Below are positions 1 through 64,000 of a stretch of DNA of 64,000 nucleotides, piece by piece (position 1 is the stretch's first letter; the number at the start of each line of letters is the position of its first letter). The notes below the pieces were generated by a model. That model saw only the letters and a program-made list of their open reading frames with translations. It had not been told where the DNA came from and made no database searches. The stretch covers positions 1 through 64,000 of the forward strand of contig JAUNIP010000004.1 in assembly GCA_030523425.1 (NCBI GenBank), given 5' to 3'. Source of the stretch: Coriobacteriia bacterium. GTDB taxonomy: Bacteria; Actinomycetota; Coriobacteriia; Coriobacteriales; Eggerthellaceae. The position numbers and the translations under genes were made by a program.

Positions 1-666
1 TACCTTTCGTTCACCGCCGGTCTTTCCGGCAGTTTTGACACCGCGTGCTTGGTGCGCGACCAGGTGCTGGAAGAGCATCCTGACTTCGAGCTGTATGTGG
101 TTGACACGCTGCAGGCTTCGCTGACCGAAGGCCTGTTCATTATGGAGGCTTTGGCCTTGCGCGAAAAGGGCATGACCGCCAAGGAATTGGTGGCGTGGGC
201 CGAAGAGGCGCGTTATTTCGTGGACGAGCTGTTCATGATTGACGACCTTGACGTGTTGAAGCGCGGCGGGCGCATTCCCGCTTCGGTGGCGGTAGCCGGC
301 GGCAAGCTGGACGTGAAGCCGCTGCTCAACATTGATGTTGACGGCCATCTGGGCATCGCGGGCGTTTCGCGCGGGCGCAAGAAGGGCTTCAAGCAGCTGC
401 TTGCTTACTACGAAAAGAATTGCTTCAAGGAAGGTGGCGCGCATCAAGTGATGGTGGGTGGAGCCGACTGCGAACACGATGTTGACAGGCTGATTGACAT
501 GGTGCAGAAGGCCGATCCGGATGCCATCATCCACAAGGGCAACATAGGGCCCGTCATTGGCAGCCACGTGGGTCCCGGCATGATCGCTGTGGTGTTCTGG
601 GGCAACGACAAGCGCAAGACGCTTTCCATTTCCGACCGCATAGCACGCAGGGTGAAAGGCGATTAG
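1..666 (+). CDS. DegV family fatty-acid-binding protein (5' partial)
   Basis: The reading frame is open from base 1, so the start lies outside the window. DegV proteins bind a single fatty acid and can serve the FakA/FakB fatty-acid kinase system in the cytoplasm. The first residues contain the family signature FTAGLSGSFDTA. The middle carries the expected VLKRGGRIP and KPLLNID motifs, and the end has the HVGPGMIAVVFWG segment. About 221 residues are visible and only an N-terminal part of roughly 60-70 residues is missing. It sits 12 bp upstream of the next gene on the same strand and is probably cotranscribed with it. Confidence 0.93.
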   Translation, partial: YLSFTAGLSGSFDTACLVRDQVLEEHPDFELYVVDTLQASLTEGLFIMEALALREKGMTAKELVAWAEEARYFVDELFMIDDLDVLKRGGRIPASVAVAGGKLDVKPLLNIDVDGHLGIAGVSRGRKKGFKQLLAYYEKNCFKEGGAHQVMVGGADCEHDVDRLIDMVQKADPDAIIHKGNIGPVIGSHVGPGMIAVVFWGNDKRKTLSISDRIARRVKGD

Positions 667-678
667 GGAGGAAAAGCC

Positions 679-1824
679 ATGCGCTATTGCTTCTTGGGGC
701 ACGAAACCGTGGGCGCTTATGTGGCGGCGCGCCTGGATCAGGCGGGCTTTACCGTTGCGGGCAGCCTTTCGACGGCCGATGTGGTCATATCGTATTGCAC
801 CAGCCAAACGCGGCTGGAAGATGCCTACTTCGAAGAAGATGGCGTGGTGAACAACGTTGCAGCGCATACGCTGTTGGTGGACCTAAGCCCGTCTACGCCG
901 CAGTTCGCGCGCGAACTGGCGGCGGTTGCCATGGTCAGCCACCTAGATGTGGTGGAAGCGCCTTGCACGGTGCTGAACCCGTGCATTCCCCAGGCGTTTG
1001 CCTACGAAAACACCACGTGCTTCCTTTCGGGTGACGCACGCGCGAAAGAACGGGCACACGAGGTGCTGAAAGCGCTGTTCAGCACGGTGCAGGACGTGGG
1101 CGAAGCGGGCGCTGCCAGCATGGCGCATGCGGCGTTCGTCATCCAGAGTTCCGCTTCCATGGTGGCCGCGGTGGAAGCCGATGCGCTGTATCGGGCTGTG
1201 CGTGCCATGCCTGCTGGGTTGGGCCAGGCCGCGGCGGGTCGCCCGGGCACGTTGGTGCCTACCGCCGAAGCCTTGCTGGAGTCGGCTGAAGGCAATCAGT
1301 TCGAAGGCTCTTACAGCATAGAGATGCTGATGGGGGAAGTGACGGCGGCGCTTTCAACCGCAGAAGAGGCTGACATAGTGCTGCCCCAGCTGGAAGGCGT
1401 CATGCAGCTGTTGGAGATGGTGGCGGTCATAGGCGGGGCTTCCAAGCAGCCTGCGGCATTGGCCGTGGCGTATCGCGAACAGGGCGAAGTGGAGGAGCTT
1501 GGCTTCGACTTCAGCCGTGCGCAGGATTATGCTGCGCATGACCATGACCATGGCTTTGACGATGATGGCTTTGACCCGGAAGAAGATTTCGACGATTTTG
1601 ATTACGAAATGGATGATGATATGGAATTTTGCAGCATGGACGAAGAGGGCGTGGAAGTAGGGGACTGCCTGGATGACGAAGGCAAAGAGCCTGTCTCTGC
1701 CGGGTTGTCTGCCGCCTCTGACGAAGAGGACTACGGCTTCGAAGACGACGACCCTGGCTATGATTTCGCTACTGAGCGCGTAGAGGAATACGCTGACTTC
1801 GAAGATGACGACTTCTTGGACTGA
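679..1824 (+). CDS. Degenerate 6-phosphogluconate/hydroxyisobutyrate dehydrogenase-like protein with acidic tail
   Basis: The N-terminal ~170 residues have the layout of the NAD-binding domain of the beta-hydroxyacid dehydrogenase family: a start like CFLGHETVGAYVAARL, then VVEAPCTVLN in the substrate region. The glycine-rich loop is degenerate (GHETVG rather than GxGxxG), so cofactor binding is doubtful. From about residue 280 the chain becomes an acidic, low-complexity tail of roughly 100 residues dominated by Asp, Glu and Phe. GGGAGG-like bases (661-670) precede the ATG. It overlaps the next gene by 20 bp and ends with TGA. No specific function is assigned. Confidence 0.8.
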   Translation: MRYCFLGHETVGAYVAARLDQAGFTVAGSLSTADVVISYCTSQTRLEDAYFEEDGVVNNVAAHTLLVDLSPSTPQFARELAAVAMVSHLDVVEAPCTVLNPCIPQAFAYENTTCFLSGDARAKERAHEVLKALFSTVQDVGEAGAASMAHAAFVIQSSASMVAAVEADALYRAVRAMPAGLGQAAAGRPGTLVPTAEALLESAEGNQFEGSYSIEMLMGEVTAALSTAEEADIVLPQLEGVMQLLEMVAVIGGASKQPAALAVAYREQGEVEELGFDFSRAQDYAAHDHDHGFDDDGFDPEEDFDDFDYEMDDDMEFCSMDEEGVEVGDCLDDEGKEPVSAGLSAASDEEDYGFEDDDPGYDFATERVEEYADFEDDDFLD

Positions 1825-2788
1825 CGCCGAAGGCATGTTGCCGCGGTCGTGCGACTGGTGCCCGCGCGCTTGCGGGGCCAATCGTGCTGCGGGTCAGCGG
1901 GGTGTGTGCGGCGCGGGCGCGCAGGTGCGCGTGGCTCGTTCGGCCTTGCATTTCTGGGAAGAGCCGCCCATCAGCGGATTGGCCGGCAGCGGCACCATCT
2001 TCTTCAGTTACTGCCCGCTGCGCTGCGTTTACTGCCAGAACCGTCCCATTGCGTTGGGGGATGCCGGCGCGGATGTTTCGCTTGGGCGCTTGGTGGAGCT
2101 GATGCTGGAACAGCAGCAGCTGGGCGCTCTGAACGTGAACATGGTCACGCCCACCCATTATGGGCCGCTTATTGCTGCCGCGGTGCGCCAAGCGCGGGCG
2201 CAGGGGCTTGACCTGCCGGTATGCTGGAACACCGCAGGGTACGAAACGGTTGCGGCCATCCGCGGGCTGCGCGGCGTGGCGGATGTGTTCCTGACTGATT
2301 TCAAGTACGCGGATGCGGAAATGGCCCGCGCGTTTTCGCATGCGGCTGATTACCTGCAGGTGGCGTTAGCGGCGCTAGATTGCATGGTGGAACTGTCCGG
2401 GGAACCTCGCTACGATAGCGTTCCCTTTCGCGGCGAAGGCGGGCAGGTGCAGATGCAGCAGCGCATGACCCGCGGTGTTATTGTGCGGCACTTGCTGATG
2501 CCGGGGCACTTGGATAATTCCTTGGCCGTGGTGCAGCTGCTGCAAAAACGCTATGGAAACGCTGTGCGGCTTTCGCTGATGAACCAGTACACACCTGTGT
2601 TGGGGCCCGATAGCCCGGCGGCGCAGGCGCATCCGGAACTGTTGGAGCATCCTTCCCGTGAAGACTACGAATGTCTGCTGGACTTTGCGGACACGATTGG
2701 CGTGCAGGATTACTTCTGGCAGGACGGTCAGGCCGACGAGGAAAGCTTCATCCCGGCGTTCGACCTGACGGGCGTAATGCCTGAGTGA
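1805..2788 (+). CDS. Radical SAM protein, PflA/PflX-like
   Basis: This is a cytoplasmic radical SAM enzyme that should reductively cleave S-adenosylmethionine. The cluster motif CPLRCVYC puts C70, C74 and C77 on the 4Fe-4S cluster. An N-terminal CDWCPRACGANR segment adds further cysteines, which is typical of the PflX-like branch (COG1313) of pyruvate-formate-lyase-activating-enzyme relatives. At 327 residues it matches that family in length. A start at 1835 is equally possible and would remove the overlap with the upstream gene. The substrate is unknown. Its 3' end overlaps the convergent gene at 2728-2788 by 61 bp. Confidence 0.88.
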   Translation: MTTSWTDAEGMLPRSCDWCPRACGANRAAGQRGVCGAGAQVRVARSALHFWEEPPISGLAGSGTIFFSYCPLRCVYCQNRPIALGDAGADVSLGRLVELMLEQQQLGALNVNMVTPTHYGPLIAAAVRQARAQGLDLPVCWNTAGYETVAAIRGLRGVADVFLTDFKYADAEMARAFSHAADYLQVALAALDCMVELSGEPRYDSVPFRGEGGQVQMQQRMTRGVIVRHLLMPGHLDNSLAVVQLLQKRYGNAVRLSLMNQYTPVLGPDSPAAQAHPELLEHPSREDYECLLDFADTIGVQDYFWQDGQADEESFIPAFDLTGVMPE

Positions 2789-3627
2789 GCGCTTGTTGGC
2801 AAGCTGGGGTGCAGTTCCACCAAGTCTTTCCAAAAGCGCTGGGGCATGAAGTGTTGGCGCAGTTCGGGGTGGTAGCGCACTGAAATGGTGGTGGCCTGGT
2901 AGAAGGCTTTCCACGCTTGCTGCATAGCCTGTTCGCGTGGCACTTCGGGTGGGATGTTCAGGTCGCTTCGCGCGTCTACCGGCACCAAGTACCAGCTTTT
3001 GTTGCCCCACACGTTGGTTGTGCCTGTCTGAGCGGCGGGTCCTTCGTACACGCCCGCCAGGCCGTGGGCTTCATCGTAAATGATGAAGGGCTGGGTGTTG
3101 AAGCGGGCGGCAAACCATGCCATGACCAGCGGCACCACGTTAGCCTTCGGGCTGATGGTGCCAAAGTAGATGCCGCCCTCCAGTTCGTGGAAGCGCACGA
3201 ACTGCCGCACCCGTTCGCTTTCGTTGCGCACGAAGGTGTTAGCGCGCTCTAAGGGCTGCACCAGCGGGTTTGCAATGTTATGCATGGCCACAGGACCCGT
3301 TTTCATGGCGAAGCGCACAAAACGGTACACGTTGGTGCCTGCTTCGGGGGAATCAACCAGTGCGGCGTTGCGCACGAAGGCGAAGGTTTTTGCGCCGCAG
3401 GTGGTACAAATGCCCCGTGCCACGCGTTCGGCCAGGTGGAAGTCGGTTTCTATGGAGCGTACACTCTGCCCTAGTCGCGGCTGCAGGTTTGCGCTGGCAA
3501 CCACGTCGGTGGGGTGTTCCCGGTACTGGTACGCCTTGAAGATGGCCGTCAGCAGCCCTTCCAACGTGCCGTCGTATTCATAAGCAATTTCGGTGTAAGG
3601 GCCTTCTATGGGTATTGGTAGGTTCAT
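2728..3627 (-). CDS. DUF4130 / TIGR03915 probable DNA metabolism protein
   Basis: The 299-residue protein matches the family found beside the radical SAM/HhH protein encoded upstream on the same strand (3878-5293). Recognisable parts are the N-terminal YEYDGTLEGLLTAIFKAY, the central RNESERVRQFVRF, and the C-terminal FMPQRFWKDLVEL, where family members usually end. The last ~25 residues are an extra tail encoded by DNA that also encodes the end of the convergent radical SAM gene. The family is sometimes fused to uracil-DNA-glycosylase-like domains, which is why a DNA repair role is predicted. No enzymatic activity can be read from the sequence. It probably depends on the upstream LexA-like promoter. 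Confidence 0.85.
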   Translation of the reverse strand: MNLPIPIEGPYTEIAYEYDGTLEGLLTAIFKAYQYREHPTDVVASANLQPRLGQSVRSIETDFHLAERVARGICTTCGAKTFAFVRNAALVDSPEAGTNVYRFVRFAMKTGPVAMHNIANPLVQPLERANTFVRNESERVRQFVRFHELEGGIYFGTISPKANVVPLVMAWFAARFNTQPFIIYDEAHGLAGVYEGPAAQTGTTNVWGNKSWYLVPVDARSDLNIPPEVPREQAMQQAWKAFYQATTISVRYHPELRQHFMPQRFWKDLVELHPSLPTSAHSGITPVRSNAGMKLSSSA

Positions 3628-3671
3628 GTGGTTGCCTTCTTACTCTGCTGCTTTAACAATGTGGTCCCGCC

Positions 3672-3844
3672 GCGAGCGGGAGGCGGCGGATAGGTGCAGA
3701 GCTCCCCGTTCCGCTGCTCCCGTCGGGGCCTTCGGCCCCGACGCTCGTGCGCTACACTGCTTCAGCATTTTTATACCGCTGCGCTTCGCGCAGCTCTAAG
3801 TGCTATCAGAGTCGCCCTGCACCAATCCGCCGCCTCCCGCTCGC
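3672..3844. repeat. 173-bp palindromic element with nested hairpins
   Basis: Arms of 28 nt at 3672-3699 and 3817-3844 are inverted copies with one mismatch (core GCGAGCGGGAGGCGGCGGAT). Between them lie two short perfect hairpins: GTCGGGGCC-TTC-GGCCCCGAC near 3722-3742 and CTGCGC-TTC-GCGCAG at 3779-3793. A single strand would fold as a cloverleaf. It lies in the gap between the radical SAM gene and its DUF4130 partner, so it would be transcribed if the two form an operon. It resembles REP/BIME-like or MITE-like elements in style; no second copy was noticed in this window. Confidence 0.8.
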
Positions 3845-3877
3845 TATCTAGCCTGCATTTCGGGCTTGCTACCGCCT

Positions 3878-5293
3878 TCATGCGCTTGCCTTTTCCGCCA
3901 GAAGGCCGCGCTTGGCCTTGGCTTGTTCTTGCAGGGCGAAGGCCGCTGCTGCTTCGGGGCCGCCGGGTAGGGCCGTGGGTTGTTCTTGGTCGAACAGGCT
4001 CATTTGCCCGAAGCAGACGTTGCCGGCCCTGCGCCCGTGTTTGCCTCCGTCTATGGGCGCTGCCAGCCGCGCGCGGATGCTGCCGGGTTCGAAGCGTGCG
4101 CCGGTGCCTTGGTATTTCCCGTTGCAGGTGATGAAATACCGTGCGCGCTTGAACGCCACGCCTATCTTGCGCAGTTCCTGTTCGCACAGGGCGCGGTGCT
4201 TGCGGGCTTTGCATATCTTTTTCGCGCCCACCACGCCTATGCCGGGCACACGCAGCAGCATTTCGTAGGGGGCGGTATTCACTTCCACGGGGAAGCTATC
4301 CAGGTTGTTGATGGCCCAGTTTGCCTTGGGATCTAGGTCCAAATCCAGGTATGGGTGTGCTGTATCTATTATTTCGTTTGCGTTGAATTCGTAGAAGCGC
4401 AGCAGCCAATCGGCTTGGTACAGACGGTGTTCGCGGTTCAGCTGCACGTTGGCGCCCTGCGGCAGCAGGGGATTAGTTGTGGCGGGAATGTAGGCGCTGA
4501 AGAACACGCGCTTCAGCTGCAGCTGGGAATACAGCGACGCCGAAAGCGTCAGGATCTGGTAGTCGTTTTCCGGCGTGGCGCCTATGATCATTTGCGTGCT
4601 TTGCCCGGCCGGCGCGAAGGCGCGTTGCTTTTTCGGCACGGCAACGTGGGTGAGGTAGTGGTTCTTGCGGCGCATGAGCGCGTTGGTTTCGGCGTCCGCC
4701 GCTATGCTTTCTTGAATCTGCTTCATGGGCGCCAAAATGTTTTGCCTGGTTTTGCCCGGGGCCAGCAATTGCAGGCTTTCTTGGCTGGGCAGTTCCATGT
4801 TCACGCTCAGGCGGTCCACTAAGCGCCCTAGCTGGTCTATGAGAGCGGGGGAGGTGCCAGGTACGCCCTTCGCGTGGATGTACCCGCGAAACCCGTATTC
4901 GTTGCGCAGCAAGCTGAGCGCCTTGATCATCAGTTCGGTGGTGTAGTCCGGGCTTTTGATGACGCCCGAGCTTAAGAACAGCCCTTCTATGTAATTGCGC
5001 CGGTAAAACCCTATGGTCAGTTCGGCCAGCTCCTGCGGCGTGAAGGCCGCGCGAGGAACGTCGTTGCTGCAGCGGTTCACACAGTAGGCGCAGTCATACA
5101 CGCACGCATTGGTGAGCAGCACCTTCAGCAGGCTGATGCAGCGACCATCCGGCGTGAAGGAATGGCAGCAGCCCGCGCAGGACGCGCTGCCCAGCTTTCC
5201 CAGCTCCGCTTGCCGCTGCGCGCCCGAAGACGTGCAAGCAACATCGTACTTCGCCGCGTCGGCCAGTATTTCCAACTTCTGCGTAAGGTCCAT
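3878..5293 (-). CDS. Radical SAM/HhH putative DNA modification-repair protein (TIGR03916)
   Basis: This radical SAM protein has the cluster motif CVYDCAYC (C64, C68, C71) and additional N-terminal cysteines (ASCAGCCHSF). A C-terminal helix-hairpin-helix, LLRVPGIGVVGAKKI (roughly residues 340-365), suggests DNA binding. The family is consistently linked to the DUF4130 protein and predicted to act in DNA repair; the actual reaction is not known. The start at 5293 begins MDLTQKLEILADAAKYDV, the usual family N-terminus, with GGAG about 8 bases upstream. A start at 5329 would add 12 residues but would lie inside the promoter. A LexA-box-like palindrome and a good promoter sit directly upstream. 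Confidence 0.9.
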   Translation of the reverse strand: MDLTQKLEILADAAKYDVACTSSGAQRQAELGKLGSASCAGCCHSFTPDGRCISLLKVLLTNACVYDCAYCVNRCSNDVPRAAFTPQELAELTIGFYRRNYIEGLFLSSGVIKSPDYTTELMIKALSLLRNEYGFRGYIHAKGVPGTSPALIDQLGRLVDRLSVNMELPSQESLQLLAPGKTRQNILAPMKQIQESIAADAETNALMRRKNHYLTHVAVPKKQRAFAPAGQSTQMIIGATPENDYQILTLSASLYSQLQLKRVFFSAYIPATTNPLLPQGANVQLNREHRLYQADWLLRFYEFNANEIIDTAHPYLDLDLDPKANWAINNLDSFPVEVNTAPYEMLLRVPGIGVVGAKKICKARKHRALCEQELRKIGVAFKRARYFITCNGKYQGTGARFEPGSIRARLAAPIDGGKHGRRAGNVCFGQMSLFDQEQPTALPGGPEAAAAFALQEQAKAKRGLLAEKASA

Positions 5294-5307
5294 TCGCCAC
5301 TCCAACA

Positions 5308-5356
5308 CGAATACATGTTCGTGTTTCAAGTATAGCGAACAATCGTACGATGTAAA
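5308..5356 (-). promoter_or_regulatory. Promoter with LexA/DinR-like boxes for the radical SAM repair gene
   Basis: Read on the minus strand, TTTACA (5351-5356) and TATACT (5329-5334) are spaced by 16 bp. Box 1 at 5308-5321 reads CGAACATGTATTCG on the minus strand, 13 of 14 matches to CGAAC-N4-GTTCG, inside a longer palindrome AACACGAA-N6-TTCGTGTT. Box 2 at 5336-5349 (plus strand CGAACAATCGTACG) differs at one consensus position and lies between -35 and -10. Operators covering the spacer and start site are the usual SOS arrangement. The promoter call is sequence-based; LexA binding is inferred. Confidence 0.75.
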
Positions 5357-5368
5357 GGGGGGAATTTT

Positions 5369-5758
5369 TTATACGGTGGAAGTGGGGGCGAACAGGGCGC
5401 GGGCTATCAGGCGGCCAAGTACCACGCCTGTCAGGCAAGCTGCCAAGCTGCCGAAAGCGTAACCCGCAGCCATCAGGTAACGGCCTTTGTCTATGAGCAC
5501 CAAGGTTTCCAGGGAAAAGGTGCTGAAGGTGGTGAAGCCGCCGCACAGACCCGTTTTCAAAAACAGAGTCAATCCGGAATTCACCTGGTCAACCTTCAGC
5601 ACGGCTACTTCTGCAACAATGCCAATGGCCAAGGCGCCCACGAAATTGATGGCGAAGGTGATCAGCGGAAAGTCGTCGTGGTAGGGAAGCAGCCCAAGCA
5701 GGTAGCGCAGCACGGCGCCAATAAACCCGCCGGCTCCCACACATAACGCATTCAGCAT
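5369..5758 (-). CDS. crcB: Fluoride efflux channel CrcB/Fluc
   Basis: This 129-residue, four-helix membrane protein exports fluoride as a dual-topology dimer. It shows the family motifs GGFIGAVLRY near the N-terminus, TFAINFVGALAIG in helix 2 and GFTTFSTFSLE in helix 3, where phenylalanines line the pore. The ATG at 5758 has AAGGAGGAAGC directly before it. Longer readings upstream would run through a tRNA terminator and are not credible. Only one crcB copy is seen here, so it is presumably the homodimeric type. No fluoride-riboswitch sequence is evident in the 88 bp between the tRNA and this gene. Confidence 0.95.
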   Translation of the reverse strand: MLNALCVGAGGFIGAVLRYLLGLLPYHDDFPLITFAINFVGALAIGIVAEVAVLKVDQVNSGLTLFLKTGLCGGFTTFSTFSLETLVLIDKGRYLMAAGYAFGSLAACLTGVVLGRLIARALFAPTSTV

Positions 5759-5799
5759 GCTTCCTCCTTGCGTCCGCTTTGGTTTTGCCCCAGCAATGC

Positions 5800-5837
5800 A
5801 AAACAAAAACAGGTCAAAACGCATAGGCTCTGACCTG
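5800..5837 (-). terminator. Intrinsic terminator downstream of tRNA-Thr
   Basis: On the minus strand CAGGTCA pairs with TGACCTG (5810-5837 overall, 14-nt loop), followed by a T-rich run with one interrupting G. It separates tRNA-Thr from crcB. Confidence 0.7.
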
Positions 5838-5846
5838 CGAATATTA

Positions 5847-5921
5847 TGGTGCCGGCGATAGGAATCGAACCCACAACCCACTGATTACAAATCAGTTGCG
5901 CTACCGTTGCGCCACGCCGGC
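5847..5921 (-). tRNA. tRNA-Thr (anticodon TGT)
   Basis: Acceptor arms GCCGGCG/CGCCGGC pair fully, and CCA is encoded (plus-strand TGG at 5847-5849). The anticodon arm ACTGA-TTTGTAA-TCAGT gives anticodon TGT, which reads ACA and other ACN threonine codons. The T-arm contains GGTTCGATTCC with wobble pairs in the stem. Confidence 0.95.
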
Positions 5922-6324
5922 AAAAACTGCTGCTGACCTGCTGAAATGCTAATACGAACTACGCTTGTCTCTTTCGTTTTTTGCTACAAGTTATAACAAA
6001 ATGCGTTCGTAGCAGCCTGTCAGCGTTTTGCAATGGTAACACTAAATCTGCCAAAAATGCACGAAATGCGCAAGATGAAAGCCAAGCTACGAAAGCTCAA
6101 AAGCCACCGGTGCTTTGCGCGCCATTTCATGGACTTCCACGCCAGCGGCCGCTACGCCGAATTGAAGAAGATGTGCAAGATTGCTATGCAATAGCCGGGA
6201 TTGCGGGTTATCCGTAATACCGGTGACTTTTAATATCAGGTAAAATGATTTCGAAAAGGAATTTATTAGATGATTTAGCTGAGTAATACGGTAAAGCTAA
6301 GATTTTTCATTGCAGTTAGTTGTT
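5922..6324. other. Intergenic stretch without a convincing gene
   Basis: About 400 bp of lower GC than the surroundings. A small plus-strand ORF (6033-6194, 53 codons, basic, containing HRCFARHFMDFHASGRYAELKK) has no ribosome binding site and no recognised relative. It may be a degraded gene or chance. The AT-rich part 6225-6300 could hold the promoter for the downstream galactokinase, but no clear -35/-10 pair stands out. Confidence 0.4.
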
Positions 6325-6449
6325 GATTCGACAGGATTCGACTCGTTGTCCCTCCCTTTGAGGGCCACCGCATTGTAGCGGCGACTCCTTAGGGCGAGTT
6401 TTTCGACAAGCACGACATGGGCATGTCCATGTCCATGTTCGTGTCGTGC
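6325..6449 (+). promoter_or_regulatory. Structured leader upstream of the galactokinase
   Basis: Two copies of GATTCGAC lie 10 bp apart (6325-6332 and 6335-6342). A branched fold follows. ACTCG (6341-6345) and CCCT (6350-6353) pair with AGGG (6391-6394) and CGAGT (6395-6399), enclosing hairpins CCCT-TTG-AGGG (6354-6364) and CCGC-N6-GCGG (6368-6381), and ending in TTTTT. A second hairpin, GCACGACA/TGTCGTGC (6410-6449), contains repeated CATG words. The arrangement suggests termination control or a cis-acting RNA. No known riboswitch class is recognised. Confidence 0.5.
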
Positions 6450-6495
6450 AAGAAAGCGGTAAACCGAAACAGAAAAATTGACGGGAGTGAGTGAT

Positions 6496-7785
6496 ATGCT
6501 TTCGATCAAAAGGGCAAACAGCATGATTCTTGCCGGAGAGATAGACGACACATTGAAATGCCTCTACGGCACGGACGAAGCGGGAACGGGCGCATACCGC
6601 GACAGGATCAAAGGCGCAATTGCGGGTTTTGCGCGGGAATTCGGGGATGCTGGAGACATTATCGTGGTCAGCGCTCCGGGACGAACTGAAATAGGCGGCA
6701 ACCACACGGACCACCAGAAGGGCAACGTGCTGGCCGGCAGTGTGAATCTGGACGTTGTCGGATGCGCCAGGCCTAACGGCACGGACACGGTCCGCATAAT
6801 ATCCGAGAATTATTCACGGGAAGAGGTGGACCTCCGGGAGCTGACGCCGAGACCGGAAGAGATAAACAACACTCCGGCGCTTGTCAGGGGGATTGCAGCG
6901 GCCATAAGCGCCCGGGGCTTTGAGGTGGGTGGCTTCGACGCATACATGACCAGCAACGTGCCGGTAGGCTCGGGGCTTTCGTCGTCGGCGGCATTCGAGA
7001 TTGCCGTAGGAACGATAGCAAATCGCCTGTTCTGCGGTGACGAGCTCGATGCCGTTGAAATTGCCAAGATAGGCCAGTACGCCGAAAATGTATATTTCGG
7101 CAAGCCGTGCGGACTCCTGGACCAGGTGGCTGCTTCGGTGGGCGGCGTCGTGGGAGTGGATTTCGCCAATCCCGAAGAGCCGGCAGTAACGAAGGTCGAT
7201 TTCGACATGGACGCAAGCGGTCTGGCACTCTGCATTATAGACACGGGCGGCGATCACAAGGAACTGACGGGCGTGTATGCGGCCATTCCCGATGAGATGG
7301 GAAGCATTGCCGAACAGTTCGGAAAGAGCGTGCTGAGCGAGGTTCCCGAGGAGGAATTCATGGAAAGGCTGGCAGAGCTGCGTGAAACCTGCGGCGACAG
7401 GGCAGTGCTTAGAGCCATGCACTTCTTCGGAGAAAACAGGAGAGCCCTGCAGGAGATGCAGGCAATCAACGAAGGAAGATTCGACGATTTCCTGAAACTG
7501 GTAAACGCATCGGGAAACTCGTCTGCCAAATATCTGCAGAACGTCTGGGCGGGAATTCACCTGGACAGGCAGGAAATCGTAGTCGCACTGGCGCTGGCAG
7601 AAAAGCTGCTTGAAGGCCAAGGCGCCGTGAGAGTCCACGGAGGCGGTTTCGCAGGTACGATACAGGCATTCGTGCCGAAGGAAATGCTGGAGGGATTCAA
7701 GGCGGGTATAGAGAAGGTCTTCGGCGAGGACACCTGCCACGTGCTTAAAATTCGCCCTGCAGGAGGAGTTGTAATACTGTCATAA
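6496..7785 (+). CDS. galK: Galactokinase (GHMP kinase family)
   Basis: It should phosphorylate galactose at C1 with ATP in the Leloir pathway; other sugar substrates are possible in this family. All three GHMP motifs are visible: GRTEIGGNHTDHQKGNVLAG, PVGSGLSSSAAFE and VRVHGGGFAGTIQAF. The start at 6496 follows GGGAG by about 8 bases; a TTG 18 bp upstream is less likely. Codon use is unlike the neighbours (frequent AGG, AGA, GGA, ATA, GCA where neighbours use CGC, GGC, GCC), which points to horizontal acquisition. No other Leloir gene is nearby, so it stands alone between tRNA-Thr/crcB and pyrE. Confidence 0.9.
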   Translation: MLSIKRANSMILAGEIDDTLKCLYGTDEAGTGAYRDRIKGAIAGFAREFGDAGDIIVVSAPGRTEIGGNHTDHQKGNVLAGSVNLDVVGCARPNGTDTVRIISENYSREEVDLRELTPRPEEINNTPALVRGIAAAISARGFEVGGFDAYMTSNVPVGSGLSSSAAFEIAVGTIANRLFCGDELDAVEIAKIGQYAENVYFGKPCGLLDQVAASVGGVVGVDFANPEEPAVTKVDFDMDASGLALCIIDTGGDHKELTGVYAAIPDEMGSIAEQFGKSVLSEVPEEEFMERLAELRETCGDRAVLRAMHFFGENRRALQEMQAINEGRFDDFLKLVNASGNSSAKYLQNVWAGIHLDRQEIVVALALAEKLLEGQGAVRVHGGGFAGTIQAFVPKEMLEGFKAGIEKVFGEDTCHVLKIRPAGGVVILS

Positions 7786-7821
7786 GAGCCGTTTACACCA
7801 GCAATAGCGGATTATGATAGC

Positions 7822-8499
7822 CTATTTCGCGCCGTATTGTTCGTAGTAGGCGTCGATGGCGGCCTTGCAGGCGTCGTCTATGACCACGCGACCCTGGCAT
7901 TCGCGGTTGTGCAGGTATTCCGTGACTTCGGTCATATCCACGATGGACGCGGTGGGGAAGCCGTGCAGGTCACTGACCTCGTCAAGCGCGCATTTCACGC
8001 CGCCTTTGCCCACTTCCATGCGGTTCAGCGAAACCATCAGACCGCATACGGTGATGTTAGCCGCAGCGGTGATCAGGGGATACGTTTCCTCTATGGACTT
8101 GCCGCTGGTGGTCACGTCTTCCACCATCACCACGCGGTCGCCGTCCTGCAGCACATATCCCAGCAGGTTGCCGCCTTCGCCGTGGTCCTTGGCTTCCTTG
8201 CGGTTGGAGCAGTATTTCACCTGTTTGCCGTACAGTTCGTTGTATCCCATGGCGGTGATCACGGAAAGCGGGATGCCCTTGTAGGCGGGGCCGAACACCA
8301 CGTCGAAGTCGTCGCCGAACGCTTCATGGATGGCTTGGGCGTAATACAGGCCCAAGCGGTGCAGCTGGTCGCCAGTCACGTATGCGCCCGCATTCATGAA
8401 AAAGGGGCTCTTGCGGCCGCTCTTCAGCGTGAATTCGCCGAACTTCAGCACCTGGCTTTCCACCATGAACTCTATGAATTCCTGCTTGTAGTCTTGCAT
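7822..8499 (-). CDS. pyrE: Orotate phosphoribosyltransferase
   Basis: It converts orotate and PRPP to orotidine 5'-phosphate in pyrimidine synthesis. The PRPP-binding loop VVMVEDVTTSGKS is clear, as are FTLKSGRKSPFFMN at the N-terminus and FGPAYKGIPL in the middle. The ATG at 8499 follows GGAGG by about 7 bases. A longer frame to 8550 exists but has no ribosome binding site of its own. At 225 residues it is of normal length. It stands alone, without other pyr genes in the window, and is convergent with the galactokinase, with only 36 bp between the two stops. Confidence 0.96.
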   Translation of the reverse strand: MQDYKQEFIEFMVESQVLKFGEFTLKSGRKSPFFMNAGAYVTGDQLHRLGLYYAQAIHEAFGDDFDVVFGPAYKGIPLSVITAMGYNELYGKQVKYCSNRKEAKDHGEGGNLLGYVLQDGDRVVMVEDVTTSGKSIEETYPLITAAANITVCGLMVSLNRMEVGKGGVKCALDEVSDLHGFPTASIVDMTEVTEYLHNRECQGRVVIDDACKAAIDAYYEQYGAK

Positions 8500-8644
8500 G
8501 GGACGCCTCCTAACGCGCGCAACGGCAAAGCGTGAAACATTAGGCACCATTTTAGCGAAATTGCGGGGAAGGTGTGTGGCATGCGGCCCAGAAACTGCGG
8601 TGGCGCCAGAATGGCAGCTGTGGGCAGAATCCTCCTTAACGGGG

Positions 8645-8650
8645 TATAAT
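8645..8650 (+). promoter_or_regulatory. Predicted -10 box for the moeA-like gene
   Basis: TATAAT lies 31 bp before the start codon. No good -35 hexamer is seen at 17 bp, so it may rely on an activator or on other contacts. A strong ribosome binding site (AGGAGG, then CTTTA) follows. Confidence 0.5.
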
Positions 8651-8681
8651 GCTTGCTAATCGTCGTTCTTAGGAGGCTTTA

Positions 8682-9908
8682 ATGCGCGATCATTCAACCC
8701 ATGTGTCCGGCAGCCGCCACGAAGTTGTAGATGCCCTGCTGTCCGAGTGGCACTTCGCCCGCGAAGCGGAAACCGTCCCCGTGGCGCAGGCGTGCGGCAG
8801 GGTGAGCGCCCAGCAGGTGGTTTCCACTAACCAGCTGCCCAATTGGCCTACGTCCAAGATGGACGCCGTTGCCGTGCACTTCGACGACTTCGCCGGCGGC
8901 ATGCCAAACACCAGCGCGTGGGTGCGCGGGGCGGACTGGCAATTCTGCAACACCGGCGTGGCCATGCCCAAGGGTTTCGATACCGCCATTCGCATAGAAG
9001 CCGCCGAAGTTTCCGCAGATGAGGAATCCATCAAGCTGAATTACGTGCCCCAGTGCCGTGGGGAAAGCGTGACGCAGGTGGGCGCGGTGCTGCAGCCGGG
9101 CGATGTGCTGGTGGAAGTCGGCCAAGTGATCACGCCCGTGACCTGTTCGGTGCTTTCCATGGGCGGCCACACCCAGGTTTCCGTGGTGAAAAAGCCCGTG
9201 GTCATGTTCATCCCCACCGGCAACGAACTGATAGACGTGACCGATGCCGTACCTGTTGGCAAGAACATCGACAGCAACAGCGCGCTCATCTGCGCCAAGC
9301 TTGAGCAGTGGGGCGCGCGCCCAGTGCGGCATCCGCTCATCCCCGACGACCCCGATCAGATTTTGGCCGCCCTGCGCGCAGGCACCGCCCAGGCCGACAT
9401 AGTGGTCATCAACGCCGGTTCGTCTAAGGGTTCCGACGATTTCACCTGCGAGATTCTGGAGCGCGAAGGCCGCGTGCTGTTCCATGAAGTGAACCAGGGC
9501 CCCGGTCGCCATTGTTCGTTCAGCGTGCTAGACGGCAAGCCCGTGATTGGCATCAGCGGCCCGCCCGTGGGCGCCGAATTCACGTCCGACTTGTTCATCA
9601 AGCCCTTTGTGGATGTGTATTTGGGTGCGAACACCGCCTATCCGCCCACGGTGAGGGCGCGCATGCTGGACAGCGCCTCTGGGCATAGCCGCCCCATGAC
9701 TATGGTGCGCCGCGTGGCTGTGCGCCGTACGCGTGATGACGCCTTTGTGGCCCGCGCCGTTGCCTTGGACGACCGCCCAGCACTGCGTTTCGCCGACAAC
9801 GCCAACGGCCTGGTGTTCTTAGGCCCCAACTCGCGCGGCTGGGAACCAGGCGACATGGTGGAAGTAGAGCTGCGCTGGCCCTACACCCTGCCGCCGTACG
9901 TGGACTAA
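8682..9908 (+). CDS. moeA: Molybdopterin molybdotransferase, MoeA-like
   Basis: MoeA inserts molybdate into adenylylated molybdopterin to make molybdenum cofactor. The 408-residue protein keeps the MoeA order: an N-terminal segment with LPNWPTSKMDAVAV (normally P-x-SxMDGxA), a central FIPTGNELIDV and NIDSNSALI region, and a C-terminal beta-barrel ending in NGLVFLGPNSRGWEPGDMVEVEL. The MDA in place of MDG and the INAGSSKGSDDF loop mark it as a divergent member, perhaps handling a variant cofactor. It fits the molybdoenzyme encoded about 5 kb downstream. Its stop overlaps the convergent gene by 4 bp. Confidence 0.87.
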   Translation: MRDHSTHVSGSRHEVVDALLSEWHFAREAETVPVAQACGRVSAQQVVSTNQLPNWPTSKMDAVAVHFDDFAGGMPNTSAWVRGADWQFCNTGVAMPKGFDTAIRIEAAEVSADEESIKLNYVPQCRGESVTQVGAVLQPGDVLVEVGQVITPVTCSVLSMGGHTQVSVVKKPVVMFIPTGNELIDVTDAVPVGKNIDSNSALICAKLEQWGARPVRHPLIPDDPDQILAALRAGTAQADIVVINAGSSKGSDDFTCEILEREGRVLFHEVNQGPGRHCSFSVLDGKPVIGISGPPVGAEFTSDLFIKPFVDVYLGANTAYPPTVRARMLDSASGHSRPMTMVRRVAVRRTRDDAFVARAVALDDRPALRFADNANGLVFLGPNSRGWEPGDMVEVELRWPYTLPPYVD

Positions 9909-10900
9909 AACCGCACTTCGGGGTAGTAGCAGGACAGACCCTGGTTGTCGCACAGCCAACGGATGCCTTCGGGCCGCAGCATGCGCTGCAGGTATTCCGC
10001 TTCGGTGGCGCAGTCCTTCGCGATGCGCAGGTTGGCGTGCGAAAGGGTCACATCATCGAAGAGCTCGGTGTGATTGTCGCCACGGCCTACCACCTTGTAG
10101 GCGGAAATGCCCATCTGCTCAAAGCGCCACAGCGCGCACAGGCCGCACGCGCTTTGGTGAAAAGCTTCCCGGTACAGACGGTCGTTTTCCGCGCTGGCCC
10201 ACGGGTTTAGCGGCTGCTGGGTGCCCACTGCCGAATACTGGTTCCAAGCCGGCGCGCTGCGCAGCGAACGGCACAGCGAAGGGCAGCCCGCCTTGTGCAG
10301 CCCCATGCAGTGGCTGTCGGCGAAGATGCAGCCGTTGCGCATGAAGAACACCTCGTATTCCAGCTGCGGCACGGCGGCGGTGATGCTGCGGATGTCGGCA
10401 AGCGTCAGGTCGCGCGGCAGGATGGCGCGGTCGATGCCCCTTTGCAGGTAATAGCGCGCCAGTTCTTCGTTGTAGATGGAGCACATGGTGCTGGCCAGGG
10501 CCTGCATGCCTTGCTCGTGGATGGCGTCAATAAGGTCGGGCCCGGAAACGATGATGCCCGCAAAGCCTGCTTCGCGCAAGTGTGGCAGGTAATGCTGCCG
10601 TATGTAGGCAAGCTGTGTGGCGGAGTAGCCCGCGGCGTTGAACACGCAGTACAGGCGGGGTGATTCCAGATGCTGGTCGTTCAGGCTGGCCTGCAGATTC
10701 GTTACTTCTTCCAGCAGCTCTTGGAAACTCAGCGTATTGGCTTCCTGTCCGAAGCCCGACATGCGGTTCAGGGCGGCACCCATGCCGAACGTTTCGGCCC
10801 AGGCGGGATCGTAAAAGCCCATGTAGAGTTCTTGCGCACCCGCTTTCACCAGGCGCTCGGCCGTGCCTTTGCCGTTTACCGGCGCCAGAATCACTCCCAT
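9905..10900 (-). CDS. Peptidase U32 family protein
   Basis: The 331-residue protein begins VILAPVNGKGTAERLVKAGAQELYMG, the typical TIM-barrel start of U32 proteins. It has a cluster of conserved-looking cysteines in the second half (GCIFADSHCMGLHKAGCPSLC, then ACGLC). In characterised relatives such as UbiU/UbiV, RlhA and TrhP, similar cysteines bind a 4Fe-4S cluster and the proteins act in hydroxylation rather than proteolysis. The substrate here is not predictable. The ATG follows GGGAGG by 6 bases and lies inside the upstream gene, overlapping it by 10 bp, so the two are translationally linked. Confidence 0.82.
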   Translation of the reverse strand: MGVILAPVNGKGTAERLVKAGAQELYMGFYDPAWAETFGMGAALNRMSGFGQEANTLSFQELLEEVTNLQASLNDQHLESPRLYCVFNAAGYSATQLAYIRQHYLPHLREAGFAGIIVSGPDLIDAIHEQGMQALASTMCSIYNEELARYYLQRGIDRAILPRDLTLADIRSITAAVPQLEYEVFFMRNGCIFADSHCMGLHKAGCPSLCRSLRSAPAWNQYSAVGTQQPLNPWASAENDRLYREAFHQSACGLCALWRFEQMGISAYKVVGRGDNHTELFDDVTLSHANLRIAKDCATEAEYLQRMLRPEGIRWLCDNQGLSCYYPEVRF

Positions 10901-11871
10901 GATTGGCCTCCCAACAATGCGGCCTGGCCGACGGGTTGCGCAGGCTGGGCGGCAGGGAATAGGTAATCTGCCGGCGTCCAGATAATACGCTGCGGTTGTT
11001 GCCCCTGCAGAGCGCAGCCGGGGTTTTCGAAGAAGATGGTGCGCCCTAACCGCGTGAAGTACACGGGGGCTTCAGTTTGCAGGTTGAACGACTCATACAC
11101 TTGGATGTTGCGCAGGCATTCCTGCTGGCAGGGCCCGCACGGGCGGAACTTTTGCGTGGGATCCAGGTTGGTGCCGGCCGCTTCGCACACGTGCCCGGTG
11201 GTCATCAGGCAGTGCGGCAGGTGCAAGGCCAGCGGCAGCGCGTTTTCCAGCGCGCTGGTGTCCACCACGGGCGCAAAGGGGTCGCATTCCAGCAAGGTGT
11301 AACCCTGTTCGCGCAGGTAGGCGGCTTGTTCGGCGTCAACTGCGTAGGGCTGGGCGGTTTCTTCCAGCACGCTGTGGCGCGGGTCGCGGGTGGTCTTCGC
11401 CATCATGCGGCCGTACGCCAAGCGCACGGGATTGCCGCTTGCTTGGGCGTATTGCTGTGCAAACTGGGCAGTGGCAGGGTCGTTGGCCACCACTTCGTCA
11501 AACAGGAAGGTGCCGTCTTCGCGCGTGCGTTCCAGCAGCGCTGCCAAGCGCTTTTTGCCTGCTTGCAGCATGTTTTGGGAGAACAGGGGGACCACCAGCG
11601 TGCAGGCTGTGCCGGCGTTTGAGACATAGGTGCTGAATACGTCCATAAACGATTCGCTCATAGACGCAAACAGGCGGTCGCAGAAATAAGATCCCAGGTA
11701 GATGCGCGGGAAACATTCAATGCCCAAGCGGTTTTGCCAGGTGGTGCAAATGCTGGTCATGGCTTGCGTGAACGAGGCTTCGGTTGGGGGAGTGGTGGAA
11801 AAGAAGGCCTGATGCCCCACTTCGCACAAGTTCAAAGCGTATTCAGCAGGTTGATGGGGTACTTCTGTCAT
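10891..11871 (-). CDS. Uncharacterised partner of the U32 protein
   Basis: This 326-residue protein has no motif that I recognise with certainty. The C-terminal half contains a cysteine group (CGPCQQEC, with further cysteines at HVCEAAGTN and HCLMTTGH) spaced in a way that could hold an iron-sulfur cluster. That resembles the second partner in paired U32 systems such as UbiU/UbiV. It has no signal peptide and no membrane helix. It starts with ATG after AAGGA and overlaps the U32 gene by 10 bp. Shared function with that gene is inferred from coupling only. Confidence 0.7.
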   Translation of the reverse strand: MTEVPHQPAEYALNLCEVGHQAFFSTTPPTEASFTQAMTSICTTWQNRLGIECFPRIYLGSYFCDRLFASMSESFMDVFSTYVSNAGTACTLVVPLFSQNMLQAGKKRLAALLERTREDGTFLFDEVVANDPATAQFAQQYAQASGNPVRLAYGRMMAKTTRDPRHSVLEETAQPYAVDAEQAAYLREQGYTLLECDPFAPVVDTSALENALPLALHLPHCLMTTGHVCEAAGTNLDPTQKFRPCGPCQQECLRNIQVYESFNLQTEAPVYFTRLGRTIFFENPGCALQGQQPQRIIWTPADYLFPAAQPAQPVGQAALLGGQSWE

Positions 11872-12083
11872 AGCAGTCCTTGGTTGATTTATTTTGCTGT
11901 GGGTATTTTACAGCAAGGCCAGCACGGAGATTCGTCGAGTGCTGGGACACATGCGTTCTTGAACGCTTTGCACACCATGGAAAACGCCGCCGAAAGCGTG
12001 CAGACCATTATTTCGGAAAGCCCGTAAGCACCCGTTCGACCTGGCTATCGCGTTCCTGCGCATATGCGCAATCGAGCACGTCC
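11872..12083. other. Short gap, possible gene remnant
   Basis: An open plus-strand stretch ends at 12027 with a protein-like tail (HAFLNALHTMENAAESVQ) but has no start or ribosome binding site. It may be the remains of a lost gene. No terminator with a T-run is seen for either flanking gene. Confidence 0.3.
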
Positions 12084-12839
12084 TTATTCGTAGCCGTCCG
12101 TGTCGTCGTTGCCACTGAAGTCGTAGTCGAACTCAAGCGGGTCGTCTTCCACATCTAATCCCTGCACGTTCTCTTCGGCCTTGGTGCCCTCAGAGTTGCT
12201 GGTGCTGTTCTCGCTGTTGGTTGCGGCGTTGGCGGCCTCTTCTTCGGATCGCTTCAGGTCTTCCTCAAGCTTTTCAAGGCGACGCTTTTCCTCTTCCTCC
12301 TCGGCGGCGTCGCGGGCAGCGGCATCGGGATCTTCAAGGTTGTAGTAATAGGTTTGCAGTTCAAGTGTGTTCACCAAGCGGCCGGCAGTCTTGCTCTGAT
12401 AGGTCACATAGCCAATCTTGCCGCTCAGCAGAAGCGTGGCCTCTGAAAAATCTTCAAGATCCATGTAGTGTAAGTTCACTACTAGGCCCGTGATGAACGT
12501 AATCTTGATTTCAACCAGATAGGCACCATCGGTGGTCTGCGTCGTCTTAGGAATATAGATGATGCAGGTCTTGCCATCGCTTACGCGTGCATCGGAAGGC
12601 ATCATGTTGGCAGAGTGGGTTTCTTCGCCCGGCTGCTTGATGGCAATGCCGGAAACAGACTTGCCCGTGCTGTTGGTAAGCTTTAAGGGGTAGCAGTTGC
12701 CAGTTTGTTCGCCTATTGCAAGCTCCTCGTCGGCACTGTTTGATTGATTGGCCGTTTGTTGACAGCCGCACAGGGCTAACATGCAGCACAGAAGGGCTGC
12801 AATAAGGGCTATGGAAAGGGGCGCTGTTTTCTGCTTCAT
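12084..12839 (-). CDS. Predicted lipoprotein with coiled-coil and acidic tail
   Basis: The start MKQKTAPLSIALIAALLCC leads into a lipobox LALCGC, so the mature protein should be lipid-anchored outside the membrane. Residues ~45-170 look like a beta-rich domain with no recognised family. Then comes a charged coiled-coil stretch (EEEEEKRRLEKLEEDLKRSE), a Ser/Asn-rich linker and an acidic, tyrosine-containing end. The ATG at 12839 is preferred; a TTG 12 bases earlier is too close to the GGGAG. It follows the torD-like gene on the same strand, but 140 bp away, so membership of that operon is uncertain. Confidence 0.75.
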   Translation of the reverse strand: MKQKTAPLSIALIAALLCCMLALCGCQQTANQSNSADEELAIGEQTGNCYPLKLTNSTGKSVSGIAIKQPGEETHSANMMPSDARVSDGKTCIIYIPKTTQTTDGAYLVEIKITFITGLVVNLHYMDLEDFSEATLLLSGKIGYVTYQSKTAGRLVNTLELQTYYYNLEDPDAAARDAAEEEEEKRRLEKLEEDLKRSEEEAANAATNSENSTSNSEGTKAEENVQGLDVEDDPLEFDYDFSGNDDTDGYE

Positions 12840-12979
12840 TTCCAATTGCAACTCCCGGTAACGGACGAAACACGGGAATAGGCACCGCGTTTCGACATCT
12901 TTCTCCTAGCAAGGGTGCGGGGCAAAGCACAGCATCTGCCATCGCGTTTTACTTTGCTGCTGCGCATCACTGTCCTGTC

Positions 12980-13690
12980 CTACAGATGTTCGATGGTAAA
13001 GTCGAGCAAGGCTTTGAAATAGTCGTATTCTGCATATTTTTGCACATTGGCGCGCAGGTCGGGTAGCCAAGAATCGACGTATTCCTCTTTGAAGTCTTGG
13101 TAGGCCAGCGCAAAGTCGGCCTTGCCTGTCGATTCATAGCTGGTGGCCAGAAGCGACATGAAAGCAAGCAGAAAGCGCAAGTGGTCGGGCATGTCATGCT
13201 CGTCCTGTTTGATTTCAAGCCCAAACTGGGCATACAGGTTTTCTATCTCGGCGGCGGTGGGGCCATATACCTGGTTTTCGCTGTCGAGGTAAAACGACGC
13301 ATAGGGCGCCGCGTACATGCGAAAGCTCCCGATGAAAAGGCGGGTATATTCCAGTTGTAGTGCATCGGCCCCCACAATCTCTTCGGTGGTGTGGCGGAAG
13401 TCATCGAGCAGTTCTCGAAGGCGCTCTAAGTCGGGCTTGCACAGCAACTGGCTTTCATCAGCGCAAAAGTCTTCTAGCTGGTCGAACACGCCGTCTATCC
13501 CATGTAGCGGATAGGTCCACAAAGCCGACAATGCACTCAGTAAACTGGCTTCCGGCACATCAGGCACAGTTCGAGCCGCATATTCGGCTTCATCTTCCAG
13601 CTCTGCCTGGCGTATTGCCGTATGGGCATCGATGCTACTGTCATAGCGCTTTGGAACGTCGCCCGCTCTTTCATCTAGGGTTGCTGTCAT
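12980..13690 (-). CDS. TorD/DmsD-type molybdoenzyme chaperone
   Basis: These cytoplasmic all-helical chaperones bind the Tat signal of a molybdoenzyme and hold it until cofactor loading. The 236-residue protein shows the family hallmark ALQLEYTRLFIGSF, followed by PYASFYLD and a later DHLRFLLAFMSLL helix. The ATG at 13690 follows AAGGAG by 8 bases. It lies downstream of the ferredoxin and catalytic subunit genes, as is usual for such operons. A hairpin with a T-rich run just upstream may reduce read-through from the structural genes. Confidence 0.9.
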   Translation of the reverse strand: MTATLDERAGDVPKRYDSSIDAHTAIRQAELEDEAEYAARTVPDVPEASLLSALSALWTYPLHGIDGVFDQLEDFCADESQLLCKPDLERLRELLDDFRHTTEEIVGADALQLEYTRLFIGSFRMYAAPYASFYLDSENQVYGPTAAEIENLYAQFGLEIKQDEHDMPDHLRFLLAFMSLLATSYESTGKADFALAYQDFKEEYVDSWLPDLRANVQKYAEYDYFKALLDFTIEHL

Positions 13691-13699
13691 CGAAGGTCT

Positions 13700-13750
13700 C
13701 CTTAAGGAAAAGGCAAGGGGGCTCACAGATAGTGTCTGCGGGCCCCTTGC
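13700..13750 (-). terminator. Terminator or attenuator between ferredoxin and chaperone genes
   Basis: On the minus strand GCAAGGGG pairs with CCCCTTGC (13713-13750), with additional inner pairing, followed by CTTTTCCTT. It lies directly before the chaperone's ribosome binding site, so it probably sets a lower level of chaperone than of enzyme. Confidence 0.6.
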
Positions 13751-13767
13751 AAAAACGTACCGTAAGA

Positions 13768-14478
13768 TTACCAGGTCTTATGGAATTCGCGCATGTAATA
13801 CACAGCGGGATCTGTGCCCTCCTCAGGCTTCAAGACCTCCATCTTGTAGGACTGCATCAAGTCGTACAGCGTGCTGTCGTAGATGTTTTCCACGTCGCCG
13901 AAGATGCGGGCCCCTGCGGCGCAAGCATCCACGCAATAGGGGTTGTCGCCCGAATACACCAGATGTTTGCACATCTGGCACTTGAGCGGCGAACGTGGGG
14001 TGATCATCGGCAGTTCGTAGTCGTCCAAAATGGGGTCATGGCAAGGGTAGGCTTTACCCACGGCCTCTTTCAGTTCGGCTCCGGTTGCAGTACAGCCTTT
14101 GATTGTGGCCTCAGAAAGACCGGTGGCATCGGAAGCCGCAGAATTATCCGGGGCCGGGGTGATCATGCCGTACGGACACGCCTGCGCGCACTGTGTGCAC
14201 TTGACGCACTTGCTCGGATCGACCACGGTCAGGCCGTATTCGTCTTTGTGCATGGCGCCTGTTGGACACACCGCCACGCAGGCTGCGTTTGTGCAGTGGT
14301 TGCACATCGTAGGCCTGTACGAATACTTGGTCTTGGGGAATTTGCCCGTCGTCGTAATCTCGTGACCGGTGGGAAACACCCCAATGGGCATTTCGTTGTG
14401 GGTCTTGCAGGCCAGCGTGCAAGCACCGCAGCCAACGCACTTGTGCAGGTCAATGATCATAATGTAGCGAGTGTCCAT
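13768..14478 (-). CDS. Four-cluster ferredoxin subunit (DmsB/PsrB-like)
   Basis: This is the electron-transfer subunit for the adjacent molybdoenzyme. It contains four cysteine groups in the DmsB order: CVGCGACTLAC (C14-C24), CNHCTNAACVAVC, CVKCTQCAQAC, and CQMCKHL...CVDAC near the C-terminus. An insert of about 55 residues lies between the third and fourth groups. It has no signal peptide, as expected for a subunit exported with its Tat partner. The start codon overlaps the catalytic subunit's stop (TAATG), which implies coupled translation. No NrfD/DmsC-type membrane anchor follows it. Confidence 0.93.
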   Translation of the reverse strand: MDTRYIMIIDLHKCVGCGACTLACKTHNEMPIGVFPTGHEITTTGKFPKTKYSYRPTMCNHCTNAACVAVCPTGAMHKDEYGLTVVDPSKCVKCTQCAQACPYGMITPAPDNSAASDATGLSEATIKGCTATGAELKEAVGKAYPCHDPILDDYELPMITPRSPLKCQMCKHLVYSGDNPYCVDACAAGARIFGDVENIYDSTLYDLMQSYKMEVLKPEEGTDPAVYYMREFHKTW

Positions 14479-17072
14479 TAGTCATTCACCTTCTTAATGC
14501 TCACGCGGGTTAGACCGCCGTGACGGGCGGTAGATCCGCTCAGACGTTCCCAATCGCAGGGAAGAATCTCGTTGTTGTTGCCACCGCGAGGCTTGAAGTT
14601 CTCGTAGTCTTCGGCGGCAATATGTCCCATGGCCCAATGCCCCTGGCCATAACATTTGAACACAACACCGGGGCGTGTGCCTTCCCAACCCTTGGCATGA
14701 ACAGTAATGGTTCCCTGGACGCTTGACACTTCGATGGTGTCGCCGTCATTGAGACCCAAATCCTGCATGTCGGAGGGGTTGATTTTCAGCACGTCATCCC
14801 AAGCCTCATCGCCCGGGTCAAGGTCTTTGAGCTCTTGGAAGCCTACGCAGTTGGCCGAACGCCCCTCGCGTGAAAGGCGACTGCGATGCTCTTCGAAGAT
14901 GTAGGGGTAGGTCTTCTCGTCGCCATAGCGCACGGGCTCTTCGTAGTGCGGCACAAAGGCCAAGCCATCGCGCGCCTGGTAGTTAAGGCCCTCCATTATC
15001 TCGTTCACATCGCATTTGTATTGGGTTGCCAGTTCCTCAAGCAGTTCTTTCAGCGACTCTGAATAGAACTCGAACTTGCCGGTGGCATGGCCCAGCTTGC
15101 CCCAGTGCTTCTTAGTTCCTTGGGTTTTGGAATTGAACAGGCCTTTGCTGCAGAAATTGCGCCAGCTTTCAAGATCTTTGCCTTGGCCTGCCTTGGCATT
15201 TTTGCCGTTCCAGCAGGGCTCAGTCAAGATCTTCACGGCAATCTCGGCAAACTCGCTTGCCTTGGTGGGTGTGTTGCCAGTTTCAGGGTCAACAAATGCC
15301 TTCGAGTAATAGTTGTAGATGTTGGCAAAGCCGCGATCCTTGAGCTTCGCAGCAAGCTCCCAGGCAATCTCGGTCTCGTCGGTCTTGGTGTCCCAAAGCG
15401 GGGTAATGATAGGCTGCTGCACCGAAATGTAGGTTTGCAGGCCTTGGTTGTTCTTCTGATAGCCATAGCGCTCGAACAGGTGGTGCTTGGCGGGCAACAC
15501 GATGTCTGCGAACTGCGCCATCTCGGAGGGGTGCGTGGTGATGCAGGCGTAGAAGGGAACCTTCGAAAGCGCTTCTTCCCAGCGCTGCGCGCCGGTGCTG
15601 GAAAACGCGAAGTTGCACCAGCAACTGATGAGAACCTTAATCTCGTAGCCGCAGTCCTCGTAGGGCGCCTCTTGGTTCAGCACATCGGCGATGCGGCTTG
15701 TTATTACGTTGCCGTGGATATGACTGCCATCGAAAGCCAAGAAGTCTTTGCGAATACGTCCGTCGATGGGCTTCATCTTTGCCATTTTGCGCGCGTTGGA
15801 ATCGCGGAAGTGGTTGTGGTCGGGTAAATGCCCCGTGCTTGCCGAAGCCGCGCGGAACACGCCGCCTTTGGTCTCTATCGATCCCACAAGGCCGTTTAAC
15901 GCATTAGCAGCCATGGCGCCGTAGACGCCGCGCACCTGCATGTTGGTGCCGGGGCTTTGCCACGAAATGCTGCTCGATCCGTACTTGCCGAACTGCGTGG
16001 CTACTTCGGTGATGGTGGATGCCTCAATGCCGCAGACTTCCTCTGCCCACTCGGGTGTGGCGTCTTTGAGAGCAAGGTTCCACCAGCGCACAAGACCATA
16101 GCCGTTCGCATATTCGAACTTCTCTTCGTCGACGGTTTCGCCGGCAACGAAAAGGTTCTTCTTGTTATTGTAGTTGTCGGTGAGTTCGTAGTTCCAAGGG
16201 CCTGCCTTGAAATCACCCACGAACTTCTTGTTCCAAAGGCCCTTGGTTAGAATGACATGCGCAATAGCGCAAGCAAGCGCACCGTCGGTGCCTGGGATAA
16301 TAGGCAGCCACTTGTCGGCCTTGGCAGCTGTTACGCTTAGGCGTGGGTCTATTACATAGATTTTCGCGCCATCCATGACCGAGCCCCATCGACTAATGGC
16401 GTTGGAGACCTGGCGGTTCGAGGCGATGGGGTCGGTCGACCACATCAGATAGCATTTGCAATTCGCAATGTCGTAATCGTGGTACGAGAACGTGCCCTCG
16501 GTTGCCCAGTTAGCCATTTTCTCGGCTTCGGCGCAGATGGATCCGTGGCCAAAGTAATTAGGCGTGCCATACAAGATGTTGAACTTCTTGTAGAAAACGT
16601 CGCCTACGCCAGTGGAGCGGCCTTTAAGGAACATGTATTTCTTGGTTTCGCCATTATTTTTGAGCTCCATGAGCTTGTCGGCAATGGTGTCAAGCGCCTC
16701 GTCCCAGGTGATGGGCACGAAGCCGGGATCTATCCCGCGGCCCTTCTTGGAATTCGTGCGCTTCATGGGGGTCTTGATTCTATCGGGGTCATAGACCTGC
16801 TGGATGGCCAAATGTGGCCTTGGGCATATATGACCGCCGGTAGCAGTGCAGTTCCAGTTGCCTACGATGCGGAGGATGCGCTTGTCTTGCGTATACACCT
16901 TCACCGGGCACGAAGAAGTGCAACCTTGGCAGGTGGACGCCGTCCACTTACCAAGCTCATTCGGTTTGTGCGACTCATCGGCTAACGCTTGGAACGGTGT
17001 TGCCCCCATTGTTCCAAGAGCCGCCAACCCCAAGGCGCTGGCCTTGAGAAATGAGCGTCTGTTGATATTCAC
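14478..17072 (-). CDS. Tat-exported Mo-bisPGD oxidoreductase, catalytic subunit
   Basis: It belongs to the DMSO-reductase family. The N-terminus carries a twin-arginine signal (NINRRSFLKASALG, then an Ala-rich stretch). Next is a 4Fe-4S motif, CQGCTSSC plus HICPRPH (C48, C51, C55, C83). C180, in FGHGSICAEAEK, is at the position of the metal-ligating residue, as in PsrA/PhsA/ArrA rather than the serine of DMSO reductase. The 864-residue length is also near that of pyrogallol transhydroxylase-like enzymes, so the substrate cannot be named. The GTG start follows GAGAG. It is the first gene of the operon and divergent from an aquaglyceroporin. Confidence 0.9.
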   Translation of the reverse strand: MNINRRSFLKASALGLAALGTMGATPFQALADESHKPNELGKWTASTCQGCTSSCPVKVYTQDKRILRIVGNWNCTATGGHICPRPHLAIQQVYDPDRIKTPMKRTNSKKGRGIDPGFVPITWDEALDTIADKLMELKNNGETKKYMFLKGRSTGVGDVFYKKFNILYGTPNYFGHGSICAEAEKMANWATEGTFSYHDYDIANCKCYLMWSTDPIASNRQVSNAISRWGSVMDGAKIYVIDPRLSVTAAKADKWLPIIPGTDGALACAIAHVILTKGLWNKKFVGDFKAGPWNYELTDNYNNKKNLFVAGETVDEEKFEYANGYGLVRWWNLALKDATPEWAEEVCGIEASTITEVATQFGKYGSSSISWQSPGTNMQVRGVYGAMAANALNGLVGSIETKGGVFRAASASTGHLPDHNHFRDSNARKMAKMKPIDGRIRKDFLAFDGSHIHGNVITSRIADVLNQEAPYEDCGYEIKVLISCWCNFAFSSTGAQRWEEALSKVPFYACITTHPSEMAQFADIVLPAKHHLFERYGYQKNNQGLQTYISVQQPIITPLWDTKTDETEIAWELAAKLKDRGFANIYNYYSKAFVDPETGNTPTKASEFAEIAVKILTEPCWNGKNAKAGQGKDLESWRNFCSKGLFNSKTQGTKKHWGKLGHATGKFEFYSESLKELLEELATQYKCDVNEIMEGLNYQARDGLAFVPHYEEPVRYGDEKTYPYIFEEHRSRLSREGRSANCVGFQELKDLDPGDEAWDDVLKINPSDMQDLGLNDGDTIEVSSVQGTITVHAKGWEGTRPGVVFKCYGQGHWAMGHIAAEDYENFKPRGGNNNEILPCDWERLSGSTARHGGLTRVSIKKVND

Positions 17073-17159
17073 TTGATATTACTCTCTTCTCTCGGAGTCC
17101 TGATTCGCTGTGTCGTCTGGCACAACCGCATCGTTTCTCCTGTTCTCATGCTGCCCATA

Positions 17160-17360
17160 TTGAGGAATCCGTGCAGTTGAAACGAGAGCGTTTTTGGTTA
17201 TTCGCAAAGTTTTGGAAAAGTTTAATTAAAGCCAAGGTAAAAACTTTGTTAAGAACCTCTTGCATTCTAGCAGGATGGTATTGGAATTACGCCAATAATT
17301 TTAATAAATAAATAATTGACTTAATCATATATGTTTGTATACTACCCACTTGAGGAATCC
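17160..17360. repeat. Pair of TTGAGGAATCC direct repeats in the divergent promoter region
   Basis: The 11-mer occurs at 17160-17170 and 17350-17360, each preceded by a CCCA word. One copy lies upstream of the molybdoenzyme gene and the other just downstream of the aquaporin -10 box. They could be binding sites for one regulator controlling both directions. The rest of the 345-bp gap is AT-rich. Confidence 0.5.
17316..17343 (+). promoter_or_regulatory. Promoter of the aquaglyceroporin gene
   Basis: TTGACT and TATACT are separated by 16 bp. Transcription should start near 17350, leaving a 65-70-nt leader that includes the second TTGAGGAATCC repeat. Confidence 0.75.
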
Positions 17361-17417
17361 AGCCCTACGGGTCTCTGCTGTCATGCATAAACGTAACTTT
17401 TGGAGAAAGAGACTCAA

Positions 17418-18281
17418 ATGAAATTTGCAAGACAGTTCACTGGTGAACTTATCGGCACGTTCATGATGTGCTTTTTGGGCATTGGCGCTGTTGCCACTGC
17501 CACCCTTTTCGGTGCCCTTACCGGCCCGGGCCAGGTTGGCCTTGTGTGGGGCATTGCCATTGCTCTTGGCATCTATATGACCCGTAATCTATCTGATGCC
17601 CATTTCAATCCGGCGGTTTCTATCGCCATGATTTTTGCTGGTCGCATGAAGCTTCGTGATTTGCCTGCCTATCTTATCGGACAGTTCGCTGGCGCCTTCT
17701 TGGCTGCCGGCGCCCTGTGGATCCTTTTCGGCGACTCGGTTGCCAAAAATCTTTCCAACAACGGCCTTACCATGTCCACTAACTCCATCGGCTCGGCGGC
17801 CACTATCTGGTGCGAAGTATTCCCTAACACTTCTAACGGCACTGTTTCGATGATTACCGGCGCCTTTGCCGAGGGATTTGGCGTGTTCATCCTCTGCACG
17901 GTCATTTTTGCGCTCACCTGCGGCTTCAACCGCGGCAAGGTGAACTCGAATCTGGCACCGCTTTTCATTGGCCTTACTATTAGCGTGCTCATCTGCGTCG
18001 TCGGCCCGCTTACCAACGCTGGATTCAATCCCGCCCGCGACCTTGGCCCTCGCTTCGTTGCCATGCTCGTTGGTTGGAGCTCAATTTCGTTTGGTAATAA
18101 CATTCTTGACACCATCATCGTCTACACCGTTGCCCCCATCATTGGCGGCATCGTCGCTGCTCTGGTGTATCGCTTCATCCTTCGCCCCATGCATAAGGGT
18201 TCTCTGGTGGAAGTTGCCGAAAACGTTGCTAACGAAGGCGAGTCTGAAGTGGCCAAGGTCATTCTTGCCGCAGAACAATAG
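17418..18281 (+). CDS. Aquaglyceroporin / MIP family channel
   Basis: This six-helix channel passes water, glycerol or other small neutral solutes across the cytoplasmic membrane. Both NPA boxes are present: HFNPAVS in the first half and GFNPARD in the second. The aspartate after the second NPA motif is typical of glycerol-type members. The ATG at 17418 begins MKFARQFTGELIGTF and is preferred over a TTG 18 bp upstream; a GGAG sits 12 bases before it. It is transcribed away from the molybdoenzyme operon and may carry that enzyme's substrate or product, which is an inference from position. It ends with a strong hairpin. Confidence 0.92.
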   Translation: MKFARQFTGELIGTFMMCFLGIGAVATATLFGALTGPGQVGLVWGIAIALGIYMTRNLSDAHFNPAVSIAMIFAGRMKLRDLPAYLIGQFAGAFLAAGALWILFGDSVAKNLSNNGLTMSTNSIGSAATIWCEVFPNTSNGTVSMITGAFAEGFGVFILCTVIFALTCGFNRGKVNSNLAPLFIGLTISVLICVVGPLTNAGFNPARDLGPRFVAMLVGWSSISFGNNILDTIIVYTVAPIIGGIVAALVYRFILRPMHKGSLVEVAENVANEGESEVAKVILAAEQ

Positions 18282-18297
18282 TCAACTTTGATAAACT

Positions 18298-18322
18298 CTG
18301 GGGCCGCAGCAGGCGGCCCCAG
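18298..18322 (+). terminator. Hairpin after the aquaporin gene
   Basis: CTGGGGCCGC pairs perfectly with GCGGCCCCAG (10 bp, 5-nt loop). There is no T-run, so it may be a weak terminator or an mRNA end-stabiliser. Confidence 0.6.
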
Positions 18323-18551
18323 AAACCAAGTGAGCGAGGTGCGTCAATAAGCAAACTTCCTATTCTGGACACTCTCCTAGAGCATATGACGCGTCCTAGT
18401 CGTTTGTCTACCCCTCGCAGCACGCCTAGAACCATCCCCATTGCTGTGTCTATTGCGCAACCTAGCGAGTTTATTGCTCCACGCGCCAATGTAGATGTGT
18501 GTCTGGATTCCTGAACGGGTTTTGCGGTTTCCTGGACATCTGCGTCACGCG
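18323..18551. other. Gap without recognised gene
   Basis: An open plus-strand frame runs across 18323-18511 (ending NVDVCLDS, then TGA) and an antisense frame covers the same bases. Neither has a start with a ribosome binding site, and I recognise no family in either. It may be the remnant of a decayed gene. Confidence 0.3.
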
Positions 18552-18692
18552 GGCCGTTGTGGTTGGGATTCGCAGGCTGTGGGGAAACAGGGCCTAGAGG
18601 TTTGGGAGAAACTCTGCCATGGTGACGGCCAAAATCGTCAAGAGCGCAGAGCGCACCTCAAATCCTGAACCGTTCAAGGCTCAGGTTTTTTT
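18552..18692 (+). ncRNA. Candidate structured RNA ending in an orphan terminator
   Basis: GGCCGT (18552-18557) can pair with ACGGCC (18625-18630), closing a ~79-nt domain that contains further pairing (GAGGTTT with AAACTC). This is followed by an intrinsic terminator: CCTGAACC/GGCTCAGG (18664-18685, one mismatch) and seven Ts. No plus-strand gene lies upstream within 380 bp, so the terminator must end either aquaporin read-through or a small RNA. No clear promoter and no known RNA family is seen. Confidence 0.4.
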
Positions 18693-18737
18693 GAACACCG
18701 TGCGCTAGTGGAAGTTTGTGTTGCAGGATGTGCACAC

Positions 18738-18767
18738 AAAAAGAGCCCGGCGCGTTGCCGGGCTCTT
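18738..18767 (-). terminator. Intrinsic terminator of the repeat-protein gene
   Basis: A perfect 11-bp stem, AAGAGCCCGGC/GCCGGGCTCTT, with a 5-nt loop is followed on the minus strand by a T-run. Confidence 0.9.
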
Positions 18768-18797
18768 GGGGTCAACCAGGTAAGAAACGCGTATTCC

Positions 18798-19244
18798 TTA
18801 CTCGGCCTTGTCTTCTTCGGCCTGGGTCTCTTCCGGCTTGCCGTCGTAGCTGCCACCAGCGTATTCGCCTGTGGCATAGTTACCCTCGTGCACATGGCCT
18901 TCCGGCTTGCCGTCGTAGGCGCCGCCCACGTACTCGCCGCCGGCGTAGTTGCCTTTGCGCTGGGGTTTGCCAGCGTATTCGCCTGCGTATCCCTGGTAGC
19001 CTTCCGGCTTCCCGGCATAGCCTTCGGGGCGCGGGCCGCAAGGGCCGCCGGCATAGCCTTCGGGGCGCGGGCCGCGACCAGGGCCGCCGGCATAGCCTTC
19101 GGGTCTCGGGCCGCAAGGGCCGCCCATGGGGGGCATGGGGGGCATGCCCGGGAACCCGGGGTTATACGGAATGTACACGTAGATTACCTGGGGTTGCGGG
19201 GGCATCATGGGGGGAACGGGGGGCATGCCAAAATACTGATTCAT
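18798..19244 (-). CDS. Low-complexity Gly/Pro/Tyr repeat protein
   Basis: This is a 148-residue protein of unknown function. It starts with a Met/Pro-rich segment (MNQYFGMPPVPPMMPP) and a short hydrophobic stretch VIYVYIPY. Three copies of a unit like GPRPEGYAGG follow (residues ~44-75), then two copies of a longer unit with GEY.GG.YDGKPE, and an acidic end. It has no signal peptide and no certain membrane segment. The ATG at 19244 is chosen because AAAGG precedes it; the longer frame upstream lacks one. It has its own terminator and is probably monocistronic. Such tyrosine/glycine repeats suggest a self-associating or surface-interacting role, but that is a guess. Confidence 0.75.
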   Translation of the reverse strand: MNQYFGMPPVPPMMPPQPQVIYVYIPYNPGFPGMPPMPPMGGPCGPRPEGYAGGPGRGPRPEGYAGGPCGPRPEGYAGKPEGYQGYAGEYAGKPQRKGNYAGGEYVGGAYDGKPEGHVHEGNYATGEYAGGSYDGKPEETQAEEDKAE

Positions 19245-19423
19245 ACGGAACACCTTTCTCTTTGCTGTGTTTCGAGGACGCCTTGCTTTCCTTTGCCGCA
19301 CATCTGCGCAGCGCACAGGGCAGCTGCCTTTTCGCGCGTATATCCTCATCCGTACATAGTATAGCCAAACCCTGCGGCCTGACCGCGCAGCACGCACACA
19401 TTTTCATGTTACTTTCAGACAGC

Positions 19424-19459
19424 AAAAAGGCCCCCGGAATCACACGGAATCCAGGGGCC
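19424..19459 (-). terminator. Intrinsic terminator of ahcY
   Basis: On the minus strand GGCCCC pairs with GGGGCC around an 19-nt loop that has some inner pairing, followed by TTTTT. Confidence 0.8.
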
Positions 19460-19483
19460 AGCAGCACGGGACAGACAGCTTGG

Positions 19484-20743
19484 TTACACGGTGCCCAGCG
19501 TCCAGGAATTCAGGTATTCCACCTGCTCGGGCGTCAGCGTGTCAATTTCAATTCCCAGCGTTTCCAACTTCAGGCGGGCAATCTCGTCGTCAATCTCAGC
19601 CGGGATGTTGTAGCACTTGGCCTCCAACTGGTCGCGATGCTTCACCACGTATTCCGCTGCCAACACCTGGTTGGCAAACGACATATCCATCACCTCGGCC
19701 GGATGTCCTTCGGCGCACGAAAGGTTCACCAAGCGTCCCTCTGCCAACAGAATAATGGTGCGGCCGTCGGCGAACGTGTACTCGTCCACCAGTGGCTTCA
19801 GGGTTTCCTTGGAAGTGGCATGCTCTTCCAGCCACGGAATGTTGATTTCGGAATTGAAGTGCCCGGAATTGCAGATGATGGCCCCGCTTTTCATGTTCTC
19901 GAAGGCAGGCTCGTCAATCACGTTCAAGTCGCCGGTCACGGTAATCCATACGTCGGCGAAGCGGGCGGCGTCGGCGGCCTTCATCACGCGGTAGCCCTCC
20001 ATGTGCGCTTCAAGCGCCTTCAGCGGATCCACCTCGCACACAATCACGCTCATGCCCATGCCCTGCGCGCGCTGCGCCAAGCCGCGCCCGCAAAAGCCAT
20101 AGCCCGAAACCACCAGCGTGCGGCCCGCCAGCAAGCGGTTGGTGGCGCGCACCACGCCGTCAAGAGTGGACTGGCCTGTGCCATAGCGGTTGTCGAAGAA
20201 GTGCTTGGTGTTGGCGTCGTTCACGTTGAAGCTGGGATACTTCAGTGCGCCGGCGGCGCTCATGGCTGCCAGGCGAATGACGCCGGTGGTGGTTTCTTCG
20301 GTGCCGCCGATCACAAAGGGCAGGGCATCGCTGCGCTGCCCGTGGATGCGGTCGCACAGGTCGGCGCCGTCGTCCATGGTGACCACGGGGTGGCGGTCAA
20401 TCACCTGGTCAAGGTGCTTGTAGTACGTTTCGGTGTCCTCGCCTTTGATGGCGAACACTTCCGCGCCGTAGTATTTCACCAGCGCAGCGGCGGTGTCGTC
20501 TTGGGTGGAAAGCGGGTTAGAGGCGCACAGGGCAACCTTCGCGCCGCCGGCCACCATGGTGCGCACCAGGTTGGCGGTTTCGGTGGTCACGTGCAGGCAG
20601 GCGCCAATCTGCATGCCTTCGAAGGGCTTTTCGCGCTCAAAGCGTTCGCGGATGGACGCCAGCACCGGCATGTCGCGGTCGGCCCACAAAATGCGGTCGC
20701 GGCCGGCGTCGGCCAGCTCTATGTCTTTGATGTCGTAGCTCAT
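19484..20743 (-). CDS. ahcY: Adenosylhomocysteinase
   Basis: It hydrolyses S-adenosylhomocysteine to adenosine and homocysteine, clearing the by-product of SAM-dependent methylation. The NAD-binding loop [13 protein letters not shown] is present, with FCGRG in place of the common DVGKG. The catalytic region has [19 protein letters not shown], and the C-terminus carries [18 protein letters not shown]. At 419 residues it is the shorter bacterial/archaeal form without the ~40-residue insertion. The start follows AAGGAG by 6 bases. A GC-rich hairpin lies about 30 bases upstream, but no SAH-riboswitch consensus is recognised. It is monocistronic. Confidence 0.96.
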
Positions 20744-20879
20744 AGTGTCTCCTTGCTGTAAGGCCCAGGCGCCCGCGGCGCCCTTAGATAACAGGGGCTA
20801 GGGTAGCACACCTTCGGCCGCCTTTATGGGCTTTCGGTCGAATGGGGCAGCCGTATTAGTACTTTCTGCCCAGAATGGC

Positions 20880-20885
20880 TATAAT
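20880..20885 (+). promoter_or_regulatory. -10 box for the glycosyltransferase gene
   Basis: TATAAT lies inside the longest possible reading frame of the next gene. A transcript starting near 20892 argues against the most upstream start codon and for the start near 20953. Confidence 0.5.
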
Positions 20886-20952
20886 TCCCCTGCTTGAAAA
20901 AAGCGCCAAGGCGGGCGGCCGGACCCGCGCAGCAGGCAGAAAGAGGCAGCAC

Positions 20953-22269
20953 TTGCTGGAATACATGCTTTCGCAGCTAACGTTTGTGGACGTATTCAAC
21001 ACGTGCGTATTCATTGCGTTCACCCTGTGCTACGCCTACCAGCTGTTCTATGCCTTGGTGGTGCTGGTGAAAAAACCGCCCGCTTTCGAAGCGAAGAAAG
21101 ACCACTATTACGCGGTGCTCATTTCCGCGCGTAACGAACGCGCCGTCATCGGCCAGCTTATCGACAGCATCCACAAGCAAAGCTACCCGCAGGAGCTCAT
21201 CGATGTCTTCGTCATAGCCGACAACTGCACCGACGACACCGCCCAGGTGTGCCGCGATGCGGGCGCCACCGTCATCGAGCGCTTCAACGACGAACTGATA
21301 GGGAAGGGCTATGCCCTGGAATACGGCCTGAACATCATCTGGGACAAATACGCCGACCGCGAACACGAGGCCTATTTCGTGTTTGACGCCGACAACGTGC
21401 TAGACGTGAATTACTTTCGCGAAATGAACGCCGTGTTCGATTCCGGCGCGAAGGCATCCACCAGCTACCGCAACTCCAAAAACTACAACTCCAACTGGAT
21501 TTCCGCCGGTTACGCCACGTGGTTCTTACGCGAAGCGAAGTTTTTGTCCCAGGCCCGCCTGACGCTGAACACCAGCTGCGCCATCAGCGGCACGGGCTTC
21601 TTCATCGCGGCGGACGTCATCAAGCAGGCCGGCGGGTGGAAGTGGCACCTGCTTACCGAAGACATCGAGTTTTCCGCTTCCAGCATCACCAACGGCATGC
21701 GCATTTCGTATTGCCCCACCGCCGTGCTCTACGACGAGCAGCCCACCACCTTCCGCGACGCCTGGAACCAGCGCTTCCGCTGGGCGAAGGGCTTCTACCA
21801 GGTGTTTTGGCACTACGGCGGCAAGCTGTTCACGCACATCTTCACCAACCCCAAAGGGCACAAGTTCGCCTGCTACGACATGCTGATGACGGTTTCCCCG
21901 GCCATGTTGCTTACCGTCATCACCATCATCTTCAACGCCATCGTGGTGGTCATGGGGCTTTCAGGCATGCTTTCGGTGGGCACGGCCATCACGTCCTCGC
22001 TGTCGTCAATCTTCTTCTGCCTGTTCAACTACTGCCTGTTCATGTTCTTGTTCGGCGTGCTGACCACCTACATTGAATGGGACAACATCCGCGGCACGCG
22101 CGGCGAAAAGATAAAATACCTGTTCACGTTCCCGTTGTTCATGATCACCTACATTCCCATTGCGCTGGTGGCGCTGTTCAAGCGGGCCGAATGGAAGCCC
22201 ATCAAGCACGACATCACCGTAGACGTGGAAGATTTCTCCGAACGCGCCGGCACCAAGCAAACCCAGTAG
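20953..22269 (+). CDS. Membrane-bound family 2 glycosyltransferase (processive type)
   Basis: The catalytic domain is cytoplasmic between an N-terminal helix (VFIAFTLCYAYQLFYALVVLV) and three or more C-terminal helices. The GT-A motifs are clear: FDADNVL (DxD), TEDIEFS (TED) and QRFRWAKG (QxxRW). That combination is typical of BcsA, NodC or PgaC-like enzymes that build and extrude beta-linked polysaccharide. The TTG at 20953 follows AAAGAGG by 6 bases; the ATG at 20965 is the alternative. No accessory polysaccharide gene lies nearby, so the product is unknown. It nearly abuts the convergent comF gene. Confidence 0.88.
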   Translation: MLEYMLSQLTFVDVFNTCVFIAFTLCYAYQLFYALVVLVKKPPAFEAKKDHYYAVLISARNERAVIGQLIDSIHKQSYPQELIDVFVIADNCTDDTAQVCRDAGATVIERFNDELIGKGYALEYGLNIIWDKYADREHEAYFVFDADNVLDVNYFREMNAVFDSGAKASTSYRNSKNYNSNWISAGYATWFLREAKFLSQARLTLNTSCAISGTGFFIAADVIKQAGGWKWHLLTEDIEFSASSITNGMRISYCPTAVLYDEQPTTFRDAWNQRFRWAKGFYQVFWHYGGKLFTHIFTNPKGHKFACYDMLMTVSPAMLLTVITIIFNAIVVVMGLSGMLSVGTAITSSLSSIFFCLFNYCLFMFLFGVLTTYIEWDNIRGTRGEKIKYLFTFPLFMITYIPIALVALFKRAEWKPIKHDITVDVEDFSERAGTKQTQ

Positions 22270-22271
22270 CC

Positions 22272-23015
22272 TTACGCGCGGGCGAAGGTCAGGCAGCGCA
22301 CCTGCTGCGCCCCATTGGCCTTCAGCGCCATGCTTGCCGCGTACAGAGTGGCACCCGTGGTCATCACGTCGTCTATCAGCAGCACGCTGCGCGGCATCTT
22401 CGGCTTGGCCGCGGGGTTCACCGCGAAGGCCTGCCGCATGTTTTCCAGGCGCTCTAGCCTGTTCAGGCGCCGCTGGTCTTGGGTGGCGGGGCGCGCTAGC
22501 AGCCCCAGGCTGGGGATGCCTATAGCGGCCGAAAGGGCGTGCGCTAGCAGCATGCCGTGATCGAAGCCCCTGCGCTTCATGGACTGTGGAGAAGCCGGCA
22601 CGTACGTGATAGCGTTAAGTGTGTTGTACCAAGAAGGATTCACTAAGCACGCCAGATAGAAGGCAATCTGGTCACCCAGCAAGCGCTCACCGCCGTCTTT
22701 GAACGTGGTGACAACCTTCAACGACCGCTCGTCAAGGACCACCGAGTTGCTGCAGCTGTCGAAAGGCAGCCTGCTAAGCCCGCACGTTCGCAACATCACC
22801 GAATTGCATTCCGTGCATTGACGCAGCCCCGCCGGAGCCCCGCACAAGGGGCACGCCAGGGATTGGTCGATAAAGGGCAGGCTCAGCTTGCATGCTTCGC
22901 ACAGCGGCGCTCCGGGCTTGTCGCACAAGGCGCACCGCGTGGGCCAGGCCGTTTCCAGCCCAGCCTGTTTCAGGGTGTGCAAAACCTGGTAGGGTATGTG
23001 CGCCGACTTCTCCAT
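22272..23015 (-). CDS. comF: ComF family phosphoribosyltransferase-like protein
   Basis: ComF proteins act in natural transformation, probably handling incoming DNA at the cytoplasmic side. The N-terminus contains zinc-type cysteine pairs (CALCDKPGAPLCEAC and CPLCGAPAGLRQCTEC). The C-terminal phosphoribosyltransferase domain has the PRPP loop SVLLIDDVMTTGATL. At 247 residues it is of normal length. The start is uncertain among 23015, 23027 and 23045; none has a good ribosome binding site. A competence role in this organism is inferred from the family only. Confidence 0.88.
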   Translation of the reverse strand: MEKSAHIPYQVLHTLKQAGLETAWPTRCALCDKPGAPLCEACKLSLPFIDQSLACPLCGAPAGLRQCTECNSVMLRTCGLSRLPFDSCSNSVVLDERSLKVVTTFKDGGERLLGDQIAFYLACLVNPSWYNTLNAITYVPASPQSMKRRGFDHGMLLAHALSAAIGIPSLGLLARPATQDQRRLNRLERLENMRQAFAVNPAAKPKMPRSVLLIDDVMTTGATLYAASMALKANGAQQVRCLTFARA

Positions 23016-23030
23016 GCGCCCTACCATACA

Positions 23031-23055
23031 GGTGCGATATTGCACCTGGCATACA
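23031..23055 (-). promoter_or_regulatory. Palindrome and shared motif upstream of comF
   Basis: AGGTGC-N6-GCACCT (23031-23046) overlaps TGCACCTGGCATACA (23041-23055). The latter differs by one base from a sequence upstream of the sortase operon (48390-48404), in the same orientation relative to the gene. Confidence 0.4.
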
Positions 23056-23259
23056 CACGTCTAAATTCTGTATCCCACTTTCGCCGTAAGTTTCTAACAC
23101 CGGCGCGGCGCGCATTCCCCGCAAACCTTGCGCGAATGCGCAGAAATTTACCTCAAAAAGAAACCGAATGGGAACACAAATTCAAAGCCCGCAGGCCAAG
23201 CGGCAAAGTGGGCGATGGTGTTACATCTTCGTTCTATCGTTTCTAAGCGGGATGGCATC

Positions 23260-23268
23260 TGGTATAGT
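23260..23268 (+). promoter_or_regulatory. Extended -10 promoter for the solute-binding protein leader
   Basis: TGGTATAGT is an extended -10 element. It would start a transcript about 230 nt upstream of the solute-binding lipoprotein gene. Confidence 0.6.
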
Positions 23269-23276
23269 TAGACGTG

Positions 23277-23472
23277 CTTCTTTCGAGTCTGTAGTTGCGA
23301 GGCCTGCGCCATCGGGGCGCAGCACCCTTCAGTCCAGGACAGATGCGGTCGAAAGGACCCACGTAAGTGCTCGGGCCAAGCCCGATGCGCGATCATGGCG
23401 CATCCTAGAGGTAAGTCGCGCCCATGTGCGGCGTGCGAGTGTGGGGGCAAAGACTAGGTCAGTCGGAAGAAG
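23277..23472 (+). promoter_or_regulatory. ~196-nt structured leader, riboswitch-like, class unknown
   Basis: Ends CTTCTTTCGA (23277-23286) and TCGGAAGAAG (23463-23472) pair over 10 bp with one G-U, extended by GTCT/AGAC. Inside is a row of hairpins: CTGCGCC/GGCGCAG (23304-23322), GGTC/GACC (23347-23359), TCGGGC-CAA-GCCCGA (23371-23385) and ATGCGC/GCGCAT (23385-23403), plus a G-rich stem near 23421-23447. The closing stem ends about 15 nt before the ribosome binding site of the solute-binding gene. The layout is that of a riboswitch aptamer with translational control. It does not match lysine, glycine, cobalamin, SAM, T-box or c-di-AMP consensus sequences as I know them. Confidence 0.6.
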
Positions 23473-23502
23473 CGCATAAACGAATGAAAGGCGGCTTAGC
23501 TG

Positions 23503-24438
23503 ATGAATAAAAACAAGATAGTGGCGCTTGTGTGCGGTATGGCATTGGTGGCGTCTTTGGCGCTGGTTGGCTGCAGCCAGTCGCAACCTTACACACCCCA
23601 AGCGAAAAGCCCTGAGGTGTCTTCTCCCACCATCGCCAAAGAAGGCGTGCTGCGCGTGGGCGTGAACACTTCCAATCCTCCGCTGGCGGGGCAGTCCACT
23701 TCCATCATCGGCATCGATGTAGACATTGCCGCCGCCTTGGCCGACGAATTGGGCCTGAAGGTTGAAATCGTGGACGTGAAGGCCGACCCCATTGCGGCGC
23801 TGACCAACGGCACCGTTGACGTATGTCTGGGGGTTGACTCCGCTTCCGCTTCGGCCGCTGCGTGGTCTTCCGACATCTATCTTCCCACGGCCGTGGCGCT
23901 GTTTTCCACCAATGCCACCACGGGTGTTCCCAGCGCTGGTTCCGCCGTCACCATCGGTGCGCAGATTTCTTCGTTGAGCGCTTGGTCGGTCACCAACGAA
24001 TTCGGCGCGAATGTGCTGAAGGCTGAAACGGATCTGCCCTCGGCTTTCCAGGATTTGTCCACGGGTGCTATCAACTACGTGGCTTCCGATGCCATCATCG
24101 GCATGTATTCCGCCCATTCGGCCGGCTATTCGGTCTACATTTCCGCATTGATGCAGCAGCCTGCCGGATACGTGGCCCAGGTGGCTTCCACCAACACGTC
24201 GCTGCAAAGCGCCATCACCAACAAGCTGAACACCTTGAATCAGTCCGGCATCATCAAGCTTATCGAAAAGAAGTGGCTGGGCACCAGCCTAGACCTTACG
24301 TCGGTGGCGTTGACTCCCGGCGCCACGGCGGCTACCACCGCCACGCAAGATGCCGCGGCGGCCCAGTCGTCCACGCCCTTGTCCGAAGGCACCATAGCCG
24401 ACAACGCCGTCCAGGCAACGGAACAACAAACACCCTAA
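23503..24438 (+). CDS. Amino-acid-type ABC transporter substrate-binding lipoprotein
   Basis: The signal MNKNKIVALVCGMALVASLA ends in the lipobox LVGC, so the protein should be lipid-anchored outside the membrane. The mature part follows the SBP_bac_3 fold: GVLRVGVNTSNPPLAG at the start, GIDVDIAAALADELGLKVE, then DLPSAFQDLSTGAINYVASDA. A Thr/Ala/Gln-rich tail of about 50 residues follows. No permease or ATPase gene is nearby, so it is an orphan binding protein or serves a distant transporter. It lies behind the long structured leader and ends with a strong terminator. Confidence 0.9.
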   Translation: MNKNKIVALVCGMALVASLALVGCSQSQPYTPQAKSPEVSSPTIAKEGVLRVGVNTSNPPLAGQSTSIIGIDVDIAAALADELGLKVEIVDVKADPIAALTNGTVDVCLGVDSASASAAAWSSDIYLPTAVALFSTNATTGVPSAGSAVTIGAQISSLSAWSVTNEFGANVLKAETDLPSAFQDLSTGAINYVASDAIIGMYSAHSAGYSVYISALMQQPAGYVAQVASTNTSLQSAITNKLNTLNQSGIIKLIEKKWLGTSLDLTSVALTPGATAATTATQDAAAAQSSTPLSEGTIADNAVQATEQQTP

Positions 24439-24448
24439 AGCATTCAGC

Positions 24449-24475
24449 AAGGCGCCCCGCGGGGCGCCTTTTTTT
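24449..24475 (+). terminator. Intrinsic terminator of the solute-binding gene
   Basis: AAGGCGCCCC-GC-GGGGCGCCTT is followed by a run of Ts. Confidence 0.95.
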
Positions 24476-24532
24476 CGGGCCTCTGTCACGCTTAGGACCG
24501 CCCCCCATCGCACCACCCACGGGGCGTTATGC

Positions 24533-27448
24533 CTATTCGTCGGAATCTAGCAGGCGCACCACGGTCCAGGGCAGGGCACTGGCTTCTATTATGTCGGCGT
24601 TGCCGAACGCGCACAGGCAGTCTTGGTCGCAGATGCGCGCCACCACGGGGGCCAAGGCGCGCACGTCTTGGCTTTCGGCTGCAATCACTTCGCGGCGCAT
24701 GGCTTCCTTTTCTCTGGGATCTATGCCGCTGAAATGCTGGCCTACCTGCCGATGTATCAAGTTTCGCGGCTTCACCGGGCTGTCTATGCCGGCCACCGTG
24801 CTTACCACGTACCCCTCAAATTCGCCTTTATCGGGCTGGAAGGCTTCCAGCCACGCTGCTGCCTGCTTGAAACGTTCCACCGTTTGGTCCAGGTGCGGGT
24901 CGCGGTAGCTGTAGAAGCGGGCGTTGCCGGTACGTATGGTCTGAAAGCCCACGCCGTATGCGCCGCCTTTCACGCGCACTTCGTTCCACAGGTAATCAAG
25001 CGTGAGCGCCTTCATGGCCAACAGCCACACGCCGCTGTGCCCGGAATTCAGCAGGGTTCGGTCATACCCCAAGGATGCGAACGTGATGTCGGTGGGCACC
25101 GCGAAGGCTTCGTTGCGCTTGACAGGCGCAGGCACTACCAGCGCATCTTCCGTTTCGCAGGCGCGTCCAAACGCGCTGCAGGCGCTGTGCGCGGCCAAAA
25201 AGCGGTCCCAGCCTTGCGGCGTGCCGCCGTAGCTGAACATGCAGTTTTCATCCACGAACAGGCGCTTTGCAAGATATGCCAACTTGGCCGTCACTTCGGG
25301 CATGCGCTTGTCCCACGTGCCGGCCACATCTTTCAAGAACAGATAGAAATCAACGCCGCCTAGCTGTTCGCGCACCACTGCCGCCGGCAGGTAATAGCTG
25401 CTGGCCCGGCTGGCCGCGCAGCTGTGCCCGTTGTTGGCAAATCCCAGCTCCATGGCCAGTTTTTTCTGCTCCAGTATGGCCAACATCTTGTCTGAGTCCT
25501 CAAACAGCGTCTCGGTCAGCACCTCGTCGGCCAATTCGGCCAGCGCTTCTGCTTTGCTGTCTAGGGCCGAAGAGCTAAGGCCCAAAAACACACTGAAGTC
25601 TTCGCGGGAATTCTTGTTTTCGTGCACTTCCACGTAGAAGTCCAAATTGCCCAGGCGGCTTTGGATGGCGGTGTCAAGGTCTGCTGCGCTGTGGTGCTTG
25701 GTGGGAAGCTTGCCCAACATCATGGTAAGCAGCGAAACGTAAGGCAGGTCGTCCCAGGAAACGCCCGCCAAGTTGAAATAGCGGTACACGTAATCAATGC
25801 CGTGGGTGGGCACTTCGTGGCGCAGCACCGTAAGCCCGTCTGCGGTACCGGCCTCATAAGCCGCATCGGGGGTGCCCGGCCCTAAGTCGCTCACGCCAAG
25901 ACGCGGCAGCTTGGCCACGTCTTCCGGGCTGTCGGGACGCTCTTGGGCATCCCGCAGCGCGGCCACGTCTTGCACTATGGCGCCTTTCTGCGCTTGGGTC
26001 AGGCCTTCGGTCATGCGCGCTAGCTGTTCTGCCACCGGGTCGTGATCGTCGCGCTCAATCGGGACAAGCTCCACGCCGGCGGCATGGTTGTTCTCCAAAA
26101 ACACTTCGCGCAGCAGCTGCTGGTAATACGTGCCCTGCAGATGTTCGCGCAAGAAGGCGAAGGTGTCTTCGTAGTGCAAATACGCCGTGGGCATGGCATC
26201 GTCATACAGCCAACTGGTCATTGCTGTCATGGCGAAGGCCACGCCGTCGGACACGCCGAAGTTGCGCTCCCTCAGCACGAATTCCGCGTGGTTGATGGCC
26301 GCTTCCACCAATTCGGGGTTCAGCCCGCCTTCGGCCAGCTCACGCACGGTGCGCTCTAGCACGTCTTTCATGGCGGCCGCCCCGTTTTCCTTCAGCCCCT
26401 TCGCCTGCACCATCACGAAGGGCTGCAGCAGGCCGTCTTGCAGGGAAGCATAGATGTCACAGGCAATGCCGGCGTCTAGCAGCGCCTTTTTCAGGGGCGC
26501 CTCGTTGGATCCGGTTATGGCGTCTAGCAGCACGTCTATGGCTGCCAGCCGCGTTCGGTCGGCGAAGGTGCCCACCACATATCCCAAAGCCAACGAAGAA
26601 TTGTCGGGTGTGGTTTCCATGGTGAAGCTGTTTTCGAAGCTGCACACGGGTTCTTGCAGCTCTAGCGCATTCGGCCCGGCAGATTCTTTGCGCAGCGTGG
26701 CGCAAGGCGTCAGGTACCGCTCGTCCAGGAAAGCCAAAAACGCATCGGCATCTACTTTGCCGTACAGCATGAGGTAGCTGTTGTCCAAGCGGTAATGCTG
26801 TGCGTGGGTGTCCAAGAACTGCTGATAGGTAAGGGTGGGGATGGCCGCCGGTATGCCGCCAGACTCAAAGCGATACGCCGTTTCGGGGAACAGCTGGGCG
26901 CACAGCTTGTTGTAGAGCACCGCATCGGGGTCGCACAGCGCGCCCTTCATTTCGTTGAACACCACGCCGTTGAAGAAGGGATTGCCCTGTTCGTCCAGCT
27001 CAAGGTGCCACCCTTCCTGCTGAAACGTTTCCGGCTTGGAATAGATGGCAGGGTGTAGAACGGCGTCTAAGTACACGTCGGCCAAGTTCATCAGGTCTTG
27101 TTCGTTGGTGCTGGCCACCGGATACATGGTCTTGTCGGGAAACGTCATGGCGTTCAGGAAGGTCTGCATGCTGTTTTTCAGCAAGTTCACGAACGGTTCC
27201 TTCACGGGGAATTTGTCCGACCCGCACAGCACCGAATGCTCCAGAATGTGGAACACGCCGGTGTCATCGCGCGGCGGCGTCTTGAACGAAATGCTGAAGG
27301 CCGCTTCAGGGTCGTCATTTTCCACATACAGCAGGCGCGCCCCGCTGGCAGTGTGGCGCATCAGGTAGGCGTGGCCTTCTAATTCGGGCAGGTCTTCTTC
27401 CTGCTCAAGCAAAAATCCATGGAAGGGGGTGGTGCTAGAAAACGGCAT
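24533..27448 (-). CDS. M16C zinc metallopeptidase (presequence-protease-like)
   Basis: At 971 residues this is a full-length, four-domain M16C enzyme that degrades oligopeptides within a closed chamber, probably in the cytoplasm. The inverted zinc motif HILEH gives H67, E70 (catalytic) and H71, and a distal glutamate is likely in FNEMKGALCDPD. The C-terminal half keeps the non-catalytic partner domain with GGAYGVGFQTIRTGN. It begins with ATG at 27448 after GAAAGG about 4 bases upstream. It appears monocistronic and ends close to the convergent terminator of the solute-binding gene. Confidence 0.92.
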   Translation of the reverse strand: MPFSSTTPFHGFLLEQEEDLPELEGHAYLMRHTASGARLLYVENDDPEAAFSISFKTPPRDDTGVFHILEHSVLCGSDKFPVKEPFVNLLKNSMQTFLNAMTFPDKTMYPVASTNEQDLMNLADVYLDAVLHPAIYSKPETFQQEGWHLELDEQGNPFFNGVVFNEMKGALCDPDAVLYNKLCAQLFPETAYRFESGGIPAAIPTLTYQQFLDTHAQHYRLDNSYLMLYGKVDADAFLAFLDERYLTPCATLRKESAGPNALELQEPVCSFENSFTMETTPDNSSLALGYVVGTFADRTRLAAIDVLLDAITGSNEAPLKKALLDAGIACDIYASLQDGLLQPFVMVQAKGLKENGAAAMKDVLERTVRELAEGGLNPELVEAAINHAEFVLRERNFGVSDGVAFAMTAMTSWLYDDAMPTAYLHYEDTFAFLREHLQGTYYQQLLREVFLENNHAAGVELVPIERDDHDPVAEQLARMTEGLTQAQKGAIVQDVAALRDAQERPDSPEDVAKLPRLGVSDLGPGTPDAAYEAGTADGLTVLRHEVPTHGIDYVYRYFNLAGVSWDDLPYVSLLTMMLGKLPTKHHSAADLDTAIQSRLGNLDFYVEVHENKNSREDFSVFLGLSSSALDSKAEALAELADEVLTETLFEDSDKMLAILEQKKLAMELGFANNGHSCAASRASSYYLPAAVVREQLGGVDFYLFLKDVAGTWDKRMPEVTAKLAYLAKRLFVDENCMFSYGGTPQGWDRFLAAHSACSAFGRACETEDALVVPAPVKRNEAFAVPTDITFASLGYDRTLLNSGHSGVWLLAMKALTLDYLWNEVRVKGGAYGVGFQTIRTGNARFYSYRDPHLDQTVERFKQAAAWLEAFQPDKGEFEGYVVSTVAGIDSPVKPRNLIHRQVGQHFSGIDPREKEAMRREVIAAESQDVRALAPVVARICDQDCLCAFGNADIIEASALPWTVVRLLDSDE

Positions 27449-27552
27449 AGGGCGCCTTTCCGAAACGGCTTTTGCCGCTTCTTGTGAATGCTTTCAGGTT
27501 ACGCAATGGTTGCTTGGGATATTATAAGCTCATAACGCAAGGAGGTTGCTTC

Positions 27553-27948
27553 ATGGAACAAAATGGCACAGCTCAGAAAACGCCCGCCTTTTCGCACATA
27601 GTCATAGGCGAAGAAGACGAAGACCAGGTGATTGTTGCCGGGTGCGTTCCCGACCAGCCGCCGGCGGAAGAACCTGCGGACCAGGGGCAGCCCGCGCCCG
27701 CCGCGCCCGCTGCTCCCACCGAGGTCGATTCGCAGCCCGAGCCCGCGCCCGCCGCGCCCGCTGCTTCCCAGCCCGCCGCCGCTTCGCAGACGCCTGCGCC
27801 CCAGAAAAAGGACGCCTATCAGGAAACCACGCTTGACGACCTGAAAGGGCAGCCCATGTCCGGCCTGCAAAAGGGCATCCTGGTCTTTTTGGTGCTGTGC
27901 ATTCTGGCGTTCGTGATCTTTCAGGTGTTCGTGCGCCCCACGTTGTAG
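27553..27948 (+). CDS. Pro/Ala-rich single-pass membrane protein
   Basis: This is a 131-residue protein of unknown function. Residues 1-35 are a short soluble start (SHIVIGEEDEDQVIVAGC). They are followed by a Pro/Ala/Gln-rich linker of about 55 residues with an internal DNA duplication, and a C-terminal membrane helix ILVFLVLCILAFVIFQVF. The ATG at 27553 follows AAGGAGG by 7 bases; the longer frame is not supported. The topology suggests a cytoplasmic N-terminus and a tail anchor. It is 9 bp upstream of another small membrane protein gene and probably forms an operon with it. Confidence 0.75.
   Translation: MEQNGTAQKTPAFSHIVIGEEDEDQVIVAGCVPDQPPAEEPADQGQPAPAAPAAPTEVDSQPEPAPAAPAASQPAAASQTPAPQKKDAYQETTLDDLKGQPMSGLQKGILVFLVLCILAFVIFQVFVRPTL
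27691..27765 (+). repeat. Tandem 24-bp duplication in the Pro/Ala linker
   Basis: The same 24-mer (starting CCCGCGCCCGCCGCG) occurs at 27691-27714 and 27742-27765, encoding a PAPAAPAA-type segment twice. Such repeats can vary in copy number by slippage. Confidence 0.8.
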
Positions 27949-27957
27949 CAGGTTTGC

Positions 27958-28725
27958 ATGACTTCTTCCAAAACACCCGGCTATCTGCGTAAATCCCGCC
28001 ACATGCGGGCGGTGTTTTTGCTGGTTGCGTCGGTGGCGGTGCTGCTGGTCGCGCTGCTGGTGTCTTTGGGCCTTCAGTACGCCAAGGCTAACCAGCTTTC
28101 CCTGCAGGCCCAGGTGCCGCAAACGCAAACGTCTAGCACCACGGTCAGCACGAACACGAACAATTCCGCGCCCCAGCAAAGCGTGTTCGCGCCCGACCTG
28201 GCTTCGTTTGTGGGTGCCACCTTCGACGACGTGATGGCCGTGTTGCAGCATGGCGCCACGGTCACGCGTACGCAGACCACCTACCGGCAGGGTGTGGAAG
28301 CAACCTTGATTACCATCGTGCTTACGGGCGAACCGGCCGACAGCCTTGCCGGCACGCCTACGGTGTATTTGCTGGTAGATACCGATTTCGTGGTTCTGGA
28401 AGCAGGCTACAAAGCCGGCATGGCCTATTTGGGGTATGGCAATCTCAGCTTCGTCGACGCCGTGGAAAACGCCCATGTGGTGGAAAACACGTTGACCGAA
28501 GCGGGGCTGCCGGTTCCTGCTGGCACTGTCACGGTGCCCGCCAACAAAGCCGATTACGCTTCGTACGGTTTAGATGGCATCACCTTGGCCTTCGAATCGT
28601 ATGAGTTCACCGGCGAAGAAAACGGCTTCTCATGGCGGTGTTCGGTGGATTACGACTACACGCAAGCTAACGCAACGGGCAACCTGGCGAACACCGTGCG
28701 GGTGATAACAGTTTACGTCTCGTAG
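27958..28725 (+). CDS. Uncharacterised membrane-anchored extracytoplasmic protein
   Basis: The 255-residue protein has a positively charged start (YLRKSRHMRA) and one membrane helix (VFLLVASVAVLLVALLVSLG). A Ser/Thr/Asn/Gln-rich linker (residues ~45-75) leads to a globular outer domain of about 180 residues. That domain has a repeating feel (FVGATFDDVMAVLQHGATV near 85, later NLSFVDAVENAHVVENTL) but no recognised family. The GTG/ATG region has little ribosome binding site besides GCAGG; the position right after the previous stop suggests coupling. Confidence 0.7.
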   Translation: MTSSKTPGYLRKSRHMRAVFLLVASVAVLLVALLVSLGLQYAKANQLSLQAQVPQTQTSSTTVSTNTNNSAPQQSVFAPDLASFVGATFDDVMAVLQHGATVTRTQTTYRQGVEATLITIVLTGEPADSLAGTPTVYLLVDTDFVVLEAGYKAGMAYLGYGNLSFVDAVENAHVVENTLTEAGLPVPAGTVTVPANKADYASYGLDGITLAFESYEFTGEENGFSWRCSVDYDYTQANATGNLANTVRVITVYVS

Positions 28726-28803
28726 CAGTTTTTCTGGACATTTGGCCAGTTCAGGCCTATGATTTAGCCATCTCAAAAAGCAGCCTCCGCAAAGGGGGCA
28801 CAT

Positions 28804-31284
28804 ATGAGCGACTATCTTTCTTTGGCATCATGCAAGGGGCGCAGGCCGCGCTATCTTACGGCACGCACGGTTACCACGCGGCCGCACATCATCACGCGGC
28901 TGTTAGGGGAGCGTCACGTGGCTCGTTTCTTGGTGGCGCCAACAGGGTATGGCAAGACCAGCATCGCCATGGAATACGCGCAAACGGTGTTTGACTACAC
29001 CCACGTTTCGTGGCTGGATGCGCGCAGCCCGTGCTTTTTCCGAGAACTGGACAAAGGGTCGTTAGCTGAAGAAATCATGCAGCGTGATGCTTCGGTGGGC
29101 CTGGTGGTCATAGACGAGCTGCCGCGCATGGGCACCGCGCGCACCGACGAGGTTTCGCGCTGCATAGACGTGTGGCTTTCGCAGGGCTGCGAAGTGCTGA
29201 TAACCGCAGTTCCCAGCTGCGACGCTTTCGCCCGTCGCCAGCCCGATCGCATAATCTTAAGCGCCACAGACCTTCTGCTGCCCGAAGAAGAGGCACCAGA
29301 AGACGTAGATGCCGCCTGTGAAGGGTCGGCGCCTTTCAACGGCATGCGCATAGCCCAACTTGCCTGGGGCGGGGCAGAAGGCCTGGACGCATTCGCCGAA
29401 GGCTTGGCGGCCGAGCAGCTGCCCAACGACTTGATGCTGCTGCTGTTTGTGGTGTTGGTGTTAGGCGCCTGCGACGCGAAGACAGTCCGGCAGCTGTGCC
29501 AGAAAGATTACGCCCAGACCCTGGAAAGCCTGGGCAGGTCCTACCCTCACCTGGGCTACAATCCAGCCACCGGGTCGTTCAACGCGGTGCGGCTGCCCAT
29601 AGCTTCGGTGGCGAAAGCGTTCAGGGGTGCCGTTGCGTCGTTTGTGGAGACCACCGGTTCCGAAGACGACTCCACGTTTTTGCTGGAGATTGCCGAAGTC
29701 TTGCTGAGCGCTAAGGAATACGACCGGGCCAACGACCTGCTGCGCGCATTGGCCACCGCGCCTGCGCGGAAAAGCTGGCTTGCGGCGCATGGCATGGAGC
29801 TGCTTGAGTGCATGGCCATCCGTTCGCTGTGTCAGTTGGTGGACAGGCTGAAGCTTACCAGCGACGCCGAGGGCGCGCATTTGGCCCTGCTGCGCACCCT
29901 TGCCTGGGCCTTGCTGGGGCGCATGCAGGAAGCCTGCACCACCGCGGCGCGTTGGATGACGCTTGCCTACACCCGCTCCGAAGATGCAGACACCTTCGCG
30001 CTTTTGTTGCTGCACGTGGGGAATGCGGCTCAGCGCCAGAAGGCCCAGATGTATTGTTCCCTGGCAGAGCACGACTTGCCGCCGTTGTTGGACATCCAGC
30101 TTGCTCTGACGCAAAACGTTTCGCAGGTTGAACTTCTGTGGGAAAAGCACAGCAATGAAGGGGCCCCGCAACGTGTGATGGCCTTAGCGGCAACGTGGGC
30201 GCTGCCCGCGCTGCCCACCAACATGGTGCCCGCGGTCGCCAACTACCTTTCTGGCCTGGAAGCGGCCCAGGCGAACAACTTGGTGGACCATTTGATCATA
30301 AAGGCCGCAAGGGAAGAAGAAGAAACCCGCAGGACCACCGGTTTGGTGCCTTTTGACCTGGTCATGGTGTTATACAGTTGCGAAACCGCGCTTTCCAGCC
30401 AGCGCTATGAGTACTTGGAGTATTGCCAAAAGGCAAGGGGTCCCAAGGCCAGTTCGCCAGCGGCCGGGGCGCAGAGACAAGAATCCGCATTGGCCTATCC
30501 CGCAGAAATACTGGGCAACGTGCCGCGGCTGTATGTGCGCCTGTATGGCGGCATGGAGGTGACCGTGGGCGGCGCCCATGTTGACCCTGCGTTTTTGAAG
30601 CGCCGCCGCCTGCGAACGCTTTTGGGCATTCTGGTGCTGAATGCTGGGCACGAGCTTTCGCGCGACAAGCTGGTAAGCAGCATGTGGCCGCTAAGCCCAC
30701 CGGAAAGCGGAACGAAGAACCTGTATTCGCTGTGGTGCACGCTGCGCAAAATGCTGAAAACCACCGACGGGCGCTGCCCGTATCTATACCACGTGCAAGG
30801 TGGATATAAGCTGCAGGAACGCTTTGTGGATTCCGATGTGAAGCGCATAAACGCCATCTGCGGCATTCTGCGTTACGGCGCGGTGGACGAAACGGGATGG
30901 CAGCAGCTTCTGACCGAACTAGAGGAGCTGACCCAAGGGGAATTGCTGCCGGGCGAAAACGAAAGCAACATCGTTGTTGCCGCGCGCGAAGAATACCAGG
31001 CCAAGGTTTCAGCTGCCCTGATCATAGGGGCCGAGCGCTTGCTGAAGGACAACAAGCCACGGGTGGCGCTGTGGCTTGCCGAAGCCGCCTTTCGCCGCGA
31101 CAAAAACCGGGAAGACTGCTATTACGTGCTGATGGCGGCTCAGTATGCCTGCGGCCAGCCCGGTGCGGCGCTGCAGACCTACTTCCTAGGCAAGCGCTTT
31201 TCCATCGATGCCCTGGGCATAGACCCCTCCACGCGCATGGTGAACCTATACCGCCGCATCCTGGAAGAAAACGAAGATTTCTAG
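28804..31284 (+). CDS. Large ATPase-BTAD transcriptional regulator (SARP/MalT-like)
   Basis: This is an 826-residue signal-transducing regulator. The Walker A loop VAPTGYGKTS lies at residues ~44-53, with a Walker-B-like LVVIDELP near 105. The middle is helical and TPR-like. From about residue 575 there is an OmpR-type winged helix (RLYGGMEVTVGG, then KRRRLRTLLGILVLNAGHELSRDKL, split here for reading), followed by a bacterial transcriptional activation domain to the end. That order is the reverse of classic SARP proteins, which have the DNA-binding part first. It is monocistronic; a GGGG ribosome binding site precedes the ATG. Its target is unknown and it is not obviously linked to either neighbour. 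Confidence 0.82.
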   Translation: MSDYLSLASCKGRRPRYLTARTVTTRPHIITRLLGERHVARFLVAPTGYGKTSIAMEYAQTVFDYTHVSWLDARSPCFFRELDKGSLAEEIMQRDASVGLVVIDELPRMGTARTDEVSRCIDVWLSQGCEVLITAVPSCDAFARRQPDRIILSATDLLLPEEEAPEDVDAACEGSAPFNGMRIAQLAWGGAEGLDAFAEGLAAEQLPNDLMLLLFVVLVLGACDAKTVRQLCQKDYAQTLESLGRSYPHLGYNPATGSFNAVRLPIASVAKAFRGAVASFVETTGSEDDSTFLLEIAEVLLSAKEYDRANDLLRALATAPARKSWLAAHGMELLECMAIRSLCQLVDRLKLTSDAEGAHLALLRTLAWALLGRMQEACTTAARWMTLAYTRSEDADTFALLLLHVGNAAQRQKAQMYCSLAEHDLPPLLDIQLALTQNVSQVELLWEKHSNEGAPQRVMALAATWALPALPTNMVPAVANYLSGLEAAQANNLVDHLIIKAAREEEETRRTTGLVPFDLVMVLYSCETALSSQRYEYLEYCQKARGPKASSPAAGAQRQESALAYPAEILGNVPRLYVRLYGGMEVTVGGAHVDPAFLKRRRLRTLLGILVLNAGHELSRDKLVSSMWPLSPPESGTKNLYSLWCTLRKMLKTTDGRCPYLYHVQGGYKLQERFVDSDVKRINAICGILRYGAVDETGWQQLLTELEELTQGELLPGENESNIVVAAREEYQAKVSAALIIGAERLLKDNKPRVALWLAEAAFRRDKNREDCYYVLMAAQYACGQPGAALQTYFLGKRFSIDALGIDPSTRMVNLYRRILEENEDF

Positions 31285-31419
31285 GGAGAGCATGGCACGT
31301 GCGCACGTTTTCCTTTACCCGCACGTGTTCGCGGGGCTCTAAACTGCGAGCTGGCGTGATTTCTGTCTCTCCTGCGTATTTCCTTCGCGCTGCGGGGGAG
31401 TGTGTTAGAGTTTTCCCGA

Positions 31420-31425
31420 TATAAT
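31420..31425 (+). promoter_or_regulatory. -10 box for secA
   Basis: TATAAT lies 41 bp before the secA start. No convincing -35 is present. Confidence 0.45.
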
Positions 31426-31466
31426 GTCAACTTTGTGGTTACCCTCTTAGAAAGAGATTGATTTTC

Positions 31467-34283
31467 ATGGCTGGATTCCTTTCCAAGTTGCTTTCGTTAG
31501 GCGAAGGCAAGCAAATGAAGCAATACAACGCCGTGGTGGACCAGATCAACAGTCTGGAATCCGGCATGCAGGCCTTAAGCGACGAAGATCTGCGCGGCAA
31601 CACGGCGAAGTTCCGGGAGCGCCTGGAAAACGGCGAAGACCTGCAATCGATTCTGCCTGAAGCCTTCGCCACAGTGCGCGAAGCAAGCGTGCGCACTACG
31701 GGGCTGCGCCACTTCGACGTGCAGATGATAGGCGGCATGACCCTAAACGATGGCCAGATTGCCGAAATGCGCACGGGCGAAGGCAAGACGCTGGTTTCCA
31801 CGCTGGCGGGTTACTTGAACGCGCTGCCCGGCCACAACGTGCATATCGTCACCGTGAACGATTACTTGGCCAAGCGCGACAGCGAATGGATGGGCCGCAT
31901 CTACAGGTTCTTGGGCATGAAGGTGGGCCTCATCCAGTCCGGCCAGATGCCGCCTAGCAAGATTGCGGCGTATCGGGCGGACGTGACCTATGGCACCAAT
32001 TCCGAATTCGGCTTCGACTATCTGCGCGACAACATGGTCACCCGGGCCGAAGCGCGCGTGCAGCGCGGGCACCACTTCGCCGTGGTGGACGAAGTGGACT
32101 CCATCCTTATCGACGAAGCCCGCACCCCGCTTATCATTTCCGGCGCAGGCACCCAAGCGGCCGACATGTACAAGCGCTTTGCCCGCGTGATGCCCAGCTT
32201 GAAACAAGACGAAGACTTCGACATGGACGAAGGCAAGCGCACCATCATGGCCACCGAAGTGGGCCTGGCGAAAATCGAGGCGGCGTTGGGCATCGATGAC
32301 CTGTATGCCGACACGTCCGGCCAGCTGGCAAACCACCTGCAGCAAGCCCTGAAGGCGCAGTTTTTGTTCCACAAAGATATAGATTACGTGGTCACGAACG
32401 GCGAAGTGAAGATCGTGGACGAATTCACCGGCCGCATCATGGAAGGCCGCCGGTGGTCTGAAGGCCTGCACCAGGCCGTGGAAGCCAAGGAAAACGTGAA
32501 GGTGCGCGAAGAGAACCAAACGCTTGCCACCATCACGCTGCAGAATTACTTCCGCCTGTATGAAAAGCTTTCCGGCATGACCGGCACGGCCATGACCGAA
32601 GACGCCGAATTCCGCCAGATTTACAAGCTTCCTGTGGTGGCCATCCCGCCGAACCGCCCGGTGGTGCGCAAGGACGAAAACGACATGGTGTATCGCACCA
32701 TCGATGCGAAGTTCAACGCTGTGGCCGACGACATCAAGGAACGCCACGATGCCGGCCAGCCCTGCCTGGTGGGCACCGTGTCCATCGAAAGCTCCGAGCG
32801 CTTAAGCCGCTTGCTGGACAAGCGCGGCATCAAGCACGAAACGCTGAACGCGAAAAACCATGAACGCGAAGCGCACATTGTGGCCCAGGCGGGTCGCGTG
32901 GGCGCGGTGACCATCGCCACGAACATGGCAGGCCGCGGCACCGACATCCTGTTAGGCGGCAACCCCGAAGTGTTGGCCGAAGATCTGCTGCGCAGCTGGG
33001 GCTATGACCCGGAAGCCACGCCGGACATGGAGCTTGAGGAAGACGCCGTGCCGGCCCCCAGCGAAGAAAAGCGCGCGGAAGCGCTGGAGCGCTGCAAGGC
33101 CACCTGCGCCGAAGAGCAAAAGGCCGTGCGCGAAGCCGGCGGCCTGTGCGTCATAGGCACCGAACGCCACGAGTCGCGCCGCATTGACAACCAGCTGCGC
33201 GGCCGTTCCGGCCGTCAGGGCGACCCGGGCGTCACCCAGTTCTACCTTTCTTTGGAAGACGACCTGATGCGCCTGTTCGGCGGCGACAACATGGAAAAGG
33301 TTGCCCGCACCATGGAGCGCACCGGCATCCCGGACGACATGCCCATCCAGGCAGGCATGGTTTCCAAGTCCATAGAAAGCGCCCAGCGCCAGGTGGAAAG
33401 CATGCACTTCGCCGCACGTAAGAACGTGTTGGAATACGACGACGTCATGAACCTGCAGCGCAAGGCCATCTATGAAGAGCGCAATGCCATCTTAGACGGC
33501 AAGGACCTGACCGACCGCATAGACGAGATCATCCGCGATGCCGCCGAGCAGTGCGTGGCGGATAACTGCGACATCAAGGCTGCCAGCGACGACTGGGATA
33601 TGGATGCCGTGAACCGCTGGGTGACCAGCATGGTGGGCACCGAAGACTTCCGCGCCCAAGACGTTGACCACGGCGACAACGCGCAGACCTTGGCCGATGC
33701 CGTGTATGACTTCCTGCACCAGGTGTATGACGAAAAGGCGGAAATGCTGACGCCTGCCATCATGAACGGCCTGCAGTCCCAGGTGATGCTGCGCATCATC
33801 GACACCCGCTGGATGGCGCACCTAACCGAAATGGATTACCTGAAAGCCGGCATCGGCCTGCGTGCATACGGCCAGCGCGACCCGTTGGTGGAATACAAGA
33901 CCGAAGCCTACAGCGCCTTCGAGAACCTGACGGAGAACATGTACACGGACTTCTTGCGCACGCTGCTGCGTTTACAGGTTGCGGTGCAGCAGGCCCAGCC
34001 TGCCCAGCCCGAACAGCCTGACCCCTTGGCGGCGAAGATGACCTATTCGCAGCCCGAAGCGGCCTTGGAGCAGACTTCCGTGCGCGCCAGTCAGCCGGCG
34101 CCTGGGGCCGCGGCAGCGGCTTCGGCAGCGGCTGCCAGCGTGGGCCAGGCGCCTAAACCTGCTGCGAAGCCCACCACGTACGTGAAGGACAAAGACGACC
34201 CCTTCGCCAACGTGGGGCGCAACGACCCCTGCCCGTGCGGCAGCGGCAAGAAGTTCAAGAAGTGCCACGGCGCGAACCTGTAG
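31467..34283 (+). CDS. secA: Protein translocase ATPase SecA
   Basis: SecA drives preproteins through SecYEG using ATP. The 938-residue protein shows Walker A MRTGEGKTLVSTL near residue 100, the DEVDSILIDEARTPL motif, and GTDILLGGNPEVLAE in the second motor domain. It ends in a SEC-C zinc tail, CPCGSGKKFKKCHG, which binds SecB or ribosomes in other bacteria. A low-complexity Ala/Pro/Gln linker precedes the tail. The ATG at 31467 gives the normal N-terminus MAGFLSKLLSLGEG; a TTG 9 bp upstream is less likely. It is followed after 15 bp by prfB, a common arrangement. Confidence 0.98.
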   Translation: MAGFLSKLLSLGEGKQMKQYNAVVDQINSLESGMQALSDEDLRGNTAKFRERLENGEDLQSILPEAFATVREASVRTTGLRHFDVQMIGGMTLNDGQIAEMRTGEGKTLVSTLAGYLNALPGHNVHIVTVNDYLAKRDSEWMGRIYRFLGMKVGLIQSGQMPPSKIAAYRADVTYGTNSEFGFDYLRDNMVTRAEARVQRGHHFAVVDEVDSILIDEARTPLIISGAGTQAADMYKRFARVMPSLKQDEDFDMDEGKRTIMATEVGLAKIEAALGIDDLYADTSGQLANHLQQALKAQFLFHKDIDYVVTNGEVKIVDEFTGRIMEGRRWSEGLHQAVEAKENVKVREENQTLATITLQNYFRLYEKLSGMTGTAMTEDAEFRQIYKLPVVAIPPNRPVVRKDENDMVYRTIDAKFNAVADDIKERHDAGQPCLVGTVSIESSERLSRLLDKRGIKHETLNAKNHEREAHIVAQAGRVGAVTIATNMAGRGTDILLGGNPEVLAEDLLRSWGYDPEATPDMELEEDAVPAPSEEKRAEALERCKATCAEEQKAVREAGGLCVIGTERHESRRIDNQLRGRSGRQGDPGVTQFYLSLEDDLMRLFGGDNMEKVARTMERTGIPDDMPIQAGMVSKSIESAQRQVESMHFAARKNVLEYDDVMNLQRKAIYEERNAILDGKDLTDRIDEIIRDAAEQCVADNCDIKAASDDWDMDAVNRWVTSMVGTEDFRAQDVDHGDNAQTLADAVYDFLHQVYDEKAEMLTPAIMNGLQSQVMLRIIDTRWMAHLTEMDYLKAGIGLRAYGQRDPLVEYKTEAYSAFENLTENMYTDFLRTLLRLQVAVQQAQPAQPEQPDPLAAKMTYSQPEAALEQTSVRASQPAPGAAAAASAAAASVGQAPKPAAKPTTYVKDKDDPFANVGRNDPCPCGSGKKFKKCHGANL

Positions 34284-34298
34284 GGTGCGGTTGCCGCT

Positions 34299-35393
34299 GT
34301 GTCTGAGTGGACCGAAAAAGATGTGGGGACGTTTCGGGCGCGCGTGAGCGACGCCCGGGCGTTTCTGCATATTGACGAAAAGACCGAACGTTTGCAGCAG
34401 CTAGACGAAGCGTGCGCCGCTGCGGGCTTTTGGGATGACGCAGCCCATGCCGCCGCGGTTTCCAAGGAAGCCGGCGCCATTCGCTACGTGCTGGCCGACT
34501 ATGAGCGCGCCTGCAGCCTGCTAGACGACGCTGCTACGGCCTTCGAGCTGGCAGGGGAAGACCCCGCCTTCGCCGAAGAGGCCGCTGCGGCCTTAGACGC
34601 CTTAGAGCCGCTGCTGGATCAACTGGAAATCACGTCCTGGTTCACCGGCGAATTCGACGCAAGCGATGCCATCTTGTCCATCAACCCCGGCCAAGGCGGC
34701 CTGGAAGCCCAGGACTGGACTGAAATGCTGTACAAGATGCTTACGCGCTACGCCGAAAGCAAGGGCTGGAAGGTGCGCGCACTAGACGTGGTGCCCGGCG
34801 AAGGCATTGGCCTTGACCGAGCGTCTTTCCAGGTGGAAGGCCACAACGCCTTCGGCATGCTGCGCAGCGAACACGGCGTGCACCGCCTGGTGCGCATAAG
34901 CCCCACCGACGTGAAGGCCCGCCGGCAAACCACGTTCGCCAGCGTGGAGGTGCTGCCCGTGCTGCCCGACGACGTGGAGGTGGATCTGAATCCCAACGAT
35001 GTGCGTGTGGACGTGTACCGCTCTTCGGGCCCCGGCGGCCAATGCGTGAACACCACCGACAGCGCCGTGCGCCTGACCCACCTTCCCACCGGCATCGTGG
35101 TCACCTGCCAAAACGAAAAGTCGCAGCTGCAGAACAAGGAAAGCGCGTTGCGCGTGCTGCGCGCCAAGCTGTATGAGCTGGAATGCCAAAAGCGCGCCGA
35201 CCAGGTTGACCAGATACGCGGCGAGCGCATGGACAATTCCTTCGGCAGCCAGATTCGCAATTACGTGCTGTACCCCTACCAAATGGTGAAAGACGTGCGC
35301 AGCGGCGTGGAAACCGGCAACGTGGACGCGGTGCTGAACGGAGAACTGGAAGAATTCGTCATCGGGTTCCATAAATGGCGTGTGTCCCAGTAG
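34299..35393 (+). CDS. prfB: Peptide chain release factor 2, with SPT instead of SPF
   Basis: RF2 reads UAA and UGA stop codons and triggers peptide release. The 364-residue protein has the catalytic GGQ loop (SSGPGGQCVNTTDS, Q248). The codon-reading tripeptide, normally Ser-Pro-Phe, is S201-P202-T203 here (VRISPTDVKARR, bases 34899-34907). No programmed frameshift is present; the gene is one continuous frame. The GTG start lies 15 bp after secA with AGGGTGCGG upstream. TGA is a real stop in this window (for example at 1822-1824, 2786-2788 and 3878-3880), so the factor must still read it. Confidence 0.94.
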   Translation: MSEWTEKDVGTFRARVSDARAFLHIDEKTERLQQLDEACAAAGFWDDAAHAAAVSKEAGAIRYVLADYERACSLLDDAATAFELAGEDPAFAEEAAAALDALEPLLDQLEITSWFTGEFDASDAILSINPGQGGLEAQDWTEMLYKMLTRYAESKGWKVRALDVVPGEGIGLDRASFQVEGHNAFGMLRSEHGVHRLVRISPTDVKARRQTTFASVEVLPVLPDDVEVDLNPNDVRVDVYRSSGPGGQCVNTTDSAVRLTHLPTGIVVTCQNEKSQLQNKESALRVLRAKLYELECQKRADQVDQIRGERMDNSFGSQIRNYVLYPYQMVKDVRSGVETGNVDAVLNGELEEFVIGFHKWRVSQ

Positions 35394-35446
35394 GTTTTGG
35401 GGTTACTATAAGCACGCACGCAAAACCCCGAACAGAAGGATCACGT

Positions 35447-36265
35447 ATGGACCCCAATGCTTTGAGCGCGAAGGCCAACGGCCTTCGGTGCCACATACTG
35501 CGCATGCTTGCCCAAGCGGGCAGCGGACACCCCGGCGGATCGCTTTCCTGCATCGACATCTTGACGGCATTGTATGCCGAAGTGATGAACCACGACCCGG
35601 CAAACCCCGAAATGGAAGGCCGCGACTGGTTTTTCCTGGCGAAGGGCCATGCAGCACCGGCGCTGTACGCGGTGCTGGCAGACGCGGGGTACTTCCCGGT
35701 TGAGGAGCTAGATACCCTGCGCAAGCTGGGTTCGCGCCTGCAGGGGCACCCTGATTCCAGCCAGCTTCCCGGCGTGGAGGTTTCCACTGGTTCGCTGGGC
35801 CAGGGCCTTTCCATTGCGTGCGGCGTGGCCGCGGGCCTGAAGCTTGACGGCAAGCCGGGTTGCGTGTTCGCCTTGCTGGGCGACGGCGAATGCGAAGAAG
35901 GCCAGGTGTGGGAAGCGGCCATGTTCGCCGCCCATCGCGGGCTTGATAACCTGGTGGCCATAGTGGACAACAACGGGCTGCAGATTGACGGCAACATCCA
36001 AGACGTGTGCAACCCCGAAGACATAGGCACGAAGTTTGCCGCGTTCGGGTGGGACATCATGGAAATGGATGGCCACAACATGGCCCAGATTGTGGAAACG
36101 CTGAACGCCGCCAAGGAAGCCCAAGGCGGCAAGCCTCATGTGATTATCGCCCACACCGTGAAGGGCAAGGGCGTTTCGTTTATGGAAAACCAGGCTGGCT
36201 GGCACGGGAAGGCTCCCAATGCCGAACAGCTGCAGGCTGCTCTTGACGAGCTGGCGGAAAGCTAG
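35447..36265 (+). CDS. Transketolase, N-terminal subunit
   Basis: This half of a split transketolase binds thiamine diphosphate and works with the next gene's product in the pentose phosphate pathway. The 272-residue protein has GHPGGSLSCIDILTALY, FLAKGHAAPALYA, and the cofactor motif GDGECEEGQVWEAAMFA with DNNGLQIDG. The ATG at 35447 follows AGAAGGA by 6 bases. An inverted repeat (GGGGTT/AACCCC) lies just upstream, between prfB and this gene. Split transketolases of this type are common in anaerobes and archaea. Confidence 0.95.
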   Translation: MDPNALSAKANGLRCHILRMLAQAGSGHPGGSLSCIDILTALYAEVMNHDPANPEMEGRDWFFLAKGHAAPALYAVLADAGYFPVEELDTLRKLGSRLQGHPDSSQLPGVEVSTGSLGQGLSIACGVAAGLKLDGKPGCVFALLGDGECEEGQVWEAAMFAAHRGLDNLVAIVDNNGLQIDGNIQDVCNPEDIGTKFAAFGWDIMEMDGHNMAQIVETLNAAKEAQGGKPHVIIAHTVKGKGVSFMENQAGWHGKAPNAEQLQAALDELAES

Positions 36266-36276
36266 GAGGTCGCACG

Positions 36277-37251
36277 ATGGTTACATTAGCTAGTGCCGAA
36301 CAGGCGCAGGTGCGCAAGGCCACCCGCGCGGCTTTCGGTCCCACCCTGGTTGAACTGGCCGACGAAGGGTTGCCCGTGGTGGCGGTAGACGCCGACCTTA
36401 CGGGTTCCACCACCACCAAGAAGTTCGCCGACGCCAAGCCCGAATACGAGGCGCGCCTGTTTAACTGCGGCATTGCTGAACAGAACATGATTGACGTAGC
36501 TGCGGGTCTTTCCCTTACCGGCAACATTGCCTTCACGGGGTCCTTCGCCGTGTTCGGCACGGGCCGCGCCTACGACCAGATTCGCAACACCGTGTGCTAC
36601 AGCAACCTGAACGTGAAGGTGGCACCCACCCACGCGGGTGTTTCCGTGGGCCCTGACGGCGGCAGCCACCAGATGCTGGAAGACGTTTCGCTGATGCGGG
36701 GCCTTCCCAACATGCGCGTGCTGGTGCCAGCCGACTACGCCGCCGCCCGCGCCGCGCTGCGCTTGGCCGCGCAAACGCCGGGCCCGGTGTATGTGCGCAT
36801 GGGCCGCGCCAGCGTGCCGTGCGTATATGCTGAAGACGTGCAGCTGGAGCTGGGCCGCGCTTACGTGCTGCGCGAAGGCACCGATGTGACCATCGTGGCC
36901 AACGGCGTGGAAATCCGCGAAGCGCTGGCCGCTGCCGAAACGCTTGCCGAGCAAGGGGTGAGCGCCGAAGTGATAGACGCCTTCAGCGTGAAGCCGCTTG
37001 ACACCGAAACCATTTTGGCTTCGGTTGCCAAGACCGGCTGCTGCGTGGTGGCCGAAGAGCATTCCGTCATAGGCGGCCTGTGTTCTGCGGTTTCCGAATG
37101 CCTGGCGCAAAACAGCCCCGTGCCTGCGGAATTCGTTGCGGTGAAGGACCGCTTCGGCAAGTCCGGCGAATTTGACGAATTGCTGGCATATTTCGGCTTG
37201 GACGCTGCAAGCATTGTTGATGCTGTGAAGAAAGTTATAACCCGCCGCTAG
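36277..37251 (+). CDS. Transketolase, C-terminal subunit
   Basis: This is the second half of the split transketolase, 324 residues, carrying the pyrimidine-binding and C-terminal domains. It shows VVAVDADLTGSTTTKKFA, the catalytic glutamate region FNCGIAEQNMIDVAAGLS, and THAGVSVGPDGGSHQMLED. It starts 11 bp after the first subunit with AGGAGG 6 bases before the ATG, so the two are made together in equal amounts. Confidence 0.95.
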   Translation: MVTLASAEQAQVRKATRAAFGPTLVELADEGLPVVAVDADLTGSTTTKKFADAKPEYEARLFNCGIAEQNMIDVAAGLSLTGNIAFTGSFAVFGTGRAYDQIRNTVCYSNLNVKVAPTHAGVSVGPDGGSHQMLEDVSLMRGLPNMRVLVPADYAAARAALRLAAQTPGPVYVRMGRASVPCVYAEDVQLELGRAYVLREGTDVTIVANGVEIREALAAAETLAEQGVSAEVIDAFSVKPLDTETILASVAKTGCCVVAEEHSVIGGLCSAVSECLAQNSPVPAEFVAVKDRFGKSGEFDELLAYFGLDAASIVDAVKKVITRR

Positions 37252-37303
37252 CTCTGGTAGAATCCTATCGTCTCAGTAAATCGATATTTGAATGGAGTAT
37301 TCT

Positions 37304-38170
37304 GTGACGAACGAAAGCAGTACGCAGGGCCAGGTGCGCTCTGCGAGGCATGCTGCGGCTGCGGGTGGTCACGCCGCTGCCGCTGCAGGCCAGAACTCAT
37401 CCCAGGTTTCTGCACAGCTTTCTGCAGCCTTGCCCACGTTAGACGTTGATTCTATTCCGCGTCAGTCGTCTAATCCCATCATCGTGTTCGATCACGTCAC
37501 GAAGGTGTATCCTGCGCAGCCCCAAAAGCCGGCTTTGCAGGACATAACGCTGCAGGTGTTCCCCGGCGAATTCGTGTTCTTGGTGGGCCATTCCGGTTCC
37601 GGCAAGTCCACGTTCATTCGCGTGATCAACCGCGAAATCAAAGTGACCCAGGGCCATGTGTACGTGGCCAACGAAGACCTGTCCGACATGCGCGACTGGC
37701 GTGTGCCGTACCTGCGCCGCAACATAGGCTGCGTGTTCCAGGACTTCAAGCTGCTGCCTAACAAGACGGTGTTTGAAAACGTGGCCTTCGCGTTGGAGGT
37801 TATCGGCAAAAGCCGCCACGTGGTGAAGACGCAGGTGCCCGAAGTGCTGCGCCTGGTGGGCTTGCAGGAAAAGCTGAACAAGCTTCCCGACCAGCTTTCC
37901 GGCGGTGAACAGCAGCGCGTTTCCATTGCGCGTGCCATCGTGAACCGCCCGCCTATGCTGATCTGCGACGAGCCTACGGGCAACCTTGACCCGCAAACCT
38001 CCCGCGGCATCATGGACTTGCTGGAACGCATCAACCGCACCGGCACCACTGTGTTGGTGGCAACCCATGACCGCGAAATGGTTGACAACATGCGTCGCCG
38101 CGTGATCACGTTGGATCGTGGCCACCTGGTCGGCGACCGTGAGAGGGGGGTGTACGGTCTCAATGTCTAG
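37304..38170 (+). CDS. ftsE: Cell division ABC transporter ATPase FtsE with N-terminal extension
   Basis: FtsE hydrolyses ATP to drive FtsX, which activates a peptidoglycan hydrolase at the septum. Walker [10 protein letters not shown], signature LSGGEQQR and Walker B LICDEPT are all intact. Before the ABC domain (starting [14 protein letters not shown]) there is an extra segment of about 55 residues rich in Ala, Gln, Ser and His, not seen in most FtsE proteins. The GTG at 37304 follows GGAG by 6 bases and is preferred over the ATG at 37292. TAGAAT with an upstream TG (37257-37264) may be an extended -10. It overlaps ftsX by 8 bp. Confidence 0.93.
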
Positions 38171-39077
38171 TTTCATTTACTTTCTGCGTGAATCGTTTAC
38201 GGGCTTTGCCCGCCACCTTTCCACCACGCTAGGCTCCATCATCACCATCTTCTTGTCGCTTCTGATCATCGGCGTGTTCGCCTTGAGCGCCGTGGTGGTG
38301 AACAATGTGGTGTCTTCGGTGGAAAGCGAAGTATCCATCACCGCCTATCTGGCCGACGGCATCACCGATGCGCAGCTGTCCACGGCCCAAACCTACATCG
38401 AAGGCCTGCCGGATGTGAAGTCGGTTTCCTACACGTCTAAGGAACAGGCGCTGCAGAACTTCAAGAACTCTGTGTCTTCCAGCATGGACTATGTGGAGCA
38501 GATGGGCGACCAAAACCCCATTCCCGCTTCCTTCACCATAGAGCTTAACACGCCTGACCAGGTGCAAAACGTTGTCGACACGCTGGCTGCCTCTTCGCAG
38601 TTCCGCGCGGTGGCAGACGTTCCGGATGACCCGGCTTCTTCGCTGATGTATGGCGCGAAGACGGTGGAAAAGCTGTTCCAGCTGACCAGCGCCATTCGCT
38701 ACATCGGCGTGGCTGTCATCGCCTTGCTCATCTTCATTGCGCTGGTGTTCATCAACAACACCATCCGCTTGGCCATCATGGCCCGCCGCAAGGAAATTTC
38801 CATCATGCGCCTGGTGGGTGCCTCTAATGGCTTCATCCGCGGGCCCTTCCTGATGGAAGCCATCCTGCATGCCCTTATCGGCACAGCGTTGGCCGTAGGC
38901 GTGCTGGAAGTGCTGCGCCGCTTCGCGCTGCCTCAGCTTTCCAGCGTGCTTGCATGGTTGCCGCTGAATTTGCCCACGCTAACCGTTATCATTGTGTATG
39001 TGTGCCTGCTGGTTGCCGGCTTGCTTATTGGCCTGACGGGTTCCGCGTTCGCCATGAGGCGGTACCTGAAGGCATAA
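38163..39077 (+). CDS. ftsX: Cell division ABC transporter permease FtsX
   Basis: FtsX is a four-helix membrane protein that passes the ATPase signal of FtsE to an outside hydrolase or adaptor. The 304-residue protein has the first helix at [21 protein letters not shown] large extracellular loop of about 120 residues ([16 protein letters not shown] and onwards) is followed by three C-terminal helices. [16 protein letters not shown] is the conserved cytoplasmic coupling segment. The ATG at 38163 lies inside the end of ftsE, so translation is coupled. Confidence 0.94.
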
Positions 39078-39108
39078 CGGAAGTGCGCGTTGTGGCATTG
39101 GAGGATTA

Positions 39109-40527
39109 ATGCCCGCTAACGAAACCGATATATTCAACAACCAGGACGGCCGCCCCAGCGCGGCTGTTCCTGTTGTTGAGAATCAGGATGCGCCTGCGGC
39201 AAGCGGGCGGCATGCCGCCGTGCGCCCGCGCCCTTCGGTGAAGGGCGAAAAAGGCGAAGAATCCGCTGGGTCGGTGCTGAAGCGCAAGGCCATCACCAAC
39301 GTGCGCCGCGAACAGGAGCGCCGCAGCAAGCTGGCCCGCCGCTTTGCCTTGATCATCTGCTTTGTGGCGGTGTTCTGCCTGGGCTTTTTCCTGCGTGGCT
39401 TCGAGCCGCTGATGAACCGCATAGACCCCACCTTGGCAGCCAGCACCGCGCTGCAGCAGGCGGGGCAAACCGCAACCACGTTCAATTCCCTTTCAGCGCG
39501 CGTTTCCGAAGTGGAAAAGGTGCTGGCCGATTCCAGCCCGGTGGAATACGACCTGGAAACGGTTACCAATGCCGTGGTGAAGGCGTTTGCCGATTCGGCT
39601 GACGACCCGTATTTGACGTACTTCAACAATGAGCGCTATGCCACGTACGTGGCTGAAAGCACCTCTTCTGACTACACGGGCGTAGGCGTGCTGTTTGCGG
39701 AATACGGGGGCAAAACCTATGCCGCGGACGTGTTCCCCGGTTCGGGCGCTGCGGCTGCCGGCGTGCAGGTGGGCGACTACGTGCAGGCCATAGGTGGCAA
39801 TTCCGCCCAGGACTGGACGCCCACCGAAGTGGTGAACGCGCTGAACGCTAACGTGGGCCAAGACGTGGTCATCACCTGGTTGCGCCCGAAGACCACCGAA
39901 ACGGGCAGCGACGTTTCCTTTTCCACCACGCTGCCGTGCAAGGAATATAAATCCACCAACGTGGCCGCTTCCATGCAGGACCAAAACGTGGGGCTTATCA
40001 AGATTACCCAGCTTTCCTCTAATGCTTCCGACCTGGTGAAATCGGCCATCACTTCGCTGACGGCCGAAGGGGCCACGTCTTTTATCTTGGACCTGCGCGA
40101 CTGCTCGGGCGGTTTTCTGTCCGAAGCGGTAGACATTGCCAGCATGTTTGCCCCTAGCGGCACCATGGTGCAAATCCAGACGAAGGAAGCCACTTCGGCG
40201 CGTAGCGCTTCCACGCCCACCCTTACCGAATTGCCGCTGGTGGTGCTGGTGAACAGCCGTACCGCCGCAGCGGCCGAGGTGTTGGCGGCGGCGCTTCGGG
40301 ACAACGACCGCGGCAATTTGGTGGGCACCACCACCATGGGCAAGGGGTCGGTGCAGGTTATCCAGCAACTTTCCTTCGGCGGCGCGCTGCGCTACACCGC
40401 GGCCTACTACCTTACGCCGCTGGGTCACTCCATAGACGGCCAGGGCCTAACGCCGGACGTGCAGGTTTCTGCCGAAAGTGACCAGATGAGCGTGGCCTTG
40501 CAGATTGCGTCTTCCGGCGCCGCTTAA
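39109..40527 (+). CDS. S41-family (CtpA-like) PDZ protein lacking the catalytic serine
   Basis: The 472-residue protein has a disordered, charged cytoplasmic start and one membrane helix (LIICFVAVFCLGFFLRGF). An outer part holds a PDZ domain (GVGVLFAEYGGKTYAADVF) and an S41 protease domain. By spacing to the conserved Asp and Lys (Prc S430-D441-K455), the catalytic serine position is A387 (GCA, 40267-40269) in VNSRTAAAAEVLAAAL. D398 and K412 (TMGKGSVQ) are present. It is therefore probably a pseudoprotease or uses another residue. It follows ftsEX by 31 bp, where a hydrolase partner or adaptor would be expected. Confidence 0.88.
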   Translation: MPANETDIFNNQDGRPSAAVPVVENQDAPAASGRHAAVRPRPSVKGEKGEESAGSVLKRKAITNVRREQERRSKLARRFALIICFVAVFCLGFFLRGFEPLMNRIDPTLAASTALQQAGQTATTFNSLSARVSEVEKVLADSSPVEYDLETVTNAVVKAFADSADDPYLTYFNNERYATYVAESTSSDYTGVGVLFAEYGGKTYAADVFPGSGAAAAGVQVGDYVQAIGGNSAQDWTPTEVVNALNANVGQDVVITWLRPKTTETGSDVSFSTTLPCKEYKSTNVAASMQDQNVGLIKITQLSSNASDLVKSAITSLTAEGATSFILDLRDCSGGFLSEAVDIASMFAPSGTMVQIQTKEATSARSASTPTLTELPLVVLVNSRTAAAAEVLAAALRDNDRGNLVGTTTMGKGSVQVIQQLSFGGALRYTAAYYLTPLGHSIDGQGLTPDVQVSAESDQMSVALQIASSGAA

Positions 40528-40532
40528 AGCCC

Positions 40533-42569
40533 ATGCCGCGCAAACGCTCCCATACGCGAAAGCACCAGCGGGCCTATCCCGCCGGTGTGTTAGACGTGCG
40601 CCTGGGCGGGTACGGCTTCGTAAAGACTGCCGAAGGGGAATATTTCATTCCCCAGGCGAAGATGGGATCGGCCTTCAACGGGGACTTGGTGGAGATTGCC
40701 CCGTTGCCCCGGACGGGCACGAACAAGCGATCTTCGGCCGAAAGCGCAGGCAAAACGGTTTCCAGCAGCACCGACCGCCCGGCTGCCCGCGTGGTGCGGG
40801 TGATAACGCGTGCGGCGGAAGTGGTGGTGGGCCGCTACGAAGTGTGCGAACCCTTCGGCGTGGTGGTCCCCGTCGACCCGCGCATTCACCATGATATTTT
40901 CACCTTGCGCGCCGACAACCCCACCATCAAGGACGGTTCGCTGGTGAAGGTGCGCATTACTACGTTCCCAGGGAAGGGGACTGCCGCAACTGGGGTGGTT
41001 GAGGAAGTGTTGGGGGCCTATGATGACACATCGGCCGACATCGATTTGATCATCGCACAGCACAAGCTGGAAACGTCGTTTTCCGCGGCGGCGCTTGAGC
41101 AGGCCGAAGCGGCGCAGGTGGACGCGCAGCAGGCGTTGCTGGACGGTTATGCCGACCTGACGAAGCGCGTGGTGTTCACCATCGACCCGCCCGATGCGCG
41201 CGACTTTGACGATGCGCTTTCGCTGGATGCGGTGACCGATGAGCCGGGCGTTGTGTGGCGGCTGGGCGTGCATATTGCCGACGTGGGACATTACGTGCCT
41301 TGGGACGGCGCGCTTGATTTGGATGCCCGCAGGCGCGCTACCAGCGTGTATTTGGCAGACCGCGTGCTGCCCATGCTGCCCGAAGCGCTTTCCAACCACA
41401 TCTGTTCGTTGGAGCCGCACACAGAACGCAGAAGCTACACGGTGGATATGTTCTTGGACGCACAGGGCGTGGTGGTGCGCACTTCGCTGTACCCCGCAAT
41501 CATACGGTCGTGCGCGCGGCTTACCTATGATGTTGCCCAGGCGGTCTTGGACAACCCGGAAAACACCTTTGCGCTTTGCAGCCTGCCAATCGACGCTAGC
41601 CAAGTGGTGGAGCGCCTGATTGCCCTGGATAGTATTGCCACCTTGCGTTTCTCCGCGCGCTTGAAGCGTGGCGGCATGGATTTCGATTCTGTGGAAGCGA
41701 AGGTGACCTTAGACGCCGAAGGCGTTCCCACAGGTTATGTTTTGCGCCGCAAGACGCATGCCACCCAGTTGGTGGAAGAGGCCATGATCATGGCCAACGA
41801 AGCCGTGGCGCGCCATCTGGTGCGCACGACCACCCCGGGCATGTTCCGCGTGCACGAACAACCCGCCCTGGAAAACCTGGAAGCGCTTATCCCGGTACTG
41901 CGCGAATTCGACTGGTTCGCCGATGTGGATGAATACCTTTTCGTGAACGGCAATGCGCCGGTCATTTCGCAGGTGGTGGAGCTTTCTAAGGGTAAGCCGG
42001 AATCCGAACTGGTGTCTTCGCTGGTGCTGCGGTCTATGAAGCGGGCGGTGTACAGCCCTGAATGCTTGGGCCACTACGGCTTGGCCTCCCAGGCCTATTG
42101 CCACTTCACCAGCCCCATCAGGCGCTATCCCGACTTGGTGGTTCATCGCATGCTGCATGCGCTGCGGGCGCGAGGCCGGGGTGGGAAAAGTGCGGGTTTG
42201 GATGCTCAGGTGCAGGCTTTGCCGTGGCTTTCCGAGCACGCTTCCGAAATGGAGCGCATTGCGGATAAAGCCGCCCGGCAATCCCAGGAATGCAAGCTTT
42301 TGCAGTTGATGGAGCCCTGCATAGGGCAGCTGTATTCCGGCATCATCTCCGGAGTGATGACGTATGGGTTTTACGTGCGCCTGGAAAACACCCTGGAAGG
42401 CTTGGTTTCCCTTGACGGCCTGGAAGGCGAATACTACGCGTTTGACCCCGTGCGCCATATGCTTACCGGCCAAGAAACAGGTCGGCGCTATCGCATGGGA
42501 CAACGCGTTGCGGTGGTCTTGAAGGCTGTTGACGCCAGGCGCAGAATCATGGATCTGCGCCTGGCTTAA
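40533..42569 (+). CDS. rnr: Ribonuclease R (RNase II family)
   Basis: This is a 3'-5' exoribonuclease that degrades structured RNA. The 678-residue protein has an N-terminal cold-shock-like domain (GYGFVKTAEGEYFIP), the catalytic RNB domain with IDPPDARDFDDALSL (metal-binding aspartates), and HFTSPIRRYPDLVVHR near the end. A C-terminal S1 domain (GIISGVMTYGFYVRLENTLEG) closes it. The first helix-turn-helix region of longer RNase R proteins is missing, as in many Actinobacteria. It starts 5 bp after the S41 gene with a weak ribosome binding site, so translation probably depends on the upstream gene. Confidence 0.95.
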   Translation: MPRKRSHTRKHQRAYPAGVLDVRLGGYGFVKTAEGEYFIPQAKMGSAFNGDLVEIAPLPRTGTNKRSSAESAGKTVSSSTDRPAARVVRVITRAAEVVVGRYEVCEPFGVVVPVDPRIHHDIFTLRADNPTIKDGSLVKVRITTFPGKGTAATGVVEEVLGAYDDTSADIDLIIAQHKLETSFSAAALEQAEAAQVDAQQALLDGYADLTKRVVFTIDPPDARDFDDALSLDAVTDEPGVVWRLGVHIADVGHYVPWDGALDLDARRRATSVYLADRVLPMLPEALSNHICSLEPHTERRSYTVDMFLDAQGVVVRTSLYPAIIRSCARLTYDVAQAVLDNPENTFALCSLPIDASQVVERLIALDSIATLRFSARLKRGGMDFDSVEAKVTLDAEGVPTGYVLRRKTHATQLVEEAMIMANEAVARHLVRTTTPGMFRVHEQPALENLEALIPVLREFDWFADVDEYLFVNGNAPVISQVVELSKGKPESELVSSLVLRSMKRAVYSPECLGHYGLASQAYCHFTSPIRRYPDLVVHRMLHALRARGRGGKSAGLDAQVQALPWLSEHASEMERIADKAARQSQECKLLQLMEPCIGQLYSGIISGVMTYGFYVRLENTLEGLVSLDGLEGEYYAFDPVRHMLTGQETGRRYRMGQRVAVVLKAVDARRRIMDLRLA

Positions 42570-42577
42570 CCTTTGCC

Positions 42578-44464
42578 TTACCCGGCGCTTATGTGGTTCA
42601 CCGCTGCCACGGAATCCGATCCGTCTTCGTAGTTTTTCACGCGGTTGATGAACTGCACCCATGCGGGCGTGGCGTCATCTACTATCACATGGGCCACATC
42701 CCCAATCACCTGGCCTGCGCAGGTAAGCTGTTGCAGCTTATAACGAACGCTGGTGGCCTCACGCACGGTGTAAGTGCCATACGGAACATTATCGAACACC
42801 GTTGAAACGTAGTAGTACCCGGAAGCATCTTGTGGGGTGTTGGGAGTGATGCTAAGCAGCGCTGCACGCCTTATTCCCACGCCGTTATAGGAGGTCCCTT
42901 CTAACGTTATGGGGAAGCTGGGTTGTCCGTTGTCCCAATACACCCCGCTCGCCGAAACTTTCTTGGTCACTTGGATGGATGACAAGCCTTCGTCTACCTG
43001 CAGCTCCACCACGTTGGAAGGGATGGGGTCGGTATCGGCCGCCGGCGTGACGGTCAAAAAGCCTTGGTTTTCCACAATGCGCCTTCCATCAAAGCCTGCG
43101 GGCGGCATCGAACGCAGCTCGGCAGTTATGGTCACCACCACTTCCTGTCCGTTCAGCTGCAGGGTGCTCAGGTAGGATGCGCTCAGCGCGCAAGTCAGCG
43201 TGCCGTCGGTAATCGATGTGGTGTAGTAATTCGTGGGCAGCCTGGTGCCGCCAACCGAAACGATGGCGGTTACGTAGCGCAGCTGCGCTGCTAAGGGGTC
43301 GGTAATTTCGAACGACGTAAGCCGGTAGCCCATGCGCACATCCACACCTTCTTTGGGCAGGGCAGTGGTAAGGGTGTAGTCGAATTGTTCTCCTACCTGG
43401 GCCGTTTCAGTGCTTTCCGCCTTTGTGAGATCAAGGCTGTACATGGAAGGGTTCGCCAGGTATTCCGACGACAACGCAAAGAAGGACACCGGCGTCCATT
43501 CGTTTGGCGGACCGTTTTTCAACGACGTCTCAAAATCTACGGTGAAGGAGGCTTGAGCGCTTGCGCTAGTGTCGAAATACACTTCCACCAGGCCTTTTTG
43601 ATAGTTGGAATCCGAATCGTCTGGCTCTATGTCGCCGTAGCCGTACACCTTTTTGCCGCTAGGGTCAATTTCTAGCCAGCGCAAACCGGTGGCAGCATCG
43701 TATACCTGCTGCGAAGAAGCGCTCACTTCCGCGCTTGCCACATCTCCTGTGAAGGCGAATGCCTGGTCGCAGTCTAGGTCGATGCAGCAAGCATGTCCTT
43801 TTATGGCTACAGGAGTGTTGGTCCCTGCATACACGTATTGGATGTTCACCGACAGGTCATCCAGCCATACGGTGAAGAAATTCATGTTGCTCAGGATGTC
43901 TAATGTGGTCATGTTGCGCTCTGTGGCGTTAGGGGAATAGTTGTTGTTCACGAATACGCCCGGTTTGGGGTTTTCGGCGGGGAAGGCAACCATGAACGGA
44001 TCGCTGGACCTTCCGCCGGGCCATTCGTGGTAGGTCCAATGCGTCAGGCTTACGATGGCGTCAACATTGGTTGTTTGCCCCCGGTCGTCGGTATAGCTTG
44101 CGCCGGTGTAGCGCAGCGCGAAGCGGTAGTTCCCGTTGGTATCGGTGTAGGTGTTGTCGTATATGAAAGCCGCGAATCCTGCATCGGTGCTTTTGACCAG
44201 GTGGTCCTGGAACAGGTTGTTGTAATACTGGCTGATGTTGTTGCTCTTGGTAAACCCGCGCTCGGACTGCACGCCTGTGAATTCGAAATGCCAGCTAAAG
44301 CCGTCGGGCGCAAAGCTGTCGTCTGGGACCACCGAGATGGTGCCTGTAGCGGCCCAGGCCGGGGAGATAAACGGGTTCACGGAAATGCTTAGGGCAAAAG
44401 CGACGCAAACTAGAGCGAAGGCACCTGCCACCTGCTTCAATCTGGTAGTCGGTCTGTTAGTCAT
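42578..44464 (-). CDS. Large secreted surface protein/adhesin with Cna-B-like domain
   Basis: The 628-residue protein has a Sec signal (residues 1-38, ending ISPAWAA) and an N-terminal adhesin-like part. A middle domain, LDLTKAESTETAQVGEQFDY, resembles isopeptide-forming pilin domains. Near the C-terminus, SIQVTKKVSASGVYWDNG leads to YGTYTVREATSVRYKLQQL, the usual form of Cna-B/SpaA-like domains. There is no LPxTG-like sorting signal or hydrophobic tail, so it must be held by interaction with other products of the operon or released. It is the last gene of the sortase-SipW operon and overlaps the preceding gene by 8 bp. Confidence 0.83.
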   Translation of the reverse strand: MTNRPTTRLKQVAGAFALVCVAFALSISVNPFISPAWAATGTISVVPDDSFAPDGFSWHFEFTGVQSERGFTKSNNISQYYNNLFQDHLVKSTDAGFAAFIYDNTYTDTNGNYRFALRYTGASYTDDRGQTTNVDAIVSLTHWTYHEWPGGRSSDPFMVAFPAENPKPGVFVNNNYSPNATERNMTTLDILSNMNFFTVWLDDLSVNIQYVYAGTNTPVAIKGHACCIDLDCDQAFAFTGDVASAEVSASSQQVYDAATGLRWLEIDPSGKKVYGYGDIEPDDSDSNYQKGLVEVYFDTSASAQASFTVDFETSLKNGPPNEWTPVSFFALSSEYLANPSMYSLDLTKAESTETAQVGEQFDYTLTTALPKEGVDVRMGYRLTSFEITDPLAAQLRYVTAIVSVGGTRLPTNYYTTSITDGTLTCALSASYLSTLQLNGQEVVVTITAELRSMPPAGFDGRRIVENQGFLTVTPAADTDPIPSNVVELQVDEGLSSIQVTKKVSASGVYWDNGQPSFPITLEGTSYNGVGIRRAALLSITPNTPQDASGYYYVSTVFDNVPYGTYTVREATSVRYKLQQLTCAGQVIGDVAHVIVDDATPAWVQFINRVKNYEDGSDSVAAVNHISAG

Positions 44465-45164
44465 CGGGGTCCTCCTTCTTTAAGCGGCGCAGGGCGCCTA
44501 CCACCACTACGGCACCTACCGTCATGCCAACGCATGCCAGTACCACCATGGCGAAAATGCCCCCGCCTGTTTGGTCATACGGTCCGCTGCTCTTGGCGGT
44601 GGTGACAGGTGTGCCCGTGTGCTGCACGATTACATCTTCGGCCACGGTAAGAACCCACGGCACCGTGGCCTTTGCCAGGGAATAGCGGTTGTCCAGTTCG
44701 GCGGGAATGGCAGCCGTGAACGACAAGGTGTAGCTGTTTCCTGGATCCACATGGGCTAACAGCACCGATCCCTGCAATTCCTGGGCGGAAAGCGTTCCGT
44801 CATACACTCTGGTACCGGCGGCGTCTGCCACAGCAAGCGTAATTTGGTCCATCAGCGCAGGCGTGTGTTCGCGCACTGTGGAAGAGCCTTCCTGGGACTG
44901 TAGCCACACGCCGCACGCGGTGTTCGCCCGGTTGTGGAACACCACCGTTGCCGAAACACTGTCCCCGGGCATGGTTAGCCCCTCCAGATCGAATAATTCC
45001 GTGCCCGATGTGCTGATTTCTTGATCAGAAGACACATAGGTAATTTCAAGCGACGTGCTGTACGTGCTTTCGGCCGCTCCCGCCTGCAGCGGGAAGACTG
45101 CGCACAGCCCCACCGCCAAAAGCAACGCGAACAGCGCTTGGCGTATCCGATTACAGCTAATCAT
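44457..45164 (-). CDS. Secreted protein with sortase-type C-terminal signal
   Basis: The 235-residue protein has a Sec signal (ALFALLLAVGLCAVFPLQAGA), a beta-rich domain of about 150 residues with a central LTMPGDSVSATVVFHNRA, and a C-terminus built like a cell-wall sorting signal. That C-terminus is SGPYDQTGG, then a hydrophobic stretch (IFAMVVLACVGMTVGAVVVV) and RRLKK. The DQTGG word is close to class B sortase motifs such as NPQTN or LPxTG-like variants. It is thus the best candidate substrate for the sortase encoded upstream. It overlaps its neighbours by 8 bp on each side. Confidence 0.8.
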   Translation of the reverse strand: MISCNRIRQALFALLLAVGLCAVFPLQAGAAESTYSTSLEITYVSSDQEISTSGTELFDLEGLTMPGDSVSATVVFHNRANTACGVWLQSQEGSSTVREHTPALMDQITLAVADAAGTRVYDGTLSAQELQGSVLLAHVDPGNSYTLSFTAAIPAELDNRYSLAKATVPWVLTVAEDVIVQHTGTPVTTAKSSGPYDQTGGGIFAMVVLACVGMTVGAVVVVGALRRLKKEDPDD

Positions 45165-45732
45165 GGGGCACCTCCTTCGGCTCGCGCGAATAGATGCAGG
45201 CTTGCGGGGCTATGGTTCCCCACGGTTGTTCGGCCTGAAAGTCCGGCGTGAAGTTTTGGGCCTGCACGGCTTGTACCTCTATGGAGCTTTCCACCTGTAT
45301 CAGTTGGCCGCCCCAAGCCATTCCTTCGGGATTCAACAGCGTTTCCACGAAGGGGACGCTTTCTTCTTCCTGCAGTACGCGGTTTAGGTAATACCACCCA
45401 TCCGCGCCGGGAATCCAATCTTGCTGGTCGTTTCCCGCTTCAGGTATCAGTGCCTGCTGTGGCGTTCCTTCCGGGTTTTCCCACGTCATTATGTGGGCAA
45501 CGCGAATCCAGCACGGGCTTCCCAGGTTCTCAAGGTTATTCACGTGCGTTATGGTGTCGTCATCGTAAATGAAGGCAGCATCTTCGCTTTGTTCCTGCGT
45601 GATGGATATGTCTATGGTGTCTAATTCCACGCTGGAAGAAAGCCGCACGTTGGCGGTTGCGGCCGCAGTGGTTACGCCTACGGAAAGCAGGCCGATGCAG
45701 CACAACAGGGCAAAGGCGTATGTGTGCTTCAT
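45157..45732 (-). CDS. Small secreted fibre-locus protein
   Basis: The 191-residue protein has a signal peptide (YAFALLCCIGLLSVGVTTAAATA) and an acidic secreted domain with Trp-rich segments (PCWIRVAHIMTWENPEG and DGWYYLNRVLQ). That pattern of conserved tryptophans resembles TasA/camelysin-like or minor fibre proteins, but no AYxTD motif follows the signal. No anchor is visible. It starts with ATG overlapping the previous gene's stop by one base, and overlaps the next gene by 8 bp. Confidence 0.72.
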   Translation of the reverse strand: MKHTYAFALLCCIGLLSVGVTTAAATANVRLSSSVELDTIDISITQEQSEDAAFIYDDDTITHVNNLENLGSPCWIRVAHIMTWENPEGTPQQALIPEAGNDQQDWIPGADGWYYLNRVLQEEESVPFVETLLNPEGMAWGGQLIQVESSIEVQAVQAQNFTPDFQAEQPWGTIAPQACIYSREPKEVPHD

Positions 45733-46286
45733 CAGACACTCCTTTCATAGGCAGCGAAGGCTTCCTGGGGCGACGCATAGGTGTCGCCGGTTTCCGCATT
45801 GGTCACCTGCACGGCTTCGGCATACACGAAGATGTCGAAAGCGCTCCATCCTTGCAGGGGCGTTCCCGTTACGTTTACGGTGGTCATCAGGGCAGGGGAT
45901 TGCGCGCTTTTGGGCAGCGCGTCGCGCAGGTAGCGGTAGCCGTCGGCTTGCACGTCGGTCCACTGGGACGTGTTGTAGTCCACCGAAGTGTTCCTTTGCG
46001 CCCAGTCGTGCGAAAACGAAACCATCACCCGCACATAGGCGGCCGCGTCGCCGGTGTTGGTGATGCGCACCTCCTTGGCAAACGAATCGCCCTGCTTCAC
46101 CGGCCCTGGGTCATCGAAGCGTTCGTCAATCTGAATGTCTATGCTGCTGATGGAAACGGTGTTCACGGCGCTGTCCGTATCAGTCAGATAGGCGGTAGTC
46201 CAGTTGAAGCCGGCCATGCATGCCAACGCCGCACCTAGCAGCAAAACGGCAGGAATGAGCCACCTTCGCATCATGGTCTTATACAT
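45732..46286 (-). CDS. TasA/camelysin-like secreted protein 2
   Basis: The 184-residue protein has a short charged start, a hydrophobic signal (LIPAVLLLGAALACMAGF), and right after it TTAYLTDTDSAVNTVSI, the AYxTD motif of SipW-processed proteins. The mature domain continues with VRITNTGDAAAYVRVMVSFS, typical of the TasA/CalY fold, in which subunits assemble by strand exchange into extracellular fibres. The ATG at 46286 follows AAGGGGGT by 7 bases and is preferred over a GTG at 46295. The protein should be processed by the SipW-type peptidase of the same operon. Confidence 0.82.
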   Translation of the reverse strand: MYKTMMRRWLIPAVLLLGAALACMAGFNWTTAYLTDTDSAVNTVSISSIDIQIDERFDDPGPVKQGDSFAKEVRITNTGDAAAYVRVMVSFSHDWAQRNTSVDYNTSQWTDVQADGYRYLRDALPKSAQSPALMTTVNVTGTPLQGWSAFDIFVYAEAVQVTNAETGDTYASPQEAFAAYERSV

Positions 46287-46322
46287 GTTATTCACCCCCT
46301 TTGGGTATCAGGCTAACAGCCA

Positions 46323-47048
46323 TTAGGCCTGATGCTGCTTGCCGTAGGCGTCCCAGGCGGCTGCGTAGGTGTCAAACCCATGCGTCTGGATGCCGTAAGC
46401 ATGTATGGGGATGTCCACCGTGATCAGGTTGTTCTTCGCCAGGAAAGCCAACTGGTCGTCGGCCAGGTTGATAAGCGCGACAGATGTGAAAAGCGGGGTG
46501 GTGATGGCATTCACGGCAACTGGGGCCTTATAGGCGTAATAGTGCGTGGTCATGTTGGTATTCGAGTTGTAGGTGCCGGTGCCCATCTCAACCCATGCCG
46601 GGTCTACCGCATACGTGAACAGCTCCTTGTTGGAAGCTGCGTCTACCGAACCACCGTTGGCAGAAACGGTCCTTACATTGTAAGTGGGTACCTGCACTTC
46701 CAAAAACACCCAGGCTTCGGTGCCGGCAGTGTTTTTGACCTGCGGGTCCTTCGTGATGGTTTGGGTGGGTACCAATTCCTCGGCGGCATCGGGGATGCCG
46801 TCTTTGTCGGTGTCAGGCTGGGCGTCCCACTTCGGCTCCTGCAAGTCTATCTTCAGCGATTCCACCACGGTGAACGTGTTGGTCTGGGCGTCTGTGTCGG
46901 TCAGATACGCCAAGGTGGTGCCTGCTCCCAACAGCAAGCAGGCGCATCCTGCGGCTGCCAGCCCTATGCCCGCTTTGCGTGCCAGGCGAAAACGCAGGGG
47001 AAGCTTGGCCCTGAAGGGGATTTCATTGCTGCTATACGTGTTAGCCAT
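46323..47048 (-). CDS. TasA/camelysin-like secreted protein 1
   Basis: The 241-residue protein has an N-terminal charged part, a signal helix (AGIGLAAAGCACLLLGAGTT), then LAYLTDTDAQTNTFTVVESLKID, the SipW-type cleavage neighbourhood and first strand of a TasA-like fold. A DKDGIPDAAEELVPTQ segment looks like a calcium-binding loop of the thrombospondin-3/dockerin style. It lies immediately downstream of the SipW-type gene with an 8-bp overlap, so it is probably the main fibre subunit. No anchor is present. Confidence 0.84.
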   Translation of the reverse strand: MANTYSSNEIPFRAKLPLRFRLARKAGIGLAAAGCACLLLGAGTTLAYLTDTDAQTNTFTVVESLKIDLQEPKWDAQPDTDKDGIPDAAEELVPTQTITKDPQVKNTAGTEAWVFLEVQVPTYNVRTVSANGGSVDAASNKELFTYAVDPAWVEMGTGTYNSNTNMTTHYYAYKAPVAVNAITTPLFTSVALINLADDQLAFLAKNNLITVDIPIHAYGIQTHGFDTYAAAWDAYGKQHQA

Positions 47049-47541
47049 GATAAGTTCCTTTCCTAAACGGTGAGTATTTCTGCTTGCGGCTGGAAAGCAC
47101 CAGGTTTATGCCCACCAGGGCTAATCCGGCGGCTATCAGCGCGTTTTTGTGGTCTGCCAATAGGCATCCTGCCAGGGGAATGCTGAAAAGCGCTTTCCCT
47201 ATTACCTGGTCAGGTGATGTTTCTTCTGCGTCTTGGGCGGTGTTTGCATCTCCTTTCGTTGCATAGCGCCCCGTTTGGGGGTCTATGCCGGTTATCCGAT
47301 GGGTCACTACAGGGTCTGTCTGACGATGCTGGAATGCTATGATGTCTCCCACTTGCAAGCTGGAGGTGTCCACGTTGTGCTTGATGTAGACCAGGCTTCC
47401 TTGGGGGATTGCGGGCTCCATAGACCCGCTGCCCACTATGTAGGGCGAAACGCCGAAGGGCATGCCGCCCACCAGGGCCAACACCAAGGCGGCCAAGAAC
47501 ACCACTTCGATTGCGTACAGCGTGCGGGTCAGTGCTTTCAC
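47041..47541 (-). CDS. sipW: SipW-type (ER-type) signal peptidase I
   Basis: The 166-residue membrane protein processes the AYLTD-type precursors of this operon. The catalytic serine lies in VGSGSMEPAIPQGSLVYIK. The second active residue is histidine in VVTHRITGID rather than the lysine of ordinary bacterial enzymes, which defines the SipW type. Helices are at the start (IEVVFLAALVLALVGG) and the end (ALIAAGLALVGINLVL). The GTG at 47541 follows AGGAGG by 5 bases and overlaps the sortase stop as GTGA. Confidence 0.92.
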   Translation of the reverse strand: MKALTRTLYAIEVVFLAALVLALVGGMPFGVSPYIVGSGSMEPAIPQGSLVYIKHNVDTSSLQVGDIIAFQHRQTDPVVTHRITGIDPQTGRYATKGDANTAQDAEETSPDQVIGKALFSIPLAGCLLADHKNALIAAGLALVGINLVLSSRKQKYSPFRKGTYHG

Positions 47542-48281
47542 GCGTCCTCCTGGGCAAAGGCGAACACCAGCGTGCGCTCGGAAGCGTAATAATTGTTTGA
47601 GCAGGTGCACAAGATATACAGGTCAGGCGAATCGTAAAAACCAAGTCTCACTATCGCTTCGTCGTGTTGGCTGCGCAACCATTCCAGGTATTCTTCTGAA
47701 GAGGCGAATTCGAAGCGTTTCTGCGCTTTTTGGCCGTCGACCACCTGCACAAACCCCACATGCAAAACTTTTTTCAGCAAGGGCGTTTGAAGCAGGATGA
47801 CCGGGTGATCGTCTGCCCAGCTTGGTTCTGAGTAACGCGCAAGTGGGGCAAACATAGAACCGTCGTCCATGTTGTGGCCGAACACCACCGATTGGTGCCC
47901 CCATTCTGAAATGCCGCTTTGCCAGTCCAAGTAGGGGCACCCGTAGGGGTTCCAGTTTCTGTACACATCATGGGTCAGATAAAAGGTGGGCTCGAACTGG
48001 TTGGCCTGCACCACCGGGTAATTCACGTCGGTGTTCGGGATGTTAATCCAGGCTGAAACTGAAGGGTTGATGTATTGCCAGTAATCCCAGTCAACTTCAG
48101 GGAATTGCCACAGGGCGTCTTTGTCGCCCACAACGTAAAAGCCGTCTTCGGGTGAAGGTGCGGGGTTGGCAAATTCTTTGAACCGCAGGTACAGGGCAAG
48201 CACGCCTGCCGATCCGGCGGCCAGCAAGCCGCCTAGCACCACGGCGCATCCGGCAAGGAAGGATTTACGTTCTAAGGTCAT
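47538..48281 (-). CDS. srtB: Class B sortase
   Basis: This is a membrane-anchored transpeptidase that joins surface proteins to the cell wall or to each other. The 247-residue protein has one N-terminal helix (LAGCAVVLGGLLAAGSAGVLALYL). The sortase barrel has catalytic His in VVFGHNMDDGSMF, Cys in YILCTCSNNYYASERTLV, and Arg in SERT. The insertion between His and Cys is long, as in class B. The ATG at 48281 follows AGGAG by 5 bases. It is the first gene of the operon and its stop overlaps the sipW start. Confidence 0.93.
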   Translation of the reverse strand: MTLERKSFLAGCAVVLGGLLAAGSAGVLALYLRFKEFANPAPSPEDGFYVVGDKDALWQFPEVDWDYWQYINPSVSAWINIPNTDVNYPVVQANQFEPTFYLTHDVYRNWNPYGCPYLDWQSGISEWGHQSVVFGHNMDDGSMFAPLARYSEPSWADDHPVILLQTPLLKKVLHVGFVQVVDGQKAQKRFEFASSEEYLEWLRSQHDEAIVRLGFYDSPDLYILCTCSNNYYASERTLVFAFAQEDA

Positions 48282-48300
48282 AGGCACTCCTGTCATACGT

Positions 48301-48363
48301 GCGAAGGAGCGTTTTCCTTCGCGGGTGAAGAGGGCCGGTTGGTGAGGGGACCGCACCAACCGG
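48301..48363 (-). promoter_or_regulatory. Two tandem hairpins in the leader of the sortase operon
   Basis: CCGGTTGGTG pairs with CACCAACCGG (48335-48363, 9-nt loop), and GCGAAGGA with TCCTTCGC (48301-48322). Neither has a T-run on the minus strand. They lie in the untranslated leader, just before the ribosome binding site, and may control mRNA stability or translation. Confidence 0.6.
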
Positions 48364-48389
48364 TGCCTATAAGCCTAAGGGGGCGATTT

Positions 48390-48404
48390 TGCACCTGGTA
48401 TACA
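48390..48404 (-). promoter_or_regulatory. Motif shared with the comF upstream region
   Basis: TGCACCTGGTATACA differs by one base from 23041-23055. On the minus strand it reads TGTATACCAGGTGCA, about 110 bp before the sortase start, and may contain the -10 element. Confidence 0.35.
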
Positions 48405-48741
48405 GGGATGAGCCACTTTGCTTATTTTTTTGTCAGGTTTCACTTGCGCCGGCGCGGCCTGTTTTTGCCATTTTCGTAGCGTGTTTTCATATTTCTTTCG
48501 CCGGAAAAGAAAAACGGATTCAACAATGTTTTGCATGCTTTTGAAATGGCCGTGCGCGAAGGCGGTTTTCCACAGCCCGTTGACTTGCGAAAGTCCGAAG
48601 CGTAAACTTAATACGGTTCGTACAAAATGCCTGTTCAAAGTACGAATACTGCAAATTTTAGCAACCTTTTACTATCACTCAAAAACCCCATGAATACCAG
48701 TCTGGAATTCGGAATTTTTTTCTTTAGCATACAGGGCAAAG
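48405..48741. other. AT-rich gap without gene
   Basis: About 340 bp, clearly lower in GC than the flanks, between the sortase operon promoter region and a structured RNA candidate. It contains T-runs and short direct words, but no ORF with a ribosome binding site on either strand. Confidence 0.4.
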
Positions 48742-48832
48742 AAAACGGTAAGAGTTAACCTTCTCGGCTGCTTTTTGAGACACGCCGTTTTCGCAGGAGC
48801 CGCGTGGGCGCATGGCCCCGGCTCCTTTTGTT
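48742..48832 (+). ncRNA. Candidate small RNA with intrinsic terminator
   Basis: AAAACGG (48742-48748) pairs with CCGTTTT (48785-48791). Directly after it is a terminator: GGAGCCG/CGGCTCC (48796-48825) with a nested GGGC/GCCC and TTTTGTTTT. No plus-strand gene lies upstream for 6 kb, so the terminator must serve a small RNA or a leader. A promoter cannot be named with confidence. Confidence 0.45.
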
Positions 48833-48854
48833 TTGGCAGTTTGGCGAACAAGCA

Positions 48855-48882
48855 AGACCTTATTTGCAAAGAGGTCTATAAT
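48855..48882 (+). promoter_or_regulatory. Promoter with flanking palindrome for the WecA/TagO-like gene
   Basis: TATAAT (48877-48882) overlaps an inverted repeat AGACCT-N11-AGGTCT (48855-48877) that occupies the -35 to -10 space. No consensus -35 exists there. The palindrome may be an operator. Confidence 0.5.
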
Positions 48883-48945
48883 TTCTAACTTGATGGATGC
48901 TGAACCCCGCTGCGCAGGCAGAGGGGCTGGAACAGAAACGAGAGC

Positions 48946-50094
48946 ATGGAAGTCTTTTGGCAAGCGGGCATTGTCTTTTTCACCGCGCTGTTGGTCACGC
49001 TGATCATGGTGCCGGTGTCGAAAAAGATTGCGCGCAAAATTGGCGCCATTGATTACCCCAGCAACAGAAGGGTGAACACGGTGGCGGTGCCGCGCTGCGG
49101 CGGCATTGCGCTGTATGTTGGCTTTCTGGCCGGGCTGGGCGCTTTTTGGATTGGCATCCATGTGTTCCATTGGCGCATCGTGGACTTCTATACGCTTGAG
49201 CGCATCAATTACCCCTTGCTGTTAGCGGCCGTCACGCTCATTTTCGCCGTGGGCTTGTTCGACGACGTGAAGCAGATTTCGGCCCGGGTGAAGTTTGCGT
49301 GGCAGACGGTTGGCGCCTTGGTGGTGGCGCTTTCAGGTGTTTCGCTGGATGTTATTGCCACTTCTAGCGGCGACGTGTCGCTGGGGTGGCTGGACATTCC
49401 GCTGACGGTGTTTTATCTGCTGGTGTTCATGAACATCATCAACCTGATAGACGGCTTGGACGGCTTGGCGGCAGGCATCACGACCATCAGCTCGCTTACG
49501 TTTATGTACTTGGTCTTCCAGCGCGGCTCCATGACGCTGACCATGGTGTGTTTGGCCTTGGTGGCGGTGTGCCTGGCGTTTCTGGTGTTCAATTTCCACC
49601 CTGCTTCGGTGTTCATGGGCGACTCAGGCGCGCTGTTCTTGGGGCTAATGTTGGGCATCGTTTCGCTTTTGGGCGTGGTGCGCACGCAGTCGTTGGCGGT
49701 GTTAATGGTGCCGCTGACGGTGGCCGCCGTGCCGGTCATAGACACCGCTTCGGCCATCGTGCGGCGAAAGGTGACCCACAAGGCCATAGGCGAACCCGAC
49801 ATGAACCACATCCATCACCGCCTGTTGCGCTTCGGGCTAGGGCAGACAGCCACGGTATTGGTGCTGTATCTGTGCACGGCCGTCTCTTCGGTGATTGCCA
49901 TTGCCGTTACCATGGCGCCCGATGCGGTGCGCACCGGTGTTGTGGTGCTGTTGGTGGTGGTAGGCATCGTCATCATTTGCTTGCTGGGCGTGGCGGGGCC
50001 GGTGCTGCAGCATCATTACGAAGGCAAGGGGAAGAAGGGCTCGCGCGCGCCGCAGGACCCTTCGCAGTCAGGCTTCATCAAGAAGATAAAATAG
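48946..50094 (+). CDS. Undecaprenyl-phosphate sugar-phosphate transferase, WecA/TagO family
   Basis: This multi-pass membrane enzyme moves a sugar phosphate (usually N-acetylglucosamine 1-phosphate) from UDP-sugar to undecaprenyl phosphate, the first step of teichoic acid, O-antigen or similar polymers. The 382-residue protein shows GLFDDVKQISARVKF (catalytic aspartates), MNIINLIDGLDGLAAGI, VFMGDSGALFLGL and the MNHIHHRLLRFGLG loop. It lacks the MraY signature, so a non-peptidoglycan role is likely. It ends in a charged tail. GAGAG precedes the ATG. It is monocistronic, followed by tRNA-Glu. Confidence 0.92.
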   Translation: MEVFWQAGIVFFTALLVTLIMVPVSKKIARKIGAIDYPSNRRVNTVAVPRCGGIALYVGFLAGLGAFWIGIHVFHWRIVDFYTLERINYPLLLAAVTLIFAVGLFDDVKQISARVKFAWQTVGALVVALSGVSLDVIATSSGDVSLGWLDIPLTVFYLLVFMNIINLIDGLDGLAAGITTISSLTFMYLVFQRGSMTLTMVCLALVAVCLAFLVFNFHPASVFMGDSGALFLGLMLGIVSLLGVVRTQSLAVLMVPLTVAAVPVIDTASAIVRRKVTHKAIGEPDMNHIHHRLLRFGLGQTATVLVLYLCTAVSSVIAIAVTMAPDAVRTGVVVLLVVVGIVIICLLGVAGPVLQHHYEGKGKKGSRAPQDPSQSGFIKKIK

Positions 50095-50098
50095 TCTC

Positions 50099-50127
50099 TT
50101 GCCTTTTGCGCGGGGCTTTGGCATAAT
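50099..50127 (+). promoter_or_regulatory. Promoter of tRNA-Glu
   Basis: TTGCCT and CATAAT are spaced by 17 bp; transcription would start about 12 nt before the tRNA. Confidence 0.65.
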
Positions 50128-50146
50128 AGCAAAGCTGTTTGCAGCC

Positions 50147-50221
50147 GTCCCCATAGTCTAGAGGTCAGGACGCGGCCCTTTCAAGGCTGAGACACGGGTT
50201 CGATTCCCGTTGGGGGCACCA
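50147..50221 (+). tRNA. tRNA-Glu (anticodon TTC)
   Basis: Acceptor GTCCCCA/TGGGGGC with one G-T pair and encoded CCA. Anticodon loop CTTTCAA in the stem CGGCC/GGCTG gives anticodon TTC. The T-loop GGTTCGATTCC is standard. Confidence 0.96.
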
Positions 50222-50233
50222 TAGAATTCGCAG

Positions 50234-50261
50234 GCCAGTGGCGTAAAGCCCTGGCTTTTTT
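50234..50261 (+). terminator. Intrinsic terminator of tRNA-Glu
   Basis: GCCAG/CTGGC with an inner GGC/GCC pair, followed by TTTTTT. It touches the stop codon of the convergent Hpt gene. Confidence 0.85.
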
Positions 50262-50625
50262 ATTGCAGCTGCTTTGCCAGCGAAGCGGCTTCCCGGGCCA
50301 AAGCGTGATGCGTTTCCAACTGGGGAATCATGTTGCGGGCGGCTTCCGGGTTGCCTTCGCGAAAGGCCACGCAGGCGGCCGATGCCACTTCGAACAGGGG
50401 AGTAAGGGACAAATTCCCTGCAACGCCTTTCAGGGTGTGGCAGGCTTCGTAAGCCGCGTTTTCGTCCCCGGCTTCCAAGGACTGCTTCATTTGCTCTAGG
50501 TAGGCTTTTTCCGTATAGCGCGCAAGAAGCTTGAAGTAGAAGGCGGTGTTGCCGCCGAAGCGCTCCATAGCGTCTTCCCAGTTGACGCCATACGTTTCCA
50601 GCTGCAGGCGTTGTGCGTTATCCAT
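50260..50625 (-). CDS. Stand-alone Hpt phosphotransfer protein
   Basis: The 121-residue, four-helix protein carries a phosphorylatable histidine in EACHTLKGVAGNLSL, the Hpt signature. Such proteins relay phosphate between the receiver domain of a hybrid kinase and a response regulator in the cytoplasm. No kinase or regulator adjoins it. The nearest hybrid kinase is 7 kb away at 57879-61451 and lacks an Hpt domain of its own, so the two could work together. The ATG follows AAGGAAGG by about 7 bases. It is divergent from the ilv operon. Confidence 0.9.
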   Translation of the reverse strand: MDNAQRLQLETYGVNWEDAMERFGGNTAFYFKLLARYTEKAYLEQMKQSLEAGDENAAYEACHTLKGVAGNLSLTPLFEVASAACVAFREGNPEAARNMIPQLETHHALAREAASLAKQLQ

Positions 50626-50680
50626 GAGTGGCCCTTCCTTTGTATTCTTGATGAATATATTGCCCTAATTTGACACAAAA

Positions 50681-50712
50681 GGTGACGAATTTCACAAAAA
50701 AGGGCGTATACT
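50681..50712 (+). promoter_or_regulatory. Promoter of the ilv-leu operon with a Crp/Fnr-family-like site
   Basis: A -10 TATACT (50707-50712) pairs with a weak -35 TGACGA (50683-50688, 18 bp spacing). Overlapping the -35 is GGTGA-N6-TCACA (50681-50696), 9 of 10 matches to the TGTGA-N6-TCACA half-sites of Crp-type regulators. Binding is inferred. Confidence 0.5.
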
Positions 50713-50734
50713 GCCCGATACAAGTTCATACGTA

Positions 50735-50940
50735 TTGCGTTGACGGGGAAAGTACGGGCTAACCCATCCCAAGAGAGCCGGCGGTCGCTGCAAGCCGGCG
50801 GTGGGCGTCCCGAAAGCCACCCCTGAGCAGTTTGGCGTGAACGCGGTCTTGCGCACTTGGACGATCTTCAGGGCGCAAGGCGGTCAGTAGGCCGAACCGG
50901 TGACACCGAAACAGTCAAGGAGCGTGCTCCTTACCCGATG
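50735..50940 (+). promoter_or_regulatory. T-box leader of the ilv-leu operon
   Basis: T-box leaders sense uncharged tRNA. Landmarks in order are GGGGAAAGTA (AGTA at 50751-50754) and AAGAGAGCCGGC...CAAGCCGGC (50771-50799), the conserved distal part of stem I. The specifier region GAAAGCCACCCCTGAGC follows (50812-50828), then stem II CTTGCGC/GCGCAAG (near 50850-50880), CAGTAGGCCG, and a T-box-like GAACCGGTGACACCG (50894-50908). The specifier triplet by position is GCC (50816-50818), an alanine codon, not Ile, Leu or Val. The T-box has TGAC where TGGN is standard. Confidence 0.65.
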
Positions 50941-50969
50941 TCCTGGTGCGGCCCGCGCTGGGATTTTTT
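50941..50969 (+). terminator. Leader terminator (attenuator) of the ilv-leu operon
   Basis: A 10-bp stem with three G-T pairs, TCCTGGTGCG/CGCGCTGGGA, and a 3-nt loop is followed by TTTTTT, 27 bp before the ilvD start. It would stop transcription unless the upstream T-box forms an antiterminator. Confidence 0.75.
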
Positions 50970-50996
50970 ATTGGTAGGGGAAAGGAGACTACCCAC

Positions 50997-52670
50997 ATGG
51001 AACTGCGTTCCGAGCAAGTTCGTTGCGGCGTCATGCGTGCGCCCCACCGCAGCCTGCTGAAGGCCGATGGCGTGACCGACGAAGAGATGAAGCGCCCCTT
51101 GGTGGCCGTGTTCAATTCGCGCAACGACATCATCCCGGGCCACAACAACCTGGACAAGATCTGCGAAGCGGTGAAGGCCGGCATCTATATGGCCGGCGGC
51201 GTGCCCTTCGAGATTTCCACCATCGGCGTATGCGACGGCATTGCCATGAACCACGAAGGCATGCACTATTCGCTGGTTTCCCGCGAAGTGATTGCGGACA
51301 GCTTCGAATGCGCCATTCAGGGCCACGCCTTTGACGCCGCGGTGTGCATTCCCAACTGCGACAAGATTGTGCCGGGCATGCTGTTAGGCGCCCTGCGCGT
51401 GAACATTCCCACGGTGTTTGTTTCGGGCGGCCCCATGCTGCCGGGCAAGCAGCGTGGGGGAGCCGGCCCCACCACCGACCTGAACGTGCTGTTCGACGGC
51501 GCGGCCCAGGTGCAGGCGGGCACCATGACCGAAGAGGAGCTGAAGTTCCACGAAGACCATGCCTGCCCTGGCTGCGGCAGCTGCTCGGGCCTGTTCACGG
51601 CCAATTCCATGAACTGCCTGTGCGAAGCATTAGGCATTGCCCTTCCCGGCAACGGCACCATCCCGGCCGTGTATGCCGAGCGCATCCGCTTGGCAAAGCA
51701 TGCCGGCATGAAGGTGATGGAGCTGCTGGAAAAGGACGTGCGTCCGCGCGACATCATAGGCGAAGCTGCCATCCACAATGCCATGGAATGCGACATGGCC
51801 TTCGGCGGTTCCACCAACACGGTGCTGCACCTTACGGCCATCGCCCAACAGGCCGGCCATCCCATAACCATGGACGACTGGGATGCCGCTTCGGCGCGCA
51901 CCCCGCATCTTCTGAAGCTGCAGCCTTCTGGTCCGCGTCCGCTGCTTGACTTATACGAAGTGGGCGGCGTGCCCGTGGTCATGCACGAGCTGAACGAGCT
52001 GGGCCTGCTGGACCTGAATGCGATTACGGTTATGGGCTCCATGCAGGAATACCTGGACACCTGCTGCCCGGCGGCCGATGGCGAAGTGTGCCGCACCCAC
52101 GACAACCCGCTGAGCCCGCAGGGCGCCCTGCGCGTGCTGCATGGCAACTTGGCGCCTGACGGCGGCATCGTGAAGAAGGCGGCTGTGGATCCGTTCATGA
52201 TGAAGCACACCGGCCCCGCCCGCGTGTTCAACAGCGAAGAGGAAGCCTGCGCCTGCATCAACAGCGGCGGCATCAACCCCGGGGATGTGGTGGTCATCCG
52301 CTACGAAGGCCCCAAGGGCGGCCCGGGCATGCGCGAAATGCTGACGCCTACCAGCAGCATCTGCGGCATGGGCCTTTCTTCCAGCGTGGCCCTTATCACC
52401 GACGGGCGCTTCAGCGGCGCCACGAAGGGCCCCGCCATCGGCCATGTTTCGCCTGAGGCTGCCGCCGGCGGCCCCATTGGGCTTATCCAGGAAGGCGATT
52501 CCATCACGGTGGATATTGAAGGCGGGCAGTTGAACCTGAACATCAGCGATCAGGAATTCGCAGCGCGCCAGGCGGCCTTCGTGCCGCCCGCGCCCAAGCA
52601 CGACCACGGCGTGTTGGCCAAGTACGCCCGCATGGTTTCTTCGGCAGACAAGGGGGCTTTCGTTTCATGA
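50997..52670 (+). CDS. ilvD: Dihydroxy-acid dehydratase
   Basis: It makes the 2-keto acids of valine and isoleucine from their dihydroxy precursors using an iron-sulfur cluster. The 557-residue protein contains CIPNCDKIVPGMLLGALR and HACPGCGSCSGLFTANSMNC, which supply the cluster cysteines, and GGSTNTVLHLTAIA. The ATG at 50997 follows AAAGGAG by 9 bases. It leads an operon with ilvB, ilvN, ilvC and leuA, and its stop overlaps the ilvB start (ATGA). Confidence 0.97.
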   Translation: MELRSEQVRCGVMRAPHRSLLKADGVTDEEMKRPLVAVFNSRNDIIPGHNNLDKICEAVKAGIYMAGGVPFEISTIGVCDGIAMNHEGMHYSLVSREVIADSFECAIQGHAFDAAVCIPNCDKIVPGMLLGALRVNIPTVFVSGGPMLPGKQRGGAGPTTDLNVLFDGAAQVQAGTMTEEELKFHEDHACPGCGSCSGLFTANSMNCLCEALGIALPGNGTIPAVYAERIRLAKHAGMKVMELLEKDVRPRDIIGEAAIHNAMECDMAFGGSTNTVLHLTAIAQQAGHPITMDDWDAASARTPHLLKLQPSGPRPLLDLYEVGGVPVVMHELNELGLLDLNAITVMGSMQEYLDTCCPAADGEVCRTHDNPLSPQGALRVLHGNLAPDGGIVKKAAVDPFMMKHTGPARVFNSEEEACACINSGGINPGDVVVIRYEGPKGGPGMREMLTPTSSICGMGLSSSVALITDGRFSGATKGPAIGHVSPEAAAGGPIGLIQEGDSITVDIEGGQLNLNISDQEFAARQAAFVPPAPKHDHGVLAKYARMVSSADKGAFVS

Positions 52671-54697
52671 ACGAATCCAGCAAAGAAATAAAGCGCACGG
52701 CGGCGCTGATGGGCGCCCCGCGCGGTTTGGGGTCGCATACCGCCAAGCAGGGGCAGACCATGCTTGGTGCTGAAGCGGTCATCGCCAGCCTGGAGGCTGA
52801 AGGCGTTGACGTGCTGTTCGGCTACCCGGGCGGTCAGGCCATTCGCCTGTACGACGCCCTGTACAGCTCCACGCAGCTGCATCACATTCTGGCGCGCCAC
52901 GAACAGGGCGCGGTGCACATGGCCGATGGCTATGCGCGTGCCACCGGGCGCCCCGGCGTAGTCATCGTGACCAGCGGCCCGGGCGCCACCAACACGGTTA
53001 CCGGCATTGCCACGGCCTGCATGGACAGCGTGCCCTTGGTGGTCATAACCGGACAGGTGCCACGCGGCGCCATAGGCACCGACAGCTTCCAGGAATCCGA
53101 CATCGTGGGCATCACCATGCCTGTGGTCAAGCACAGCTTCCTGCTGAAAAGCACCGACGACCTGTGCTCTACCATTCGCGATGCCTTCCACATTGCCGTT
53201 ACCGGCCGCCCGGGCCCGGTGCTCATTGACATCCCCAGCGACCTGTTAGGCGCCAAGATGGTGTTTGAATACCCCGACGAAGTGAACCTGCCCAGTTACA
53301 AGCCCACCTACAAGGGCAACGCCAAGCAGATTCGCGCCGCGGCCGAAGCCATCAAGGAAGCCGGGCGCCCGGTGCTCTACGCCGGCGGCGGCGTGATTAT
53401 CTCGGATGCGCAAGAAGAGCTTATCCAGTTGGCCGAACTGATGCAGATTCCCGTGGTCACCACGCTGATGGGCAAGGGCGGCATGCCGGCGTCGCATGCG
53501 CTTAACCTGGGCGCTGTGGGCATGCACGGCTCCAAGTACGCCAACCTGGCGCTCACGCAGTCCGACCTGATCATTGCTGCGGGCGCGCGTTTTTCCGACC
53601 GTGTGACGGGCAAGCTTTCCGAATTTGCCCCGAACGCCAAGGTCATCCACATAGACATTGACCCGGCCGAAATAGGCAAGATCCGCGAAGCCCAGATTCC
53701 CATCGTGGGCGACCTGAAGGGCGTGCTGGGAAGCTTGGTGGATGTGCTGCAGAAGGACGACGCGCAGCCGCGCACGCAGGCTTGGGTGAGCCAGCTGATG
53801 GAATGGAAGGAACGCTTCCCGCTGTATCACCGCAGCCTGGAAGAAAACCCCAACACTATAGTCCCCGAACTGGTGATGCAGGAACTTTCTGACCAGCTTG
53901 ACCCCGAAAACTCCATCGTGGTCACCGAAGTGGGCCAACACCAAATGTGGGCCACCCAGTTCATCAACCGCGAAAAGCCCCGTACCTTCCTTTCCAGCGG
54001 CGGCTTGGGCACCATGGGCTTTGGCTTCCCAGCGGCCATCGGCGCTGCCATCGCGCGCCCCGGCACGCAGGTGGTCTGCATTGCCGGCGACGGTTCCTTC
54101 CAGATGAACAGCCAAGAAATGGCCACGGCCGCTATCAATGGCGTGCCGGTGAAGGTGCTCATCTTGGACAACCGCTGCTTAGGCATGGTGCATCAGTGGC
54201 AAAAGCTGTTCTACGAAGAGCGCTACAGCAACACCCTTCTTGACGACAACCCTGATTTCGTGAAGCTGGCCGACGCCTACAGCTGGCAGGGCGAACGCGT
54301 GAGCGACCCCGCCGAAATGCCCGCTGCCATCAAGCGCATGTTGGAAGCAGATGGCCCCTATCTGCTAGACGTGATGATCGAACGCGACCAAAACGTGTAT
54401 CCCATGGTGCCGGGCGGCCGCGCGCTTGATGACATCCTAGGTGCCATCGACGTGGCCGTGGGTGCGGTTCGCACCGAAATGCCGGGAGCGCCGGCTTCTT
54501 CGCCCTGCGCCGCGCTAGACGCGCAATTCGGCGGCAGGTGGGAAGTGAACCCGCAGGACAAAGGCCAGCGCACCGGCGTGCTGGTTGACGGCAGGTGGAT
54601 TCCCGCTGCCGAAGCGGCCGCCATGGGCGTGGCTTGCGACAACAGCTGCTGGCAGTGCGACCCTGAATGCCCCCTTACCGCAAAGGAGGACAACTAA
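52667..54697 (+). CDS. ilvB: Acetolactate synthase large subunit with cysteine-rich C-terminal extension
   Basis: This thiamine-diphosphate enzyme condenses pyruvate to acetolactate or acetohydroxybutyrate. The core shows LFGYPGGQAIRLYDAL, the catalytic glutamate in RHEQGAVHMADGYARATG, and the cofactor motif GDGSFQMNSQEMATA followed by NNRCLGMVHQWQ-like sequence (LDNRCLGMVHQWQ). At 676 residues it is about 90 longer than usual: ~30 extra at the N-terminus and ~75 at the C-terminus. The tail ends with C657-x3-C661-x2-C664-x3-C668 (CDNSCWQCDPEC), a possible metal or redox site. It overlaps ilvD by 4 bp and ilvN by 1 bp. Confidence 0.96.
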   Translation: MNESSKEIKRTAALMGAPRGLGSHTAKQGQTMLGAEAVIASLEAEGVDVLFGYPGGQAIRLYDALYSSTQLHHILARHEQGAVHMADGYARATGRPGVVIVTSGPGATNTVTGIATACMDSVPLVVITGQVPRGAIGTDSFQESDIVGITMPVVKHSFLLKSTDDLCSTIRDAFHIAVTGRPGPVLIDIPSDLLGAKMVFEYPDEVNLPSYKPTYKGNAKQIRAAAEAIKEAGRPVLYAGGGVIISDAQEELIQLAELMQIPVVTTLMGKGGMPASHALNLGAVGMHGSKYANLALTQSDLIIAAGARFSDRVTGKLSEFAPNAKVIHIDIDPAEIGKIREAQIPIVGDLKGVLGSLVDVLQKDDAQPRTQAWVSQLMEWKERFPLYHRSLEENPNTIVPELVMQELSDQLDPENSIVVTEVGQHQMWATQFINREKPRTFLSSGGLGTMGFGFPAAIGAAIARPGTQVVCIAGDGSFQMNSQEMATAAINGVPVKVLILDNRCLGMVHQWQKLFYEERYSNTLLDDNPDFVKLADAYSWQGERVSDPAEMPAAIKRMLEADGPYLLDVMIERDQNVYPMVPGGRALDDILGAIDVAVGAVRTEMPGAPASSPCAALDAQFGGRWEVNPQDKGQRTGVLVDGRWIPAAEAAAMGVACDNSCWQCDPECPLTAKEDN

Positions 54698-55188
54698 TGG
54701 AAGCGCAGCGTCACATTCTTTCCGTTACCGTTGAAAACAAATCGGGCGTGCTGTCCCGCGTGACGGGCCTTATCAGCCGCCGTGGCTTCAACATCGAATC
54801 GCTTTCGGTAGGTCTCACAGAAGACCCCACCATGAGCCGCATCACCGCCATAGTGGACGCCGACGACATGGGATACGAGCAGATCACCAAGCAGCTGCAC
54901 AAGCTGATCAGCGTCTACAAGATTTCGGACCTGACCAACGATGCCGCCATCGAGCGCGAACTGGTGCTGTACAAGGTGTCCGCCGCCCCCGAAAAGCGTG
55001 GCGAAATCATAGAGCTGTCCAACATCTTCCGCGCATCCATTGTGGACGTGGGCAAGCATTCGCTGACCATAGCGGCCACGGGCACCGAAGAGAAGCTGAA
55101 GGGCCTGGAAGATTTGCTGCGTGCTTACGGCATTAAAGAGACGGTCCGCACGGGTAAGATTGCCATGAGCCGCAACACGAAAGACTAA
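54697..55188 (+). CDS. ilvN: Acetolactate synthase small (regulatory) subunit
   Basis: The 163-residue protein stabilises the large subunit and mediates valine feedback through two ACT domains. The first begins HILSVTVENKSGVLSRVTGL and includes RRGFNIESLSVGLTE. The second ends with EEKLKGLEDLLRAYGIKE. The ATG overlaps the ilvB stop (TAATG) and is preceded by AAGGAGG. An upstream in-frame start inside ilvB is not needed. Confidence 0.96.
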   Translation: MEAQRHILSVTVENKSGVLSRVTGLISRRGFNIESLSVGLTEDPTMSRITAIVDADDMGYEQITKQLHKLISVYKISDLTNDAAIERELVLYKVSAAPEKRGEIIELSNIFRASIVDVGKHSLTIAATGTEEKLKGLEDLLRAYGIKETVRTGKIAMSRNTKD

Positions 55189-55251
55189 AAACAGCTACAA
55201 TAGAAAGGCTTGACCAATTTCAGTCATCCTAGCCAAACGAAAGGAAAAGAC

Positions 55252-56247
55252 ATGGCTATTGAGATTTGCTACGAAAAGGACGTCGACCCCTCAATCATCC
55301 AGGGCATGAAGGTTGCCATCATCGGCTATGGCTCCCAGGGCCACGCCCATGCGCTGAACCTGATGGATTCAGGCTGTGACGTGCGCGTTGGCCTGCGCGA
55401 AGGCTCTAAAAGCTGGGCTACTGCGGAAGAAGCGGGCCTAAAGGTGTGCACCATGGACCAGGCCGCCGAAGAAGCCAACCTGATCATGATGCTGGTGCCT
55501 GACGAGATTCAGCCCGCCGTGTACAAAGATCACATCGAGGCGCATCTGCACAGCGGCGACACCTTGGGCTTCGGCCATGGCTTCAACATCCATTTCGGCT
55601 ACATTGTGCCCCCGGCCGACGTGAACGTCATTATGTGCGCCCCGAAGGGCCCCGGCCACATCGTACGCCGTCAGTACACCGAAGGCTCCGGCGTGCCGGA
55701 CCTTATCTGCGTGCAGCAGGACGCCACCGGCAATGCCTGGGACATCGCGAAGTCTTACGCATGGGGCGTAGGCGGTGCGCGTACCGGCATTATGCTGGGC
55801 ACCTTCGCGCAGGAAACCGAAGAAGACCTGTTCGGCGAGCAGGCGGTGCTGTGCGGCGGCTGCGTGGAACTGGTGAAGGCCGGCTTCGACACGCTGGTTG
55901 ACGCGGGTTACCCGCCCGAGTTGGCCTACTTCGAGTGCTACCATGAACTGAAGATGATCGTGGACCTGATGTATGAATCCGGCATCGGTTTCATGAACTA
56001 CTCCATTTCCAACACGGCCGAATATGGCGAATACTACGCCGGCCCGAAGGTGATCAACGACGAATCTCGCGCTGCCATGAAGCTTATCCTGGAGCGCATC
56101 CAGAACGGCGAATTCGCCAAGGAATTCGTGGCCGACTGCGAAAACGACCACAAGTGGCTGCTTGAACAGCGCGCCAAGTGCGACGAGTCGCTGATCGAGC
56201 AGACCGGCAAGCAAATCCGCTCCATGTTCACCTGGATCAAGAAGTAA
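55252..56247 (+). CDS. ilvC: Ketol-acid reductoisomerase
   Basis: It converts acetolactate to dihydroxyisovalerate with NADPH and magnesium. The 331-residue class I protein has the Rossmann loop [15 protein letters not shown] and the metal-binding [11 protein letters not shown] region. The cofactor-selecting loop GLREGSKSW would usually favour NADPH. The ATG at 55252 follows AAAGGAAAAG. It is 63 bp from ilvN, long enough for a separate element but without a clear promoter. Confidence 0.97.
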
Positions 56248-56259
56248 GGCGATATACCC

Positions 56260-57783
56260 ATGACTCGCAAGATTGACATTTTCGACACCACGCTGCGTGA
56301 CGGCGAGCAATCGCCTGGCGCTTCTATGAACACCGAAGAGAAGCTGGTGGTGGCGCGCCAGCTGCTGCGCCTGAACGTGGACGTCATTGAAGCCGGGTTC
56401 CCCATTTCCAGCCCCGGCGACTTCGAATCGGTGCGGCGCATTGCCGAACTGGCGGGTGACCAATGCACCGTTGCCGGCCTGACCCGCGCCGTGGAAAAAG
56501 ACATCGTGTGTGCCGCCGATGCACTGAAATACGCCAAGCGCCCCCGCATCCATACGGGTATCGGCGTTTCGAAGAGCCACATTTACGACAAGCTGCGCAT
56601 CGATGAAGACACCGCCGTTGAGCGCGCCGTGAAGGCCGTGAAGTGCGCCCGCAACTACGTGGAGGACGTGCAGTTCTACGCCGAAGACGCCGGCCGTTCC
56701 GACTACGACTTCCTGGTGCGCATCATCCAAGCGGTTGTGGATGCCGGCGCTACGGTGGTGAACATCCCGGACACCACCGGCTACAGCCTGCCTGAAGAAT
56801 TCGGCCAGCGCATCAAGTACCTGGTAGACAACGTGAACGGCATCCAGAACGTGAAGATTGCCGTGCATTGCCACAACGACTTAGGCATGGCCACCGCGCT
56901 GGCGCTGGCTGGCGTGAAGAACGGTGCGCGCCAAGTGGAATGCACCATCAACGGCCTGGGCGAGCGTGCGGGCAACACGGCCATGGAAGAAGTGGTCATG
57001 GCCATTCGCATGCATGAAGAGGACTTAGACGCCCACACCGACATCAACACGCGTGAATTCATCAAGGCCAGCCGCCTGGTCAGCAGCATCACGGGCATGA
57101 CCGTGCAGGCCAACAAGGCCATCGTGGGCTCGAACGCCTTCGCCCATTCTTCCGGCATCCACCAAGACGGCGTGCTGAAGAAGCGCGACACCTACGAGAT
57201 CATAGACCCGGCCGACGTTGGCGCCGGCCAAAGCCAGATTGTGCTGACCGCCCGTTCTGGCCATGCGGCTTTGAAGCATCGCCTGGAAGAACTGGGCTAC
57301 ACCTACGAAGGCGAAGAGCTGGATAAGATGTACACCGCTTTCCTGAACCTGGCCGACAAGAAGAAGGAAGTCTACGACGAGGACCTGGAAAGCCTGATCC
57401 ACGAACGCGACAGGGAAGAGGAGGCTACGGCCTTCACGCTGGTGGCTTCGCAGATTTCCTGCGGCTTCCCGCTGACTCCCACCGCCACGGTAACCTTGAA
57501 GGACGCCAACGGCCGCGAGCACACGGCTTGCGATTACGGCACCGGCCCGGTTGATGCCATGTACAAGGCCGTCAATAAGATTGTGGACGTGGAAAATGAC
57601 CTGTCCGAATTCAGCGTGCAGTCCGTGACCCGCGGCATTGACGCCTTAGGCGAGGTGACCGTGCGCGTGACCGCCGCCAACGGCGAAGTGTATTCCGGCC
57701 GCGGCGCCGATGGCGACATCATAGTAAGCTCCACCAAGGCCTACCTAAACGCCCTGAACCGCCTGATAGCCGAACAGCACTAA
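56260..57783 (+). CDS. leuA: 2-Isopropylmalate synthase
   Basis: This is the first committed enzyme of leucine synthesis, joining acetyl-CoA and 2-ketoisovalerate. The 507-residue protein has [16 protein letters not shown], the metal-binding [13 protein letters not shown] and [17 protein letters not shown], and a C-terminal allosteric domain (from about residue 390) that includes [17 protein letters not shown]. It begins 12 bp after ilvC and closes the operon. leuB, leuC and leuD are not in the window. Confidence 0.96.
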
Positions 57784-57809
57784 GCGCTACGCAGACGACT
57801 GCCTGCTTA

Positions 57810-57847
57810 AATGTGGCAAGTGACCTGCTCACTTGCCACATTTTTTT
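57810..57847 (+). terminator. Intrinsic terminator of the ilv-leu operon
   Basis: A perfect 14-bp stem, AATGTGGCAAGTGA/TCACTTGCCACATT, with a 5-nt loop and a T-run. Confidence 0.97.
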
Positions 57848-57878
57848 ATCCCAAAACGTCTGCCAGGGCTTCCATCAG

Positions 57879-60800
57879 TTATTTCTTAATCCATCGTCTT
57901 AGCACTCTCGCCAACGCGCTCATGTCTAATGGCTTTGCGATATGCTCATTCATGCCTGAATTGCGCGACGCTTCCACATCCTGGGCAAAGGCGTTTGCCG
58001 ACATGGCCACTATGGGAACGCGCTTGCAATAAGCCCTGCCCATGGAGCGAATGGCTCTGGTTGCCTCATGGCCGTTCATCTTCGGCATTTGGATGTCCAT
58101 AAATATCAAGTCGTAATAATCATCGGCGCATTCCGTCACTTTGTCGACAGCTTCCGCTCCGTTCCATGCGGTTTCGACAGCAAGGCCCGTCATCTCAAGA
58201 ATCTCCTTGGCGATCTCGCTGTTCAACTCATTGTCTTCGACAAGAAGAACTCTGTGGCCGCTCAGATCCATATCCTCGACGTCCTGAAGGGGAGCCCTTT
58301 TTTGGGCAGAGCCGTGGTTGATAAGGGTGTCGAATACGCGCACAAGCCTAGACTTGAACAGCGGCTTGGAGACGAATGCATCCACGCCGGCCGCTCTGGC
58401 TTCCTGCTCAATCTCGCTCCAGTCATAGGCCGAGACAATGATGACCGGCATATCCTGACCCACTGCCTCACGGATTGCCCTTGCCGTATGGACGCCATCC
58501 ATATCGGGCATCTTCCAGTCAAGAAGGACCGCAAAGAACTCCTGCTCCTTATCGTGATGAGCGGCGACGCAGTCTAGCGCTTCTTTTCCGGATGTAACGC
58601 CTATGCTGTTCATGCCGATATCATCTAGCATGATGCATGCCGTCTCGCAAGCTGTCGGGTCATCGTCTGCAACCAGCACACGCAAGCCGGCAAACTCTGC
58701 AAAGTCTATCTCGTCTTCTTCTTGAAGTTCCAAGAATATGGTGACAATAAAGGTGGAGCCTTCGTTCAATTTGCTGGTTACTTCAATATCGCCGCCGGTC
58801 ATACGGGCAATATTGCGGGCAATTGACATGCCCAGGCCCGTTCCTTGAATCTTGGCGATGCGGTTATCTTCCGCCCTGGCAAAGGGCTCGAAAATATTTT
58901 GCAGGAATTCCTCAGACATGCCGATGCCATTGTCGGCAAAGGTGAATACAAAGCATCCCACCTTCGGTCTGTTCGTTGGCTTTTCTTCGATGGTAAGGCT
59001 GATCTGGCCGCCATCCGGTGTGTATTTAACCGCGTTGCTCATCATATTCACGAAGATCTGCTGCATGCGCAGTGAATCACCGATCACTCTTTCGTGAGTC
59101 ACATTCCGTATGGAAATCTTGAAATCATGCCCGTGTTCTTCCATTTGCGGCCGGATCATCGTGACCGTGTTGTCGACCAGCTCAGAGAGGTTGAATTCCT
59201 CTTCCGCAAAGTCGATTTTTCCTGATTCGATCTTAGACATATCCAGAACTTCGTTGATCAACGACAACAGATGTCCGGATGCCCCATTGATTTTCTGCAG
59301 GCAATCCGCCACCCGCTCTTTGTCGTCAATATGTGCGGCCGCAATGGCCGTCATGCCAATAATGCCGTTCATCGGGGTGCGGATGTCATGAGACATGTTT
59401 GCCAGGAAATCGGACTTCGCTTTATTGGCTGACTCAGCCTGCGCTAAGGTATCCTGCAAGAAATCTTCCTGCCGTTTACGCTCGGTGATGTCGACGAAGA
59501 TGCCGACAAACATATCCGGTGAACCGTCTTCCCTGCGAGACAGGCGGCCTGCCGCATGGAACCAGCGCCATTCTCCCGATTTTACTTGCAAGCGATAATT
59601 GACGTCATAGGTCTTTTGGCCGGTATAGTCTTTGATTGTGCCGAAGTATTCAGCCAGCACCATTTCTTTGTCTTCGGGATGCAGAAGGTCTGACCAGGAT
59701 TCCAACACATTCGGGAAATCCAACTCGTTTTGATAACCCAGCATCTTGCGGAATTCCTGGCTCCAGGATACTTCGGTCATTTCGCCTTGTTCATTAAAGC
59801 TCATGCCCCAAACACCGGAATGCAGAGTTTCGTTCATCAGATAGAAGCCGGTCCGGAAGGCATCTTCCCGCTTGTTCCGCTCTCTTTCTTCCCTGATAAA
59901 CTCCTCGGTGATATCAGCCGCAAAGACATAGAAGACATCGCCGTACTCATCGGTGTGGGCCAGATGCCCGTAGTCGTCGATATAGCGCAGATCGCCGCTG
60001 GCGGTCCTGATGCGGTAACGGACATGATCGACCTGTCCGGCAGCATCCTCATTATGGATTATCTGGTCTTCGATCGTCGAAAAGGTTCTATCCCGGTCTT
60101 CTTCATAGATCAATCCGCCCAAGGAATTGCCCGTTAAGCTCTCGAACTCCTCTTCATTGGTACAGCCGGCTATCTTCCACATTCTGGAGTTGGAATAGAT
60201 AAATTCTCGTTTATCATCGGCCTTGTATATGAAGAAACCGCCCGGGATACCCTCAGCCAAAGATTCCAGCACCGGCAAGGTTTGGGCATTGATAGCCAGA
60301 TTGTTGTATACCGGACGCGTGACGTATAAGACGTGAGTGAGATTGCCCTGTTCGTCACGCCCGGCATCGATAAAGGAGGCTTCGATCCAATGGCTTCCGG
60401 GGCTTTCCACCACCCGGCCGAAATACTGGGTTGTGATCATATCCCGCGAACCCATGCGCTTACGTAACGTATCAAGATTGGTAAACTCCAGCATGGACTG
60501 GGCATACTCCGGGGCCATCAAGTACGCACATGCCTTTTTAAAGGCTTCATCGGCGTTATTGCTGGCGATGACTGAGTTCAAAGCGTCAGACACTTTCTCA
60601 TTGATATACGTATGATCTTCCAACGAGATATAGAAAACCGACGTATAGATATCAGCCAAAGACATGATGATGTCGTAACGGCGTGAAAGAACAGCTTCTT
60701 GCTTAAGCTGATTTCTGGTCATGTGATCAACGTCACGGAAAGCCTGTACCAGATACGCTTTTCCGTCCAAGCCGCTGAATTTAGCGTAATTGACCTGATA

Positions 60801-61451
60801 GTAGCGGAAGCTTTCGTTTTCGGTGCCGCTATCGACCCTGCCACGGTAGGGGACCACGAAAATGCCTTTGTCAGGTACCTGCTTAAGCACTTCATCCATA
60901 TGGGCCGTAAAGCGAACAGCCTCTTGATCTTGGGTGCAGACGATCCGGTCAATGTAGCTTTGCATAGCCGTATCGATCGATGCGCCGCGTTCCTGGAACT
61001 CTATAAAGTGATTGATGGCTTTTTGGTGAACCAGGTTTTCCGTGCCGCGATAAAAAACAAATGTACCGGTGGCAACATCTATGAGCAGCAAAAGTTCGTA
61101 CTCGTGGCTGAGGGCTTCAATGACTCCCAGCTGAATCTGCGTGTCTTCGCCGTCGCTGCTGCGCGTGTGCTCATCGTCGGAGGGAAGCACGAAGCTGCCT
61201 AGCTGGTCTGTGTAGATGCCCATTTCTTTCATCAGGGCGGCAGTCTTGTTGTTTCCCGCAAAAATGAACATGATTGCAAGGAAGGTGCTCCATGACATTT
61301 TGAGCTCGTTGTTCTCTATGGTCGCAATCGTCGTCCCGCTGAGACCGACCTTTTCGCCCAATTCTTCTTGGGACAGGTTCAGCTTTTTTCTCAAAACAGG
61401 AAGATTGTCTGCCAGCTTGTCAATAAGGATATTCTTCTGTTGATCGGTCAT
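57879..61451 (-). CDS. XRE-HTH / PAS / hybrid histidine kinase with two receiver domains
   Basis: The 1190-residue protein starts with an XRE-type helix-turn-helix (residues ~12-65; VLRKKLNLSQEELGEKVGLSG and TTIATIEN read as one domain). A region without known motif follows, then at least two PAS domains (the second ends FVGIFVDITERKRQED). The kinase core has H688 in FLANMSHDIRTPMNG, an ATPase with FADNGIGMSEEF and GTGLGMSIA, and two receiver domains (LLDWKMPDMDG and IFMDIQMPKMNG). No membrane helix is visible, so it should be cytoplasmic. AAAGGAGG precedes the ATG. Base composition is lower in GC than the neighbours, suggesting transfer. Confidence 0.93.
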   Translation of the reverse strand: MTDQQKNILIDKLADNLPVLRKKLNLSQEELGEKVGLSGTTIATIENNELKMSWSTFLAIMFIFAGNNKTAALMKEMGIYTDQLGSFVLPSDDEHTRSSDGEDTQIQLGVIEALSHEYELLLLIDVATGTFVFYRGTENLVHQKAINHFIEFQERGASIDTAMQSYIDRIVCTQDQEAVRFTAHMDEVLKQVPDKGIFVVPYRGRVDSGTENESFRYYQVNYAKFSGLDGKAYLVQAFRDVDHMTRNQLKQEAVLSRRYDIIMSLADIYTSVFYISLEDHTYINEKVSDALNSVIASNNADEAFKKACAYLMAPEYAQSMLEFTNLDTLRKRMGSRDMITTQYFGRVVESPGSHWIEASFIDAGRDEQGNLTHVLYVTRPVYNNLAINAQTLPVLESLAEGIPGGFFIYKADDKREFIYSNSRMWKIAGCTNEEEFESLTGNSLGGLIYEEDRDRTFSTIEDQIIHNEDAAGQVDHVRYRIRTASGDLRYIDDYGHLAHTDEYGDVFYVFAADITEEFIREERERNKREDAFRTGFYLMNETLHSGVWGMSFNEQGEMTEVSWSQEFRKMLGYQNELDFPNVLESWSDLLHPEDKEMVLAEYFGTIKDYTGQKTYDVNYRLQVKSGEWRWFHAAGRLSRREDGSPDMFVGIFVDITERKRQEDFLQDTLAQAESANKAKSDFLANMSHDIRTPMNGIIGMTAIAAAHIDDKERVADCLQKINGASGHLLSLINEVLDMSKIESGKIDFAEEEFNLSELVDNTVTMIRPQMEEHGHDFKISIRNVTHERVIGDSLRMQQIFVNMMSNAVKYTPDGGQISLTIEEKPTNRPKVGCFVFTFADNGIGMSEEFLQNIFEPFARAEDNRIAKIQGTGLGMSIARNIARMTGGDIEVTSKLNEGSTFIVTIFLELQEEDEIDFAEFAGLRVLVADDDPTACETACIMLDDIGMNSIGVTSGKEALDCVAAHHDKEQEFFAVLLDWKMPDMDGVHTARAIREAVGQDMPVIIVSAYDWSEIEQEARAAGVDAFVSKPLFKSRLVRVFDTLINHGSAQKRAPLQDVEDMDLSGHRVLLVEDNELNSEIAKEILEMTGLAVETAWNGAEAVDKVTECADDYYDLIFMDIQMPKMNGHEATRAIRSMGRAYCKRVPIVAMSANAFAQDVEASRNSGMNEHIAKPLDMSALARVLRRWIKK

Positions 61452-61518
61452 GGCGCTTCCTCCTTTCACACAATCGGTCTCCTGGAAGGTTTTGGCATCG
61501 CAGGCTTCCAGGCAATTC

Positions 61519-62835
61519 TTAGCTTTGGTGCAGCAATGCCACGCATTCCACGTGGTAGGTTTGGGGGAACAGGTCTACCGGCTGCACGTGTTGCAGTTGG
61601 AGGCCCACTTCACGCAGGCGGGCAATGTCGCGTGCCAGGGTTTGGGGGTTGCAGCTTACGTAGGCCATACGGTGCGGGTGCGCAGCGGCTATGCTTTCGG
61701 CCATGCCCTTCGCAAGGCCTGCGCGCGGGGGGTCTACCACCAAGGCGTCAAGGCGGCCTAAGGTGGGAAGTTCGCGCTCGGCGTCGCCCCCCAGCACGTC
61801 AATCCACACGCCGGCTCGCTCGGCGTTGCGGCGCAGGTCACGCACGGAAGCGCCCACGCTTTCAACTGCCACCACTTGCGCGCCTTCCAAGGCCAACGGC
61901 ACGCTGAACGTGCCGCCGCCGGAATACAGGTCGGCCACCAGTTCGCCTTCTTCCAGCTTCAGCCCGTCTATCACGGTTTCCACCAGCTTTTCCGCCTGCG
62001 CGGTGTTCACCTGGAAAAACGCCGGCGCGCTGGTAAGGAAGTCAACGTCGCACAGCGTTTCGCCCCAACAGCCTTTACCGTTCAGCTGCTCAACGCGCTT
62101 CACCTTGCGTGCTCCGTCCGGCGCGGCCAGCACGCGCACCACGCTGGTGTTGCGCAGGGCGTCGCGCAAAATGGCGGTGGCGGCGGCGCGGGGGAAGGCG
62201 CTTGGCGGGGTCCACAGCGCAATCTCGGTATCCTTGGTGCGCAGGCTGTTGCGCACACCAATGCGATATATGCCTAGGTCATCATTACCTTGCAGGTGAC
62301 GAAGGGCCCCGCGCAGGCTTTTGGCGGCCTTTTGGATGGGGGCGTGGGCCAGCAGGCACTTTTGGGGTGTGAACAGGTTGTGCGTGCCTTCCGCGCGAAG
62401 GCCCACTTCCAGGCGCCCCGCGGCGTCCCTGCCGCAGCCCAGTTCCAGCTTGTTGCGGTAACCCCACTGCCGTTTGCTGCCCATCACGGGCGCCACCAGC
62501 TCTTCAGCCTGTTCTTTCGGCACGCCGCCGGTGCGCACCAGCGCCTCCACCACGGTAGAGCGCTTGGCGGCAAGCTGCGCTTCGTAGGCAAGGTGCTGCC
62601 ACGGGCATCCGCCGCATGCGGCGCCGTAGGGGCAGGCAGGCGCAATGCGGTCTGGGCCGGCTTCCACCACCTGCACCACTTTCGCGTTGGCGAAGCTGCT
62701 CTTTTCTTCGGTGATTTCAATTTCTGCCACATCACCGGGCGCTCCGCCTTCCACGAAGACGGTTTTGCCGGAAGGCAGGTGCCCCACGGCGCCGGCATTC
62801 GAACTCATGCGTTCCAGTTGTAGGGTGGTGGGCAT
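61519..62835 (-). CDS. RlmD/TrmA-family RNA (uracil-5-)-methyltransferase
   Basis: It methylates C5 of a uridine in 23S rRNA or tRNA using SAM. The 438-residue protein has an N-terminal TRAM domain, then the 4Fe-4S cysteines CPYGAACGGCPWQH and QKCLLAH. The SAM motif ADLYSGGGTFSVPLA is followed by VVDPPRAGL and the catalytic cysteine in YVSCNPQTLARD. The ATG at 62835 follows AAAGG by 10 bases. The exact target (U747, U1939 or U54) cannot be told from sequence alone. It is on the opposite strand to the next tRNA. Confidence 0.93.
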   Translation of the reverse strand: MPTTLQLERMSSNAGAVGHLPSGKTVFVEGGAPGDVAEIEITEEKSSFANAKVVQVVEAGPDRIAPACPYGAACGGCPWQHLAYEAQLAAKRSTVVEALVRTGGVPKEQAEELVAPVMGSKRQWGYRNKLELGCGRDAAGRLEVGLRAEGTHNLFTPQKCLLAHAPIQKAAKSLRGALRHLQGNDDLGIYRIGVRNSLRTKDTEIALWTPPSAFPRAAATAILRDALRNTSVVRVLAAPDGARKVKRVEQLNGKGCWGETLCDVDFLTSAPAFFQVNTAQAEKLVETVIDGLKLEEGELVADLYSGGGTFSVPLALEGAQVVAVESVGASVRDLRRNAERAGVWIDVLGGDAERELPTLGRLDALVVDPPRAGLAKGMAESIAAAHPHRMAYVSCNPQTLARDIARLREVGLQLQHVQPVDLFPQTYHVECVALLHQS

Positions 62836-62900
62836 TGTGTGTGACCTTTACGTGGACATTTACCTATCTTAGATATGATAGCGTATAATCTTCGCCGTGT

Positions 62901-62976
62901 GCCCTTGTAGCTCAGGGGATAGAGCGTCTGCCTCCGGAGCAGAAAGCCGCAGGTTCGAATCCTGTCAAGGGCACCA
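62901..62976 (+). tRNA. tRNA-Arg (anticodon CCG)
   Basis: Acceptor GCCCTTG/CAAGGGC pairs fully, with encoded CCA. Anticodon loop CTCCGGA in the stem TCTGC/GCAGA gives anticodon CCG, reading CGG. T-loop GGTTCGAATCC. TATAAT at 62884-62889 is a likely -10. Confidence 0.96.
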
Positions 62977-63037
62977 GAAACGTAACGCAAGCAGGCCGCC
63001 CCGCTTAGGTGCGGCTGACAAAAGGAGTTGTACGCGC

Positions 63038-63571
63038 ATGGATCTTTATACGCCGGCTTATAAGCCCAACGGCAGCGAAATTGCCGTGTTCACCACCACG
63101 AAGGGCACTATCAAGGTGCAGCTGCACGGCGAAGATGCCCCTATCCACGTGGGCAATTTCGTCGAGTTGGCCACCAAGGGCTACTACGACGGCCTGCATT
63201 TCCATCGCTACGTGCCCAACTTCGTCATTCAGGGCGGCTGCCCCAATTCCCGTGGCTACACGAACGCCCAGGTGGTTGACCTGGTGGAAAGCGGCATGTC
63301 GCGCATGGGCACCGGCAACCCGGGCTATTACATCCACGAAGAGTTCACCACCAACCCGCATAATGTGCACAAAGACGGCACGTTGGCCATGGCCCGTTCC
63401 AGCAATCCCAACAGCGCCGGCAGCCAGTTTTACTTCTGCCTGGGCGAACAGTCTTTCCTAGACGACGGCTACACCGTGTTCGGCGACACCGTTGAAGGCC
63501 TTGACGTGGTGTGGGCCTTGCGCGTAGGCGACGAAATCACCAAGATTGAGATAGAGAATCTTTCCGCATAA
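63038..63571 (+). CDS. Cyclophilin-type peptidyl-prolyl isomerase
   Basis: The 177-residue cytoplasmic protein accelerates proline isomerisation during folding. It has the cyclophilin motifs LHFHRYVPNFVIQGGCPN and MARSSNPNSAGSQFYFCL, including the catalytic arginine after the first histidine and the Gln of SQFYF. No signal peptide is present. The ATG at 63038 follows AAAGGAG by about 10 bases; a longer reading would start inside tRNA-Arg. Confidence 0.95.
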   Translation: MDLYTPAYKPNGSEIAVFTTTKGTIKVQLHGEDAPIHVGNFVELATKGYYDGLHFHRYVPNFVIQGGCPNSRGYTNAQVVDLVESGMSRMGTGNPGYYIHEEFTTNPHNVHKDGTLAMARSSNPNSAGSQFYFCLGEQSFLDDGYTVFGDTVEGLDVVWALRVGDEITKIEIENLSA

Positions 63572-63621
63572 GCAGTCCTTAGCACTTAGCATAAACAGAC
63601 CATCAGGACGTTAGGAAGCAG

Positions 63622-64000
63622 ATGAACACCCAGTTATTTCAGCAAGCGAAGAGCAGTTACGAAAACAAGGATTTCGGCCAGGCCCTAACCTTGTTCACCC
63701 AGTGTCTCCAAGACCCGGCCAACATTCCGGGGGACGGCGAAATAGGCCTGCTGTACCACCAGATTGGCAACTGCCTGGTGCGCTGCAAGAATTATCCGGA
63801 AGCCATCCACGCCTACACCCAGGCCACCATGGACGGCATGTATGACGCGTGCGGCGTGGTCAACTACAACCTGGGCAACGCCTATGCCAGCCTGAAGGAT
63901 TTCGACAACGCGGTGCGCCACTACGAAGTGGCTGTGTCCGACGCGAAGTATGCCACGCCTTACAAGGCCTACGCTTCCATGGGGTCTGCTCTGCTGAAGA
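63622..64000 (+). CDS. TPR-repeat protein (3' partial)
   Basis: The frame is open to the window edge. About 126 residues are visible, with tetratricopeptide-like helices: AKSSYENKDFGQALTLFTQC, LYHQIGNCLVRCKNYPEAIH and NYNLGNAYASLKDFDNAVRHY. The ATG follows TAGGAAG by 4-5 bases. TPR proteins mediate protein contacts; nothing visible says with what. It lies 51 bp behind the cyclophilin gene and may be cotranscribed. Confidence 0.82.
   Translation, partial: MNTQLFQQAKSSYENKDFGQALTLFTQCLQDPANIPGDGEIGLLYHQIGNCLVRCKNYPEAIHAYTQATMDGMYDACGVVNYNLGNAYASLKDFDNAVRHYEVAVSDAKYATPYKAYASMGSALLK

Follow-up and report, generated by a model that had tools for sequence, protein, structure and literature searches.

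A SipW/TasA-type operon with its own class-B-like sortase and a subunit bearing a sorting signal in an Eggerthellaceae genome

Results

Organization of the operon

The window, that is, the whole stretch of 64,000 nucleotides that was analysed, carries, on its minus strand, a set of seven genes that runs from position 48281 to 42578 (ORF coordinates within the window). Two of the products are enzymes, a class-B-like sortase and the signal peptidase SipW; the others are three proteins of the TasA/BsaA type, the small secreted protein P6 and a large adhesin. Going from srtB to the adhesin gene, the junctions are an overlap of 4 bp, an overlap of 8 bp, a gap of 27 bp and overlaps of 1, 8 and 8 bp. 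The sequence-only reading had described seven genes mostly overlapping by 1–8 bp, and such an overlap was indeed found at five of the six junctions.

The srtB gene (47538..48281, minus strand), with a ribosome-binding site AGGAG at about 48287–48291, encodes a protein of 247 aa with an N-terminal membrane anchor. Its residues His136, Cys227 and Arg236 were invariant in an alignment of 12 sortase relatives. In a profile search the protein matched PF04203 above the cut-off, and among the class models the class B model TIGR03064 scored best (6e-23, 81.4 bits), yet the sequence is divergent and this score lies below the curated cut-off of 153.75. What had been taken for a class B sortase is hence, judged by its sequence, class-B-like. 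The genome contains just one other sortase, which resembles the SrtB part of the SipW-SrtB fusion profile (see below).

The second gene, sipW (47041..47541, minus strand), begins with a GTG at 47541, with AGGAGG just 5' of it. The 166-aa product had been proposed to be an ER-type signal peptidase and it matched TIGR02228 (5.6e-26, 91.3 bits) well above the cut-off of 51.85, being the only SipW of the whole genome to do so.

Three TasA/BsaA-like subunits

TasA1 (46323..47048, minus strand) is a TasA/BsaA-like protein with a SipW-type signal peptide (TTLAYLTDTDAQTNTF; TIGR04088, above cut-off), and 11 of its 22 relatives match the BsaA family TIGR04090. BsaA2 (45732..46295, minus strand, GTG start; TTAYLTDTDSAVNT) matched TIGR04090 at 4e-11, below the cut-off, and its profile aligned with that of TasA1 (99.3%, E 3e-20). 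P5 (45157..45732, minus strand) alone was not recognized by the family libraries; its profile matched that of BsaA2 (99.2%, E 1e-19), and 4 of its 14 relatives match TIGR04090. The matches of the subunits to TIGR04090 and PF12389 fall below the curated cut-offs; the profiles tie the subunits to one another and their relatives tie them to BsaA. Two TasA-like proteins had been announced; both were found again, but the count was too low, P5 being the third.

Would these proteins adopt the TasA fold and form fibres? The structure model of TasA1 was confident and rich in beta structure; in the fold search with it the TasA fibre 8aur came 40th (E 0.037), and no TasA match was significant. When the sequences of TasA1 and BsaA2 were compared with those of solved structures, no match was obtained. 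The weak TasA matches in the fold searches (for TasA1 here and for P6 below), and the fact that we infer polymerization, leave room for proteins that form no fibres at all: SipW-matured secreted matrix proteins or proteases, with P6 as one wall-anchored surface protein. We consider this improbable, as the profiles group the three subunits together and as matches of their relatives lead to BsaA, which forms filaments (PMC7395162). A TasA-type fold is an assumption of our reading.

P6 carries the only sorting signal of the operon

The sixth gene (44457..45164, minus strand) encodes P6, which is exported with an ordinary signal peptide and combines a TasA-like domain with a C-terminal sorting signal. 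In its fold search the TasA crystal structure 5of1 ranked eighth (E 1.6e-3), but the P6 model is of moderate confidence (pLDDT 72.6), a point against the reading proposed below. As this genome gave no anchor protein with PF00746, the LPXTG model, we looked for the degenerate P6 signal by its layout. It lies at 44460..44579 (minus strand) and consists of YDQTG-GG, a hydrophobic stretch and the positively charged tail RRLKKEDPDD, the canonical layout of a sortase substrate. P6 and the adhesin had been listed apart from the TasA-like proteins, P6 together with P5 as two other secreted proteins; this description has to be corrected for both P5 and P6. No sorting signal was present in the translated sequences of TasA1, BsaA2, P5 and the adhesin, and P6 has the only C-terminal, membrane-anchored [YFHL]D[KQ]TG site of the genome. 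Its signal aligns with LPKTGD/LAQTGD-type signals of relatives, and a P6 homologue from Oscillospirales clears the LPXTG-anchor cut-offs.

The motif also links P6 to the sortase. In the tree, the operon sortase falls in a clade with a support of 100/99, whose neighbouring genes encode adhesins with the signals YDKTG, HDKTG, IDKTG, FDKTG, YDQTG and variants. By hand-curated counts, Asp occupies position 2 in 9 of 18 signals located beside sortases of this clade against 0 of 59 other signals. For the collection scan for sortases we used a 5-sequence alignment, the 12-sequence alignment being too diverse. The sorting signals already known for class B are NPQTN and (S/P)PXTG; no mention of [Y/F/H]D[K/Q]TG was found in the sortase literature searched. 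Roughly half of the neighbours of the clade, and not all of them, have Asp at position 2 of their motif, which counts against the model developed below.

The adhesin and the role of the sortase

The last gene (42578..44464, minus strand) encodes the large adhesin foreseen from the sequence, a protein of 628 aa with isopeptide-forming D2-type and prealbumin-like domains (TIGR04226, 4e-14, above cut-off). It has an ordinary signal peptide of the AxA type, and its C-terminus shows neither a sorting signal nor a membrane anchor, so the adhesin was rejected as a substrate of SrtB.

With its sortase, its several small subunits and an adhesin that has isopeptide-forming domains, the operon recalls the pilus clusters, and the sortase might polymerize the fibre as in Spa/Ebp pili, the TasA-like proteins being sortase pilins joined by isopeptide bonds. 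This is improbable, and we rejected it: the signal expected of a backbone pilin is missing from TasA1, BsaA2, P5 and the adhesin, only P6 having one, and the sortase comes closest to class B and not to class C, the pilus-specific class. Moreover, deletion of srtB in Clostridium perfringens left BsaA polymerization unaffected (PMC7395162), which is expected if SrtB anchors rather than polymerizes. This srtB mutant, the only one reported, gave no phenotype in the assays used, which counts against the anchoring model.

Occurrence of srtB with sipW in other genomes

Outside the window, the Eggerthellaceae provided 80 SipW genes. None of them had srtB as a separate gene within 5 kb; seven, in as many genomes (L145, L147 and five others), were fused to SrtB; in the L147 fusion both parts score above the curated cut-offs. 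Scanning the whole phylum with the fusion profile gave no further fusions among the three candidates scored per genome. In a Clostridia sample, srtB was beside SipW in 0 of 47 SipW places from 29 genomes. The two genes are therefore separated in most relatives, the outcome that the sequence-only reading had named as refuting it. Most SipW/TasA operons of the family do without an srtB in the vicinity, so such systems do not generally require a local sortase. Several Oscillospirales operons (L279, L280, L283) come close to the gene content of the window, with adhesin, BsaA, SipW, TasA, P6 and SrtB; in these loci and in the L145 and L147 loci the P6-like protein has a signal of the form xxxTGD. 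The statement that a dedicated sortase is missing from the known SipW/TasA systems does not hold, as several Oscillospirales loci have one and as srtB flanks the sipW-bsaABCRSD operon of C. perfringens on its 5' side (Obana et al. 2020, PMC7395162). Two further loci, L186 and L282, resemble FctA-type pilus clusters that include a signal peptidase, and a reading of them as SipW/TasA loci was rejected.

The rarity of the arrangement in the family raises the question of whether the sortase is a passenger from an adhesin-SrtB module, brought next to sipW recently and without a function in the fibre, the adhesin having lost its signal. Indeed, the sortases closest to it each serve one adjacent adhesin in the absence of SipW, and some of these adhesins are homologous to that of the window. 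We nevertheless hold this to be unlikely: srtB and sipW overlap by 4 bp, the catalytic residues are kept in both enzymes, P6 bears the motif of the sortase clade at the only such C-terminal site of the genome, and the coupling recurs in independent SipW-SrtB fusions and in the Oscillospirales operons.

Discussion

The best explanation, which we regard as probable, is a self-polymerizing TasA-type fibre standing on a P6 base that is welded to the wall by SrtB, with the adhesin riding on the fibre. SipW would remove the special signal peptides of TasA1, BsaA2 and probably P5, and the matured TasA/BsaA-type subunits would polymerize by themselves, perhaps by donor-strand exchange, by analogy with TasA. 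The class-B-like sortase would cut P6 between the T and the G of YDQTG and join it to peptidoglycan; P6 would thus be the covalent base for fibre growth and the sole subunit welded to the wall. The anchorless adhesin would be carried by the fibre, most likely at its tip, and be held there by a TasA-like adaptor, for which BsaA2 is a possible candidate. A fibre both self-assembled and covalently anchored, as first suggested, is still the best reading, as the type of the P6 signal matches the sortase clade and as other SipW/TasA operons, too, come with an SrtB of their own; it is narrowed in that covalent attachment, itself deduced, would concern the base P6 only.

The operon is a real, recurrent and under-described variant of the SipW/TasA system. 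There is perhaps an even chance that it stands for a hybrid class of fibres, in which a dedicated class B sortase would link a TasA-type self-assembled filament covalently to peptidoglycan through its base subunit alone, with the motif [Y/F/H]D[K/Q]TG, and which would have arisen more than once (window operon, SipW-SrtB fusions, Oscillospirales operons). For the attachment of TasA-type fibres to the cell, the operon offers a testable candidate in a TasA-like base that bears a sorting signal and has a sortase of its own. The pairing of SipW with a sortase has itself barely been studied, and the fusion of both into a single polypeptide points to a coupling between maturation and anchoring. A YDQTG-type motif would widen the known class B sorting signals and could yield a new ligation enzyme. 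The host organisms are relatives of gut anaerobes (Eggerthella kin) whose surface fibres are little studied.

As in C. perfringens, the window combines SipW, a BsaA-type fibre protein and an srtB gene beside sipW; here, however, srtB overlaps sipW and belongs to one operon with three TasA/BsaA-like proteins, the signal-bearing P6 and the large adhesin, and there is no adjoining two-component system. With tapA-sipW-tasA of Bacillus subtilis, which produces a donor-strand-exchange fibre (PMC9674648), the operon shares SipW, putative TasA-type subunits and a candidate for the minor partner to which anchoring and nucleation are attributed (TapA in B. subtilis), but the B. subtilis operon has no sortase, whereas P6, as the candidate anchor, bears a cell-wall sorting signal and has a sortase encoded in its own operon. 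The pairs of a class-B-like sortase and an adhesin in other Eggerthellaceae (for example Adlercreutzia sp. ZJ304, L158/L033) have a sortase of this clade and likewise the [aromatic]D[KQ]TG motif; their signal sits on the adhesin, with no SipW or TasA-like gene, instead of on a P6. Finally, the fusion loci and the Oscillospirales operons have the SipW function, SrtB and TasA/BsaA subunits in common with the window, but their SrtB comes from another clade, the fusion unites both enzymes, and an extra membrane-anchored secreted protein is encoded there. Two Faecalibacterium contigs were also observed, one (L257) with SipW-TasA-TasA-BsaA near the contig end and the other (L171) with an adhesin, a TasA-like protein and SrtB; they may be parts of one locus and, as their ends do not overlap, the pair was left out of the counts.

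Organization of the operon and its two enzymes

The seven genes announced by the sequence-only reading were all found on the minus strand (positions 48281 to 42578), and its description of overlaps of mostly 1–8 bp held: five of the six junctions share 1, 4 or 8 bp, the remaining one being a 27-bp gap. The sipW gene starts at a GTG codon (position 47541) preceded by AGGAGG, and its overlap with srtB measures 4 bp. A convergent gene, which from its sequence we take to encode an RNase R, ends at 42569, 9 bp from the operon end. Based on gene order, common strand and overlaps, the seven genes form a single operon. The contig measures 77.8 kb and the genome, 99% complete, 1.97 Mb.

The sortase matches PF04203 above the Pfam cut-off; its best class model is TIGR03064 (class B, 6e-23), under the curated cut-off. 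His136, Cys227 and Arg236 are invariant across 12 relatives, and the named relatives are mostly Eggerthellaceae (Adlercreutzia, Gordonibacter, Rubneribacter), the family to which the organism is accordingly assigned. SipW scores above the TIGR02228 cut-off.

TasA/BsaA-like subunits and their predicted folds

Two TasA-like and two other secreted proteins had been proposed. TasA1 and BsaA2 were indeed recovered, TasA1 above the cut-off of the SipW-type signal-peptide model TIGR04088 and BsaA2 under that of the BsaA family model TIGR04090 (4e-11), but the count has to be changed. As a single sequence P5 matched no family model; its alignment, however, matched that of BsaA2 (99.2%, E 1e-19) much as TasA1 matched BsaA2 (99.3%, E 3e-20). 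Since TIGR04090 also matches relatives of all three (TasA1 11/22, BsaA2 3/9, P5 4/14), the operon is predicted to encode three TasA/BsaA-like subunits instead of two. The profile match of P6 with BsaA2 is weaker (86%, E 5e-6), and a sortase-dependent surface-protein model matches 10 of the 19 aligned P6 proteins.

AlphaFold modelled TasA1 with confidence (pLDDT 82.8) as a beta-rich protein; against the PDB this model gave generic matches, the TasA fibre 8aur appearing only at rank 40 (E 0.037). The P6 model is weaker (pLDDT 72.6), yet its matches include a crystal structure of TasA, 5of1, in eighth place (E 1.6e-3, probability 0.97) and, in fifteenth, an archaeal bundling pilus. On balance the models lean, tentatively, towards a TasA-like fold.

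A candidate sorting signal in P6

P6 ends with SGPYDQTGGG, a hydrophobic stretch and RRLKKEDPDD, and its motif block aligns with MPRTGDE, FAKTGDP, LAQTGD, LPKTGDE, LSQTGD and similar blocks. Elsewhere in the family, the homologues of this sortase mostly adjoin a large adhesin whose C-terminus carries a signal, either YDKTG, HDKTG, IDKTG, FDKTG and YDQTG or the variants YPKTG, YGKTG, YGRTG, WAKTG and FEKTG. Counted by hand, Asp occupies motif position 2 in 9 of 18 signals beside this clade and in none of 59 other signals, which include some membrane proteins without a true sorting signal (Fisher 3e-7); a stricter automatic count gave 4/10 against 0/59 (p 2e-4), both p-values being a rough guide, as related sequences are not independent. 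Characterised class B sortases have other motifs, such as NPQTN or (S/P)PXTG; the [Y/F/H/I/L]D[K/Q]TG motif seen beside members of this clade is unusual. None of the open-access papers whose full text contains YDKTG, YDQTG or FDKTG deals with sortases, judged by title or abstract, which is weak evidence of absence.

The window genome encodes [YFHL]D[KQ]TG at six DNA sites. Because the P6 site is the only one near a C-terminus and followed by a membrane stretch and a charged tail, P6 appears as the single evident candidate on which a sortase of this clade would act.

Large adhesins bearing the Asp motif accompany this class-B-like clade in other genomes (L033, L034, L035, L038, L041, L045, L159, L160, L168); the clade is mostly from Eggerthellaceae, with Bacillota relatives in L162 and L167. 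In L039 (2534–7798) a P6-like protein, an adhesin and SrtB are consecutive without SipW, with the signals YAPTG and WAKTG.

The adhesin contains an isopeptide-forming domain (TIGR04226, 4e-14); its C-terminus bears no sorting signal, and the adhesins of the Oscillospirales loci likewise have no anchor. In L279, L280 and L148 the adhesin has a BsaA-like gene as its neighbour, an arrangement suggesting that BsaA2 could hold the adhesin.

SipW–SrtB pairing in other genomes

SipW was detected above cut-off in 59 of 140 family genomes. The loci fetched hold 80 distinct SipW genes beyond the window, 65 of them flanked on both sides by 3 kb or more; a TasA-like gene lies within 5 kb of 51. The srtB–sipW adjacency seen in the window recurred there solely in fused form: a standalone srtB lay within 5 kb of none of the SipW genes, while seven of them are fused in frame to SrtB (L145:5712-7190, L147:5666-7288, L091:3219-4760, L097:1182-2828, L144:2154-3578, L154:6755-8455 and L101:3-3260). 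These fusions, from seven genomes and two genera of the family, span 474–566 aa, one frame continuing across an assembly gap, and retain the catalytic motifs of both enzymes wherever the sequence is complete; that of L147 exceeds both curated models. TasA-like and P6 genes adjoin the fusions of L145 and L147, the others lying on a short contig or showing neither gene. L129 carries adhesin, SipW, TasA1, BsaA2, P5 and P6 as in the window, but without srtB.

Among 148 sampled Clostridia, no SrtB was found near SipW in stretches fetched around 47 places in 29 SipW genomes. In the family of a Faecalibacterium MAG, SipW occurs in 35 of 120 genomes; in L279, L280, L281, L283, L284 and L285 it is followed downstream by an SrtB gene in the same orientation. 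Five same-strand neighbours against 0.25 expected, a figure that we estimated ourselves on the basis of some 2.7 SrtB matches per genome, give a rough Poisson value of 7e-6. The Oscillospirales loci L279, L280, L283, L281 and L284 have nearly the gene set of the window, in most with a P6-like protein bearing an xxxTGD-type signal. L279 reads adhesin, BsaA, SipW, TasA, TasA, SipW, P5-like, P6 (AAKTGD, above LPXTG models), membrane-anchored protein, SrtB. In the sortase tree, the window sortase groups with those beside Asp-motif adhesins (100/99) and stands apart both from the clade of the fusions (100/100) and from the sortases of the Oscillospirales loci, so the pairing arose at least twice.

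A possible anchoring role

SipW/TasA fibres, class B sortases and srtB beside sipW in C. perfringens are already known; the last contradicts the earlier claim that known SipW/TasA systems lack a dedicated sortase (PMC7395162). In open-access full text, only that paper concerns an operon with SipW and SrtB together, which is weak evidence of absence. In the established biology of TasA, subunits matured by SipW polymerise through donor-strand exchange, with TapA as their presumed nucleator and anchor (PMC9674648). In the window operon P6 would fill the anchor's place: it combines an ordinary signal peptide and a TasA-like domain with a sorting signal and a private sortase. In the assays reported, deletion of srtB in C. 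perfringens left BsaA polymers and pellicles unchanged (PMC7395162); this outcome fits an anchoring rather than a polymerising role.

An extra secreted protein with a C-terminal membrane anchor and no sorting motif, absent from the window, accompanies SrtB-linked SipW/TasA operons (L279:9315-10280, L280:5083-6081, L283:7993-8937, L147:7539-8654, L145:11409-12590); two examples searched gave no Pfam match. Some Clostridia SipW domains form the C-terminal end of proteins of about 400 aa, after an N-terminal part of about 250 aa (L250:5286-6494, L269:5207-6406, L244:708-2006, L248:6105-7328). In one Faecalibacterium MAG, the end of one contig (L257) carries SipW-TasA-TasA-BsaA and the start of a secreted protein, and the start of another contig (L171) carries adhesin, TasA-like and SrtB genes; they are possibly one locus split by assembly.
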